A DNA stretch of 64,000 bases, taken from positions 8,428,501 through 8,492,500 of the forward strand of contig NC_003280.10 of the NCBI RefSeq assembly GCF_000002985.6, read 5' to 3'. Below the pieces are notes generated by a model that was given only the letters and a program-made list of their open reading frames with translations, was not told the origin of the DNA and searched no databases. This stretch comes from Caenorhabditis elegans (lineage: Eukaryota > Nematoda > Chromadorea > Rhabditida > Rhabditidae). The position numbers and the translations under genes are program-made. This document shows positions 1-64,000 of the stretch, piece after piece. Each line of letters begins with the position of its first letter. Position 1 is the stretch's first letter.

Positions 1-338
1 ATCCCAGACAAGTTGCTCACACTGTTCGGATAGAGTCGCTGTCTCAGAAAATCCGGCATCTTGAAGGCATTCAAGAATCGACATGTCGCTTGTTAGATCT
101 ACATCAGGCTGAAATATTTTATTTGCCTATCAATAGCTTTAATGTCAAACTCACTCGGCTACAATGTTTATGAATATCTGCTTTGCATGCATCGAAACTG
201 GCCAACTTCTTATCTGGATCGTTCGCTACGTTTTGTTGTTGAGCTGAAATTTGAATTTATTTTGAATCAATTGAATATTCCTGACATACCTGTTGTCAGC
301 CAACAAACCGACGCGAGTATCAGTGGAAACCTCCACAT
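1..338 (-). CDS. GLG1/MG-160-like Golgi Cys-rich repeat protein, 5' end (partial)
   Basis: Three exons join in frame: 290-338, 155-243 and 1-108, running off the left edge. The product starts with a signal peptide (MWRFPLILASVCWLTTA), then QQQNVANDPDKK and the first Cys-rich repeat with motifs CKADIHKHC, LECLQ and CEQLVWD. That spacing is the repeat signature of Golgi apparatus protein 1 (GLG1/ESL-1/MG-160), a type-I Golgi membrane glycoprotein with many such repeats; only the first is visible. Donors GTATGT and GTGAGT and two TTTCAG acceptors are canonical. A further acceptor (356-358) just upstream of the ATG suggests a trans-splice site or a 5' UTR intron. Family call is firm from the repeat; the remaining length lies outside the window. 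Confidence 0.85.
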
Positions 339-1550
339 ATTTCAGGTTCAGGACCCTGAAAATAAATTTTCAACGTGTGCAAATAGAAAAACATTCTGAA
401 AGTGACGTCATTTGAGAAAAATGTCGAATTTTAATTGAAACGACAACAATTAGGTATATAAAAATGTGGTGAAAAGTGGACAAGTGTGCACACAGAAACC
501 CTCTTTTTTGTCGGAAAATATAGAAGATAGAGAAAAAGACTTGAAAAAATAGAAAACGGATCCTGGAAAACAAATAGAAATCCGTTGGAACCTGGGCACG
601 GAAACTTGCGGACCAGTGGTGTTTGCACACAATGCGCACTAAACAACGCGCAAACTATTGTCAGAAAACCTGACACGTCATCTTATTTAATGAAAATACT
701 ATGCCTCTGTAATTAAATATTATTTTTTGAGAATTCAACTAACTTTGCCTGAACTTGAAAACTGAGAACAAAAAAATTTCGTAATTTTTGCGTCAAAACT
801 ACAGTACCCGGTCTCGGCACGACAGTTTTTGTTAAATGCAAAAGGGCATGCCCCTTTAAACAGTACTGTAGTTTCGAATGTGTGTTTTTGCGGACTTTTA
901 TTGATTGATTTGAATACCGTATTCTTAGCACAAAATTTCGCATTTGGGGAATAATAATTAAACTTTTCAAAATAAATAATGTCCATTTTTGATGCTAATT
1001 CTCACAAATTTAGGTAGGAAAAAATACGCTAGAAAAACTAATGATTTGCCGAGAAATTACAACCGGGCCACGTGGCTATATTGTTAAAAACAAAACGCCC
1101 TCCGTCCACCCGAAACAATATTTTTGAGATAATATTATCGAACAGAACAGGCCGATCGGTAAACTAGGCATAAAAGGAGAGAGGACGAGAAATAGAAGAG
1201 AACAATGCGCTCAGGAAGGTGAAGAGACTTGTTTTGTCTTCTGCAGTCCGACAGAGAAAACTTACGGCATCAAGAGAAGGAGGATCTCGACGAATAGACC
1301 GATGCCCATTCGTCGTATAGTCGGTTAAGTGGAGATGACGAATTAATCGGACGAAAAAAAAAACGAAGAGAAACTTTTTTGGTTGTTAGGCTACGGAAGT
1401 TCAATATGCAAAGCTAGGTCCTTTTTCCATCGAAACCACAATTTATACTTGAGTATTTCACGCGGAACCTTCATTTAAATGGAATATAAATATCAATCGA
1501 TTCACTTCATTCGCATGTATTTACAGAAAGAAACAGTATCAACTAATTGA
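339..1550. other. Intergenic region with one dispersed-repeat copy
   Basis: Promoter side of the GLG1-like gene and 3' flank of the first acid phosphatase. I see no convincing coding sequence. About 760-915 is a minus-orientation copy of a dispersed repeat also found near 28.3, 51.7 and 53.1 kb (shared words TTTAAAGG, GTCGAGACC, ACAGTA). A moderately GC-rich purine stretch at 1150-1340 has no feature I can name. Confidence 0.5.
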
Positions 1551-3413
1551 TTATTCTGGACCAGAGAATTCCGATACATGAAGATCTCTTCTAATATTAT
1601 TAGGTGGAGAGCTTCTCGTGGTTCGAATCTTTAAATCAGATGCTTCACAACTCTCAGCTTCACCTTTGTTTCGATAATCATCGCAGCAGTCGAGGAAATC
1701 CTGAAATACATTTTTAATGTATGAATGAGAAAACAAAAGTTCAAAACAAACCTGTGCCAAACATCGTTCTCTTTTACAGTTTCTCACAAATTTGGTGACA
1801 TCTATTAGCTCATGATCCTCGGCAGTGATCTCTTCTTTTTTATAGAAAACTTTCACAAAATATTTTCCATTATCCTTCCACGTTTCAAATATGATCATTG
1901 AGTTGTATTCGGGATATTTGTCGAGTCCAACAGTTTGTTCCAACACATTCAATGAATCGAGCACTCCCATTAGAATCCAGTCTTGCTGAAATATTTTATT
2001 ATTAGGATTAATCAGCAAATACTGATTTTGAACTTGGAAATAACTCTAGAAACTCGAAAAAAGAGACACCAATGGTGTTTTAGATTAACCATATCATCCA
2101 AAAACCGAAAAGACATCCGAAAATATAATTCGATACAGAACGCGAAGAGGGCTAGTAAGGAGGCGAGTGACAAACGCCCTCGCCACGCCTCGACCTTATC
2201 GACATATCTGAGCCATGTTGTGTATATGATATAACATACCGTAGAGTACACTGCCAACTTCTCCCTTCTGGATACTCTTCCATCACTCTTGTGTTTCTCT
2301 TCTTTATCCATGTATATCTTATTTTTAATGTCCGTTAGCAACGTGTTCATAAGATTTCCAAATTTGACCTTCATCATTCGCGGGTCATGATGATTACCAG
2401 TTCCTGTGATAAACTGGGTCACATTCACATAAATACCCATGATTTCGTTTATATGTTGAGCGATGAGTGGTGGAAGAGGAATTCCATTTTTGTACTGAAA
2501 AAATAAATAAATGAACAGCTTAGACGCTGAATGAGTTTAAAATAAACCTCATTGATATGAGCTTCAATGGTGTGAAAAGGGTATTGCTTGAAAACTGGGT
2601 GAGTATATTTAAGACAGTTGGCAATGAATTCCTCGTAAATCGTCCACTGAAGAATAATCATTTTTGAAATGTTTGACTTTTAATAAAACTTTATTCAAAT
2701 CCAATACCAATCTGAAAAGCTCTATATATCTTACCGGATGAAAACTTCCACCAAAATCTGGGCATTTCTCTTTGATCAGCTCTAACTCTCGGGGACAGTT
2801 AGCTTGGTCGTAGTTTAGTAGCTGAAATAAAAGGATAGATTAATCAGTTATTTTTATTTTCAATTTCTAAATACATTTTCTCCGATCTCCTCTGTAAGAA
2901 CAGGAACATATAAATGCCTAGATGGATCTTCGAACATAGCCGCACCAACGGTTGACGCTGAGCTTAGACATCGATTTTTGTTTACGGATCTCCAATACAT
3001 CTGAAATTTTGAAAAATATAATAAAATTTCTGAAAAATAACGATACCTGACGTGGCTTCAAATTTCCATCAACAAATTTCGAGTCTACATATCGAGTTTT
3101 TAAGAATCGTCCCAATCGAAATGAATTTTCGAAGCCTCTCTGAAATTACTATTTTCAAACTTAAATTAATAAAATAACAGTCTTACATCAGTCAATTCTC
3201 CTAGACCTCTTGGAAAGTTTGCAAGATAAGCAGGATCGCTGAGACTATTTGATGGGGCACGGGCTCCATGACGAAATAGCTAAGAATATTTATGTATGTA
3301 AAAGACGGATGACATTATCTTACCACTTGTGTGTAAATCCGTTTGGGGTTTTCAGAAAGTGCGATGGCGAATTGAACAATCAAACAAATGAACAAAAACC
3401 ATGAAATCTTCAT
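1551..3413 (-). CDS. Secreted histidine acid phosphatase, tandem copy A
   Basis: Nine exons; first exon 3324-3413, stop at 1551-1553; about 400 aa. An N-terminal signal peptide (MKISWFLFICLIVQFAIALS) is followed by the phosphohistidine motif LFRHGARAP, so this is a branch-2 histidine phosphatase (lysosomal/prostatic acid phosphatase family, the nematode acp/pho group) acting on phosphomonoesters in the secretory pathway or outside the cell. Other conserved stretches are RGFENSFRLGRFLKTRYV, MYWRSVNKNRCLSSA and LMNTLLTD. The C-terminal catalytic motif, normally YS-x-HD, reads VYSTQDWILMGVLD, so the Asp remains but the His is Gln. First of three same-strand paralogues; the other two have membrane anchors instead of a signal peptide. 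C-terminal cysteines (DCCDD) match copies B and C. Confidence 0.88.
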
Positions 3414-4236
3414 CTTTTGATTTCTCACTTCTGTAATATTAGAGATATAAAATAAAAATACATGAAAATTGTTTACCAACAAGCTTGAAGTTGAAAAATT
3501 ACAAGAAATTGAAACATGAGATTGAAAAGCTGTGTTTCACGAGTAAAAAAAAACAAATAAATCAAATAAATCACCTTTCTGAAGCACGCGGAGGTCGCAG
3601 AGGTGGAAGTTTTTCTTAGATTTTCCAGTTTATTTATTTATTTAATAATAATTTCTCATAAAAGTACTTTCATGCAAGTGCCTGCCTGCCTTGCTTACGT
3701 GGCTTCTGCCAAAAGTACTCAGAAACAACTTCAACTTTGAACGGACTAAATAAATGAAAAACCAAAGTATCCAAAAAATCAGAATTAGAAGAAGATGAAG
3801 ATATAGTGCAGAGATATCCAGGAACAAGAAAATTGCTGGTTATCTACCCTTATCTTTCATTTTCTTGCTACTATCTTATCTTTTGTTATAATTCCTACTG
3901 CACAAAGAATAAATAAAAAGTTCAACGTTCTGTTGAGAACATGCTAAGGATGTGTAAATGTTCAAGAATATCTTATATGAAGGTTGTATATGGGATATTC
4001 AAATCCAAAATGAAATGCCAACTGACCAAAATAAGGAATATGATTAAAAATGATTTCAAGAAAGCGCTGAGTCAATTCTGAAGAAACAATACATATTTTA
4101 TTCCTTTTGTCAGCCAAAACGTATCATTCTCTTTTTTTCGAACAATTTGTTTAAAATGCATGAGTTTGCAAAGGCGCCAGTAAGTTTTGAAAATAGAGAA
4201 GACGAATTACAAATTAAAATATTATTTATAAAAAGT
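3414..4236. other. Intergenic spacer between acid phosphatases A and B
   Basis: AT-rich spacer holding the promoter of copy A and the 3' flank of copy B. A 61-codon hydrophobic reading frame at 3642-3827 (minus) lacks splice or family support and is probably chance. Nothing else recognised. Confidence 0.45.
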
Positions 4237-6548
4237 TCAACAATTATTTTCAAGTTCTTCCAGTGTTGCTCGGGTATTATCACAGCATTTATTCAAATTC
4301 TGAAAGATAAAATATCCTAAAAGTAATTTTTATGATTAGAACCCACCCTCAGAGAACATTTTTTCCCTGGGCATCCTGGAATGATACCAGTCAAATCTTG
4401 TAGAATATGGTCTTCCAGAGTAACCTCTTCCGGTTTATAGTAAAACTTCACGAATGGCTTTTCATTCTCACTCCATAGCTCCATTAGAATCATTGCATTG
4501 TAGTTTGGTTCTTCTTTAGGACCAACTGTTTGGATATGATTTAACCAGCCGTGGACCGCACCTACGGCGCGGCCCCCGACTTTTTTGAGAAAACACATTA
4601 GATAAACGGTGTCTATCGCGGACCTCGATCGATGTCTGCTGCGCATTTAGCATAAGGTTTCCCAAAATTTCGTTGCTCTGATCAGAGATCAAACTACATA
4701 GGGACAGAAGGACACGCGCTTTATATATAGTAAATGATACACCGAAAGCATCTAAAACACCTCCCAGCACCCAATCTTGCTGAAACGACAGATTTTTGGA
4801 AGAACAAGCTAACTCACAGTTGAATAAACTTTGAATTTTAAACTTTCTTTATTCGCAAGATTGTTTGTCCAAGCAGTTCTGAAATTAAATGAAATACGAA
4901 TGATCTCTTGGTATCTAAAAAAATTTCGGAACGAGGAAACTCACACATCCGCCCTCCCGGCCGGATTCCCCGAAAATTCCTCTAAAAACTAACTTTAAAT
5001 TCTCCAACAGTGTATCAATAAGCACGCCGAACCGAAACTTAATAATTACTGGTTTCCCAATGCCGTTTTTTAAATTTCGATATTTCATATATTCTTCAGA
5101 TATGACTTCGATGTTTTCACAAATGAAATCCGGCACGGGAACATTGTTCTTATACTGAAAAAGATTGAATCATCAGATTAAAAATGAAGGAAGAGTTACG
5201 TCATTGATGTACTTGTCAGAATCATCGATACTGATTTTCTGGAAAATTGGATGATTTGAACCAGCACACTCATACATTATTGCACTTTCGTCCTAAAAAT
5301 TATCTTCCCGAAGTTTTTCAAAATTGGAAAGATATACACGATGATTGTCAGCTTCTAGGTTTGGACAAGCTTTTTCCATTGCACTCTCAAAGATGTCACA
5401 AGAATGAACTGGAGTATTCAACAATTTATCTTGATTTGCATGGTTTGTCGTAATAGGCACAGTCAGCCATTTTCGTTCTTCCGTCTTAAACATGCCTGCA
5501 GCAACAGCAGATGCAGTTGCTAAGCATCTTTCTACAGCACGGAATCTCCATTCCATCTGATAAAGTTATGTAACTGGTAGTAAATTTGATGAACTATTTA
5601 CCTCACTAGGTTTCATAAAATCACTCAAAAATCCCGTGCCGACATATCGTTTCTTGAGAAATCTTCCTAACATAAATGAGTGATTGTATCCTCGCTGAAA
5701 ATAATTGCAAATGTGGAGAGCCTTAAATATTATTAGTTAAAGGCAATTAGAAGTTTACACTTTGGGTGTATCCTTTTGAGGAGTTTAGGTGATCTATCGG
5801 AGTCTGAATAAGCTAACACGATCAAGAGTAGAAAACATGTCCGAAAATCTGACATTAGGTGTTGGCTACTAGTGATGGACTCTATGAAAGTGTATGACAA
5901 AATATTGTTGCTCGATTTGTTTATCAATATTCAGTTAAATGTTCAAAAACTATATTTAAAATTCTAGCTGTACAGGCTTACATCAGTTAACTGTCCTCTG
6001 CCTCTCGGATAATACGTGTTGTTCGCGTTTTTGCTGGGAGCTCGTGAGCCATGCCGAAAGATCTGAAATTGTATGAAGGTAGGATTGCAAATATAACAGT
6101 TCAGAATAATGAAAAGATTGATTGATAAAATTTGAACGTACGGTATGTGCAAAAATCAACCTCCTTATCGGGTTAGTTTGCGTGACTGGATAAGGAGTTG
6201 AAGAAGTGTGGACATGCACTTTTGTAGATTTTTCATGAGTTTTTGTTGAAGAAATAAATGGATCTTTTGTTGTAGAATTTGCAAGATGAGCTTGAGGATT
6301 TATGTCGGAAGGTTCAGAGTAATCATAAAATAGAAGAAAAAGTGCAATTGCAATGACAAACGCAGACAAAAGTATAAACATACTGAAAGTTAACTTTTTT
6401 TTTTCAGATTTTCAACGTCTATAACTTACATCATATATCTAAATCTTTTTCCAGGAATATGTTTTCCACTTTGTTTTGCCGATTTGACATCCATTTTTGT
6501 TTGTGGAATTGAAACATCAATGGGACTGCAAGCCTTTTTAGCACTCAT
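4237..6548 (-). CDS. Type-II membrane histidine acid phosphatase, tandem copy B, with repeat insertion in an exon
   Basis: Start ATG at 6546-6548. A short cytosolic tail (MSAKKACSPIDVS...) leads to a hydrophobic anchor (FILLSAFVIAIALFLLFYDY), a Ser/Thr-rich stalk, then the catalytic start IFRHGSRAP, then RGYNHSFMLGRFLKKRYV and MEWRFRAVERCLATASAVAAG. The second catalytic motif is QDWVLGGVLDAF, with QD in place of HD as in the paralogues. Shortly after it the exon is interrupted by about 195 bp of repeat (4541-4735) that shifts the frame. A GTGTAT donor immediately before the insert and a CAAACAG acceptor just after it would remove it and restore the frame, joining DAF to VGPKEEPNYN. Final exon ends NLNKCCDNTRATLEELENNC, stop 4237-4239. 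Either a functional gene with an intronised insertion or a recent pseudogene. Confidence 0.78.
4541..4735. repeat. Repeat insertion inside acid phosphatase B coding region
   Basis: Compared with paralogue C, about 195 bp of unrelated sequence interrupts the codons after QDWVLGGVLDAF. The left end, TTAACCAGCCG followed by ACGGCGCGG, resembles 31063-31095 in the zyg-9 intron, so this is a dispersed element rather than local sequence. The short word ATGAT sits at both edges and may be a target-site duplication. Ends are approximate. Confidence 0.65.
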
Positions 6549-6897
6549 TTTTAATTTGAGAAAACAGATTAAATAAACATGAAAGCCAACTAGATAGGAT
6601 AAAATAGTAAATAATGATTGAGTTGTCTCATTCAAAGGATGAAAAAGAGACGTCAGTTGAAAAAATTCAATTAGTTTATTGCAAAGGTCATTCTGAAACA
6701 CATTTTTATATAGATATTTTATTTCAATTATTTGGTATCGCCTCTTCCTTATATTCGCCTCTTCCTTATATTCTTCGCGACTTCCACTTCCATACGCCCA
6801 AAAAGTGGTGCGTGAGGTGCTAGGCTCTTATTTTGAATTTTAGTTTATAATGAAATATTTATTTTGGGATCTCGAGTTCAACAGGTTCCAATAGTTT

Positions 6898-8635
6898 TCA
6901 AATCCGTGAATCACATAGCTCTTGAAGATCTTCCAGCTCTCCACGTGTATCGTTGCAACAGCTTTTAAATTTCTGAATATCGTTTCAGAATTTCGATGTT
7001 TGAAATAATTAGTATTACCTTCAATGCGCACTCTTTTCCAGAACATCCTGGGATGATATCCGTCAAATCTTGCAGAACATGATTTTCAAGAGTAATCTCC
7101 TCCGGTTTATAGTAGAACTTTACAATCGGTTTTCCATTTTTCTTCCACAATTCCATAATAATCATTGTATTATAGTTTGGTTCTTCTTTGGATTTTGATT
7201 GAATATGATCAAGAACACCAAATGCATCTAGAACTCCTCCCAATAACCAGTCTTGCTGAAAATACACTGAACTATAAAGAAAGACACAACAGACAATGAT
7301 TACCGATGAATAAACTTTAAACTTCAAACTTTTTATACGAGCTAGATGGTGTTTCCAGGCATTTCTAAATATAAGTAGTTTGTTTTTCAAATAACATCAG
7401 ATTAGGTTTTAAAACTTGCACTAAGTTTTCCAACAGTGTATGCACAAGGAATCCAAATCTTGCTTTAATCATTTTGCGATTCCCGATTCCGTTTTGAAAA
7501 TTTCGAACTTTCAGATATTCTTCGGAAATTGTTTTGAAATTATCACGAACAAATTCCGGCACCGGAACATGGTTCCTGTACTAAAATCATAGCATATTAA
7601 CTCAACTATGATCATTTGGGCATTTTACCTCATTAATATATCTGTCACAGTCATCTATTTTTATTTCTTGAAATATTGAATGATTCCCTCCCATACATTC
7701 GTACAATACGGCGTACATTTCCTAAAGTTTTTATTTTGTCAATTAAATAAAAAGCCAACTTACATCTCTGTTCACTTTTTCAGTTTTCGGACATTGTTTT
7801 ATTCTAGAATTTCTTGTGAAGTTACATCCTCGAATGGGGAGATTTAATAGTACATCGTTTATACCAAGATTTGTTACTATGGGAACAGTCAACCAAATCT
7901 GGTTTTCTGTTTTGAACATTCCAGCGGCAACGGTAGAAGCTGTACTCAAGCAACGATTTATGTCACGTGATCTCCATTCCATCTAAAAAACAAATAATTT
8001 TATTTTGAAAATAATCGGAGAGAACCTCATTCGGCTTCACGAAAGAACTCAAAAATCCAGTGTCAACATATCGTTTTTTAAGAAATCTACCCATCATGAA
8101 CGAGTGATTGTATCCTTGCTTAAATTACTTTAAAATTGCAAAACTTTACGATTCTTAACTATTATATTACGTCTGTCAGTTGTCCATAATCTCGCGGAAA
8201 GAACTTCGTGTCCGTTTGTTTTTCATTTCCTGGCGCTCTGGCTCCATGTCGGAAAATCTGAAAAGCTTTCATTGGAAGCTTATGCATTTGATAAATGTAG
8301 ATATGCATAGATGAAAGATTATTCACTCACAACTTGAGTAAACAAAAGGGAGCCGTCCTGAACCATCTGAGCAGTTGTTGGCGTTGAGCCTGGAGATGAG
8401 AAAAAGTAATAGAAAATGAAAAAACCAATAATGGTGGCGACAACTGCTGATACAAGCCCGACGATTCTGAAATTGATCCAATTTTCAGGTTACACTTTAT
8501 AAAAAATACTGTAACTCACATGAACAACTTTTTCTTCCGATTGCCACTCGGATTTGTGTCCTGCTTTTCAGTTTCAGGATCAGGCATCTGCAGTTGTGCC
8601 GTTGAATGGTCATTTAAACTGGTATCAATGCTCAT
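6898..8635 (-). CDS. Type-II membrane histidine acid phosphatase, tandem copy C
   Basis: Start ATG 8633-8635, stop 6898-6900. The N-terminus MSIDTSLNDHSTAQLQM... is cytosolic and basic near the membrane (NRKKKLF), followed by an anchor segment (IIVGLVSAVVATIIGFFIF) and the catalytic IFRHGARAP. Then come MEWRSRDINRCLSTASTVAAG, CSIDDCDRYINE-type acceptor-site sequence, and QDWLLGGVLDAFGVLDHIQ with QD replacing HD. C-terminus KSCCNDTRGELEDLQELCDSRI. It is the intact relative of copy B and shows what the insertion there interrupts. The intron at 7365-7429 can be kept in frame only with a GC donor (GCAAGT), giving LLENL-V-NAWKHH. Same strand and exon plan as copies A and B, so a tandem duplication. 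Confidence 0.86.
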
Positions 8636-10696
8636 TTTTCATTTGAGAATTAATGGAGAAGCCAAGAATTCTAAGAAATCAGAGAATAAATTGAAAATCA
8701 CGGCTAGGGTTTGTTTCGCAGAAAGAAGTAGGGCAACACGAGTAGATTGAATATTTTTTGCGCTGCTATAAGCCTTCAGTCCTCCCACCGATCGTAGAAT
8801 CTCTGATACAAATTGAACTATTTTCTATGTTGTTCGTCGCAACAAGTAGAGAATACTGTGGAAGACTAATTTATTAAGAAAGTAAAATCAGGAATAAAAT
8901 AAATCATCAAAAGTTCAGTTCTCTTTTTACACGTCTTGGCTAGGGATGGATGAAGATTTCAGACAACTTGTGTTGCAAAGCCATACTGCAGACCCCCGCC
9001 AAGGGCACTATCTGGTATCATAACTTGTAGAGAACTGATCGGCTTGAATCGTTCGGAACCTTCGAGAATATGCAATGGAAAACCCGGAGGAGGAGCAGCA
9101 TTCACATTGACATCGGAATACCAGAGAATGGTGCCATTATTTAGTCCCAAAGTTCAATAATGTTGAAGCTATTATCCGAAATGAAAAAAAAAAGATTCTG
9201 CCAGAACACGAACAAATTGTTGCTTTTTTCTACTTCCGATGTTCATTTTTTGTAATCTCCAATTATTTATTTACTAGTGAGCAAACTTTATTTCTTTATC
9301 AAATCGGTAATTACAGTGAGACTTCGCTGAATTTGCTTCTCTCCAATAAATATTCCTGCAAATAAGATTTTTTACATTTTGAAAGAAATAAGCTAACACA
9401 CTTGTGCCAACCTGAAAGTGAATCTGTTTACCATAGATAATACTTATCACCAAAAAATAAATTTAAGATAAAATGGGGAAGGGTAGGGAGAAGTCCTGAT
9501 ATGTTCTAGCCCGAAATCTACTAAATCGGGAAACTTTTTTTCGGCAAGGTCTTATGTATGTTGTTTGATATTTCAGTTCTACATTTTTTGTATATTCTAC
9601 ATTGAAATTTGTCTATTTAGAAGTGGTGTGCCCACGCGTGAATGCAAGCAAATAGTTTTGTATAACAAACGTCAGTATTCACTTCTCCACCTACACACAA
9701 AGAACTCCAACCAACTGTCATCATGGTAATTTTTTATTCGGAATAATAATAAGTTATTAGTACCAGACGTTATGATTGCATGAAAACTGAAAAATGAGAA
9801 CTTTTGTTACCCTGCTGTTTGATTTTTACAAAAAAAAAGAGATGGGGGAAATGCGAGGCAATTCTGAACTAATTGAAGGTCACAGTGTACTGGAATAGGT
9901 GGAATATGGTGGGGTGTTGTAATGAGGAACATTTTGGGTTGATGGTCAAGATTTTAGAAGTGAATGGTTTTTAAATGGTACTTACTTGCTTTCTGCAAAA
10001 AAGGTTAAATTTCAAAAATTGTTAGAATAAGGTTCTGAAAATGAGGTTGTTTTTAAGGCTATTCAAAAAGGTAACCAATTTTGAAATTCACAAAAATAAA
10101 TAGTTTCTAGTTCTATAAGTCAGTAAAAATTATGTAAAAACACACTCTTGTAAAAACACAGTCTCAAAGGTGGTCAAGGTTTTTGATGTATGTAATTGAC
10201 CTCTAAGTTTGAAACTTACATCATCTGATTGAAATGTTTTTATTTCCTATCTCTAACTCTAGCTTTAAAATTATTTTCCATCTTTTGTTCAGCTTTTGTA
10301 GACAATGTCCGTCTGTAAAAACATAGTAGAACAAGCCGAAAATATGGCTATCACTTACACATTCGGCGTCTCGACATTTTGCTGACCTCTAACTTTCACT
10401 TGCTTGTTTAATACAAAGGTATCAATTGTCCGGTAGCCCATGGGGTTATTTCGAAAAATTTTAAGCGCTAACTTCATACCACCCCGTTACAACAATAGCC
10501 TCCACGACGAAGCCATTGTCCTTTCGCCCGCCCTTTAGGTTCTTTCGAGTCCATCGGACGATCTGATGTAGGCTACGAGGTAGGCGGAGTCTAGTCAAGA
10601 CACAGACGGTTCGAAGGACACTACATAATGAAACCATCCGACGCCTTCGTCTCTTCAGTTTAGTCTGAACTCTTTTGAAAACTTTATTTTTCAAAT
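8636..10696. other. Intergenic region upstream of acid phosphatase C and the lipase
   Basis: Mostly AT-rich. A coding-like relic at 8959-9159 is listed separately. Around 9660-9727, CAACTGTCATCATG followed directly by GTAATTTT looks like a short first exon of the ATG-then-donor type, but no matching in-frame exon was found. At 10465-10675 a markedly GC-richer block ends in a good acceptor (CGTCTCTTCAG) 24 bases before the lipase ATG; it may be 5' UTR or a regulatory block. Confidence 0.4.
8959..9159 (-). pseudogene. Coding-like relic, terminal-exon fragment of unknown family
   Basis: A minus-strand frame of about 66 codons reads GLNNGTILWYSDVNVNAAPP, then a Pro/Gly-rich loop and SSLQVMIPDSALGGG, ending TQVV-stop. 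Codon choice and amino-acid content look like a real protein. There is no in-frame ATG or usable acceptor upstream before an in-frame stop, so I read it as a decayed terminal exon. I do not recognise the family. Confidence 0.35.
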
Positions 10697-13501
10697 ATGC
10701 ATCTATTCAAATCATCCCTTCTTTTATTGATTGTTATTTTTGGATGTGCTCATGCAAAGTTTCATACTCATTTTTATAATTTCCTTCTTGGGAAATTTGG
10801 AAAACCCATTGCTGATGATTTATTGAGACCCGATCTCGGAACGAAAGGATCTTTTGGTGGAGGCAATCCAAATGCAACGTGAGTTGTGATTTCTAAAAAT
10901 GTGGAAATTTTCCTTCATTTCCCATTGCTCTCCCTTGACGGTTCATATCTCAGTTTTCTCAAGCAAGATTATTCAAAAACTGTTCAACTATGAAACTAAA
11001 GAAAATTATTTGGCATATCATACTTTTCGTAATATTACTGTTCAAAATGTTTTGCTAAAACCAACGTAAACCGATATGAGAGAAGTCAAAGTTGAGCAAA
11101 ATGGTATAGGAAAAACACTTTTCGTTCGATTCAATGAAATATTGCTAGAATTTATCCTAATTCAAAAAATTTACTCAATTTATTCCAAACAAAATTTTAA
11201 AATTTTAAAACATTTGTATAGTCTTTTGAATACAATTTTTTATCGTGCGCTCCTACAAAAGCTTTCAAGATACATTTTGTTTACGTAGAGTTTAATGTTT
11301 CAATTATCTTATTTTACGAACAATTTTGTGAAGCTTGGTGACTGCAATCGTGGTTAGACCTACGTAGAACTTACCTTGACAGCGAGGTCTCATGATTTTG
11401 CGAATTTACCGTTGACATTTTCAAAATTAAAAATTCATGAATTTACAATTGCAATTCGACAAATATATATTTCAATTTCTTTCAAAGAAGACTTTTTTGA
11501 ATTTCGTATATTCCAAGACTGGAATTTAGGTGTGTAATAACTTGAAATAATTTGTCACAAAAACTAAGTCAACTAAAATATTAAACAGATAGATCTACGA
11601 CATTTTGTTGCAACCTATTATCAGAACTAGACGAACAATGTTCTAGTGACCGGCTTCAGATAACCAATGATCTGATGTCAACCAGATCACACCTTTCAAA
11701 TCAGAATGATGTCATGATTTTATTTTTTGAAAAAAACACGAAAAAAAACAGTTGTAGTGATCGAAAGATTGCTACACATAGATGACGAGAAAACCGTGCA
11801 GTGTCACTTGACCTCTATAAGTGTAGCCTCCAATTACATTTTGTTCTCACACTGAATCAGTCATGACTTGATGGTCAAGACGATTCCGACACAAATATGT
11901 ATGGTGGTTTGTGTTCGTATCATTGTGTGTGACGTCACAAATCCCGATTTCTGATCGTATCCTGATCCGAAACAAACGCAAACAAGATGGAACAAGTATT
12001 TTCACACACCCGTTCATAAAAAGTGTTTCTTTTAGGGGTCTTCCAATTGTGGTAATTCACGGGTTGGCTGGATACGCTGGATTATCAAAGAAAAGTTTAT
12101 TGAACAAATACTATTCGTATGGGCAACCAAAGGGAACTGTATTCGCAACAACATATGCAAGAGGAAAGCTGATGGACTCATTGCAACACGGAATGCAATG
12201 CGATTATGTGTTGAAGGTAGGTGTAAAGAAATGATGGGATTATATAATAGACATGAGAAATCATTTTGATTTGGGAATTTAATTTAGACTCTGAAAACTA
12301 CAAGAGGAACACTTGCAAAAGCTAAGATCAAGTGTAGTGTAACTATTGTCATCATCACCAACATCATCATCATTAAATCTAATCTTTACAATGAGAAAAC
12401 CTCGCCATATCATGTCTCCGTTCTGACGCGGCGCCACTGGTGTAGTGAATGTGTAGTTTGTGATGGTCACAGTTAGACTGGCCTTGTGGGGGAATTTCTA
12501 TAACTTCTGGGTTTGATCTCGTCTGTTAATATAGATAAATAGAGAACAAAGGGATGATCGGTGATCTTTCAAGACCCGATTGATAACGGCCGGAGTGACG
12601 TTGAAACGGAAAAAGGACGTGACCCGAAAAAAGAAGGGATTGTTTACAAACTACACAAAACACAGATTTATAATGACTGGTTGGGTAGACATCTTTCGGA
12701 AGGGATCCGGATTGAGAAGGATATTCTAAAAGAAAAGATGAAGGGGAATCTATAGGTGAAATAGGGATTACAATCAACGAAAGGAATATTGCAATCCAAA
12801 CTGTAACTCTAAAATTTCAGGTTCGCACTCTCATTCTTGCTGTTCATGAATACACTCAGAAACCAGTAAACATCATTGCTTGCTCCATGGGATCTCCAAT
12901 TACCAGAAAAGCTATTCTTGGAGGACACTGTGTTGATAGTGGAGTCAATTTGGGACGCCCAATTAATCATCTAATTCATAATTATGTTTCTGTTGGTGGA
13001 GCAAATCACGGAGCTATTATGTGCGCCAAGCAGCCATTTGTGAATGGAATCTGTAGTTTAACACATGGTTTGGATTGCCGTTCCAAGTTCTTACAAGAGA
13101 TCAACTCACAGTAAGTTTCGCAAAAAAAGTATCCCAGCACAGGGAATTGAACTCATGCAGGTGTGCGTGAAAGGCAAAACTTTTAGCCACTAAGCCAGCA
13201 AGGCTTTTCATTTTTTGGGTATACTAGGGCATACTTAAATTTAATTACGTTGTTTTCTGTACACATAAACATTAATTTCATGATTTTACAAGTCAACATT
13301 TTTTTCAGGCCGTTCCAATACGGAAAGAACATGTTCGCCATTTATTCCGTAGCTGACGAAGTTATTGGACTCAGAAATACGTGTGGAGAGATGTCCTCAC
13401 CATTAGAAGGAGCCACTTCAATCGTCAAAACTAGACTAATGCATGGAGCAGTTATTGGTGGAACTACAGAAGATCAATGGAGGGCTCTTCAAACCTCATA
13501 A
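10697..13501 (+). CDS. Secreted nematode lipase (LIPS family, alpha/beta-hydrolase)
   Basis: Four exons: 10697-10878, 12036-12216, 12821-13110, 13309-13501; 281 aa. A signal peptide (MHLFKSSLLLLIVIFGCAHA) is followed by the N-terminal FHTHFYNFLLGKFGKPIADD and GGGNPNAT typical of nematode class-2-type lipases. The oxyanion region is VVIHGLAGYAG, the nucleophile elbow ACSMGSP (Ser in place of the GxSxG centre), the acid residue lies in YSVADEVIG, and the catalytic His is in LMHGAVIGG. It should hydrolyse triglycerides or related esters in the gut lumen or extracellular space. Polyadenylation signal AATAAA at 13631-13636. Intron 1 is long (1.16 kb) and intron 3 holds a tRNA-like element. It may be the gene I recall as lips-10, but I am not sure enough to name it. 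Confidence 0.88.
13132..13206 (-). repeat. tRNA(Glu)-like pol III element or SINE/tRNA pseudogene in lipase intron 3
   Basis: Read on the minus strand, TGGCTTAGTGG matches a tRNA A box and AGTTCAATTCC matches a B box. Between them a short stem TGC/GCA encloses CTTTCAC, a 7-base loop with anticodon TTC (Glu). A run of seven Ts follows, as at a pol III terminator. The acceptor arms do not pair, so it is not a functional tRNA gene; a tRNA-derived element or decayed copy is more likely. Confidence 0.55.
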
Positions 13502-14283
13502 AAACAAAATCTCACCAAAAATACTAATTGACATCAAATTTCACTTGTGATCTCTTTAATTTCCTTGTTTATATTGATTCGAACTCGTTGCTTTCATTCA
13601 AAACTTTGTGTGTATATTGTTCAAAAGTTTAATAAATCAGTACAATCGTTGATTAAATTGGTATTTTGAACGAAAATGATCAGAATGTTAAATTCGTCCA
13701 AGTGATCAAGTCCATCAGGCGACTTGTAAGAATTCTCATAAGAATAGAGATAGGAAACTGCTATATTTCGCAGATCAATCTAGACACATGATACAATGTT
13801 GTGATTTTCTCCGAAAACGAAGATATTTATTATTTTCTTCAGAAATCTCTTCCGATGAGACTGAATAATCTGTGAAAACCGGAGCGGCGGCGCCATTTGG
13901 CTTTTGGGCAATACGGTGCGCAATTCTGCAAACACATGATCCCACGCGCAAATGCACAGATTTCCCAATGCGTCGTTGTTTCCCAAATTTTCGATTTTCG
14001 GGATATTTCTACATTTTTAAAAGATTTCCAGCCGTGTTTTTGTTGTAGAATATTTTTTTTACATATTTATAGTTTGTTTTTATAGATATTTGCTAAAAAC
14101 TATGAATCTAGTTGAATATTCGCTTATTCTGGAAAAAAAAATCAAATACTTTAAAATCTACATGTTTTGAAGAGCTGTTTCTTTTTAATTCTGAAGTTTG
14201 TTAAACCATTTATTTGAAATTTTTTCTTATTTTATATTGCTAAAAACATAATCAATAGTTTTTCAGGTAGTAAAGTTACAGCT
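13502..14283. promoter_or_regulatory. Promoter region of the eIF3g / evl-20 pair
   Basis: Lies between the lipase polyadenylation signal and the eIF3g start. About 13870-13985 is GC-richer than its surroundings (GGAGCGGCGGCGCC, CAATACGGTGCGCAATTCTG) and is the likeliest core promoter of the housekeeping gene pair. Extent is inferred from composition only. Confidence 0.4.
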
Positions 14284-15408
14284 ATGACTGGCATTAACGC
14301 GTGAGTTTTCACCCTCGAATAATTATTTACGTAAAGAAAGTTTCAGAATGGCTCCCGCTCCAGAAGTTGTAAGCTGGGCTGAGGCCGTTGAGCAAGACAG
14401 TAAGTTTTTCATTTCTCGTCTTCAAGAATATTTACGTGAACTTTCACGGTTTTCGCATTTGGAGTGCAACCGCCTAACAAAACGAGTCATTTCTGTATGA
14501 ACTGATGAACGCTTTTGCAGACGCCCCACACATCCAGGAAGGAGCTGATGGAACACGTACCGAAACAGCTTTCACTGAGGTTGATGGAGTAAGATGGAAG
14601 GTTTGTTATCCGATGGCCAAAAAATTCGCCTTACAGAATTCTCGAGTTATGCTCTAGAATTCTTTCAATTCCAAATTTCAGGTTGTGACACAGTTCAAAG
14701 TTATCAACAAACGTGTACCAAAAGTCGTCGCTGATCGCAAAAAATGGGTGAAATTCGGAAGTTGTAAGGGAGAGCCAGCAGGACCCCAAGTTGCCACAAC
14801 TTACGTGGCTGAAGAAGTCGATATGCAATTCACAAGAAATCGCGCAGGAGAGCAGATTCTTGACGTTCAAGAAGACAAACAGACTGCTAAAACTACAAGC
14901 CGTGAGCATTGCCGTCATTGCAAAGGAAACGACCATTGGAGTACTCATTGTCCTTACAAGGTCATGTACCAATTGGACGAGGAAGCTGATGCTGACAAGG
15001 ATACTGAAAAGGATAGAATGGCAATGGGAATGCGTCCTGATGGAAGACAAATCGATAGAAATCGGTAAGCATTCAAAATACTGTAATCTAAGTTGCCCAA
15101 AAAATCTTGATGATTGAATAATTTATGAACTATTTTTAAAACATACTTTCAGATCCGATGAGAATACATGCCGTGTCACCAATCTTCCGCAAGAGATGAA
15201 CGAAGACGAACTTCGTGATTTGTTCGGAAAGATTGGAAGAGTCATCCGAATCTTCATTGCCCGTGACAAAGTCACTGGTCTCCCGAAAGGATTCGCCTTC
15301 GTTACATTTGAATCAAGAGATGACGCCGCCCGTGCAATTGCAGAACTCAATGATATCCGAATGTACCATATGGTTCTCAAAGTCGAATGGACACGTCCGA
15401 GCAACTAA
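14284..15408 (+). CDS. eif-3.G: Translation initiation factor eIF3 subunit G
   Basis: Five exons: 14284-14300, 14347-14399, 14521-14600, 14682-15064, 15153-15408; 262 aa. N-terminal MTGINAMAPAPEVVSWAEAV, the conserved eIF3g middle with a CCHC-like knuckle (CRHCKGNDHWSTHCP), then a C-terminal RRM starting CRVTNLPQEMNEDELRDLFG with RNP1 GFAFVTFESRDDA. eIF3g is an RNA-binding subunit of the cytosolic eIF3 complex, which recruits the 40S subunit and promotes scanning and reinitiation. Length and domain order match the family. The next gene, evl-20, follows on the same strand after about 400 bp with ATG directly behind a TTCCAG acceptor, consistent with co-transcription and trans-splicing. Confidence 0.96.
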
Positions 15409-15806
15409 TCCGTTTTCTGATTTATTTATGTTATGCGTACTTGGATGTTTTCCCGCTGTTTGGTTCTTCATAATTTCGTAGCTAGTGTCTGTCTAAACTG
15501 AAAATTACTGTAGACCAATTCGATGTTTGTTGTTCTTTCCTATTGAAATCATAATTTTTACTTTCTATGGTTATCAGAGTTGGCAAGTGAAGTTTATTTT
15601 CACGAAGGCAGTTCTAGCTATGAAAATTGTTGGTATTTCCTTTTCTTTCTTCAATGATAAATCTATCTCTTCCTGGTTATTTTTTCGTTCTATTTTTCCA
15701 ATCGAGTTGGGTTTCTGTCCAATGTAAAATATCATAGTTTGAATAAAAATCTGATGGCTAAAAATTTTCAAACGCAATAGAACATTTTATAACTCAAAAA
15801 TTCCAG

Positions 15807-16605
15807 ATGGGCTTCTTGAAGATTCTCCGTAAGCAACGTGCTCGGGAACGCGAGATGAGAATATTAATTCTTGGATTAGACAACGCTGGAAAGACTACTT
15901 TAATGAAAAAATTCCTCGACGAGCCGACTGATACAATTGAACCAACATTAGGATTTGATATCAAAACCGTGCATTTCAAAGATTTTCAACTAAACTTATG
16001 GGATGTTGGCGGACAGAAAAGTCTAAGATCTTATTGGAAGAATTATTTCGAATCCACAGATGCTTTAATTTGGGTGGTAGATTCGTCAGATAGAGGTAGA
16101 AACAAATATTTAGGATACATTCAAATTTATAAAAACTTTTTTCAGAGCGTCTTCTACAATGCTCCGAAGAACTCAAAAAATTGCTCGGAGAAGAACGATT
16201 AGCCGGTGCTTCTCTTCTAGTTCTTGCCAACAAAAGTGATCTGCCAGGGGCCATTGATGTGAATTCAATAGCACAGGTAATTCAGATGTCTTCAGTATAT
16301 ACTTCCGAAAAGAAATGCTTTCTTGTAAGCCTTAACATGTAGATATTTATATTAGATTCATTATTCACATGTTACTCTCGTAACATACATTTTGAAAATG
16401 AAGAAAATCTTTAAAGAGGCACGGAAACATAGGAACCTTGAAACTACTCAACCTATTAAGAATTTTCTAGGTACTCGATCTCCATTCCATCAAATCCCAT
16501 CACTGGAAGATCTTTAGTTGCTGTGCACTTTCTGGTGATCGACTGGTCCAAGCAATGACATGGTTATGCGATGATGTTGGAAGTCGATTATTCATACTTG
16601 ATTAA
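15807..16605 (+). CDS. evl-20: ARL2-type small GTPase
   Basis: Three exons: 15807-16095, 16146-16276, 16471-16605; 184 aa. [11 protein letters not shown] carries the N-terminal Gly2 and amphipathic segment; then the P-loop GLDNAGKTT, switch I/interswitch [10 protein letters not shown], switch [15 protein letters not shown], the base-binding ANKSDLPGA, and CCALSGD near the C-terminus. All are ARF/ARL hallmarks, and the [18 protein letters not shown] stretch is ARL2-like. ARL2 controls tubulin folding through cofactor D and microtubule cytoskeleton formation; the worm gene affects vulval and embryonic microtubules. The ATG immediately follows a TTCCAG acceptor, so the start is probably a trans-splice site. 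Downstream member of a likely pair with eIF3g. Confidence 0.95.
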
Positions 16606-16769
16606 AATTGTTATCAATCAAACTGCTTTGATCTCATTTCACACTGCTTGTAAATATATAAAAATTATAGATTTTAATTTATTTTTCATTGAAAAACAAA
16701 ATAATAAGGGCTTCAATAAATTATATAAGAAAATTGCACACCGAGATTTCGGTTGACATGGTTGGAGAT

Positions 16770-18330
16770 TTAACAAGCTGATTGCATCTTGTCGGATGGC
16801 ACCATCATACGGGATACGATCATATAAGTGATGAAAATAGCCACGAAAACGGTAAGACCAAGGAAGACAGTGACAACGGAGATATGGAAAGAGCTGATAC
16901 ACAATTCTTGTCGGAATGAATCTTCTCCGATTTCTCTCGAAGCTACGAGAGCTTGAGCTTGTGTGAGAGAAGATGGGAGCTGAAAACAATGAATGAGCAA
17001 ATGAACACCATTTTGACAACTTACATTTCCTTCCAAAACTTCCAAAGTTGTGAGCTCAGCACGGACATCAAGAATATTCTCCATTACTGGAGCGGATCTC
17101 TTCTTCAAAACTCTGAAGAACTGAGCAGTTTGGTTAGCTTGCTTAACTGCTCCAAATCCTTGTGGCTCAGAGCACGTTGGGCGAGCACACTCCTCATTTG
17201 GTTCCTTAACAGTAATGGAAATCTGGCATTGATAGAAAAGTTGAGAACGATCAGCGTATTTGTAGACGTGAGCCTCTTGTCCAGCCATCAAATCAGTTGG
17301 ATATTCCAAATTGTTGAGCAAGAACTTATCAAGAGCACAACCGTTCTCATCCAAAATTTGCACGGTATCACCATTTCCATCATCAACAGTGCAAGAGTGA
17401 ACGACAGCGCAGAAAGTATCAACGGTTTCAGAATCACAGGTCCATTTGTGATAGACTTGTTGTCCAATAGTTGCGAATTGAACTGGTTCTCCAGTTGGTC
17501 CTCCGTTAAGAATCTCGTATTTACAGATTGGCATTGGAACAACCTGGGTTTGGAAAGCGGTGGTAAGATCAGAGACTTCAATTTGGGTAGAGACTGTCTT
17601 GTCGGCTTCCATGTAGAAGCATTGAACACGGTAGGCACTGGAAATTCAATTTGCATTTTTTTAACGAGAAGCTTCTAGTTGATATCAAGCTTTATAATTT
17701 CGGTATCCTAAACCTTCAAGAAGCATTCCTTAAAAATTACAGAAGTTTCATAGTCTTACCGATCAACCTTGGTGACAAATTGGGGATGGAAAGAGACGAC
17801 GACAGTTGTGGTAACGAAGACTCCCTTTGGATTCAGAGATCTGGTACGAGCAACGTTGCAAGTATCGAATGGAAGTTCGATTCCAGCGACTTGACGACCT
17901 CCTTCGTCATTTCTACATTCTTGTTGATCGAAAAGTCCCTTAACGTAGACGTGTCCCTCGAAGGCATTACGTGTGTTGAAGTTTACTGAAAACATGATTT
18001 TGTGGGAGAATAGTATATAAAAATTCAGGTTTTTTGCAAACTTTTCCTGAAGACAATAAAGTTGAGATAATAAAAATGATGAAGAAAACTTTTAGAGTAG
18101 TAAAAAATGACTTCGGCACACTTTATAAAGTTTAATCAAAACATCAAAAAAAAGACGAAAACGTAATATGACTATCCTAATAATAAACAAATCAAAAGCA
18201 TCAAGATACCTGTGATAGATGTTGGTCCACATTCGACCTCTGGCTCTCCTTCTACATTATTATCAACTGGAATTGCAGAGACCGACGCCACAAGTAAACA
18301 CAGTCCAAGACCAAGTGAATACCTAGCCAT
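16770..18330 (-). CDS. cut-3: Cuticlin, ZP-domain cuticle protein
   Basis: Four exons: 18210-18330, 17760-17985, 17025-17637, 16770-16979; 389 aa. Signal peptide MARYSLGLGLCLLVASVSA, then a ZP domain beginning VECGPTSI with cysteines at ECRND, DTCNVAR, YRVQCFYMEAD, CKYEIL, HKWTC and FCAVVHSC, the C-terminal FYQCQISITVKEPNEECARP, a furin-type site (VLKKRSAP), and a membrane segment near the end (ISVVTVFLGLTVFVAIFITY). Cuticlins are cleaved from the apical membrane of hypodermal seam cells and polymerise into cuticle structures such as alae. It converges on evl-20. A TATA-like box upstream suits a strongly pulsed, moult-regulated gene. Confidence 0.94.
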
Positions 18331-18441
18331 TCTGTAATTTTTTTTATATGAAAAAATGTTTAGCTGCAAAAATGAATATGGATACGAAAATAATAATTTT
18401 AAAACATGAAGCGATTTTGTGGAGAGTTGAGCGATTCAAGA

Positions 18442-18451
18442 CCTTTTATAG
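18442..18451 (-). promoter_or_regulatory. TATA-like box upstream of cut-3
   Basis: CTATAAAAGG on the minus strand, about 112 bp upstream of the cut-3 ATG, inside a GC-richer block (CGCCTCCCA just before it). Position suits a core promoter with a short leader. No experiment is implied. Confidence 0.5.
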
Positions 18452-20421
18452 TGGGAGGCGGTTATCGTTGGTTGATCATCAAGGCATCAAAGAGAGGGGG
18501 TGCGCGTTTTTGGCTTCATCGAAAAGATATCGAACTTTGAGAAGATCCGCCCACCTCCAAGGTTGGCAAGGCAAATGAAGATTTTGACAATTTCAGGCGA
18601 GCAAAGGAATCTATGTATCAATAAGATAAATATTCAAAAAATCAAAAATGAATGCTTTAATTAAATCTTAAATAGATAATCCGTTCATTCTGCCAATTTA
18701 TGTCATCGTCTGAGCTTAAGCCAAGAATCAGTTTAGGAAGTTCACGAAGTTCACGAAGTACATCTACATCCTTTTAAAAAGGTTTAAAAAGGTGGCGAAT
18801 ATTGTGAATCTGATCACTACTCTTTACGAGACAACAAATAATTCAAAGCAATTTTTTTGAATGAAACTAGCCGATGACCAATTATGTCCATTTTGGAATA
18901 GATGACCTGCAGATCATCCTTTACATAATATACCTAAACTCTTTACAATAAGTATTATAAGTGAATATATCAATGGCTCAACATTTGTAAAATGTTGTCT
19001 TTTTCTGTTTCAAAGTTAGCAATCGTTTGGTGTCTATAAACTTCCATAATATCTAACCTGGTATCTAGATACATTTATAGATTAAATTAGTTTTAGTGGA
19101 ATCAGTTTATTTAGTTGTTCTATAACACAAATATTTTTCGAATAAATTTCTGAAAATAGTTTGGCAGCTGAAACATTGAATATTTGAGGTAGTTCGATAA
19201 TTCTAGACATTTAACCATAAAACTTTTGCCTAAATAGGAGTATTAATATGAATCTTTTGATGAAAACAGGAAAAGTGTAAGAATTTTCTTTTCTGTCTGA
19301 TAATACTTCCACTGTATGCCACCCAAAAACCCATCAGCACCACTCTTAAATAGTTGTCCCCATAAATTCCTCAATTTAATTGGGACAACATTGGACTCCA
19401 TTTGCTTTTGCGTCGCCGACGGCTTCTTCTTTCAAGCTAAAGCTTATGACGACGATGGCGGTTTTGTCCCGAGAAGAAGTGAAAACGGATGGGTTTCGGC
19501 ATAATTAGGCTATTATCAAAACGAAGACGATACACAAGGGCTTTATTAGCTTTTACTATGATGATGATGATGTTGATGCTGTGATGGGCTACCGCAAAAT
19601 ATTTTATTTTTATCACTAAATACTGAATTATTTTGAAGGAAAATTATATACCATGGAATAGTTGAGTTTAATAATGAATATAATTTTTTCCTTTTTGAAA
19701 TTCATGTTTCCTCAAGAAAACGAGGCACAAAAATGCGCACATCAACATTTCCACTTTTACTTGGGCAATTATTCATAAAAGCTAGCAAATTAGGAACGCA
19801 GAACATCTCGTCTGTTCCTATTACATTTTGAGTTTTTCAAACGAGAATTTGATTTCCCATCATTTTACCATAAAGACTATTTCAGTATGTAAAATATTCC
19901 AAAGATGTAATACAATCTAAAGGTCGGATCTGATTTACGTCATTGCATATTTCTCCATCCGGCAACCTTGGAAAAATTGGCATATGCATAATATTTTGAT
20001 AATAATTTCAAAAAACCAGATTGCTTACGCTAAAACGTGTAATGGTCAGCTGTATACGCAAATGAGGAGAAAAATGAAAATTGAAAGATAGACAAAAAAC
20101 AAGTCTTCTAAAATGATATCGAATTCAGATTCATAAAATGGTCAAAAAAAGAAAATGTTACGACGTCATTATGACTAAAAAGGGACAGTCTGAGAAATTT
20201 ATTATATTACTGAAGCTAGAATTATAGGAATTCAAATTATAAAGACGATATCCTCATAGTGAAAAGAAGAATATACATAAGAAGTTAAGAGTCTACTGGT
20301 TATGATGTCTAAGGAAAAGCACTTGACAGTTTTCTGAGTGGACGTGGCGAATAGACAGAAATATGTTAGTCATCACGCTTACTATACTTTCGAATGGGTT
20401 TAAACACCGTTTTAAGAATAT

Positions 20422-20460
20422 ATCTGATCTATGATCAGATAGCTGATCTATGATCAGATT
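20422..20460. repeat. Tandem copy of a 17-bp palindrome
   Basis: CTGATCTATGATCAGAT occurs twice, separated by two bases. Each copy is itself an inverted repeat (CTGATC-TAT-GATCAG), so the unit can fold in several ways or offer four half-sites. Confidence 0.7.
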
Positions 20461-20704
20461 GAAAACGGGAATCTATATTAATTATTGGATCAGAGTTTCT
20501 TCATTAGGGAGACAACGTGGAAGAATCATAAGAAATCATTGGAGAATTGGATTGAAAAAAATTCATACCTAAATTAAAGTTTTATTTTAGTTAAAGATAA
20601 AGTATCGTCAATGGGGAAAATGTTTGAAACTAATTATATGGCGCTAGAATAAGTTTGAATGTTTTTCTACGATTTTTATATTCTAATTAGGTATTAATAA
20701 TTTT

Positions 20705-20770
20705 TATAATTTTTTTTTTGTAATAATTTTTTTTTTTTTAATAATTTTTTTTTTTTTTAATAATTTTTAT
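20705..20770. repeat. Phased poly-T / TAATAA low-complexity tract
   Basis: Repeated runs of 9-15 Ts separated by TAATAA or GTAATAA. Simple sequence with several imperfect copies of the same unit, of the slippage-prone kind. Confidence 0.7.
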
Positions 20771-23149
20771 TCGAAGAGGGTTCAAATCGACAACAATTCT
20801 CATAAAGTCTAAATTTTTAGTAAACCGGGCCTGAAACTTTTTAAAATTTGAAAGTTTTGAGCGCTCCCACATATTGATGAATTGGATCATGGTATATTCC
20901 AATCGTATGTACTAACATAGGTTGGTTGAATCCTTGATAATTTCTATAATGCTCCCGATGAGAGACTACTTTCTTGTCTTTTGCATAGGTATTTAATTTC
21001 TACATTTTGTATATTACTCCCCCTGATAAATGTGTTATTCTTATGCTGTAATATGTATTTAATTTATTCCTAACTGCTGACAGAAAAATTAAGAGCTGAA
21101 TTTTTAAAAATATATTTCTGCAAGAAATTTCGATTGAATAGTCCAGTTGTCAGGTAACGTGACCTTTTCCAATTTCAATCCAGTGCGCCCATTTTCAATC
21201 AGTTTCAATTTGTTTTCTATCCAAGAAATCGCAAAATCCGTACCATCGCCACACTAACGTGAGTTTCCCTTATCACTTTTCGATCTCTTCCCAAGAGTTT
21301 ATTGTACGTGCAAAACAATTGAACAAACTATTCTGTGCTCAAACAAAAGAGGCGGCCAGTACGTGAGGTCGTGCAATATTTGAACCGTTTTTGTGTGCTT
21401 GTACTGAGAAAATGTTGCAATAAATGAAAATGTGATTGGTTCTAGTCATTCTTTGCTGTTATGTTATCAACTGGGTATCAAGAGCACACAATTTTGATGT
21501 CATTAATTGAAAATGCGGAACAGTTTGAAATTTAGGGCGGATGAGAAGTCAGCAACCGATGATTCAGTCGTGAAGACACTTTTTAAATGCACGTAGAGAG
21601 CCTGTTTAGTTGGCTACAAACTGATGTGTGACGATTACTTTTTGGTGAAAAAGCTTGCAAAATTATATAATGCTCTTCACTTCAGATACTGTCATTTTGA
21701 GGGCAACGCTAAAAAAAGAAAATTCGAGGCTTCTAATTGAGCACCCACTTCATAATTTTGTTGGCCATTTTAGGTTTTTTTTATTAGTGGCATAAAATTA
21801 ACAGAGGCTTTCATGATTATACAATCAAGAGATTTTTTTTGCAATAGAATGGTTTCTTTCAACATGCACAGCTGTAATTAACTTGAGGGTTTGTTTTTCT
21901 CGAAGACTTCATTTCTGATGACTCACGTATAGGCGTTTATTGACATGTAAAATTTATTTTTGAAAAGCTCTGCACAAATTGCATAATAATATTCAAAATT
22001 TTCTCTAACCAATTTGTATTCGGAACGAGCAATTGAGAAATAGTCTCGCATGAAATAGTAATATGGACGAACTGTAAATTTTTTGATTTTGTCTCATTTT
22101 TTATAACCCAAGTGGTAGCGAGTACACATGTCCTCCACTTTCAAATTGCAATGCACCAAACAACGAAATAAATGTACGTGGATAAATTCAAAAAGTAGAT
22201 GAGATTTCGAATATCCGTTTGTTTTTTCCTGCTTCCGTTTTCTCTCCCGAAACATGCTCAAAAGCACAAAGAGTGCAGTTGTTCCATTAGGCACAGACGT
22301 GGAAAAAAACACAATGATAGGTGGGAAGATGTGGCCTCAAATTTCACAAGTGCATAGTACACACGCCTCCCTCAATGTTTTATTAGCTTCCGCCCCTCCT
22401 GTCGTTCTATCTGTTGTCACGTATCCTCTGATCCACGTGTGAATTTAACAGACGAAGAAAAACTGTTTGATCAAGCGGGAGGTCAAGTTTACGTAAGAAG
22501 ATGTGATGAACGATGCCGATAAAGAAGAGAAATGCCAAGAAAGAGGAAGTTCTTTGGAGCGGAAGGATTTATATTTTGGTTCTGAACCAATGCGTGCCGA
22601 TTTTGAAATAAAAACACATGCGAAAGCTATAATTGCTGAGTGCTCGAGTCAGAGCGAGCCAGAGGACTTGAAATCTATTCTTGGAGTCGTTGAGCAAAAA
22701 GGGCATAAAAAGCAGGTGGCTGAAGAAGAATTATTGCTCTTATTGAGTATTTTCACCATGATTTCAGCTTTTAAAAAATTTTGAAAAGGATATGTGAAAT
22801 TGATTCGGATAAAATCAACGTCACTCATTTTCGTGAAAACCAAAAAATTTACAGTCATCCTTTTGAATAGTGCCTCCAAGATACAACCTTCAATATTTCA
22901 TTGAATGCCTAATAACACTTGGAGCATCAATTTTGTGTGTATTTAATTTAGGTCAGGTACACCAAAGTAGATATATATCTCAAAATAAGCAGCTCATTCT
23001 TGACCTTTACGATCTATTCCCAAATGCATTGTACACTCCACCTCTCTATTCCTCTGTCTCTTTATGTACATAGGCAAACTGCCGGGCACAAGCGGGCTTC
23101 TTCTCGCACCCGCGCGCGCGCAGCAGTGTGCATGCATCGTCTCGTTCGG

Positions 23150-23165
23150 CACGTAGTCGCCACGT
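23150..23165. promoter_or_regulatory. Paired hypoxia-response-type CACGT sites
   Basis: Two CACGT words (reverse complement ACGTG, the core HIF-1 site RCGTG) start at 23150 and 23161, 11 bp apart, about one helical turn. They lie some 470 bp upstream of the NDUFA4-like gene start, in a GC-rich block (CGCGCGCGCG nearby). Candidate only, but the mammalian relative NDUFA4L2 is HIF-regulated and I recall the worm gene as HIF-1 responsive. Confidence 0.45.
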
Positions 23166-23627
23166 CCTCTCAGTCTTAAAGTCACACCCACATATGCTAC
23201 TCGCGCCCACAATACTCACCCTTCTACTCCCATATTTTTTAGAGGTTGGCGTCTCATGACACTCGTATTTCTTTGGCTCTAATGAGAAATGGGGTCGGTG
23301 ATCCTATTCTTGAAGTTGGCTCACTCCTTAATTTATTTTATATCCTACTAGAATCTAAATTAATTTTATGCTAAAATGTTTCCAAATGTTCTGTAGAGGA
23401 ACAAATTGAGAAAACATCTGAAAAAGAAGTTCCTAAGTTGACATATTTTACTTATGCAAATCTCCATGAAGGGCTCAACCTCGACAAATCTTCTCTTTCT
23501 TCATATTCTCACTCTGCACTTCTCTCCTCCAAATTTCCGTTTTGTCTTCTTTTCCCATGACTGCACCCCCAGATTGCCTTTTATTGCTAAACTACTAGTA
23601 CATCTATCAATCTATTTACTTTACAGA

Positions 23628-24171
23628 ATGTCGTTGAGCAAAGCCCCACGTAAGACAATGTTTCGTTTCGTGTTGTCACGAAATGCCAGCACATCAAATG
23701 TTCCATCGCCAGCAAGAATTCAACTCAAAAAGCCAGCTGAGGCGGGACATTTCCAATATTCTCGTAATTGGTCAAGAGATCCACGTTTTGTTAAAGTCGC
23801 CATTCAGAAGGGAGATACTCCTTATCAGTACGTCTTCAGTTTTCATTGTAATTTTTGGATAACTTCAGTTTTCTAGATTCCTTGTCCGCCGTCTCGGTCA
23901 CGCTTATGAAGTATATCCACTCTTTGTGCTCACTGCAGCCTGGTTCGTTCTCTTCTGCAGTGCATCATACTGGAGTTTTGGAAAAGCCGAAATCTGGCTT
24001 GACAGAAGCAATTCCAAAGCACCATGGGACTGGGAGAGACTTCGTGACACGTACTGGAAGATGCCAACAGTTGCATTTGACCTCGATGGACGTACAAGAA
24101 AACGCTGTGAGCTCATGGAACAGCTTCAAGATGAGATGTTGGAAGCTGCCAAGAAGAGAGGAACAAGATAA
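23628..24171 (+). CDS. NDUFA4/COXFA4-like mitochondrial inner-membrane protein
   Basis: Two exons, 23628-23827 and 23877-24171; 164 aa. The N-terminus (MSLSKAPRKTMFRFVLSRNA...) is basic and Ser-rich like a mitochondrial presequence. Exon 2 has one membrane segment (YPLFVLTAAWFVLFCSASYW) followed by WLDRSNSKAPWDWERLRDTYWK, which resembles the NDUFA4 pattern of a Trp-Asp-Arg-Asn/Pro-Trp motif after a single helix. NDUFA4-family proteins associate with cytochrome c oxidase. The ATG follows a TTACAG acceptor; polyadenylation signal AATAAA at 24222-24227. Longer than vertebrate NDUFA4 (about 80 aa) because of the N-terminal extension. This corresponds to the gene I recall as F22B5.4. Assignment rests on a short motif, so moderate confidence. 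Confidence 0.7.
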
Positions 24172-24785
24172 ATAAATAGTATTGAGCTACTAGATATTTG
24201 GGTATCGAATTATTTGTGTATAATAAAATATTTGATGAATTGGTTTTTATTTTATTTCCAATAAATATAAGAGGCTAACATGACCGAATGACATAATAAA
24301 GCACCCCAAAAGTGGTTTAAGGTTTTCAAAAATCTTACATTTAAAGTTTTGGTCAATTGCCAAGTTTCCAAAAAAATGTGGACCTGTTGAGAAATTTCAA
24401 GCATTGCTGTAATTTATTTGATTGACTTCAAAAGTTATAAAAGGTAAAAACTGAAATTTCACCACTTTGGATGTCAATAAACATTGAAAAAAGAATTTAA
24501 ATAGTTTTTGCTTTAATTCTTTCATAGAAGCGGTTTTAAACTCTCTCACTAGCCATGCTCCAATGCAATCCAATGCACTCTACTGCAATCCACCTCGAAA
24601 CATGATCAAATAAGGTTATCCTCTGATATTTTAAAGATTCTCATCAAAAAGTGATATAATTTCAAACAATTGGTTTTTTTATATAATTTTTTTTTAAATA
24701 TAATTTCAAACAATTGGAAACCAATGGAAGCTAATCAGTGTATTTATAAAAAATCCAAAACGTCAAAATAATTTATTTCAGTATA
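24172..24785. other. Convergent 3' flanks with a short direct repeat
   Basis: AT-rich sequence between two convergent genes. The word TATAATTTCAAACAATTGG occurs at about 24655-24673 and again near 24699-24717. No gene seen. Confidence 0.5.
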
Positions 24786-26091
24786 TTAGCACGGAGCATT
24801 TGATGGGTTCGAGCTCACAAAGACTTTCGAGAAGTTGAGGCCATCGGGAATGACACGATTGAACTTGATGTGAGCGAATGGTGTCATTTCGTGGCTGCGA
24901 CGAAGGAATGGGCGAATCCAACTGAAATTGAATGCATCGTTTATAGTTTTTTTTTTTCAATTTTCTTACGTAGCACTGTCTTCAAACTTATCACTGCAAC
25001 GAACGAGAACATCTTTGAGATCTTTCATGGGAAGATCTTGAATAATACTTTGGAAAATAGCCTGAGCTGCATTCTTGTTGTCACAGTAGATTGGGCCAAT
25101 TTCACAGTTTCCAGAAGATTCAGTGGAAACCAAACCAATTCCGATAACTTCTCCCGATTTGTTATAAGCAACTCTTCCAACTCCATTCTTGAACTTTGCC
25201 AAAATGTATTCTTTACGTTCATATGGGAAAATTGAATTGTCATACTTGACAACATGTTCAACTGGAACATCACTAAACTTCTGTAACACACGTAACTCTT
25301 TTAACATCCTCCAAAAATCCTCAAAACCTTAACAACTACGTCATCAAACTCTAGTTCTGGATTGAAAACCTCGTCAGGTTTGTAGTGTGACACGTAGTAA
25401 GTTGGTCCACGAACTTTTGTATGCAGAACCTTTCTCCAAACGGCGGCGTACTTTGAGTCTTCAAATCTAAAATTATTACAGGAAGAAGGAAGCTTGGAAT
25501 AAGGGAAATCCTACCGACACAACCACCAGAATTCATTTTCACAGATTTAAAATCTGTCGCCATTTCATGCATCAGGTGAGGAAGCAGATTGTACGTGTTA
25601 TCCGGTTGATATGAAAGGCCAAATGTTTGAAAATCGGGAATGGAACGGTTCAGAGATTTGTAAGTGATAGACTGGGTTCCCGAAAGCACAGTTGAATCTG
25701 AAACGTATATAGACATTACATTTGAATTTAAATTAAAATTGTAGCACAGTGCCGCAATAGACCATTTTGCTGAAATGCCGGATAGTAGAATGTTGTTCAA
25801 GGCTAACAAAAAAAAACGGTTCGTGCTAATATTGCAACTTTCAAAGTAAATACCTTTGTGGCAAAGTAGGTACAATTGATAGTTGTCCTTCATTGTCTCC
25901 TTTAGCAATTTGATATCATTGAAATCACCAACCAATTTTTGAAACTGTTTGATCTGCTCACTGGTCGGATTCTTCACAATTTTTAAATCCTTTGGAATCA
26001 ATTTCTCCGAAGAGAAACATCTTGATGATGCTTTGTTGAATCCTCCAACAAGTTTGAAAACTTTGCTGGCCGATTGCTTGCAACCATTCAT
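24786..26091 (-). CDS. YitH/DUF1248-type GNAT acetyltransferase-like protein, possibly mitochondrial
   Basis: Five exons read as 25854-26091, 25515-25802, 25328-25458, 24970-25280, 24786-24921; 367 aa. N-terminus MNGCKQSASKVFKLVGGFNK with RCFSSEK looks like a mitochondrial import signal. The middle (SKYAAVWRKVL, GPTYYVSHYKPDEVF) and the GNAT-like second half (FPYERKEYILAKFKNGVGRV, GEVIGIGLVSTESSGNCEIG, PIYCDNKNAAQAIFQSI) resemble the nematode YitH/DUF1248 acetyltransferase group; substrate unknown. The second-to-third exon junction is uncertain: the strong TTTTAG acceptor breaks the frame, whereas the weaker TTTGAAG acceptor eight bases further on keeps it and gives a whole-codon total. It converges on the NDUFA4-like gene. 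Confidence 0.72.
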
Positions 26092-26176
26092 CTTGTGTTG
26101 AAAACGGAGTAATGATTTAAAACGCTATTTATTTAATTTCAAAATGTATTTAAATAAATTGGAATACGTGAAGACC

Positions 26177-26742
26177 TTATTCGAAATCTTCATGCCAACG
26201 TGGCCTGTACAATCCAGAGAATGTCCATGAAAATGCAGTCAATAAAATATGAAGTGGAATGAAGACAGCTTGAATTAGTAGGTCGAAGAATACATTTTTA
26301 AACTCCGATGAAATAGCAGTTTCGCATCCTGCTGAAAAGATTAAAGATTATCAAAAATATAGCTTTGATATAAAAATGATGGGAATAAGGAAGACAATCT
26401 CACCACTTTCGAGTTTCCTAACTTCTTCACCAGTACTATTCGAGGTAATTAAGTAAGTTTGTATACCTAATTGACGACCTGAAATTAGCTGCAGAATGTT
26501 CTGTCAAAATACAATTCACACAGTCATACACAGCTAGTGATTGTTATGAAAAACCTTTCGAGTAACTTTCGTTCAAAATTGCCAGAAATGTGATAGCTGC
26601 CCTCTAACAAAATAATTAGAAACTTACATGAATAAATTGTTGACATTTTTGCAAACCATATCTCAACAATGTGCCCCAGTAGATATCCGGTAACAAACAA
26701 ACCGCACGCAACAACTGCTATCTGAAATTTTTTTGCAAGCAT
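26177..26742 (-). CDS. Small two-helix membrane protein of unknown function
   Basis: Three exons, 26628-26742, 26404-26478 and 26177-26331, join to 114 aa with canonical GT-AG sites. One hydrophobic segment lies near the N-terminus (IAVVACGLFVTGYLLGHIV) and one near the C-terminus (LLIQAVFIPLHILLTAFSW), with a short loop SNSTGEEVRKLESAGCET between. C-terminus SGLYRPRWHEDFE. I do not recognise the family. The assumed first exon contains AAATTTCAG right after five codons, which could itself be a splice acceptor, so the true start may differ. It sits 85 bp upstream of the GNAT-like gene on the same strand, close enough for co-transcription. Confidence 0.6.
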
Positions 26743-27120
26743 TATTTCTTTTCGTAAAAATATTTTTCATTTAAAAAAACACAATCAATGCGAGCACCGC
26801 TAAAGTCAGAATGCACTACCAAAAACTGTTTTCTCGCGGGACCCATCCTAAAAAAATTGTGCGCGCCTTAAGGAGGAGTTTTTAAAAATTGCTCTTATAG
26901 TGGAGAAATGTTAAAATATCATACTAAATATAATTTGAGAAAAGTTTTTCCCGTTTTTTATCTACAGTCAAAAATGGTGGAAAATAGGTTTCACCTATAA
27001 TAAAATTGGTAGTCGACCAAAAATTTGTATTTTTTCTACGAGTTTTATAAAAGCTTTTATTGGGTTTCAATTGCTTGTTTTTAACATTCAAGATGTTCCT
27101 TTCCCACTGGTCGAAATTTC

Positions 27121-27643
27121 TCAAACAGTAAAATTTTCGGAAATACCAGTTATTTTCCAAAACTTTTCCTGTGATACTCGAACCAACTTGAAACTTACAT
27201 TCATAAATACCACATATCGGAAGGTAAAATGTGTTTTGAACAGAATATCTACGATAATCAAAGAAGTAAGAATACATAAAAATGCAGTGGTTACACATGT
27301 CAATCCAAAATGAGTATTAGTTGCATTTTCTGAAACCGATGGAAGTTGATGTTTTAACTGAAATTATGCATTATTGCTAGAGATAATAATAGGGAAAAAA
27401 CCATTAACGATTTTGCCACGAGATGAGTTGAGCATATTCCAAGAAATAATATTGGAAGACTCTGAAATTTTATTTGAAAAAAATCGTAAGAAACTCGAAG
27501 TAACTGGGATCAAATACTACAACAATTGTCATGTCCTACGTTGGAAATTTTAAAGAAAACTGTGAATGATTTTTCAACATGTTGTCTAGTTTTGAAATAA
27601 AAGAAAAACGTACTTGTACAAAAAATGGAATGTTCTTCGACAT
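27121..27643 (-). CDS. Small membrane protein of unknown function
   Basis: Three exons, 27614-27643, 27402-27461 and 27121-27357, give 108 aa: MSKNIPFFVQ, SLPILFLGICSTHLVAKSLM, then LKHQLPSVSENATNTHFG and a second hydrophobic stretch (LTCVTTAFLCILTSLIIVDI) ending EKFWKITGISENFTV. Splice sites are GT-AG and phases are all zero. Two likely membrane helices with an N-glycosylation-type NAT between them. A 30-base GT...AG stretch in the last exon is too short to be an intron and is left in. No family recognised. It precedes the 114-aa membrane protein gene on the same strand, and both have the same plan. Confidence 0.55.
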
Positions 27644-29320
27644 CGTCAGAAGAACGACTTTTTCGCTGACTCAACTGACACTGTTTCATGATACATTGTT
27701 TTCTTTTATACCGTATGTTTATATGTATGTTATTGTGTTATAGACGAATTTTCGATGAGACAAAATATGTGAAAATTTTTATTTAGAGTCAAAATATTAT
27801 CTTCGAGTTCACCGTGAATTATATGATATTGCGCCAGAAGCCACCAGCTTTCAGGAACCGTTGGTAGGATAAGAGCCTCCAAGAAGTACGATGGACGTTT
27901 TTTTTGTGAGATCCACGTCGAGAGACAACACGAATTAACATAAGCAAAAGTACCATAGGGGTTTTTCATGCTTCTTCTCACGAATTGTTAAAATTTAGAT
28001 TTTTTTATTCAAAAAAAAAAGGTTTAATAAACGCGTGCTGCATGCAACACTAACTTTCGGGCCCTTTTTTTTACGCGTGCTGCATACAACACTAACTTTC
28101 GAGCACTATTAGAGACTGCAGTATTATCAGAAAATAAATATGATGTTTGTAAATTAACAAGAAACCATCAAAAATATACAAAAACACACATTATTAGAGA
28201 CTGTAGTACTATTGAAGATGCAGCGCTAATAGGAAATATACGGTATTTGAGAAATCGATAGAAAATCTGCAGTAACCAAAGTTTGCAACAACAGTACTCT
28301 TTAAAGACGCGCACCTTTTTCATTTATCAAAAATTTGTCGTGTCGAGACCGCACAGCATTTTTGGCGCCAAATTTCCTGTTTTTCTCGCGTTTCAAACGC
28401 GTTTTTTAGGCGTAGGCTCATTTTTGTCTTGTTACAAATCAAAAATTTTCATCTCCCGGTCTCCATATCTGAAATTGACCTTGATCGATGGCTTAAGCGC
28501 GCGAATTCTCCCTTCCAAAACACTTCTTGTTCATTTTGCATTCGTATTTTTGAAATAAACATTTCTTCGTTGCGCTTTAATTATTTTTAAGACCAAATTT
28601 CGCTATTTAACAGAGCTTTTTAGAAAATGTTTCCTTTCTTGTTCAGTACGCAGTTGACAGCCCCGTCGTTTTACGCGCGCGTTGCGTATCAAGCATGCCA
28701 CTTGACGACATTTTTATTCGAACGCGCGGTAGAAAATAGTTTTGAAAAGCGCAACGGAAACCTTCTCGCTTTCGCACTTTTTCAATGAATATCAGTTGTT
28801 CCCATGTGAGCTCATCATTAAATTGTTTAAATAATTTGTCGTCGCAAGTTAAGCTTTTCAGTGTTTGTCGCACAGTGTTAAGCGTTTGTTCGAGATGTTT
28901 CGTCCTTTTTTTGAGATTTTGTTTCTTTGTGAAGCACTTCCATTATCTAATTAATCAAATTTATTATCTGCGTAGTGTTTTAGTATTCACTTGGCTCGAA
29001 CAAAAAGTTGTATAAAGAATTCATTGATTTTTTGTCCTTTCTTTTTTTTTGCCGCGTAGTGCAACTGAGCCGGCCCGTCCGCCTCTGTTTCTCTGTTTGC
29101 GCTTCTTTTTGACGGGTTGCGAAATCGGTCGAAAATGGGCTTGCGGCGAAAAAGTTCCATGTGACCCCAATTACCCCTCGCAGTTCGAAAATATTGATTT
29201 TTTCCCTCTACGTTCTCCACCGGAAATCTATTGTTGAAATCTCCTTTCTCTTCAAAACTTATTTTCGTTCGCTTTCTTTGTTTATTGCAAGGCACGTAGT
29301 AAACTGTCATTTTTCAGATA
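27644..29320. other. Intergenic region upstream of zyg-9 with repeats
   Basis: Contains a direct repeat (ACGCGTGCTGCAT then CAACACTAACTTTCG) at about 28031-28057 and 28073-28100, and a plus copy of the dispersed TTTAAAG-GCGCAC-CGTGTCGAGACC repeat at about 28275-28350. From about 28650 the sequence is GC-richer with CG words and is probably the zyg-9 promoter. A trans-splice-like acceptor (TTTTTCAG) lies at 29310-29317, just before the zyg-9 ATG. Confidence 0.5.
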
Positions 29321-32300
29321 ATGTCCAATTGGGATTATCTGGACGAGGTGGATATCCTTCCCAAACTTCCACCGAACTTCGATGAGCTGCGAGAATCCAA
29401 AAAATGGCAGGAACGAAAAGAGGCATTGGAAGCACTTCTCAAAGTACTCACGGACAATGAGCGACTTTCAACAAAAGCTTCATATGCCGAACTTATTGGT
29501 CATCTGCAGATGGTTGGTTTTCATATTTTTCGGTCATTTCTGCAATCTCATTTTACAGGTTCTAGCAAAAGATGCAAACATCAATTGCCAAGCGCTTGCA
29601 GCCAAATGCATCGGAAAATTCGCAACGGGATTACGTGCAAAATTCTCTTCTTTCGCAGGACCACTTCTTCCCGTCATTTTCGAAAAAATGAAAGAAAAGA
29701 AGCCGATGCTCCGAGAACCTCTTGTAGACTGTTCCAATGAAGTCGGCCGTACAATGCAATCTTTGGAAACTGGTCAGGAAGACATTTTGGCGGCGCTGGC
29801 CAAACCAAATCCTCAGATCAAGCAACAGACTGCACTTTTTGTGGCTCGGCAGTTAGATTTGGTGGTTCCAGCAAAACAACCAAAAGGATTCATCAAAGCT
29901 GTTGTGCCTGTGTTTGGAAAATTGACTGGCGATGCAGATCAAGATGTCAGAGAGGCATCTCTTCAAGGTTTAGGAGCTGTTCAGCGCATCATTGGAGACA
30001 AAAACGTTAAAAATCTCCTCGGCGATGCTTCTTCCGATGAAGGGAAAATGAAAAAGATTGGGGAATATGCTGAAAAATCAACCGCTAGCTTCGCAGAAGA
30101 ACAAGCTAAAAATGCTCCACCAGTCGCTCCCACTTCTTCGACACCTTCGGCAAGTGCTGCTTCGGGAGATCCATCCGGCGGAACAGCAACTGCTGTTGTT
30201 TCATCTGGAGCTCCAGTTGCGGAAGCCGATCCTTGGGATTTTCTTGACGCTTTCGACGTACTTTCCAAAATGCCCGACGGTTTTGATACCAACATCGAAA
30301 GCAAGAAATGGCAGGAACGAAAAGAAGCGCTTGAAGGTTTGCTTCAATTGATCACAGCGAATCCGAAGCTCGACCCAAAGGCAAACTATGGCGCACTCGT
30401 TGAGAGATTGCAGAAGGTATGTGTATTTTGTCCTGAAAAATTATTTTAAATTCAAATATTAAGGTCCTCGAGAAAGATGCAAATATCAATGTGGCTGCAC
30501 TAGCGGCCAATTGTATAACTGGTATTGCTAATGGTCTCCGTACGAAGTTCCAGCCGTTTGCTGTGTCTGTGACTCCAATCATTTTTGAGAAGTTCAAAGA
30601 GAAGAAACCAACTCTACGTGATCCGCTGGTTGCTTGCATTGATGCAGTTGTTGCAACCACAAATCTCGAAGCAGTTGGAGAAATCGTACTCGCAGCGCTC
30701 GGAAAACCAAATCCAAGCATTAAGACTCAAACGGATCTTTTCCTTCAACGATGCTTCATGAAACTGAATTCACAGACCATGCCGAAGAAGACTTTGAAGA
30801 CGCTGATCCCGTCGTTGATAAAACATTCTGGTGATTCGGATTCGGAAGTTCGTGAAGCATCATACGCTGCAATGGGAGCAATGATGAGAGCCATTGGAGA
30901 AAAACCTTCTCTGCAACTTCTCGCCGATATTGCATCGGATAATCTGAAAATGAGCAAAATCAAGGAGTTTCATCAGAAGGCGTTGGATGAAGCTGGGCCC
31001 GCAGAGATTGCTGAAATGGTCAAATCGATTCACAAAGCAGATGTGAGTTATTTTATTATTATTAACCAGCCGCTGACCGCGCCTACGGCGCGGGCAACGC
31101 CTGGCACCATTAAAAGTATTTGACACACATACCTTCAATCACTCAAAAAATTTCTCATCATGAAAAAAACTTGAAACACTTAAAACGCGGTTTACTGGCA
31201 CTGTTACATGTATGTATTTTTCTACGACATGCATGTTTCAAAAATTCACAGACAGTATGAAAACTTTCTGTTATTTTTTGACCAAGACAGTAACCTTACA
31301 ATACCACTACAGTACCTTGACATTATCCTCCACCGACTCCTAACCCAATACCTCTTCAAAGGACGAAATGCCAATTTTTCCAAAACTACAGTAACCCTAC
31401 CGTATACCTACAGTACCCCTATAGTAACACTACAGTACCTTGACTTGATCCCCCATAAACTCCCGAATAACTACCTCTTCTAAAGCTCTAAGCTCAATTT
31501 TTCGGAACATTCCAGAATTTTCTCGATTTTTCTAGAAAGTTCTGGAACATTACAGAAATTTCTCGATTTTTCTAGAAAGTTCTGGAACATTCCAAAAATT
31601 TCCCAATTTTTCTAGAAAGTTCTGGAACATTACAGAAATTTCTCAATTTTTCTAGAAAGTTCTGGAACATTCCAGACTTTTCCCAATTTTTCTAGAAAGT
31701 TCTGGAACATTCCAGACTTTTCCCAATTTTTCTAGAAAGTTCTGGAACATTACAGAAATTTCTCAATTTTTCTAGAAAGTTCTGGAACATTCCAGACTTT
31801 TCCCAATTTTTCTAGAAAGTTCTGGAACATTCCAGACTTTTCCCAATTTTTCTAGAAAGTTCTGGAACATTCCAGAATTTTCTCGATTTTTCTACAAAGT
31901 TCTGGAACATTCCAGAATTTTCTCGATTTTTCTAGAAAGTTCTGGAACATTCGAGAATTTTTTCGAAATTTCCAGAAGATTCTAGATTTCCAGAATTTTA
32001 GAATTTTCAGAAAATTTAAATTTCCCGCAAAAATATTTTTCACAGAAAACTTAAATTTCTCGCCGAAATATTTTTCTCAGAAAATTTAAATTTCCCGCCA
32101 AAATATTTTTCACAGAACATTTAAAATTCCCGCCAAAATATTTTTCACAGAAAATTTAAATTTCCCGCCAAATTATTTTTCACAGAAAATTTAAATTTCC
32201 CGCCAAAATTTTGGGTCTTACCACGACGGGTCTCACCACGGTGGGTATTACCACGATGGGTCTCACCACGACGGGTCTCACCACGGTGGGTCTCGCCACG

Positions 32301-35300
32301 ATGGGTCTCACCACGATGGGTCTCGCCACGATGAGTCTCACCGCGAAGGATGACAGACCCCGCCCACAATTCTCAGTGACTTTGGGTGTGACGTCACAGA
32401 CTACAAAGACTACATAGACTACAAACTATGGAACAAACGGAATTATTTTTTTATATATAAGTAATGATAGTATTTAGAAGTATTCACTGATGATTTTTGT
32501 ACTGCTTATTTGTAATTTTATTGTGAATGTGTTGTCAAATTTAGGCTCCGCCAGCTGCTGCACCACCGAAAAAAACAGCTCCACCGAAGAAACAACCGGA
32601 AGATGAGGAAGTGGTCGAGGAAGAGGATGAGGTGATTAAAATTGTGTTCTTATTTCCATATAGTAATTTGTATCGATTGTGTGGTCGTTTAAAACTGAAA
32701 ACTTACAATTTTTTATTATTTTTTTTTCAGCCCCTGAAACCACCACCAGGCGATAAGAAGAAGAAAGTTCCCGTGAAGGAGAACGAAGAAAACGAGCCTC
32801 CCGTTGTTGCACCAAAAGCCGAACTTTTGCTCAGTGACAACGAGGATAAAAAGCAACGAATCAAGGAAGAGAAGCAATTAAAAGTAATTGCTTTAAATGA
32901 GTTAATAATCATACATTCTAATTAATTTGCAGTTAGTCAAATGGAATTTCCAAGCTCCGACTGATGAACATATCTCGCAACTTCAAACCCTGCTCGGAAA
33001 CCAAGCGAAAGTGTCTCTAATGAGTCAACTTTTCCACAAAGATTTCAAGCAGCATCTTGCGGCTCTTGATTCTCTGGTTCGCCTTGCCGATACATCTCCT
33101 CGATCTCTTCTATCCAACAGCGATCTTCTATTAAAATGGTGCACTTTGCGATTTTTCGAGACCAACCCGGCCGCACTTATCAAAGTTTTGGAATTGTGCA
33201 AAGTTATTGTGGAGCTAATTCGGGATACAGAAACTCCAATGTCACAAGAAGAGGTGTCTGCATTTGTTCCATACTTGTTATTGAAGACAGGAGAAGCCAA
33301 AGACAATATGAGAACTTCTGTCAGGGATATTGTCAATGTACTTTCAGATGTTGTCGGTCCACTCAAGATGACACCCATGCTACTTGGTATGAGAGAAGAA
33401 GATCAATAATGTTCTAGTAATTTTTATTTTCAGATGCGCTGAAGTCGAAAAACGCTCGCCAACGTTCCGAGTGTCTGCTAGTCATTGAATACTACATTAC
33501 AAATGCTGGAATAAGTCCGCTGAAATCGTTATCAGTCGAAAAAACAGTTGCTCCATTTGTTGGTGACAAGGATGTCAACGTCCGAAATGCTGCTATCAAT
33601 GTTCTCGTGGCTTGTTTCAAATTTGAAGGTGATCAAATGTGGAAAGCAGCAGGAAGAATGGCAGATAAGGACAAGTCGTTGGTTGAGGAAAGAATAAAAC
33701 GAACAGGAGTGAAACCGGGATCTGGTGTTGTCACCTCGCCGCCAACTGGAGGACCCAAAATTTTAGTGCCACAACAACAGGTTAGTTGTTTAAAATATTT
33801 CTCGTAATGAGTCAGGTTCCCTGAAAGATCACTTGAATCGGCCATACAGTCTTACGAGTTGGAAGTAAATAATATTTTTTTTTGTCTCAAATATTTGGAG
33901 TTAGTAGTGATTCCCTATTCGATACCCACGCGAAGTTTCGTTCAGTTTTTAGAAAACGAAAAATTACATGTTTTTCAGGGTTCGGTTGTTCGTCGTCCTG
34001 CTTCTCGATCTCGTACTCGTGAACCTGAACCAGAAGAAGTTCAAAGCGACACCTTCACTATACGACAAGACACAATGCCTCCAAAAACTTCATCTCGCTA
34101 TGCACTTCGTGACGACGTCTTTTCGTCAGCCATGGGCCGTCTTGATGGCACTCAAGTCATCACTCCACCACAACCTGTCAATGGCTGGTCAAACAATACC
34201 TTCCAAATGAAGCGGACCAATTCTTCATCGTCGATTTCCTCCATAGACACTTCTGATCAAATCCAAAGAAGCATCAACAATATTTCGAGCAGTCTTGCAG
34301 ATGTTGCTCAAGATGCTATGTTCCAGGTCACTTATGTTCTTAATCAACCTGAACAACGTCATCTTGTTGATCGACGTGCCGATTTGGTGTTTCGTGCATC
34401 TGCTGCTCAATTAGATTTGGTGATTGAAGAATTCAATGCTGGACGAGATGTCAGTGGAACTATGGACGCTTGTACGCAAATGCTTTTCATTGTAAGTTAT
34501 ATTTTTCATATGTCATAGTAATCAAGGGGAGTTCCGAAATATATCTGGCTCTCTTTGTTTCATTTAGTCATGCCATGTATATGTATATATCCAAATTTAT
34601 CTTTTCAGTTGATGGGAGGAGTCGAAACTGAGCACGGCCTTGAGCCACTTAATGCGTCCCCCGACACAGTCAAAGCCATCATCTCTTCGGTCCTCAGATG
34701 TATCATCCAAATCGGTAACACAGAGTCCGGATACGGAATGGCAAGATCTCTCAATCGACTGGCAATGCGATTAATCTACAGAGTTGAGCTGTCTAATCTG
34801 TTGTGCGGATTGATTCTGGCAATGACTGAATCACTTCAAATGAACACCGGTATAACCGAACTTGTGTCGAAGCTCTCGTCGAAATGGTGTGATGAACTTG
34901 AAAAGAGAAGAGCTCAACTGAGAGCCTCGGATATAGTCGACTCATTCAATGCTTTCTACGTTTGTGCACTCACAGAACTTAAAATGGACATCAGCGATTC
35001 ACACATTTTGATAGTTGATAACTATTTGGAGCGGGTTATCCTTCAGCAAGGAGACGTCGTCTTGGATGCTGCCCGTCGTCTTTCTCGACCACATATGCAC
35101 TTGACCAGTATGATCAACAAGATTTTACAAATGATGAGAGAACGAAAAATTGATCCTATCATGCCTGGAACATTGGAAGCCAGAATGCCACAAGAGGATG
35201 AAGCAGTTGTAGTGCGAAGCGGCGTTCAAGTTTCGATCGACAATATTCTGCGTGATACCTCGATGGCAGTTAAACATATTGAGCAACTGAATATTCTCAT

Positions 35301-35749
35301 TGCATCCAGTGACCGATCTTGGAATGAGTATATGGAATATCTCAAAAATAATCCAATGGGAGAGCTCATCAAGGAGCTAGTCGGCGAGTGTTCCAGAAAG
35401 AAGAGGATTGACTTTAACCTCTCTCATGTCGTTAAATCGTCAATGGCAGTTTTCAAAGCCATGGCAGCTACTGGTCCTGTTCAAGAGGAAGGTAGAATAA
35501 CTCCAACAGATATAAACAGAATGGATACTATGATTGTGTAAGTTTCATAAGACAAAGAACGTAATTTAGCTCTCATCTCATATTTTGCCAAACTAAAAAA
35601 AACTAATTTTCAGTGGAACACCTCTATCTCGTGGAGACGCAACCATCACTCGTGCGCGTGGAAACATGATCCGTCCAAAGAGAACCACATTGAGCCGAGA
35701 CCAAATGGCGAACATTCGTCATACACTGGACAGAGTCAAAAATCATTGA
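29321..35749 (+). CDS. zyg-9: XMAP215/chTOG microtubule polymerase ZYG-9
   Basis: Ten exons: 29321-29512, 29559-30416, 30464-31042, 32545-32631, 32731-32883, 32933-33386, 33434-33780, 33979-34491, 34609-35537, 35614-35749. They total exactly 1415 codons, the length I recall for ZYG-9. TOG1 begins MSNWDYLDEVDILPKLPPNF with the shared phrase ESKKWQERKEALE; TOG2 begins DPWDFLDAFDVLSKMP with the same phrase; TOG3 follows a Pro/Lys/acidic linker (APPAAAPPKK, EEVVEEEDE) and starts WNFQAPTDEHISQLQ. ZYG-9 binds tubulin at growing plus ends and centrosomes with TAC-1 and drives spindle and aster assembly in embryos. Intron 3 is unusually long (31043-32544) and filled with tandem repeats. The acceptor before exon 3 is TTAAG rather than TTTCAG. 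Confidence 0.97.
31063..31095. repeat. Copy of the TAACCAGCCG...ACGGCGCGG element end
   Basis: Starts TTAACCAGCCG and contains CCTACGGCGCGG, almost the same as the left end of the insertion in acid phosphatase B at 4541-4573. It marks mobile-element sequence at the upstream side of the zyg-9 intron. Confidence 0.6.
31495..31975. repeat. 40-bp satellite, each unit an extended heat-shock element
   Basis: The word TCTAGAAAGT recurs at 31531 and then every 40 bp through 31931 (one copy has TCTACAAAGT), giving about eleven units. In the best units the core is six alternating TTC and GAA triplets each two bases apart: TTCTAGAAAGTTCTGGAAC, then ATTCCAGAA. This is a perfect run of the nTTCn/nGAAn pentamers recognised by HSF-1. 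Variant units carry ATTACAGAAA, which breaks one pentamer. The array lies in zyg-9 intron 3. Confidence 0.9.
31985..32215. repeat. About 37-bp minisatellite
   Basis: Five to six imperfect copies of CAGAAAATTTAAATTTCCCG followed by CCAAAATATTTTTCA. It lies directly after the heat-shock-element satellite in the same zyg-9 intron. Confidence 0.85.
32216..32348. repeat. 15-bp minisatellite (CACCACGAYGGGTCT)
   Basis: About nine copies of a 15-bp unit alternating ACGACGGG, ACGGTGGG and ACGATGGG, followed by a non-repetitive end containing GGGTGTGACGTCACAGAC. Because 15 is a multiple of three, the minus strand reads as GETHR repeats, which is not a protein. Third repeat block of the zyg-9 intron. 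Confidence 0.88.
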
Positions 35750-36200
35750 TAATTTTATCCCTGCCCCTTAAAGTGCATAACACGAAAATAACGAGTAATT
35801 TCTTACACCCGCATTTTTACTGGTATTTTTTAGCTCTATGCTTCAATTTTATTTGCTTGTGAAATGTATTTTGTATTGTAAAATCATTTTGATTACCAGA
35901 AGAATTTACTGATCTGGAACTTTAATTTATTGATTGATATTCGTGGAAGAGCTCGGAAGTATTTCAGTTTTTTAGCGCTTATTTCATTCCCGGAAATAAA
36001 TTTATTGTTTAACTTTTAAAAAATAACTTCAGCAAACAGACTCTCAATAAAAGGCGGATTAGCGGATTTTATTTGAGAATTTCGGTTCGATGACTGTTCT
36101 ATGGAAATACATGAGAGTTTCGCTTTAAAGGTTCTGATTTCCAGAAATTTATTTATTTTTTCCATTTATTAATTAATAATATATTAAATTCCAAAAAAAG

Positions 36201-36278
36201 TATTGTCCGCAATGTGGCGTCACCGTGTACACCTTGGTTGGTACTAAGGACACCGAATTTGCCGACAATCCAAATTAA
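36201..36278 (+). pseudogene. Orphan exon with zinc-ribbon-like CPQCG motif
   Basis: After an AAAAAAAG acceptor-like end, 25 codons read YCPQCGVTVYTLVGTKDTEF then ADNPN and a TAA stop. The GC content is well above the flanks, and CxxCG is typical of zinc-binding folds. I found no upstream exon between it and the zyg-9 stop. It could be the last exon of a decayed or transposed gene, or an exon of a transcript I cannot reconstruct. Family not identified. Confidence 0.35.
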
Positions 36279-36351
36279 TCCTATTTTCTTTTCGGTCTTC
36301 TTGATTAATTTCTCTAGATTTCCATAGTTAATTCATTATATTTTCAGCGAA

Positions 36352-38448
36352 ATGCCAACTGTGGGAATCAAGAAAGTCATCCTTGACAAGCACTTCAAGC
36401 GAGTCTATTGTAAGTTTCTAAAAAAAGCAGTGTAGTCTGAAAAATGTTGCTACTGGAATTAAAGTAGTAAAAGCAATGAACGGATATCAAAATAAATTCG
36501 TAGTAAACTACATTGTTTGTATTACCAATAATGTTAAATTTTCAGCGGAGAAGGAGTTCGACGAGCTCTGTTTCGAATATGGCTTGGAGTTGGACGAAAT
36601 TGTACGTTTTGGTTCAAATATTTGTTATCATATTTTATTTGCAGACATCTGAGAAAGCCGCTGTTGAAAAAGAGCAAGGAACAAGAGCTGCGTCTGATTT
36701 GAATGATCAAGAAGTATACAAAATTGACATTCCAGCAAATCGCTATGATTTATTGAGCGTTGAAGGGCTGGCTCGAGCAATTCGTATTTTCAAACAAGAA
36801 ATCCCATCACCAGCATACAAATATGCCGATGTGCCAAAGACTGGTCTTCAAAAAATTATCGTGAAGAAGGAAACTGCTCAAGTTCGTCCTTTTGTCGTCG
36901 GAGCAGTTTTACGTGATATTTCATTCGATGCGGATAGCTATGCTTCTTTCATTGATCTTCAGGACAAGCTGCATCAAAATATCTGCAGAAAGCGTACTCT
37001 TGTTGCCATCGGAACACACGACTTGGACACCATTCAAGGGCCATTCGAATACCGAGCCGAAGCTCCAAAAGATATCAAGTTCAAACCGCTTAATCAAACG
37101 AAGGAGTATACTGCGGAAGAACTGATGACCCTGTATTCCACCGATAGTCATTTAAAAGCTTATCTTCCTATTATTCAAAATCATCCAGTGTATCCTGTGA
37201 TTTATGATAAGAACGGAGTTGTTTGCTCAATGCCGCCTATTATCAATGGAGAACATTCCAAGATCACTTTGAATACCAAAAACGTCTTCATTGAGGCTAC
37301 TGCAACAGATAAACAGAAAGCTTTCGTGGTCCTTGACACTATTGTGACTCTTTTCTCTCAGTACTGTGCCAAGCCGTTCACTATCGAGCAAGTCGAAGTT
37401 GTGTATGAGGAAACTGGAGTCAAAGAGCTTTATCCTCTTCTTTCCTATCGTGAAATGACTGTGACAACACCAGAAATCAATACGAAGATTGGTATCAACC
37501 TGAAAGATGAAGAAATGGCAACTCTTCTCAATAAAATGTCGTTGAAAGCTGAGGTTGCTGCGAAGGAAACTTTGAAAATTGTTGTTCCACCCACAAGACA
37601 CGATATTCTCCACGCATGTGACATTGCTGAAGATGTTGGTGTGGCCTTTGGTTACAATAACTTGATTACAAAGCTTCCGGAGGTATTTATTCATTTTCTA
37701 GATTAAATTCTAAATAAGTATTTTCAGTCCAATACTGTTGCTGTGGCCTTCCCAATCAACAAGCTCTGCGATAATCTCCGGATCGAAATTGCTGCCGCTG
37801 GATGGACAGAAGCTTTGAACTTCGCATTGTGCAGCCGTGACGACATTTCTTCAAAGCTCCGCCAGCCAGATGCACTTTCTCATGCAGTTCATATTGGAAA
37901 TCCAAAAACTCTTGAATTCCAAGTTGCTCGAACATCCCTTCTTCCCGGACTTTTGAAAACACTGTCTTCCAACCGAGACATGCCACTCCCATTGAAATTG
38001 TTTGAGCTTCAAGATGTTATTGTGAAAGACTCAAATACAGATGTTGGAGCAAGAAATGAGAGAAGACTTGCTGCAGTGTACTACAATAGAGCTGCTGGTT
38101 TCGAGATTATTCAAGGATTCTTGGATCGAATTATGAGAATGCTAAATGTCAATCCTGCGCGCGACGGAACTGGATACTACATCGAAGCCGATGAAAGTAA
38201 GATTTGTATTTATGAGTCCTTATAATTGAAATATGCTACTTTTTCAGATTCAACCTACTTCCCAGGACGGTGTGCCAAGATTATCGGTCCAAAGGGAGTC
38301 GTTCTCGGACATATCGGCAAGTCATATTTAAAATGACATCCTTTTAATATTTAATATTTTAGGAGCTCTCCATCCAGAAGTTATCACCTCCTTCGGGCTC
38401 ACATTGCCATGTGGAGCTGTCGAAATCAATGTGGAACCATTCCTTTAA
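36352..38448 (+). CDS. fars-3: Cytosolic phenylalanyl-tRNA synthetase beta subunit
   Basis: Six exons: 36352-36409, 36546-36601, 36645-37682, 37728-38196, 38248-38316, 38363-38448; 591 aa. The protein begins [15 protein letters not shown] and has [35 protein letters not shown] (B1 domain), B3/B4 editing-type sequence, [19 protein letters not shown] (B5) and the C-terminal catalytic-like fold ending [20 protein letters not shown]. Beta subunits pair with alpha to form the (alpha-beta)2 enzyme that charges tRNA-Phe in the cytosol. The last intron (38317-38362) has a GC donor (G|GCAAGT); a GT donor four bases on would break the conserved ALHPEV motif. The ATG lies shortly after TTTTCAG. The TMCO1 homologue follows after 225 bp on the same strand, a typical operon spacing. 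Confidence 0.95.
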
Positions 38449-38673
38449 ACATATTTTTGTTACTTCCCGGTTTTTGGTTTTGTTATTGCGATTATTTATG
38501 GATTTTTCCTCTGAAATGTGGTTTTTAAATATTTCATGCTTGCTGTTTTTCTTTAATTAAAATGTTTCAACTAAGAGTTTTCATATTGGTTATTTCATTG
38601 TCTCTCGGTTTCATCCGTGGTTTTATCTACTCAAAAATTCTATGTGTCTCGTATTTAAAAACTGTAATTAAAG

Positions 38674-39304
38674 ATGTTGGGTGATTGCCTCCTGATTATT
38701 GCGATCGCGTTCGGAACTGCCCTTGCCGGTGAAGGTATCACATGGCTTCTTGTGTATAGATCCGATCACTACAAAAGACTGAAAGCTGATATGGACAAGA
38801 AGACGAAGAAATTAGAGAAGAAGAAGCAAGAAGTCGGGGACACCAATGATAAAAATATCAAAAGAAAGCTTGAGAGAGAAGAAGAACGATTAAAGGCAAC
38901 TAACAGAGATATGAGCATGTTCAAGATGAAATCAATGTTCGCGATTGGACTCGCGTTCACTGCACTCTTGTCTACATTCAACTCGATTTTTGAAGGACGT
39001 GTTGTCGCCAAACTTCCATTCTATCCAATTGGATTCATCCAGGGTCTTTCTCATAGAAACTTGGTAAGCATCGTTTGAAAAAAAACTCTGATAGCATGTA
39101 GTAAACTCGGTTTTTATTACTTTATTTTTTCAGATTGGCGAAGACATGACTGATTGTTCGTTCATTTTCCTTTATATTCTCTGTACCATGACCGTTCGTC
39201 AAAATCTCCAAAAAATCCTTGGATTCGCACCATCTCGCGCTATGGCTCGCCAACAGTCCTCACCATGGGCTCCACCAAACTCCCAAATGAACTATCTCCG
39301 TTAA
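38674..39304 (+). CDS. TMCO1 homologue, ER calcium-load-activated channel / insertase
   Basis: Two exons, 38674-39063 and 39134-39304; 186 aa, the usual TMCO1 length. First helix CLLIIAIAFGTALAGEGITW, then a basic coiled coil (DKKTKKLEKKKQEV through EREEERLKAT), a second hydrophobic region (FAIGLAFTALLSTFNSIFEG, LPFYPIGFIQGLSHRNL) and a third helix containing DCSFIFLYILCTMTVRQNLQ. TMCO1 is an ER membrane protein of the Oxa1/GET1 superfamily that works in multipass-protein insertion and has been described as a calcium-load-activated channel. ATG directly follows AATTAAAG, a weak acceptor that would suit SL2-type trans-splicing downstream of the PheRS beta gene. Confidence 0.93.
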
Positions 39305-39622
39305 TTTAAGTAAAACTTTCACTTTCAACTCATGTGAAACCTATCTCTGATAATAAGCACTATTTATTTTCTTTCTCTTCCCAAAATTTTCAATCAAAAA
39401 TCATATTTATTCTGTAAGTTTCAACTTCTGTGTGCTGCTCAATCATTCGTTTCTCAATGATTTTACTGGAATGAAATATATTCGTATGTTGTGATAATGA
39501 ATACCAAGTTCTGTAATTCATTTTTTCTATGTTATTTCCGGGTTTAAATCTCTGGAATATTTGGAAATTGTATTCCACGAAAAATTTTGGATACTTTAAC
39601 ATTTTCAGTGAAATACAGAAAA

Positions 39623-41480
39623 ATGAGTGACGAAGAAAAAAGACCGAATAGTCCCTCTGGATCAGAAGACAAAAAGAGCAGAAAACGGCATGTCTCACCG
39701 CAGCCTGTACCAATTCCTGGAGCTCAAGAATCGAAAAATACTCCATCGCTTCCACCATGGGTGGCTGGAGGATCACCAGCAAAGTTTGTCAGTCATGAAG
39801 AATTGATGAAAATGACAAATGAATTAGAAAATATGGAGTTGGTTCATGAAATTGCAATCGATCCTAATTTTCAAATTCCCGATAAACCAACAAATGCAAT
39901 TCAACGATGTGTTCAGTGAGAAACTCCTTATTTATTTCAATTAAATAAATTAAAATTTTCAGAGAATCAATGCACAAGGCCTACTACAATCAGCTACGCC
40001 GGGATCTTGCCAAAGATCCTCCTGAACTGGAGTACTGTTTCAGTTTTCTGATGGAAGTCAAAACTGTAAGATGTTATATGAATTTTTAAAATAAAATTTC
40101 AATTTTCAGATGATTCTGGATGACATTTTAACTGCCCAACATACACGTTTAAAAGCTGAAATCAACTCGATGCTTGACGAAAGTAAATTCAATTTTTATT
40201 TTTTTTTTTTTAAGTTTAAATTTTTTCAGCTGCTCTACGTGGCAAGTTAGACCAAGGCCAGCTTGATATCAAGAAAGTGATGAAATATATTGTTGACTTA
40301 TGCTCAAGACTGTGCTCTCCAGCCCGAGATGTGAAAGTTGCCGAATTAAGGACCAGAACTGACGTTATTGATATTTTCGAGTGAGCAGAAAATAAATGGA
40401 GAGAAATATTTTCTATTTTGTTTCAGAGGAACGATGGATCTTCTGGAGCTAATGAAAAATGATTTAACCAACTATCAAATATCACAGAACCGTGCGGCCA
40501 TCGAGGAATACTCATCAAAACACGAATATGACATGTTTCAGAAATTTCTGATTGAGAATCCGAACGGATGTTATTTTGCCAGACAGTGGCTGAAAGCTGC
40601 ATATGACGAGTTGTTTGAGAAAAAATTAGATGCTGAAGGAGAGGAGACATCAGTGAAAAAAGAGAGAAAAAATGAAGATACAGATACAGTCTTAATTGAT
40701 ACTACAAGTCGAGGTTATACTAAGTTAATTCAAGTCAATGAATATGATGGATTTCCGGAAACTTTGAAAATCGACAAAATCAAGATTGAATTGCTTGCGG
40801 AAAAGTTTTTGCAAATTGTTATGTGTGCATCATCTGTATTCGTCACATGCAATGTAGCAGGGAAACAAATTTCTGAAAGTGCAGATTTCAAGAAAACATT
40901 AAAAGATCATTTGATTGTAATCACAAATAATACAGACGAAGAGTGAGTCGCTTTGATTTTTATTCAAAGACCATATACAATAAAATATTATTTCAGACGA
41001 ATAAAATCCGATCTCGAGAAAATCGGTGAGCAATGTGTGAAAGAGGCAGTCGACACGTCGAAGAAGCTGAATATCGAATGGAATACTGAAAGCTCAACAT
41101 CTATTCGAAACCAAATCAACGCACTGATCAGCTCAGATAATCCTATCAGAAAGCTGGTTCATACCAGAGTTTCCACATTTGTTGAAGAAATGCTCCGAAG
41201 TCCAACTTCTGTTCCACATCGCCTACTTCCAGGTCTTTCTGTGATTCAATCTGAATTGTGTGCTTTCACATCGAAGTAAGCTAATTGAAGAATGAGAAAG
41301 TTGTTTGTGAAATTATGCAAATTTTACAGATTCCTTCGTCTCTGTGTCCACAACCGGAAGACATTTTACGCGATGTATTCCAACCTCATCCAGGAGTTTC
41401 AAGGACATACTCCTTCGACGCATGCAATCTATCGTGCTGATAGTCCCTCTTCTATGCCTGGTCCTAGCACATCTGCCTAA
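39623..41480 (+). CDS. TCP11 (T-complex protein 11) family protein
   Basis: Seven exons: 39623-39915, 39963-40065, 40110-40182, 40230-40380, 40427-40942, 40997-41275, 41330-41480; 521 aa. N-terminal region is charged and Pro-rich (RKRHVSPQPVPIPGAQ). The TCP11 domain begins near FVSHEELMKM and includes HKAYYNQLRRDLAKDPPELE, MILDDILTAQH and the signature LCSPARDVKVAELR; the C-terminal part (SDNPIRKLVHTRVSTFVEEM) is also family-like. TCP11 proteins act in cAMP/PKA signalling in mammalian sperm; TCP11L1-type members are broader. The function in worms is unknown to me. Start chosen at the first ATG after an ATTTTCAG acceptor. Confidence 0.88.
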
Positions 41481-41671
41481 TTCACAGAACAAAAAATCTG
41501 AAATATTTGCCACTTGTTATTACTGTAAAGTTCCAAATTCCGATCTTCAATATGCTTTGTGACATAATCTCATGCTTCTGATGGTTATCATTTATATATG
41601 TCAGCATTAATTATTTGGTTTCATATATATGTTCAATTATTTACATGAATTGGTGAGTGAGTGCTCGTTGT

Positions 41672-42717
41672 TCAACAACCTCCACAACTTTTCAAACAGT
41701 AAGTCTTCCTCTCGTCCAACGTGTAATAAGTGGAGTGACAGAAGCCATTTCGAGCCCATTTTGGACAGCTTGAAAGGAAAGGTCGAATTATGGAATAGTT
41801 CATTAATTTCTACAACTACATATTTAAAAGCATTTTCTAATAGCTATATTTTTCGATTTATACCTCTGAAACGAGTCACGACAACGAGATGTTTGTGGAA
41901 GACGAACAAATTGGGGGCAGAAACCACATGTTTTAGCACATTGACGCATCATTATCTGAAATAATAATACATGTTTTTCAAAACTCATTTTTTCCTCTTG
42001 AGCACTCTAAATTATTAAAATTTTTCATAAATTCAGCTCTTCCGTTTTATGAACAGTGCTGTGAAGTTTGGTATTAGTTGCTACAAAAGTTCCTACATCG
42101 TGGCAAGGCCCATCGAAAAAGCTATCGCGTACATTTAAAGTGAAGTCTTATTCTTTACCAATATTATTATGCTCAACTTCCCCAATTACTACTGAATAAA
42201 TTTGGATTACAAACCCAAGAAAACCATTTGCTTTAATTTTCATATTTTGTGTTTAAAACTTACAGTCTTATACTCGTTTCGCGTGCACAATGGCTTCACT
42301 TTGGAGCATCTTTTCGAGATATCATAACAATTAATTGGTTTTGGAGCAGCTGTAGTTATCTTGGTTACTGTAGTTGTAGTTGTCGATTCTGATATTGATG
42401 TAGTCGTGGAATTTTCATTTATCAAAACATCTTCTGGAATATAAGAAAGTTTGGAAATAGATTGCCCCACAAGGAAATAGATTGCCCCACGTATGATTTT
42501 TTAAAACTTGATGCTTGATTTTAATGAACATTGATTCAAAATTGCACAAACCATTGTCCTCTCCTGATCCTTCTTGATCTATGTGCTGATCACTCTTCAC
42601 ATCTCTCATCAAGAATTGCTCCTCGTTAAACGTACTTTCAGGATTCAGATGATTTATGAAGGATTTCACAGAAATTACCAAAAAAAACACGAAGAATACA
42701 AGGCGAATGGAGAACAT
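41672..42717 (-). CDS. Secreted protein with two ShKT domains
   Basis: Four exons found by splice reading: 42552-42717, 42264-42433, 41864-41955, 41672-41768; 174 aa, whole-codon total. Signal peptide MFSIRLVFFVFFLVISVKS, an acidic linker (DQHIDQEGSGEDNG), a Thr-rich stretch, then ShKT 1 (CYDISKRCSKVKPLCTRNEY through MMRQCAKTCGFC) and ShKT 2 (CRDSFQSCPKWARNGFC through YCLKSCGGC). Each domain has the six-Cys pattern of the worm ShK/SXC fold. Such proteins are secreted and often carry the domain as a C-terminal pair, in cuticle, tyrosinase or immune contexts; here no other domain is present. The last acceptor is TTTTCAAG. The gene converges on TCP11. An intron holds a tandem 17-bp duplication. 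Confidence 0.8.
42453..42490. repeat. Tandem 17-bp duplication in ShKT gene intron
   Basis: GGAAATAGATTGCCCCAC occurs twice nearly head to tail in intron 1 of the ShKT gene, next to the acceptor. A recent local duplication. Confidence 0.75.
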
Positions 42718-43379
42718 TACAGAGAAAAAGAAAATCAAAATCAATATGTGATAAATTCAGTTGAAAAAACGAATGCTTTTATACTATTTTCGTTTGTTTG
42801 ATTTTTGGAGACGACGAACTGTACAACGGTCATCGACTAAATAAAGGCAAAATCGAGATAAACAAAGCTTGTTTTCTGATGGAAAGAGTACAAAATCATG
42901 TGCATTTGTAGTTTTTGTGTATCTTCTATAGTAATCGGGCTTGAGCTTCTCGCTGGATAATCGTTGGAGAAATTTTGCGGTATGGCTGAAAATTCAGTAT
43001 TTTTTAAATTGAACTTTTGGTAGCTATGTCGATATATTGTCAGAAAAATCTTAGAATGTAGGTACATTGTAAGGAAATGTAAGGAAAGGAAATGAGGGAT
43101 GAGTTCAATTCTGCAACACGCCAAATTTTTTACTAACTTTGAAGAAAGGGAAAGAACAAAAAGTTAACTTCGGCTTGAATATTGACAGTGTCTCCATATC
43201 TTGAATTTGATTTATTTAACTTGATAATAAAATTTAACAGTAGTCAAATGAATTTTAAAAGTTAAATAAATTGGTGAAACGAGACGAACCCAGCAAGAAT
43301 ACGTCTCGAGTTTGAGATGGGAAGAGGGAGAGAGAAATATAGTTTATGAGATTAAGAGTTTAAAAGAAAAACCAAGTGA
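42718..43379. other. Intergenic spacer
   Basis: AT-rich promoter side of the ShKT gene and 3' flank of the SNF2 relic. No supported feature. Confidence 0.4.
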
Positions 43380-44990
43380 TTATGTTCTGTCTTGATTATG
43401 TTCCCCGTCCACTTCAAACTCTGTCGTATTCATTTGAGCAACTGTGTCTTCTATTTGAGTATCCGTTGTTGTCACGTCTTTTTCCTCAATTTTTCCATTT
43501 TTATTCACAAACGCCTTCCAATCTAATCCATTTTTTGCTAAACGAAAGTGCACACACATTTGACGAAGATGGGTCAAGAGTACCAAGAAATGAGGAAAAT
43601 TCCAAAAATCGTTACTTTGGCTCAGGACCCGTTGTCCTACATTAAATGGATTGGCGATCTCATTTCCATAGCTCTTTTTGAAAAATTTCCACGCAGTGTT
43701 TTTCAACAAAGCATATGCAGATGCTTCATGTCCTTCCATTTGCAGTTTGTGAACATCATTATTCAGTTCTTTCAAATTTCCTTATTGGGAACGCCACACT
43801 GATGAATGGAGAAGAGAGCACTTTAAGACTAGATTGACCCACTCAGGAGTTCCGTGTTCTCTGCCGTTCTCTGCCAGAATATGCTGTCGAGAAAACCGAT
43901 AGACCACAAACAGCTTGAGATATTTGTGAATATCGGTTTTTGTGAAGTGAGCTTTTTCAAGGATGATTCGCGACCTTGCAATACGAGCGAGTAGAGAATC
44001 TTCGTTAGCAACATACTTGTTGTGATTTGTGTAGATTTCTGAAATTAGAAAAAAATAGAAATAAGATTTTGGAAGTTGGCCAGCCCACAGAATGACCGTT
44101 ATGCCTTTTTCCACTTAATTTGTTAGATACGTTTAAAAAAGTCAAGACGTTTCTTTGTTTTTCAAGTTACAAAATAGGTGAAGTCAAAAGCGTTGCCTAC
44201 CTGATCCATTGTCATCATCCTTATTCCTTGATCCTCCTCCCTTCCTCATAAGCTCATTGGAAACCTGACGGTAAGTTGTCAGCACGATGCCGAAATATCC
44301 AAGGCTCTCCTGTGCCAATTGTCCATTCTTCTTTCCAGGATAAACAAAAGTGGTCACAACATCAGCTCCAACAAATTTCTGCGGTCCAATGATTTATCAA
44401 CATTGGGAGCACAATGATGAGTGTGTTTTTTGACGGGTAAAGCCCGTGTTTGGTAGCAGCGTTTTTTTCACAGAATCGTCATAAGTGTAAGTTCAAAAAT
44501 TCGCCGTCGTAGGTGTTTCATTTCGTTTTTTAAATTCCATTTTCTTTCATACAATTAGAGCGATCATCATTCTTGTCTTTCCCAAACCCATCTCATCAGC
44601 TAGAATTCCTCGGGGTGTTGTTCATTTTCTCGCCAAATTAACCAATTGAGACCTTCTTTTTGGTGTGGCATCAGGTCTTGGAGGAGACCGTTTGGTGTAT
44701 TTTCAATGAATTTGTCTCCTGTTGGAATCATTTGACTAGAGCTGCAATAATGGACATTTAAAAGTTGGAAACATTTTTTAAAACTTGATTAAGCTTGGTA
44801 ATTAAAAACGGAAACTTTTTTTAAATTAATAGACGTGACTTTCATTTCAAAATGTACTAATACCTAATATTTATGAAAAAGCTACAAACCATGTCAGATG
44901 TTGCCATAGACGATCCGACATCATTGCTACTTCCATGGATTTTTTCTTGGTGCATTTTCCGCTCGTAACTTTTAACTTGTTACTTGTTAA
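43380..44990 (-). pseudogene. Degenerate TTF2-like SNF2 ATPase fragment
   Basis: The minus strand carries parts of a SNF2 N-lobe: LLQDLMPHQKEGLNWLIWRE, then the Walker A stretch GILADEMGLGKTRMM, then GYFGIVLTTYRQVSNELM, ARSRIILEKAHFTKT and FWNFPHFLVLLTHLRQMCVH. This order matches TTF2-type helicase-like ATPases (transcription termination factor 2). The frame breaks by one base between WRENEQHP and the Walker A motif, so the next codon run hits a stop. The DEAH box reads EKAH, and the C-terminal helicase lobe is absent, with the open frame stopping after a short acidic tail. Introns between blocks look intact. I read it as a truncated, inactivated paralogue. Right limit approximate. Confidence 0.75.
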
Positions 44991-45419
44991 CTTTGAATTC
45001 TTCTTTCGACGACGAGAGGCCCTGAAACTCTAATAGATTGATTAAACGAATTTGCAACGTTTTATTTCAAAGTAGTAAACCAGAACTGGTTTCATTGGGG
45101 ATACAAATGTTTTTTATCTACAATGATTTTATATTTAAACTGTCATTATTATCATTGGAATTCTGACTTGATTCTTTAGTTCTGAAAATATGAGGTATCG
45201 CTAATAACATTTTCAGAACCAAGCTTGAACCCAAGTTGCTCCGAAGTTCCGAAGAACCACCGAAGTTAGTAATGCCTGGTGTTATAATAATTTTACGATT
45301 AGTCGTAGTAGTTGCAATGAAAAATGAAAGATTCGAAAAAAATTGCTTTCAATCATTCATTCATTCACTACAGCCAAACATCATTCATAAAAAGCATTTC
45401 ATTCCCAGAATAAAATCAT

Positions 45420-46771
45420 CTAGATATTGTCAAGAGTGTCTTCTGGAGCATAGTCTTCTCCATTCTTCGACGAAGAAGTTGTGTCTGCACGATCTTCAGT
45501 AATGACACTCTCATCAACCTCATTGACTGTATCTGCTCCACCGCCACGCTCTGCATCCTCACGATCCGACTTGTTTCCATTGTTGTTCTCATCCAATGCA
45601 CCTTTCAAGTTCCATTCGAATGGATCAGTCCTGAAAGTGAAAATATAATAAAAGTGACTGTTCAAGTATCATACATCTTGACTCCTTTTGGAAGATCAGC
45701 CTTCAACTTCTCCATGAAACTGCCATATGGAGGTGTCTCTTTGTAAGTTAACTTCCGAAGGGTAGTCGCAATTTCCAAGAATGATTTTGGACAACCCTGC
45801 AAGTAGAGTTTTGCTAATTTTAATACTAACAGTAATACCTTGCACAGCTGAACATCGGTAGTCTTCTCTTTCAAAGCAGAAGTTTCTTTTTTCGGTTTTC
45901 CTTTCCAAGGAAGAGTGGAGGTAGCAGTCTCGATCATGGCATACAGTGCTCCATACAAATCATCATGTCTCCCCTGTAAAAACGTATGTTTAGAGGTAGA
46001 CACACGTGGCACTAACTTGCTCCTTATGCAAATGCACATTCAAACTACAATAGCGAACAGTTCCACGAAACATTGACTTGTTACGTGGCTCTCTCAATTT
46101 CAGCTTGCCACTTGCATCCGGAAGCATGATCTGACGTGATAAGCCAAAATCGAAAATGTAGACAACTTGTTCGTTCTTGACTCCCAACGCCATGTTGCTA
46201 GGTTTAACGTCACGATGAACAAACCCAGCTTCATGCATATCCTAAAGTTTAGATATTCTTAATTTCCTTTCAAAACTATATGTACCTGGAGAGCTTTGAC
46301 AAGTTGAATGAAAACACGAACAGTTGATGGTGCAGACATTTTACGCTGTGGCAGTCTTCGACGAACATCTCCAATTTCTTTTCCAAGAACACTCATCACC
46401 ATGTAAGTATATGTTTCGGTTTTCCCGGACCCCAAAAGACGACAAACGTGGCGAGAGCTGAAAAAGGAAAATTAAAGATAAAAATTACAATTTGGACTTA
46501 TTAACTTTTGCAACTTCTTCAACACATACACTTCCATTTTAAGAATTTCATCCTCCTTATTCTTCATCAATGGTTCTACTTTCATTGCAGCACTTCCCTT
46601 CTATAATAGTTCTTATAGTAATTGAATACTTTCTTTCAAACTAACTCCTTGAATCAGATCCACGAGGAAAACCTGACCACAAGCACCTTCTCCCAACTTT
46701 TTCTTCACAGTGAACTGATCCTTGATTTTGTCGCCCATATTGACTTTCACTGGCGCAATTGGAGTTCCCAT
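45420..46771 (-). CDS. TTBK-like / casein kinase 1 superfamily protein kinase
   Basis: Seven exons: 46646-46771, 46506-46600, 46286-46457, 46017-46241, 45839-45973, 45675-45796, 45420-45630; 361 aa. Glycine loop KKLGEGACGQVF, Lys in AAMKVEP, catalytic HRDVKPSN, IFDFGLSR in place of DFG flanks, and MFRGTVRYCSLNVHLHKEQG then RHDDLYGALYAM, the activation segment typical of tau-tubulin-kinase-like CK1 relatives. All catalytic residues are present. The acidic, Ser/Thr-rich tail (GGADTVNEVDESVITEDRAD) lies outside the domain. This subfamily is greatly expanded in nematodes and mostly sperm-expressed, which is family knowledge. Head-to-head with the PTP gene to the right, sharing about 580 bp. Confidence 0.9.
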
Positions 46772-47350
46772 ACTGGAATAGGATGCTAATTATCAGTTTT
46801 CGAAGTCCAAAAATTCTTACCTTGCAGTATGACTTACGAAAGCTTTTTGCTCGAAAGATATCCAACAAAAATTTGGAGAAGTAAAACTGAACTTTATCAA
46901 TAGAACAATCTAACGATGATTTTTGTTTTTTTTATATTCTACGGGAATGTCACGGTAATTTATTTTTCAATTTTTCAAATTAAATATTTTTTCCCCCAGT
47001 CAACTTCTTAAAGTCTAAAAAAGCTACAACCAAGATCAATCAAGATCAATCAAGCTGTATCAAAAGAGAAGATACAGCTGCTAGCTTTATTTTATTGCCA
47101 ATTTACCAAATGTAAAAGACACCCCCGCACAGAAGGACCAGAATAAAATAACATTAAAAATTGGCAAAAAATAATTGTAAGGTTAAACAAAAATTATTAG
47201 TCAAAATTTTAGTTGTCCCCTACGTGAAAGCCTTTGAGTGATCCTGTTAAAAAAAACAACTCAACAAAAAAACTTCCAACAGTTTCACAATTTTGAATCA
47301 TTGTTTAATTTCTTCCGGATTACTCTTTATACTTCAATAAACAATTTACA
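46772..47350. promoter_or_regulatory. Shared divergent promoter of kinase and PTP
   Basis: A 579-bp gap between the kinase start (minus) and the PTP start (plus). Contains ATCAATCAAGATCAATCAAG direct repeats near 47034-47054 and T/A tracts. Both flanking families are sperm-enriched in nematodes, so a common germline promoter is plausible; no defined element was identified. Confidence 0.45.
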
Positions 47351-49423
47351 ATGATGACTCCTACGGATTTCATGAGATCATTCATAAGCCAATCTTGGCT
47401 GGAGGATGAAATCGAAGGATCAATCCGACAATTGGCTGGCACCGAGTCCCAAACAACTCAAACAGGAGGAGAAACTGCTGAAGGAAAGGAAGAGGAGGTG
47501 AACAAGAATGTCACTCCAGAAGAAGCATTCAAGGCTGTTACTGTTGAAGGGGTAAGTTGTATTCTGTCTTGGCAGGCATCCAACGGATGCGCGGCTAAAG
47601 ACGTTTAACTTGATTTTATCGAATTGCGGTGCCTGGAAAGTGTCATGTGCTACGAAATTCAACTTGTATGATGCAGGCACGTGGGAATGAAGGCATGGTA
47701 CGCGAAGCTAATAGTAAGCAGTCAGCTACGTAGGCAGGCAAGACATTAATTCGTGCAATTTTTCCGCCTTCCTATAAGTAGGTACGTGCATTAACCCCAA
47801 CGTAAATACCTTATAACCCGTGCGTCTGCATCATTCTGAACTTTCCAGCGCTTGAGATTTTCTGGGCTCATCAATTCAATAATCACCAAGAAAGAAACAA
47901 TAAAATTTACTTGAGTTGCGCCCCCGTGGCTTGGGTTGATCAACCCTACCAGAGTTTCGATGATCAAAAAGTCAATTTTCAGCCCGAGCTTTTGAACCAA
48001 ATGCACACCTCCGCAATGACCTATCCAAATACATACGACAAATTCCTCAACAACATGGACATGAATCGTATTCCACACCTCTACTGCTTCGACCACTCGC
48101 GTGTTGAGTTGGCTCCACAGGATGGGAAGGATGACTTCTATAATGCTTCATGGGTTGATGGATACAGCAAGAAATGTTAGTTTTCTAACACAACTTCAAG
48201 TTTTTCATTTCTAGAATATTCCAGTAGTCACTGCATAGTTAGGTAATGGATTTTCCTTAGTACTATCGCATTGATCTACTTCTTTAAGTTTATTGAAAAA
48301 TTTAAAACTGGTAGAATAAAGATTGAATTGTATAACTTCAGATAAAAAAACAATAAATTCATAAACTGAGCAATTCTAAAATTGCAGCCGCCTACATCTT
48401 CGCTCAAGCTCCATTCAACGACCACACCGAGTATATTTTCTGGAGAATGGTGTCTGAAAGGAAACCGTCGATGATCCTTGTCTTCGGTGACATTGATGAG
48501 AAGCAAAAACGCAAGGCTCCATATGACATCTCGGATCGTGGATTTGAAAAGTCATTCCTTCATGAATTCGGAGCCAAGAGTCTGGAAGAATGTGAGCTCA
48601 AAGCCAAGATCTGTCGTAAATTTTGGCCGGAAAAAAGATCGAAGAAAGATTTTCCAACATTGTCGATTCAAGCATCAGATGATCATTCGGAGACTCATAT
48701 GAAGACTTTCAATTTGACAGTCACTGAAAAGAAACAAGATCATCAAACTGTTCTCATGCATTTCTATGAGTGGGCGGATGCATCCAAGTTGCCGGAGTAC
48801 ATGTTGGATATGAGAGCTTCGGTTAGTTATTTCAAAAACTCAATTATAATAGTTTCAAGTATTGGGTTATAAACTCGATCAGTTCGGCTTCCGAATGTCT
48901 AAATAATGTAGATCCTAAGATCATTTCTTTGAGCAAATAATTGAACAATAAGCATTATTTTATCCAATACTGTACTTTCCTTATTAGTGTCGGTGTTTTT
49001 CAGATCAAACTGCAATACATTCGTAGTTCTAAGAAGACTGGTGTCTGCATTGGTCCGATCATGCTCGTTTGTGCCACTGGAGTTGAAAAATGCGCAATTT
49101 CTGCAACAATTGACATCATTGTGAGCCGCATCACCGAGGAACACAGAGTCGGATTCAAGGAAACAATGTCGGCAATCAAGATGCAGAGATTCGGATGTTT
49201 CCGTACTGTTGGGCCATACTCGACTGCTTGTGAAATGCTCATGAAGTGAGTTTTCAACATCTTTTTTCAGTTTTTCGGAATTTGAAATTTTTTTAGGTTT
49301 GCTGTCACAACTGGTGTTGTACACGATGCAGCAATTGGAGAGAAGCCGAAGCCACAAAAGTCAATTGTTGGAAAGGGACCGAAGAGTGGATTTATCACTA
49401 AGAAGAAGCCATCCGGAAAATAG
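47351..49423 (+). CDS. Divergent protein tyrosine phosphatase, probable pseudophosphatase
   Basis: Five exons: 47351-47551, 47857-48175, 48388-48821, 49004-49245, 49297-49423; 440 aa. After an acidic N-terminus, the PTP fold is traced by RVELAPQDGKDDFYNASWVD, YIFAQAPFNDHTEYIFWRMV, MHFYEWADASKLPE and VCATGVEKCAIS, ending in a basic tail (KKKPSGK). In active PTPs the loop is HCSAGxGR and the acid loop WPD. Here the Cys is kept but the Arg is Lys (CATGVEK), and WPD reads WAD with Asp kept. Activity should be low or lost. The acceptor at 47856 (CTTGAG) is weak but preserves frame; TTTCCAG nine bases upstream does not. Nematodes have many such PTPs in sperm. Confidence 0.85.
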
Positions 49424-49527
49424 AACTCGCTAGATTTATAAATAAAGTTTTGTCAGGAATTTCTTCATTTACAAATCAACTTCTTGTGTGACTGCACTGA
49501 AGTGCACTTCGCCTTATCAAGTAGTTA

Positions 49528-51973
49528 TTATTTAATTTCAAAATATGTATCATAAACAGCTGCTAGTAGTCTTTTATACGTTCTCGCAGTATCTCCGAAT
49601 CCAACCTTCAATCCGTTACTCAAATAGGCGATCGTTATCTCGTGGTCAAAATCAGTTCGAATATTTTGTCCTCCGTACCCACTGTGTCCATACATTTTCA
49701 CAAGATTCTGTAATAACAAACAGAGCCTTTATCTTGGAATTTTGAGAACTCACTCCATTGTGTTCAAATTCTTTAAGCATAAAACCTTGCCCTCGCGGTA
49801 CTTTTGCTCCACTAATGTAATCTTCACTCATTTCATAGTTTTCAAAAAACATTTGCCGCTTTACATCATCCGACACAATTTTTCCATTTCTCAAAAGTTC
49901 AAAAACTTCGGCCATTGCACGAGCAGTTCCAATTCCAAGAACAGCAGCCTGTTCCAAACGATGAAGATCTGGGTTGTTCAGAGTCATAGCCTGGAAAAAA
50001 CTAATATATTTCATATTGTATCTACCACCGGATGCAATTATATAAAACCACACTTGTTAGTTTTCAAAGTTGCCTTCAAAATAAGAAAAACAAAATAAGA
50101 CCCACCCCAACAAATTGCACAAATGGAGTTGACACAGTTGTCTTTGATAATGTTCCATTGTTAATTTTATCCTTTATGAACCTGATCACATCAAAATCTC
50201 GTGGAGAGTATAAAATCTCATCAAGAACATTTTGAAAGTTTGGATTTTCGATACGAGATACTCGATGTTGCTCACTCAATGGAAGGCCAATGTAGAAGTC
50301 AATATCTATAAAAGAAGTTAGTTTCATGCTCAATTGAAAACATTAAGTTTTTATATTCAATCTTCTCATTATTATTCCTCATGGCTCGGAGAAAAACTTC
50401 TACTATTCAGCTACTGATTTTTAATACTATGATATCTGAAATCAAAGTTTGTATCAATTGTGGGGTGCTTGACGGGGAAGTTTCGTTGAATACGGTTTAT
50501 GCTATTAGTCTTGCAACTCCACTGCTCTACTTTTACAGTTTATATCTTGCCATTGTTTTATCAAAGATGAAGCGCATTTTTGCTATTGTTACTGTTGGGA
50601 TACGTTTGAAGACAAATAAGATAAAAGCTGTCAAAGTGGAACGAAGGGGCAAGCCTTTGATTATAAAGTTATATCATATATCTATAGAATATAAATTATG
50701 AGATCAACGGACCAGCAATAATAATAAAACGTTATTTTAGTGAATAACAATTGATAAAGTTTAACTTCTCATCTAGGTTCCAAAATTGAATATAAAAATT
50801 TCAACGAAAAATAGGGAACTGATTGTGAGAAAATAAGAATTTTTCTTACTATGTTTATCTGCAATTTCTTCTTTAAAATATTGACCAACAGTTCTCTTTT
50901 TCTTATCAACTCTTCTTACAATTGCATCAACCAACCATCCATGTGTAACTGCATGGTATCCTACTTTTGTCCCTGGAGGCCAATTTGGAACTTGTTGCTC
51001 TAGAACTCGGTCAATTTCGTTCGGGTTCTTTGCAATTTCCAATGTAATGGGATGATCTGTATAAGCAAGCCCAGCTTTATGAGTTAATAACCATCGAATA
51101 GTCACATTTTGTTTTCCATTTGCTCCAAATTCCGGCCAGTGCTTGATAACCAAGTCATCATAAGTCAATCTTTGCTCATCGATCAATTTTGCAATCACTA
51201 TTGCTCCGATCGCTTTCGAGCAAGAAAATGCAACCGAAAGTGTGGTTTTTGTCCATTTTCGTTGTGATTCTCTATCAGAATAACCTCCCCAAATATCGAC
51301 AACTTTTTGTCCTTTATGATAAACTACAAATGCTGCTCCAGAACGTTCCCAATTTTGTTCTAGATTTTTCCTGAAATTTTTTATCGAGTTTTACAGGTTC
51401 AAGGAAATGTTATGTACGAAAATTTGCGACTTTTCCGCACAAAATACGGTTTCCGGTCTCACCACGACAAATGTTTGTAAAATATGAACAAGATTACTGT
51501 AGTTTCAAGTTCTCGTTGCTGCGAAGTTTTCATAAATTTATTAATTTTTCATTCAAGTTTTCTTTCGAATTTAGGTTTTTTAAAATTAAGTTTTACATAT
51601 ATTTTATCGCAAAAATATGAAGAGCCGATTAAAATTCTGTGGCAACAAAAATTTGAAGCTACAGTATTCTTTAAAGGCGCACACCTTTTTATATTTAACA
51701 ACGATTTGTCGGGTCGAGACCAGGTGCCGGTGTTTTCCGCGAAAATGGCAAAATTTCAAATATGGGTAATAGTACTTCACAAACTTTCAATTTTTGACTA
51801 CATTTTTTGAAAATTTCTAACCTGAACATATCTGCCACATGTTTCCATTTTGGATCAAACTCTCCATCCACATGAATTTCTGTCTGTTTACTTCCAGAAT
51901 CTGAATTCCAAATGACCAATGCAAATCCGAGAAGGAAAATTAGAAAATGTGTAATTGTAAACTTTTCGAGCAT
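49528..51973 (-). CDS. Beta-lactamase-like serine hydrolase (LACTB/LACT family)
   Basis: Five exons: 51822-51973, 50850-51370, 50106-50305, 49754-49990, 49528-49707; 429 aa. An N-terminal hydrophobic segment (THFLIFLLGFALVIW) serves as signal or anchor. Active-site elements of class-C-like enzymes: SxxK as SCSK in VAFSCSKAIGA, WLLTHKAGLAYTD, the Tyr motif in VGYHAVTHGW, and HSG in YGHSGYGGQNI. Family members are serine peptidases or esterases, not antibiotic-resistance enzymes in animals; mammalian LACTB is mitochondrial. Its first intron holds an inverted pair of dispersed-repeat copies. Confidence 0.9.
51415..51775. repeat. Inverted pair of dispersed repeats in LACT intron 1
   Basis: The right arm (about 51630-51745) reads ACAGTATTCTTTAAAGGCGC then GTCGGGTCGAGACC. 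The left arm (about 51425-51505) has GGTCTCACCACGACAAAT and GATTACTGTAGTTTC in opposite orientation. Same repeat family as near 0.8, 28.3 and 53.1 kb. Confidence 0.65.
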
Positions 51974-52258
51974 TGCCTCTAAAACATGAATTTTGATAAA
52001 TTTATTCAAAAAATGAGAGGTGGATGTTGAGAGTGAAAGGAGCGTACAATATAATTCAGCAACAGGGAAGAATTGAAAGAGATGAGACGAGGGAAAACCC
52101 GGGCTTCAAAATATTTGAAAGCACATTTTTTGGAAAACTCCAAAAAAAAACCTCAAATCACGGAAGGAAAGTTCTAGTCGGTGATGATAAGAGATGAAAG
52201 CAAATAAAAAGAGACTAATCATAAGAAAATTGGAAAAGAGAGAAAGTATACAATTTAT

Positions 52259-53694
52259 TCATTTCTGGTGCTCCTCATCTTCATACGTGGCACCGAAAAT
52301 GGTCACTCCGGCGACAAGAGCGGTGACAGTGAAAAATTGGGCCATAATACGGTACTGCATCATTTTTTGAGCTCCGACTTTGTCACCAAGAAATGAGGAT
52401 CTATAGAAAATTTTGAATTTTTATGTGTTTTTTTTTGATAAATAAATTTTAGAATTTAAGATTCCTCTAAAATTTCATTAAATCTTAATTGCCAAAATAA
52501 GTTAACTTGATATATTTTAAATTTTTAACAACGATACACTATTATTAATCACGTGTTCATACATTGTTTACTAAAGTATAGAACATAGACAGAGATCAAA
52601 AAGTGTTAAAATGAGAGAAAACTGGATTTGGCAGAAAAAGTGGTAGACTACACTCTAGCTAACACTGATAAGGTCACATAAATGAAATTGATTAATACTT
52701 GTAAATACTAATAAAAATGTGTATATATATATACTAAATTAGTAATTGTTCTCGAACGTCCGAGACTAGTCTGGTGTCCTCTATGCTCCGCCCAATTTAT
52801 CGGACAGGTGGTGTCTCATCTAATCTGTTCTCTGTGCTCATTTGCTCAACACAGAAGATCAAAAGTTCAGACAAATTATGCACTCAACGAGATTCACGTG
52901 AAAAGCACAGTAACTATATCAAAAAATCACAAAAATATTTGACGACCCCCGGTTTCAACACGAATTCTTTTAAATACAAACGGATGTTGTTCTTTAAAGA
53001 GTAGTTTTCAGTTTTTGTTACAGCGGAATTTTTATCGACTTCTCATAGTTTTTCGTTTCAAGTCGTGATAAAAGCCATTTGAAAAAATCGATGAAAACTT
53101 GGCAACGACAAAAGTTTAAAATTGCAGTACTCTTTAAAGGCGCACACCCGTTTGTATTGAACAAAAAATTTCGTGTCGAGACCGAAAACCGTATTTCTGG
53201 GGCAAAAGTCGCGTAACCTCGCGTCTGGGTAATACAAGTTTTCCTAAACATATTTTCGAAAAGGTTTAAATTTTTAGTTTTTCAAACAACGTTTAAAACT
53301 ATTTATTTTTAAGATTTTGACACTTACTTGAACATTCCCAAAAGGGCGGCAGTTGTCAGTCCCATTCCAAGAATGACTCCTGGATTGCTCGCAGCATTTG
53401 AGACCACTCCAGTCTTCTGTGCACCGCCTGTGTTCTTTCCGCTGTGGTATCCAATGTCGACTGGAATTGCAGGGATCTGAAAAAAATTTTTTTTTTAATT
53501 TGAAACAAAATTTAACTTTATATTGTTTTAAATAATATTTTCAAAGAACTCACTCCATTGTATTTCTCGGCATTATCCATAGTTCTTGCGAGTTGTTGTG
53601 GTGTCATATGTTCTTTTTTCCATTCGTAAGATCCTTTCTTCGGCTCCTCGTGGACTCCGGCGACGTTCATGAAAGCTGTACGGAACATGCCCAT
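52259..53694 (-). CDS. HIG1-domain mitochondrial protein
   Basis: Three exons: 53554-53694, 53328-53476, 52259-52400; 143 aa. N-terminal MGMFRTAFMNVAGVHEEPKK, then the HIG1 domain: first helix NPGVILGMGLTTAALLGMF, short loop FLGDKVGAQKMMQYRIMAQ, second helix FFTVTALVAGVTIFG. The loop QxxxxxRxxxQ pattern (KMMQYRIMAQ) is the family signature. HIG1 (hypoxia-induced gene 1/RCF1) proteins sit in the inner mitochondrial membrane and aid cytochrome oxidase and supercomplex assembly. The 927-bp second intron carries a dispersed repeat. FAM162-like gene lies 411 bp upstream on the same strand. Confidence 0.93.
53085..53225 (+). repeat. Dispersed repeat copy in HIG1 intron
   Basis: Reads AGTACTCTTTAAAGGCGCAC then CGTGTCGAGACCG, matching copies at 28.3 and 51.7 kb in the same orientation and 0.8 kb in reverse. 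Confidence 0.7.
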
Positions 53695-54105
53695 TTTGTG
53701 TGAAGAGAGTAATTAACTATAATAAGAAATAGAACTTACACAAAAATAACAAAGAAACGCGTAAATAGAAAAATTAGAGCAATATAAAATGAATTAAAAA
53801 AAAAAAAACATTGAGAAGACTATATGAATGTTCGGACCGATTGAACGGATTCATCGAAAACTAAAATAAGATTAATCAATTTTCAAACATTTATGAAACA
53901 CATAATTTACAAAAAAAGATTTTAGAAACCGTAACAAACGAGGAGCCAAACTAGTAAAATTGAATAAGAAATTGAGCGCTAAAATTTTTAATTTTTGACA
54001 CGATTTTAACCGAATTATTTAAGAAAAAGCAAGATATTCTACTATAACTGCTCATTTCTACCAATTTGTACAATTTGATTCTGGTCAAACAAACAAATTC
54101 GAAAT

Positions 54106-54764
54106 TTACATCTTGGTAACAACTACTCCTGCATCACGATCACGTGCGATTTTCTGAGCCATTGCTCTTTCAGCGATGTAGAATGTTGAAAAGAAGAAAA
54201 GTGAAGCAGTGACAATGAAGACTACTCGCATTCTGTCGTGCATTCTGTTCATTGTTCCATGGCTGAAATTGGAAATATTTATCTTAGACAATTTATCGGC
54301 TTTTTTTAATTTGAAGTTTTCCATTAATTCCAGGAATATGCATTTATGAAGCTTTTTTTTTTAAGATTTTCAAAGAAAATTACTTACTGAACATATGGTG
54401 GAATATCAGCGGCAGACGGGTAAAGTTTGGTAATCACCAAAAATTTTCTCTGCCACTTTGTAGGTACTTGTCCAGTTTCTGAATCGGCTGCTCCAGTAAA
54501 ACGAGAATCTTGAACAGAATGTTTGAAATCGTCTTTGGTTGCGTAGGTCACACGATGTTGGTCAACCTCCTGGCCTTGTTGTTGTTCGATAATTTGGGCC
54601 TGAAAATGAATAAGTATGAAAATAGTATAATATTCAAATTAGCTTACCTTTTTTTGAGCCATTTTAGCTTCCAGCGGATCAAATCTTCGAATTGCCATAC
54701 AAACAGCCGGAGTCATTCGCGATGAGGCTTGCTGTCCTCCGCATCTTATAACCGATGACAGCAT
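54106..54764 (-). CDS. FAM162-like mitochondrial membrane protein
   Basis: Three exons: 54648-54764, 54388-54599, 54106-54262; 161 aa, whole-codon total. N-terminus MLSSVIRCGGQQASSRMTPA looks like a mitochondrial presequence. The central VPTKWQRKFLVITKLYPSAA, DIPPYV, then NRMHDRMRVVFIVTASLFFF with a single helix and a basic end (AQKIARDRDAG) follow the FAM162A/B pattern (VPT-W-RK, IP-V, a basic-rich MRV and one TM helix). FAM162A is a hypoxia-responsive mitochondrial protein promoting cell death in mammals. Worm role unknown to me. Adjacent to the HIG1-domain gene, same strand. Confidence 0.7.
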
Positions 54765-57437
54765 TTTGACTGAAAATTTTAATTTTTGTCGATTTTAAAT
54801 CTAAAGTGCAAGCTGACCGAAGAAACAAGAATAGTGATGAAAAAAAGCTGAGAAACCGCCCGTTTTTGAAACGCAGCATACGAGAGAAATGTAGTACACA
54901 AACTCCGGGCGCAACAGGAAATAGGAGAGACTCAGTGATGCAGAGAAATTTTTTATTTCGTTGAGAAGTGCCTCAGGGTAAGAAAAAAAGTATCAATATC
55001 TTCTGCATTTTGAAGAAAAATAACAGAAAAACACGAATAAATTGGAATTAAATTAATAATAATACAGTACCCCGCAAAGATGAAACTACGCTCTATTGAT
55101 AAACTTGAAACGCGGTGATTCAAATTGAATTTTTCATCAATAGTCTTTGAATCTGCATGCCATGTAATTTATGTATTAATTGAAATGCTACAATCTGATT
55201 AATTTTCGAATAATTCAAACATCAATTTCAAACTCTCTCTCTTTGTAAAATTATTGAATAACGTGGAAATAACGAGCAACTTACTTAGTACTATAGAATA
55301 TCAAGTAGCAAGAACCTAAAGGAAGATAAAGATAATAAAGTAATGAGGGACCATGTTGGCAAATATTCCTTTTGTCATCATTTTTCGCATGCTTTAATGA
55401 TACTTTTAGGCGGGGTTTTTCTTCGCAAGATTCACGTTTCGGACCCGAAAAACGCGCGATAAGTCACGTAGGCCGCCGTCTGTCTGGTGTCTAGTGCACT
55501 AAAATGATGACAAATACGTACTCTCATTCTTTGAACGTTCCTCGTTGTCAAGTTCAAATATTTTCTCCTAGGAATCCATATGGGGATTGAGGTGCATTCA
55601 ATTGTTTTATGACTTACAATTAGAGAAATTGAACAGTGATAGGCAGTAAAGAATGTGGATCGATTCATTGATCTAGACTTATTATTATGTTTAGCGAAGT
55701 TGCAACAATTTTCGGATCCGGCTTTCAAAACATTATTGCAGCAAATAAAAAAATAAAATCTAAATTTCACATTAAATTCTTTTTTTTTAATTTAAAAGTT
55801 TACTTACTGTGTGTCAAAAGACATGTTTCCAAAATTATTTTCTTTATGCGCAACATTCGTAGAAACTACATTGATATTAATTAGGCGTTGGAGAAGTTCT
55901 TTAAACATTATTTTTATAGTCAGTTATTCAATAGTTCATAATCTATAATTTCTAAATCCGAATGTCTTGAATTAAATTCAAATAAATTAGAAAATGCTGT
56001 CAATTAAAAGCAATTTATGCTTGTTGACTATTATAAACAATTTAAAAAGAATTACAACTAGATCAGAAACCAAGTATTGATTTTTAAACTGAAGGTAAGA
56101 AAAAAAAACGAAATAAACACGTATTCTCTCTCAACAACCCAACACTCTCTCTTTCCACTCTAAACCTCACACATTTTGGATCTCTCTCCCACTCCACTTC
56201 CCCAGTCTACACTATAATCACCACTACAATTTGTTTACAGTCACACGAACTTTGCACATTTGATGCACCTTTTAGTTCTAAAAAAGTATTTTCCTTGTGA
56301 GTTTCTTATCATCTCATCAACAAATTTCTAGAGGAAACCATCTTATCATTCCCTGCAAGCCTAAATCAAAGCTGATTTGTTAAAAAGGGGCGTTCCCATT
56401 TCTGGTTATCATTTTTTGATTATTGGCTTGGAAACATAATTTCAACAAGTTGCTGCTGAACAAGGCGGTGGATTTCTGCACAAAATTTGTGACTGTACCA
56501 TAAAGGAAGCGGAAAAAATCATTCCGAGGGGTTTTAGATTTCTCAAAATTTGTAGCCATAGTTTTGGCAAATTGCCAAATTTTGGAAAAGTAGGAATTCT
56601 TGAGAAATTTAGAGATTTGTTGAATGTCTCAACTTTTGGTTGGTTAATTATTATTGAAAAGTGAATGGAATATAAAAATCGTAGAAAAACTATTTTTGGT
56701 CGAATTAAAAAAGTATAATATGAGTGTCATTATGATGCGAAGGAAATTGGACACGGGAAAGGAAAACCCGAACTGCCCAATAAAATTATCAACACATTTC
56801 AAAAACATTTTTGAAAAGATTTAGCACAATTGAACTGATTTCAAACATTTTCCCCCGGGGTGAGATTTCTTAAAGAATTGGACTGACAACTCAGAAGCAC
56901 CTGGAAGTCCATATTAGGATGGCAGGATTATAAGATACAGTTGCCCTTCAATTAATTTAAACATCATTTAGTCGATTATTGAAACATAAAATTCAAAACT
57001 AATAAAATGTTTTAAATTTCTTCCGCTGGACATAAACCTATTTTTCAGAGATCAATATTTTATTGAAAATAGGCAACATCAATCGATACATTCTAGACAC
57101 AGTTTGAATCACTTATTCCAGATTAGCGTTTCTCGTTTGCTAATTGAAAAAAGGAGTATATCATTTGAATATTAATCTATAAATTCCTAACACTTTCGAA
57201 AACCGCCTTGCAGTCAAACATTACTTTAAATATTCGATTTTTCACGTCCTTGTCATATGACCTATAAATGTCCTTTTTCTTATCTTAGTGGCTGGTATAT
57301 AACGTGTCTATCTACCATTGTACATGTCTGTACAAAGTTCAATGTAGTTTGGTTCTTCATTTATAAACCTTTTTTTTCGTCATATAATGAAATCTTCTTC
57401 ACTTTCTCTCTTCAAAATTATTCTTCAGCTAGGTGCC
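54765..57437. other. Intergenic region between FAM162-like gene and gbh-2
   Basis: AT-rich with no supported gene. Around 55430-55500 is GC-richer (AAAACGCGCGATAAGTCACG). At about 56125-56225 lies a CT-rich tract (CTCTCTCTTTCC and ACTCTCTC runs) ending near an acceptor-like TTTGTTTACAG; such tracts often mark worm promoters. Plus-strand frames at 57257-57517 and similar have no family support. Confidence 0.45.
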
Positions 57438-59009
57438 ATGATTGTACAAAGAAGGCTTGTATCAGGTTTCACATGGGTTACCGGCTGGAATTTGAAGAAT
57501 ATTCGCTCAAAAAATGATTGCCTGGAAATACGCTATGAGAATGAAGGCCAGTATTTTTAATAATTATTATTTCACTTTGAAATTTATAATAGTTTTCTTA
57601 TAGGGAACCCGTCGAAATTAATAATGCCGTTCGTTTGGCTCAGGGATCACTGTACTTCTCAGAAACTTTATCATCTTCCAACAAATCAAAGAAAGTCGAA
57701 CTGCTGTGATATAACAAGCTTATCCAAAATAAAGCATTCCAATCAAGTAATAATTGATGAAGCAACAAATTCACTGCAAATAGTTTGGATCGACGGGCAT
57801 CAATCAAAATTTAAAATTGGAAACATTATCAGAGAAGGGAAAGTAGAAAAAAATGTCTCAAATGATAATAAAATTTATGAATTATGGAATTCTAAAAGCT
57901 TGAAAGATGTACCGCGAATTTCAAAGTGAGTTTAAGTTGACCAATTTGTGGTTTTAAATATTTCTGTAATAAAAATTCAAAATAAATCTTGCGAGTTTCA
58001 GATCTACCCTTTCTCTTCAGAGCTTTTCGAAAAACTTAGTGAAGTATGGTGTGATCATAGTAGACGGCGTAGAAGGAACATCAGAAGCGACGGAAAAACT
58101 TTGCCAAAGTTTGGTTCCAGTCCATGACACATTTTTTGGCCAATTTTGGGTTTTCAGCAATTCAGCAACAAATGTAATAGCTTTTTTATTGTTGTACGTT
58201 CGATTCCATCTTTCAGGACGAACCTGCATACGAAGACACTGCTTACGGAAGCGATGAAATTGGGCCTCATACCGATGGTACATATTTTGATCAGACACCT
58301 GGAATTCAAGTGTTCCATTGTCTCACACCTGCAAAAACTGGCGGAGATACGGTTTTGGTAGATTCGTTTTATTGCGCTGAGAAGTTGAGAAACGAAAGCC
58401 CAGAAGATTTTGAGATACTTTGCAATACTAAGGTTAGTGATTTTTAATTTTTGCTGCAATATAAACAACATATTTACAAATGTAGTGTTAACTTTCAAAT
58501 TATGTTCGCTCTTTTGGAATACATACTCATAAAAGTTACCAGATTTTTTCCAGATATCTCATCACTATCTTGAAGGTTCTCCACCAGGTTCTTCTATTCA
58601 CAGTGTCAGTTTAGAAAAACCAGTAATTGAAAGAAATTCCTTTGGAAATATTACACAAATTAGGTAAATTTTTATTTCAAAAATAGAACCTTCCAAATAT
58701 ATTTACAGGTTTAATCCCTATGATCGCGCTCCATTCTCATGTCTGAATTCATCTGAAGCTTCCGCAGCGGAAACAATTAAATTCTATGAAGCATATGAAA
58801 AGTTCTCAAAAATCTGCCATAATCCAGACAACTCTATCGAGATTTCTCTACGACCTGGATCAGTGATCTTCATTGATAATTTTAGAATATTACATTCAAG
58901 AACATCATTTCAAGGATATCGACAAATGTGTGGATGTTATTTATCACGAGATAATTTTATGGCAAAAGCCATTCCATTTCTATCAGGGAAGTCACAAACT
59001 TCTTTATGA
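57438..59009 (+). CDS. gbh-2: Gamma-butyrobetaine hydroxylase-like 2-oxoglutarate dioxygenase
   Basis: Six exons: 57438-57550, 57593-57925, 58002-58173, 58217-58432, 58554-58663, 58709-59009; 414 aa. N-terminal domain contains PFVWLRDHCTSQKLYHLPTN, the WLRDxC motif of the BBOX1/TMLHE family. Catalytic Fe(II) ligands are HTD in IGPHTDGTYF and the distal His in ILHSRTSFQGYRQMCGCYLS. The protein should hydroxylate gamma-butyrobetaine to L-carnitine, or trimethyllysine, with 2-oxoglutarate and oxygen. Symbol is from memory of the worm gene at this locus. The second exon acceptor was taken at TATAATAG (57592) because it alone keeps the frame; a nearer TTATAG does not. Confidence 0.9.
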
Positions 59010-59446
59010 ATATTTGAATGAATCGATATTTATTTATGAACCAAATAAATTCTTGAATTAATTAAAAATATAAATATTTATCGAATATATTAAAACAAGA
59101 AAGAAAATCACAGACAAAATTGAAGCTGCAGGAAAAATTAAGAGTGAAAAGAACTGAAAGCATTGATTTGATAAACAACCAGAAAGGCTTATCAAAGAGA
59201 ATACACAGAAAAAATATATGCATACATAGAACAATAATTTTTGATATGTATTAATGTTGTGTGAAAAGTGGAACCATTCTGTACTGAAAGGGTGAGAGGG
59301 GAAGAAATGGAAAACGTCTATATTTAGAAATATTAATATTTTACAAACAAAATAAAATCTATCAGAAAACAATTGTTGAGTGAAATAGAACGACCCGTTG
59401 AAGGAACTGAATTAAGAATTGAATATTCTCGAAAAAACGAGCTGAA

Positions 59447-62400
59447 TCAATTGCTGTTCACACGTTGATCTACCGCGTTATTTTCATTTTGACGAGTTGT
59501 GTTACGTCGACGGAATGAGAATTTACTCTGAAATTTGAGTTTCAGAATGGGATGTTTAGAGTACGTTTAATTTTTTTTCTTTAAATTTTAAATTTTCAGA
59601 ACTGTGAGTGCAAATGAAAGTATACCCTAAACGAGCTTTTCTCTTTGATTGAATGACGATTTGACGGCGGTCGAGATGTTTTTTGACTGTCCGTATCTTC
59701 ACTATCTTCTTTGTCATAGATTCGATAGTCGGGATTTGTCATGTACCAATGCAACATCACGTCGTAAAGATATTTATACTCATCCTGAAAATTAACTAAC
59801 AATAAGGTCAAAGATATTTTGGAATAAGTTTATACCTTCATATCAATCAACTGTGGTCTATTGATCCTCATCATTTTGACTGCATGAAAAACGTCAACTT
59901 CATGGTCAATATCCATTTGATCAATGCATATGTTTGCTCCAATGTACACACCAACTCGGGATACTCCGTTACTGGAAAATAATTTTGATGAGCCTTATCA
60001 TTTTTGGTAATAGGCTTACTGTGACATGACAATAGTTGGTTTGGTTTCTGGACGATCTGGTGCTCTTTTCCTCCAACTTCTGGCCATCTTGATAACATCT
60101 ATGAGGCCAGTTGTTGACAGTGGGACTTTGTTTTCAATAGGCCACATTCTGACCTGAAATCAACTTTTTTTTCAAGAAAAAACAAACCTAACATCCTCAA
60201 AAAACATTTTAAGGTTTATCAATAAATATTTCTGAATTATTTTTGGAATAACAAAGTCAGAAACCTATTTAATTTATCAAATTGTTCATAAAAAACTAAC
60301 CTGAATAACGCAACAAATTCGAACTTCTGCATCAATTTGTTGATTTTGTGCTCCAGTGGCCATGATGTCGCTGATCATGAATGTCTAAAAACGATAATTT
60401 ATTAAAGAATTTTAAAAGCTAAAAGTGGAGGGAAAAACCATCACTCTGGTTAGTTTTTGGGATTTTTCTGTGTGAGATGTGTAATTTTTGTTGGTTCTAA
60501 GGTTTGGATTTGTGAAACCAGTGAGGTGGCTTAATATATTTGTTGAATTTTATTTTGAAAAAATTCTACAATCAGATACTAGCTGGAAGGGGATTGGATA
60601 GAGTCAAACAGTTGGAATCCAGTAACTTTAAAATATGGTTGAAAAATCTTCCCATTTTCAAAAATCACGATTTCCTTAACTTTGAAAAACAAAATTAGCA
60701 GAAGAGCTTGAGAGAGAGTTAGACAACGAGAGACACTGAAAGATTAAGGTCATGTTGAGAGAATATGAAACAAGGTCTTAAAGAGATTTCAGAGAATTGC
60801 ATTCATTTTTTCTCAACTTGAACCTAATGTTAGCGTGATAAGCATTTTGTTAAGGCGCTCCAAACATAACAAAAAATCACAAAAAAGAGACCAGCTTTTG
60901 AATTTGTTTAGTTGTTTCTTTTTGAAGATCTGCCTTCTCTCTGCGTATATTTAGAAGACGTTTGATATCGGCTGCTCCTTTCTGAAAAACATGGACCACA
61001 AATAAAAGACGTTTGAACTTATTATACTGACGAGACAATGAGACAATTCGGACACAGTTCCCCACCAGGTTCAAAAAGGCGATATCACTGCACTATCAGA
61101 CGACACGTGGCAAAACACCAAGTGCGTAGTTTAATATTGATTATCACTACGTGACAAGTTGTTTAACTCACTAGTTTTGACACCCCCTTACCCTCAGGGT
61201 CGACCTTCATTGGCGGAACCTGGTGGGGCTGCAAAGAATATTTAATTGAGAGAAGTTGGAAATCTGATTTTTTTGGGGGGTACTGTAGGGAATCCAATTT
61301 AACCAGTTCAATAGCCAATAAAAGTTCAATAAATTTCAATAAATTTTGGTTTTGCAGATTCTTCGTTTCAGAAAAAAAACTATAATTGGCACTTTTTTTT
61401 AAACTTATTGTTCAAAAAAAAAAGTAATCAAAAAATCTAGAGCTATTTTGCAAGCAAAAAATGCCCAGTGGATAGGCATTTTTGTACCTACATAAAGCCC
61501 TAAAAAATCCAACGCTTATGTTTGACTTTAGCCTCAGTGAATTCATTGGGTCAACGACACACGCACAAAATCACAAGTTGTAAGTACAATGGAAATTCAA
61601 AAGGATTGTTGTTTTTTGGTAATAAAAAAGGAAAAATAAAGCAATGTTTGAATCCAGGGAACGGCGGAATTTTGGGAAATGACCGGAATGTACAAAGGGG
61701 TGTTGGAAGCATAGTAATTACTCCAATAACACTTCTAAGTGCACCTCTCGAAATGGATCCTCTGCCGATCGGCTCCTTCGTTTCAGACCAGAACCACGTG
61801 GTAAATTCAAAAATTGACTGCTTGAAGTTTTTCGAGCGGGTCTTGGAGGCAATAAATTTGTGGATGGAATTACATCTTCTTCATCAGAAGACGTTGAATC
61901 ATGTGGTTCACGGAATCTTCCACGATACATTGGTTTAAATCTAAACGATTGTCCGGGAATAATATCCGGGCGTGATTGATAACCAGGAACTCCTTCGAGT
62001 GTCGGAATTTTTGAAGCAGAACGCGCGTTCGGTGGATCGATCTGTTTTTCGTTTTAAACTCAGGGAATTTTTTTGGTTAAAAACCCCTGTCTTTGATTTT
62101 TCTTTGAGACTTGAAATTAAATTTAAAAAATAAACAAAAACACTCATAATAACCAAAAGAAAGAAGATGAAATGAAAATGGTGTATAGAAGCAAATAAAA
62201 GAAAAGTTAAATTTGTTTCCAAAATCATGAAAATACTAACCCGTTTCATTACTTTGACCATATGACTTGTCATTGCAGGATACTGATGATAGTTCATAAT
62301 TTCAACAATGAATGGCCCATAGTTTGCTTTTCCTTTGTTGTGAATGAACGAGGGATAGTGCTGAACAATTGAAAATATTGTTTAAAATTTAGTGCTCTGG

Positions 62401-64000
62401 TACTTTCAAATAATTTCTTCTGAATTTTCTGAAGGCAGATACAAAGCCTATTGGCGTGCTTACAAAGCACGAGTTCTACTGAAGGTGACTTACGAACGAG
62501 TTTTTATTTGATACGTATGAAACAGATATCTTTTTTTAATACTGGCTTTCTAGAAAGTTTTGTACCTACATGGAAAGTCCATTTAAAAAAAAGTTTTTTG
62601 GAAGTTACTTTCCATGATTTTTCTTTTTATTTTAATTTATTTTTACTCAATAAAGAACTCACTCTCTGTGATCCTTGATTGCTCAAATTAACCACCGTGT
62701 GGCATGCATGATCATAAATTAAAGTCCAAAACGAATCGACAGTGCTCTGTTTTGGCCATTCTGTTACAATGAATTCGGCTTTTCTAGTGAAACCATCGAC
62801 CTTAAAGTTAACAAGAATAAATACCAGTTTGTCCATCTTTTTGATATGTTCTTATCAAATTATCTCACCTCAACTGCATTGATATATGTATAGTCTTTAC
62901 TTTCTCCGTGTAATGTTTGAAGGTATGGTCTTGCGTGGTCCGCTGAAATATGATTATGAACATTTGTTCTATCATTAAAGAAACTTACGAGGTACAACCA
63001 TAACATCTCGATTCTTTCCTCGATTCTCGAGACGATGCCCACCAGCGCAGTCTCCGATTCTCAATGTAGGCGTCAGATGCATCAGAAGCTGAAATGAACA
63101 AAAAGTGATAAAAAGTTTTATTAGTTCGGAGGCCCTTGCTGTGTTTGTGTCAGTACATCATAAACCCTATTTGATACTGTTTCAAATGACCGTATCATAA
63201 AGCCTAGTCGTTTTCTGCTTTCATTTAATTAACAGAATTTAAAAGAAAGTGCACCGGGACTTCAGTTTATGAAATAAATGTAGAAGTTTAGAAAACAATA
63301 AGAAATCCAGGCTACAGATTTTTTGATTTTTTGTGTTACAAAAATTGATTTCGAAATGCCGCATTAATAAAGAGATAGGATAAAACAGTAATATTTTTAT
63401 TTTCTGCCTTAGAAAAAATCATTATCGTAGCCTCCTCCATGAAACCCACAAAAAAGGCGCGCTAATCGTCTCATCCCGATCTCGATCCTCACGGATAGTT
63501 GTTTTCCTCCGTTTTTCTCTTTCTTTGAATTTCTCTCATTTCCCCATTTTCCTAACTTTCTTCAAATTCCTTAATTATAAATTACTACTAACCTTGTTTT
63601 CATGCGTTTCTTGAGTTTCCAGGAGTTCTCGGTTCTTTTTTGCTTTGTACATACTGCTTCGCTCTTTTAGTAAATGCATCTCAATTGGTTGAACATTGCA
63701 CATAACTGCCTGAAAAGAATTTTTGATTATCAAATATTTTAGTGACGCTCATTTTTATTATTTATTTACTTAAACTCGCACGGGATAGTATATATTTGTA
63801 AGCATCCAATATGACTTTCGATACACCTTAATCCTAAATTCTCATAGCAAAAGTATGATTCTCAAGGACATGCCTTCCCCTCATAACAGTGCTTTCATCA
63901 TAACTTTCTAATCCGTCCCGTTTTCTTCCTCACATTTCAAATGCCCAATCGAACATACCTCTGAAAGTACTTCATAAATGAACATGTACTGTTCGACGCT
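59447..64000 (-). CDS. Receptor-type protein tyrosine phosphatase, 3' part with inactive second PTP domain
   Basis: Runs off the right edge. Exons read (5' to 3'): 63959-64000 (partial), 63593-63709, 62989-63088, 62869-62942, 62663-62800, 62241-62360, 61745-62041, 61172-61228, 60892-60981, 60301-60384, 60020-60153, 59836-59971, 59626-59785, 59447-59527. The first piece, SVEQYMFIYEVLSE, is the end of a first PTP domain. The second begins ENRGKNRDVMVVPPDHARPY and has DYTYINAVEVDGFTRKAEFI, VDSFWTLIYDHACHTVVNLS, and MWPIENKVP where WPD should be. The signature is IVMSHNGVSRVGVY, so the catalytic Cys is Ser (S-x5-R). About 148 residues are inserted between VKVMKR and TFMISDIMA. Basic, Asn/Arg-rich C-terminal tail. 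Confidence 0.85.

Follow-up and report, generated by a model that had tools for sequence, protein, structure and literature searches.

What is a dense tandem array of heat-shock elements (HSEs) doing in an internal intron of an essential gene of Caenorhabditis elegans? We analyzed a stretch of 64,000 nucleotides (C2:8428501–8492500, referred to as the window; positions are counted from its first base unless a contig is named) and searched the genome of 100,286,401 bases on 7 contigs. The coding frame directly upstream of the intron finds its best solved structure in PDB 2qk2 (E 2.5e-34) and matches Pfam XMAP215_CLASP_TOG (1.1e-7). The host gene is, by homology, a carrier of a TOG domain of the XMAP215 family, which we take to be zyg-9, the name given to it in a preliminary description of the locus. 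zyg-9 is transcribed in the germline. The window sequence provides splice sites for the intron, GTGAGT at 31043 and TTTAG ending at 32544, and removal of the insert described below, which occupies 93% of the intron, leaves 100 bp. Rfam at gathering thresholds returned 0 matches across the window, and a known RNA was accordingly discarded as an explanation. A promoter scan of the intron yielded 0 promoter-like and 2 terminator-like sites, the underlying model being bacterial and of little meaning for a worm.

The preliminary description had reported about eleven 40-bp HSE units in this intron, and Tandem Repeats Finder indeed delimits 11.4 copies of period 40 with 93% matches at 31504–31961. 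The phased series of pentamers continues past this point to 31983; the array stands as described, its previously given end at 31975 does not. Searching both strands of the window for TTCNNGAANNTTC gave 42 matches against 2.29 expected and a largest count of 7 among 100 shuffles, and 37 of the 42 fall inside 31505–31982. Between 31495 and 31990 we counted 37 three-pentamer HSE sites (shuffle mean 0.115, maximum of 1000 shuffles 2) and within the array 24 four-pentamer sites. Taking at least three inverted nGAAn pentamers in register as the criterion, the array qualifies. On a fixed 5-bp grid laid over 31499–31988 strict TTC/GAA alternation is followed by 75 of 98 pentamers, while 91 of 98 agree at two or more of the three bases. 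The best 98-pentamer stretch of the window outside the intron scores 11 on the same grid, and none of 1000 dinucleotide shuffles of the array exceeds 15 of 99. The spacing that had been ascribed to HSF binding is therefore present on one grid, but the alternation, earlier called perfect, is not: 23 of the 98 pentamers are off the grid, the commonest being CGATT or CAATT once per unit, then AGACT or ATTAC. Six pentamers had been given as the maximum; the longest unbroken run comprises seven (31849–31883).

The fullest 40-bp unit reads aTTCc aGAAt tTTCt cGATt tTTCt aGAAa gTTCt gGAAc on the HSE grid, with 7 of 8 pentamers canonical and alternating, and sub-types of the unit have one further pentamer broken (aGACt or aTTAc). 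Since 40 bp equal eight times 5 bp, the pentamer register is carried from unit to unit. The array is dense but imperfect, and well built for predicted HSF-1 binding. That a plain AT-rich satellite should look like this by chance has practically no probability: apart from AT-richness nothing speaks for it, shuffles never came near the observed counts, and a six-pentamer HSE pattern occurs at 1554 sites in the genome against 0 for its reversed control. These shuffles and reversed controls rule out a chance satellite and agree with the earlier view that the array is not random.

The array is part of a complete insertion (Table 1). Read on the minus strand, the element starts with TCATTACTTATA, thus with a 5' TC, and ends with GGCTGG, corresponding to the 3' CTRR of Helitrons. 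Its parts follow each other from 5' to 3' as terminal region, 15-bp minisatellite, 35-bp minisatellite, HSE array, 3' region with CTACAGTA repeats and hairpin. The hairpin sits 11 bases before the element end, in line with the distance of about 10 nt known from Helitrons; its exact pattern occurs once in the window, and the single-stranded DNA of 31066–31105 has a predicted folding energy of −18.5 kcal/mol (z −4.39). In the sampled loci (L009–L040) an A precedes the CCAG end in 25 of 25 cases and a T follows the GA end in 24 of 27 (2 C, 1 A), as expected of Helitrons, which insert between A and T and leave the target unduplicated.

Table 1. Features of the intronic insertion, its host gene and a related copy. 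Positions refer to the window unless a contig is named.
Feature	Position	Strand	Remarks
Coding frame directly upstream of intron	30437..31042	+	Exon end 31042; 30437 taken from the opening of the stop-to-stop frame
Host intron GT..AG, 1502 bp	31043..32544	+	TOG-domain gene (by homology); GTGAGTTA at start, AAATTTAG at end; empty-site length 100
Complete non-autonomous Helitron, HelitronY4_CE type, 1402 bp	31066..32467	-	C2:8459566-8460967; between host A (31065) and T (32468); termini common to other copies
Helitron 3' end	31066..31093	-	GC-rich hairpin with 7-bp stem and 3-base loop; then TCAGCGG and terminal CTGG (CTRR)
Family-specific 3' region	31066..31494	-	~11-bp CTACAGTA repeats at 31386-31437
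HSE array, 11.4 x 40-bp units	31504..31983	.	75/98 pentamers on one alternating TTC/GAA grid
35-bp minisatellite, 5.8 copies	32008..32209	-	CHR-like/E2F-like composite TTYRAA-N-TTCCCGCC on + strand
15-bp minisatellite, 9.0 copies	32212..32346	-	Unit type as published for HelitronY4_CE
Helitron 5' terminal region	32347..32467	-	Opens with TC on minus strand
Autonomous-type copy (L040)	C2:1972000-1979400		Helitron_like_N frames L040:1102-2195, weakly 2180-3148

Both ends of the element recur in the genome. The best 26 matches to the 3' region, the zyg-9 copy included, are 88–100% identical, 22 of them covering almost the entire query and 4 partial, with the nearest other copy at 99%; most full-length matches start at 31064–31065, since the copies share the host A that precedes the element. 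At the other end, at least 40 matches to 32340–32480 were found with 90–100% identity (40 of 353 candidates scored), and among those listed 26 of 39 other copies end at 32467–32469. The Rep-Helicase domain (PF14214) has 13 matches in the genome and none within the window, and the zyg-9 copy is judged a non-autonomous member. Such members predominate in the annotation, with about 5000 non-autonomous Helitrons as opposed to 6 full-length ones according to passages of PMC6927752.

The family could be named from published repeat units. For HelitronY4_CE a 40-bp unit, AAAATTCTGGAATGTTCCAGAACTTTCTAGAAAAATTGGG, and a 15-bp unit, CCATCGTGG(T/C)GAGAC, are printed in PMC4039745. All 11 of 11 array units are identical to the former at 36–39 of 40 bases in a single rotation, and the latter is present in 2 exact copies among the 9.0 copies of the 15-bp array. 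In addition, Table 1 of PMC9918286 labels a satellite at chrIII:8344363 as HelitronY4_CE; C3:8344359–8344691 matches our array, and the sequence adjoining it matches the 3' region (98%, partial). The 40-bp unit, the 15-bp unit type and the chrIII satellite all agree with the zyg-9 copy and no difference was seen among these compared parts; the unit identity and the satellite match identify the element as a member of the HelitronY4_CE family. The proposal that the array is Helitron-borne is thus borne out by termini, genome copies and the published unit. The same holds for the statement that Helitron-borne HSEs have been described in Caenorhabditis, as passages of PMC6927752 include HelitronY4_CE among them.

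A genome search with the 40-bp unit, suggested in the preliminary description, shows how widespread it is. At least 169 matches to the array were obtained (40 of 283 candidates scored), and a 27-base core of the unit occurs exactly 423 times (202 + 221) as opposed to 0 for the reversed control. Among the 22 aligned copies of the 429-base 3' region with an alignment of at least 380 columns, the zyg-9 copy carries 5 private substitutions, and its nearest copy, at chrV:6941571, differs by 5. If each site mutates at a few times 1e-9 per generation, the age is, as a rough estimate, some millions of generations, and the copy looks young. The insertion is real, complete and well preserved; what is new about it is confined to the description of an intronic, antisense copy. 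HelitronY4_CE was found in one of the multiply spliced genes, R11A5.4, and in none of the comparison genes (PMC4039745); a splicing role for the 40-bp repeat was discarded, the passages of that paper claiming none.

We compared the zyg-9 copy with an autonomous-type relative, L040. Table 1 of PMC9918286 places a complete Helitron1_CE at chrII:1970474, and L040 carries this label by position, with no consensus alignment behind it. Its Helitron_like_N frames lie on the element's own strand and its 5' end, at L040:5130, is 90% identical to 32287–32467 over 182 columns. Between this end and the frames L040 repeats the arrangement of the zyg-9 copy, with a 15-bp repeat followed by a 32-bp repeat and then by HSEs. 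Apart from the Helitron_like_N frames, L040 differs in its 32-bp unit where the zyg-9 copy has a 35-bp one, and its HSEs amount to 12 three-pentamer sites at 3765–4376 that form no 40-bp array. Because the repeat order upstream of the Helitron_like_N frames recurs in L040, the array is best read as a promoter module of the transposon. It would be an enlarged HSE segment of a transposase promoter, kept by a short derivative that has shed the coding part. Consistent with this, 14 HSEs were reported in the promoter region of F33H12.6, the transposase gene of a full-length Helitron1_CE (PMC6927752). A 146-aa open frame at L040:3704–4141 overlaps some of the HSEs and speaks against a simple promoter segment.

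Helitron HSEs, including those of HelitronY4_CE, and the binding of HSF-1 to them have been described before. The passages of PMC6927752 state that Helitrons hold 61.4% of genomic HSEs, that eight copies of HelitronY4_CE hold more than 100, and that HelitronY4_CE HSEs lie upstream of the heat-induced genes col-52 (86) and nhr-247 (96). Heat shock generally raises HSF-1 and Pol II at those Helitron HSEs to which HSF-1 binds (PMC6927752). Helitron1_CE RNA depends on HSF-1 (PMC6765114), and the HSF-1 DBD binds extended HSEs cooperatively (PMC9148306). The response of neighboring genes varies: fbxa-215, which has HSF-1-bound Helitrons upstream, goes down and not up on heat shock, and deletion of the upstream Helitrons alters fertility and heat resistance, with HSF-1 binding suggested to be mostly germline (PMC12062965). 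The array in zyg-9 resembles these Helitron-acquired HSEs (Hac-HSEs; Garrigues 2019, PMC6927752) in consisting of dense overlapping HSEs within a Helitron, but in the passages of that study the HSEs are upstream of genes, whereas ours is located in an internal intron and antisense to its host. The main texts of PMC6927752 and PMC6765114 do not name zyg-9; PMC4053757 mentions neither zyg-9 nor a repeat or transposon, and PMC11535032 neither helitron nor zyg-9.

Taken together, we are fairly confident that a non-autonomous HelitronY4_CE-type transposon in a zyg-9 intron of about 100 bp contributed the array as its heat-responsive promoter module and that it is a tolerated passenger there. This rolling-circle transposon inserted on the minus strand, at a point of the short intron where an A was followed by a T. 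The original task of the module was presumably to drive Rep-Helicase in autonomous relatives, and short derivatives have kept it. By analogy with the published Helitron class, HSF-1 trimers would bind the phased pentamers cooperatively on heat shock and recruit Pol II. Between heat shocks local silencing of the H3K9me2 type probably quiets the element without stopping the expression of zyg-9. As the element lies on the minus strand, a transcript in transposon direction runs antisense to zyg-9 towards its upstream exons; the most likely present contribution of the module would be such a transcript, occasional and heat-induced. On balance the effect of the insertion on zyg-9 is probably small. 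The completeness of the element, its family and its HSE grid are established at the level of sequence. The zyg-9 copy itself may be unbound, given what passages of PMC6927752 report for the col-88 Helitron example, where HSF-1 occupancy is below that of hsp-70 and repressive marks are more frequent at such genes.

A reading that we find doubtful, though it deserves weight, is that the HSEs are just the fossil of a transposon promoter and that local silencing keeps HSF-1 off the zyg-9 copy. Helitron families show a strong association with HPL-2, LIN-13, LIN-61, MET-2 and H3K9me2 (PMC5395297), and although there are 11,527 Helitron HSEs, no more than 556 HSF-1 peak summits on heat shock have any of them inside (PMC6927752). 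Yet the array is nearly intact, its few private substitutions make the copy look young, and the class is bound on heat shock, all of which argues against an inert relic. It is also possible, and in our view unlikely, that HelitronY4 arrays act as a sink that soaks up HSF-1, mainly in germ cells, and thereby damps the canonical response, the zyg-9 copy being especially exposed via germline transcription of its host. The genome-wide number of six-pentamer HSEs would suit such a sink, as would the 202 units of a single array on chrV, decoys have been speculated on in PMC8896005, and a review citing Edwards 2021 states that HSF-1 in heat-stressed germ cells prefers helitrons with its activity repressed (passages of PMC9737000). 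However, just 2 of the 1554 six-pentamer sites fall in the zyg-9 copy, hence any sink would be collective.

A direct consequence for the host, in which heat sets off antisense or intronic transcription at the array, this lowers or reshapes the output of zyg-9 and temperature so acts on spindle function, appears quite improbable. The orientation of the element, whose own promoter direction reads towards upstream zyg-9 exons, and the class-level increase of Pol II at Helitron HSEs (PMC6927752) would allow it. But the published link to heat induction concerns HSEs at up to 2.5 kb upstream of genes (passages of PMC6927752), whereas this array is in an internal intron; genes with repeats, usually intronic, to which heterochromatin factors bind are often expressed in the germline (PMC5395297), and in the literature searched no paper joins zyg-9, heat shock and HSF-1. 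We consider the interpretation offered in the preliminary description partly supported. The zyg-9 copy offers a clean test of whether a Helitron HSE array that lies antisense in an intron has any influence on an essential host gene; the published cases are promoter-proximal.

The minisatellite next to the array suggested a further input to the module. The 35-bp repeat contains TTTAAATTTCCCGCCAAA. By the E2F consensus TTTSSCGC we take TTTCCCGCC to be an E2F-type site. The TTTAAA of the repeat fits TTYRAA, the CHR code given for LIN-54 (PMC5683655), and on the minus strand the composite follows the order of a described hybrid motif, which opens 5' with E2F and closes 3' with CHR (PMC3093354), a comparison of order alone. 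The composite TTYRAANTTCCCGCC occurs 2776 times in the genome against 3 for the reversed control, 4 copies of it being in the 10-kb stretch that contains the zyg-9 element (L011), which thereby shows a DREAM-type sequence. For TTTCCCGCCAAA the counts are 2704 against 7, while a form with the two parts four bases apart is found only 7 times (control 2). The composite is present in 29 of 32 loci L009–L040, which were picked via Helitron matches and are not an unbiased sample, and in L040 a form without the spacer base predominates (9 copies versus 1). On C1:1–3.98 Mb TTTCCCGCCAAA lies no more than 500 bp from 4 of 12 six-pentamer HSE clusters (circular-shift mean 0.188); at up to 3000 bp it is still 4 of 12 (shift mean 0.817), leaving 8 of 12 with none. 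This proximity shows co-carriage, not function.

It is nevertheless conceivable, if rather unlikely, that the 5' module common to HelitronY4_CE and Helitron1_CE is a two-input promoter, in which tandem DREAM-type TTYRAA-N-TTCCCGCC sites would confine expression to dividing germ cells and the adjoining HSEs would trigger it on heat. Scattered genome-wide, such modules would include the array in the intron of zyg-9, a maternally expressed gene, where in open germline chromatin it could fire antisense on heat. If bound, the composite would join EFL-1 sites in transposons and germline HSF-1 on Helitrons into one promoter logic, and among the matches listed we found no paper pairing an E2F/CHR repeat with a Helitron HSE array. 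Against it stands that the high copy number of one repeat family would give equal counts without any function. A published TE study does not count EFL-1 among the factors that have over 10% of their motifs in TEs, and it saw no case of orthologs sharing promoter TEs with EFL-1 motifs in which EFL-1 binds these TEs; the most enriched of 130 motifs in Helitrons is the HSE (passages of PMC6927752).

Variation among units gives a hint at the history of the promoter module. We sampled 598 units from loci L009–L040. In the 24 loci with at least 5 units (581 units) the 24 TTC/GAA core positions have a mean within-locus diversity of 0.060, compared with 0.132 for the 16 spacer positions (one-sided Mann-Whitney 0.002; 0.038 for the six intact pentamers), where positions and units share ancestry and the observations are not independent. 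With the frame shifted by one base the contrast is nearly equal (0.062 versus 0.129). The low core diversity fits, as weak evidence, selection on the HSE sequence sometime in the past of the family.

Human satellite III is pericentromeric and very long, in which it differs from the zyg-9 array. A likeness exists insofar as HSF1 binds its tandem repeats on heat shock in nuclear stress bodies (PMC6453478); PMC9261439, also on stress bodies, contributed nothing further. A much longer worm array is located on chrV (7.917–7.925 Mb) and counts 202 units. It does not keep a single 5-bp register throughout, 791 of 1618 pentamers being on one grid, because the register shifts once, 5.2–5.6 kb into the array. 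This array is a natural candidate scaffold for the stress granules of worm HSF-1, the binding sites of which are called unknown in passages of PMC6453478.

Across the 100 Mb searched, heat-shock elements (HSEs) made of six alternating TTC/GAA pentamers in register were found at 1554 sites, versus 0 for the same pattern written backwards. The 40-bp HSE unit of the zyg-9 Helitron copy recurs on chromosome V as an array of 202 units spanning 8.1 kb (L009/L010), which adjoins a Helitron 5' end together with 14 copies of the 15-bp and 20.8 copies of the 35-bp repeat. A 3' end matching this Helitron was not found within L009/L010. Together, the array and an adjoining complete copy contain 555 three-pentamer HSEs in 17.5 kb. 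Worm HSF-1 forms stress granules whose binding sites are described as unknown in PMC6453478, and we consider the 202-unit array a candidate scaffold for these granules.

The 35-bp minisatellite of the zyg-9 element carries a putative E2F/CHR composite site, TTYRAANTTCCCGCC, which is present 2776 times genome-wide versus 3 times for the reversed control.

Two places on chromosome V, about 16–20 kb apart, show the same outside flanks at their Helitron ends (L014 and L028). In L014 both ends bound one copy, and in L028 they occur in the opposite order. Common flanks and opposite order point to a probable duplication and rearrangement of a host segment that includes this element.

Positions of the repeats and Helitron ends
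Feature	Position	Strand	Sequence
35-bp minisatellite, zyg-9 element	window 32008-32209		
202-unit HSE array	G000:C5:7916930-7925020	minus	
Helitron ends with common flanks	L014:3530 and 5275		3' end atatattaacaa, 5' end tatttcagtagg
Helitron ends with common flanks	L028:3180 and 4988		3' end atatattaacaa, 5' end tatttcagtagg
Junction in autonomous-type copy locus	L040:5130-5131		
62-bp tandem array	L040:5747-7231		

The autonomous-type copy (L040) has the 5' end TATAAGTAATGA, with CCAGCCGTTCGC immediately next to it. The latter resembles the beginning of a 3' end from a further Helitron, so that two elements apparently adjoin at this junction. Beside this Helitron end lies a tandem array of 24 copies of a 62-bp unit.
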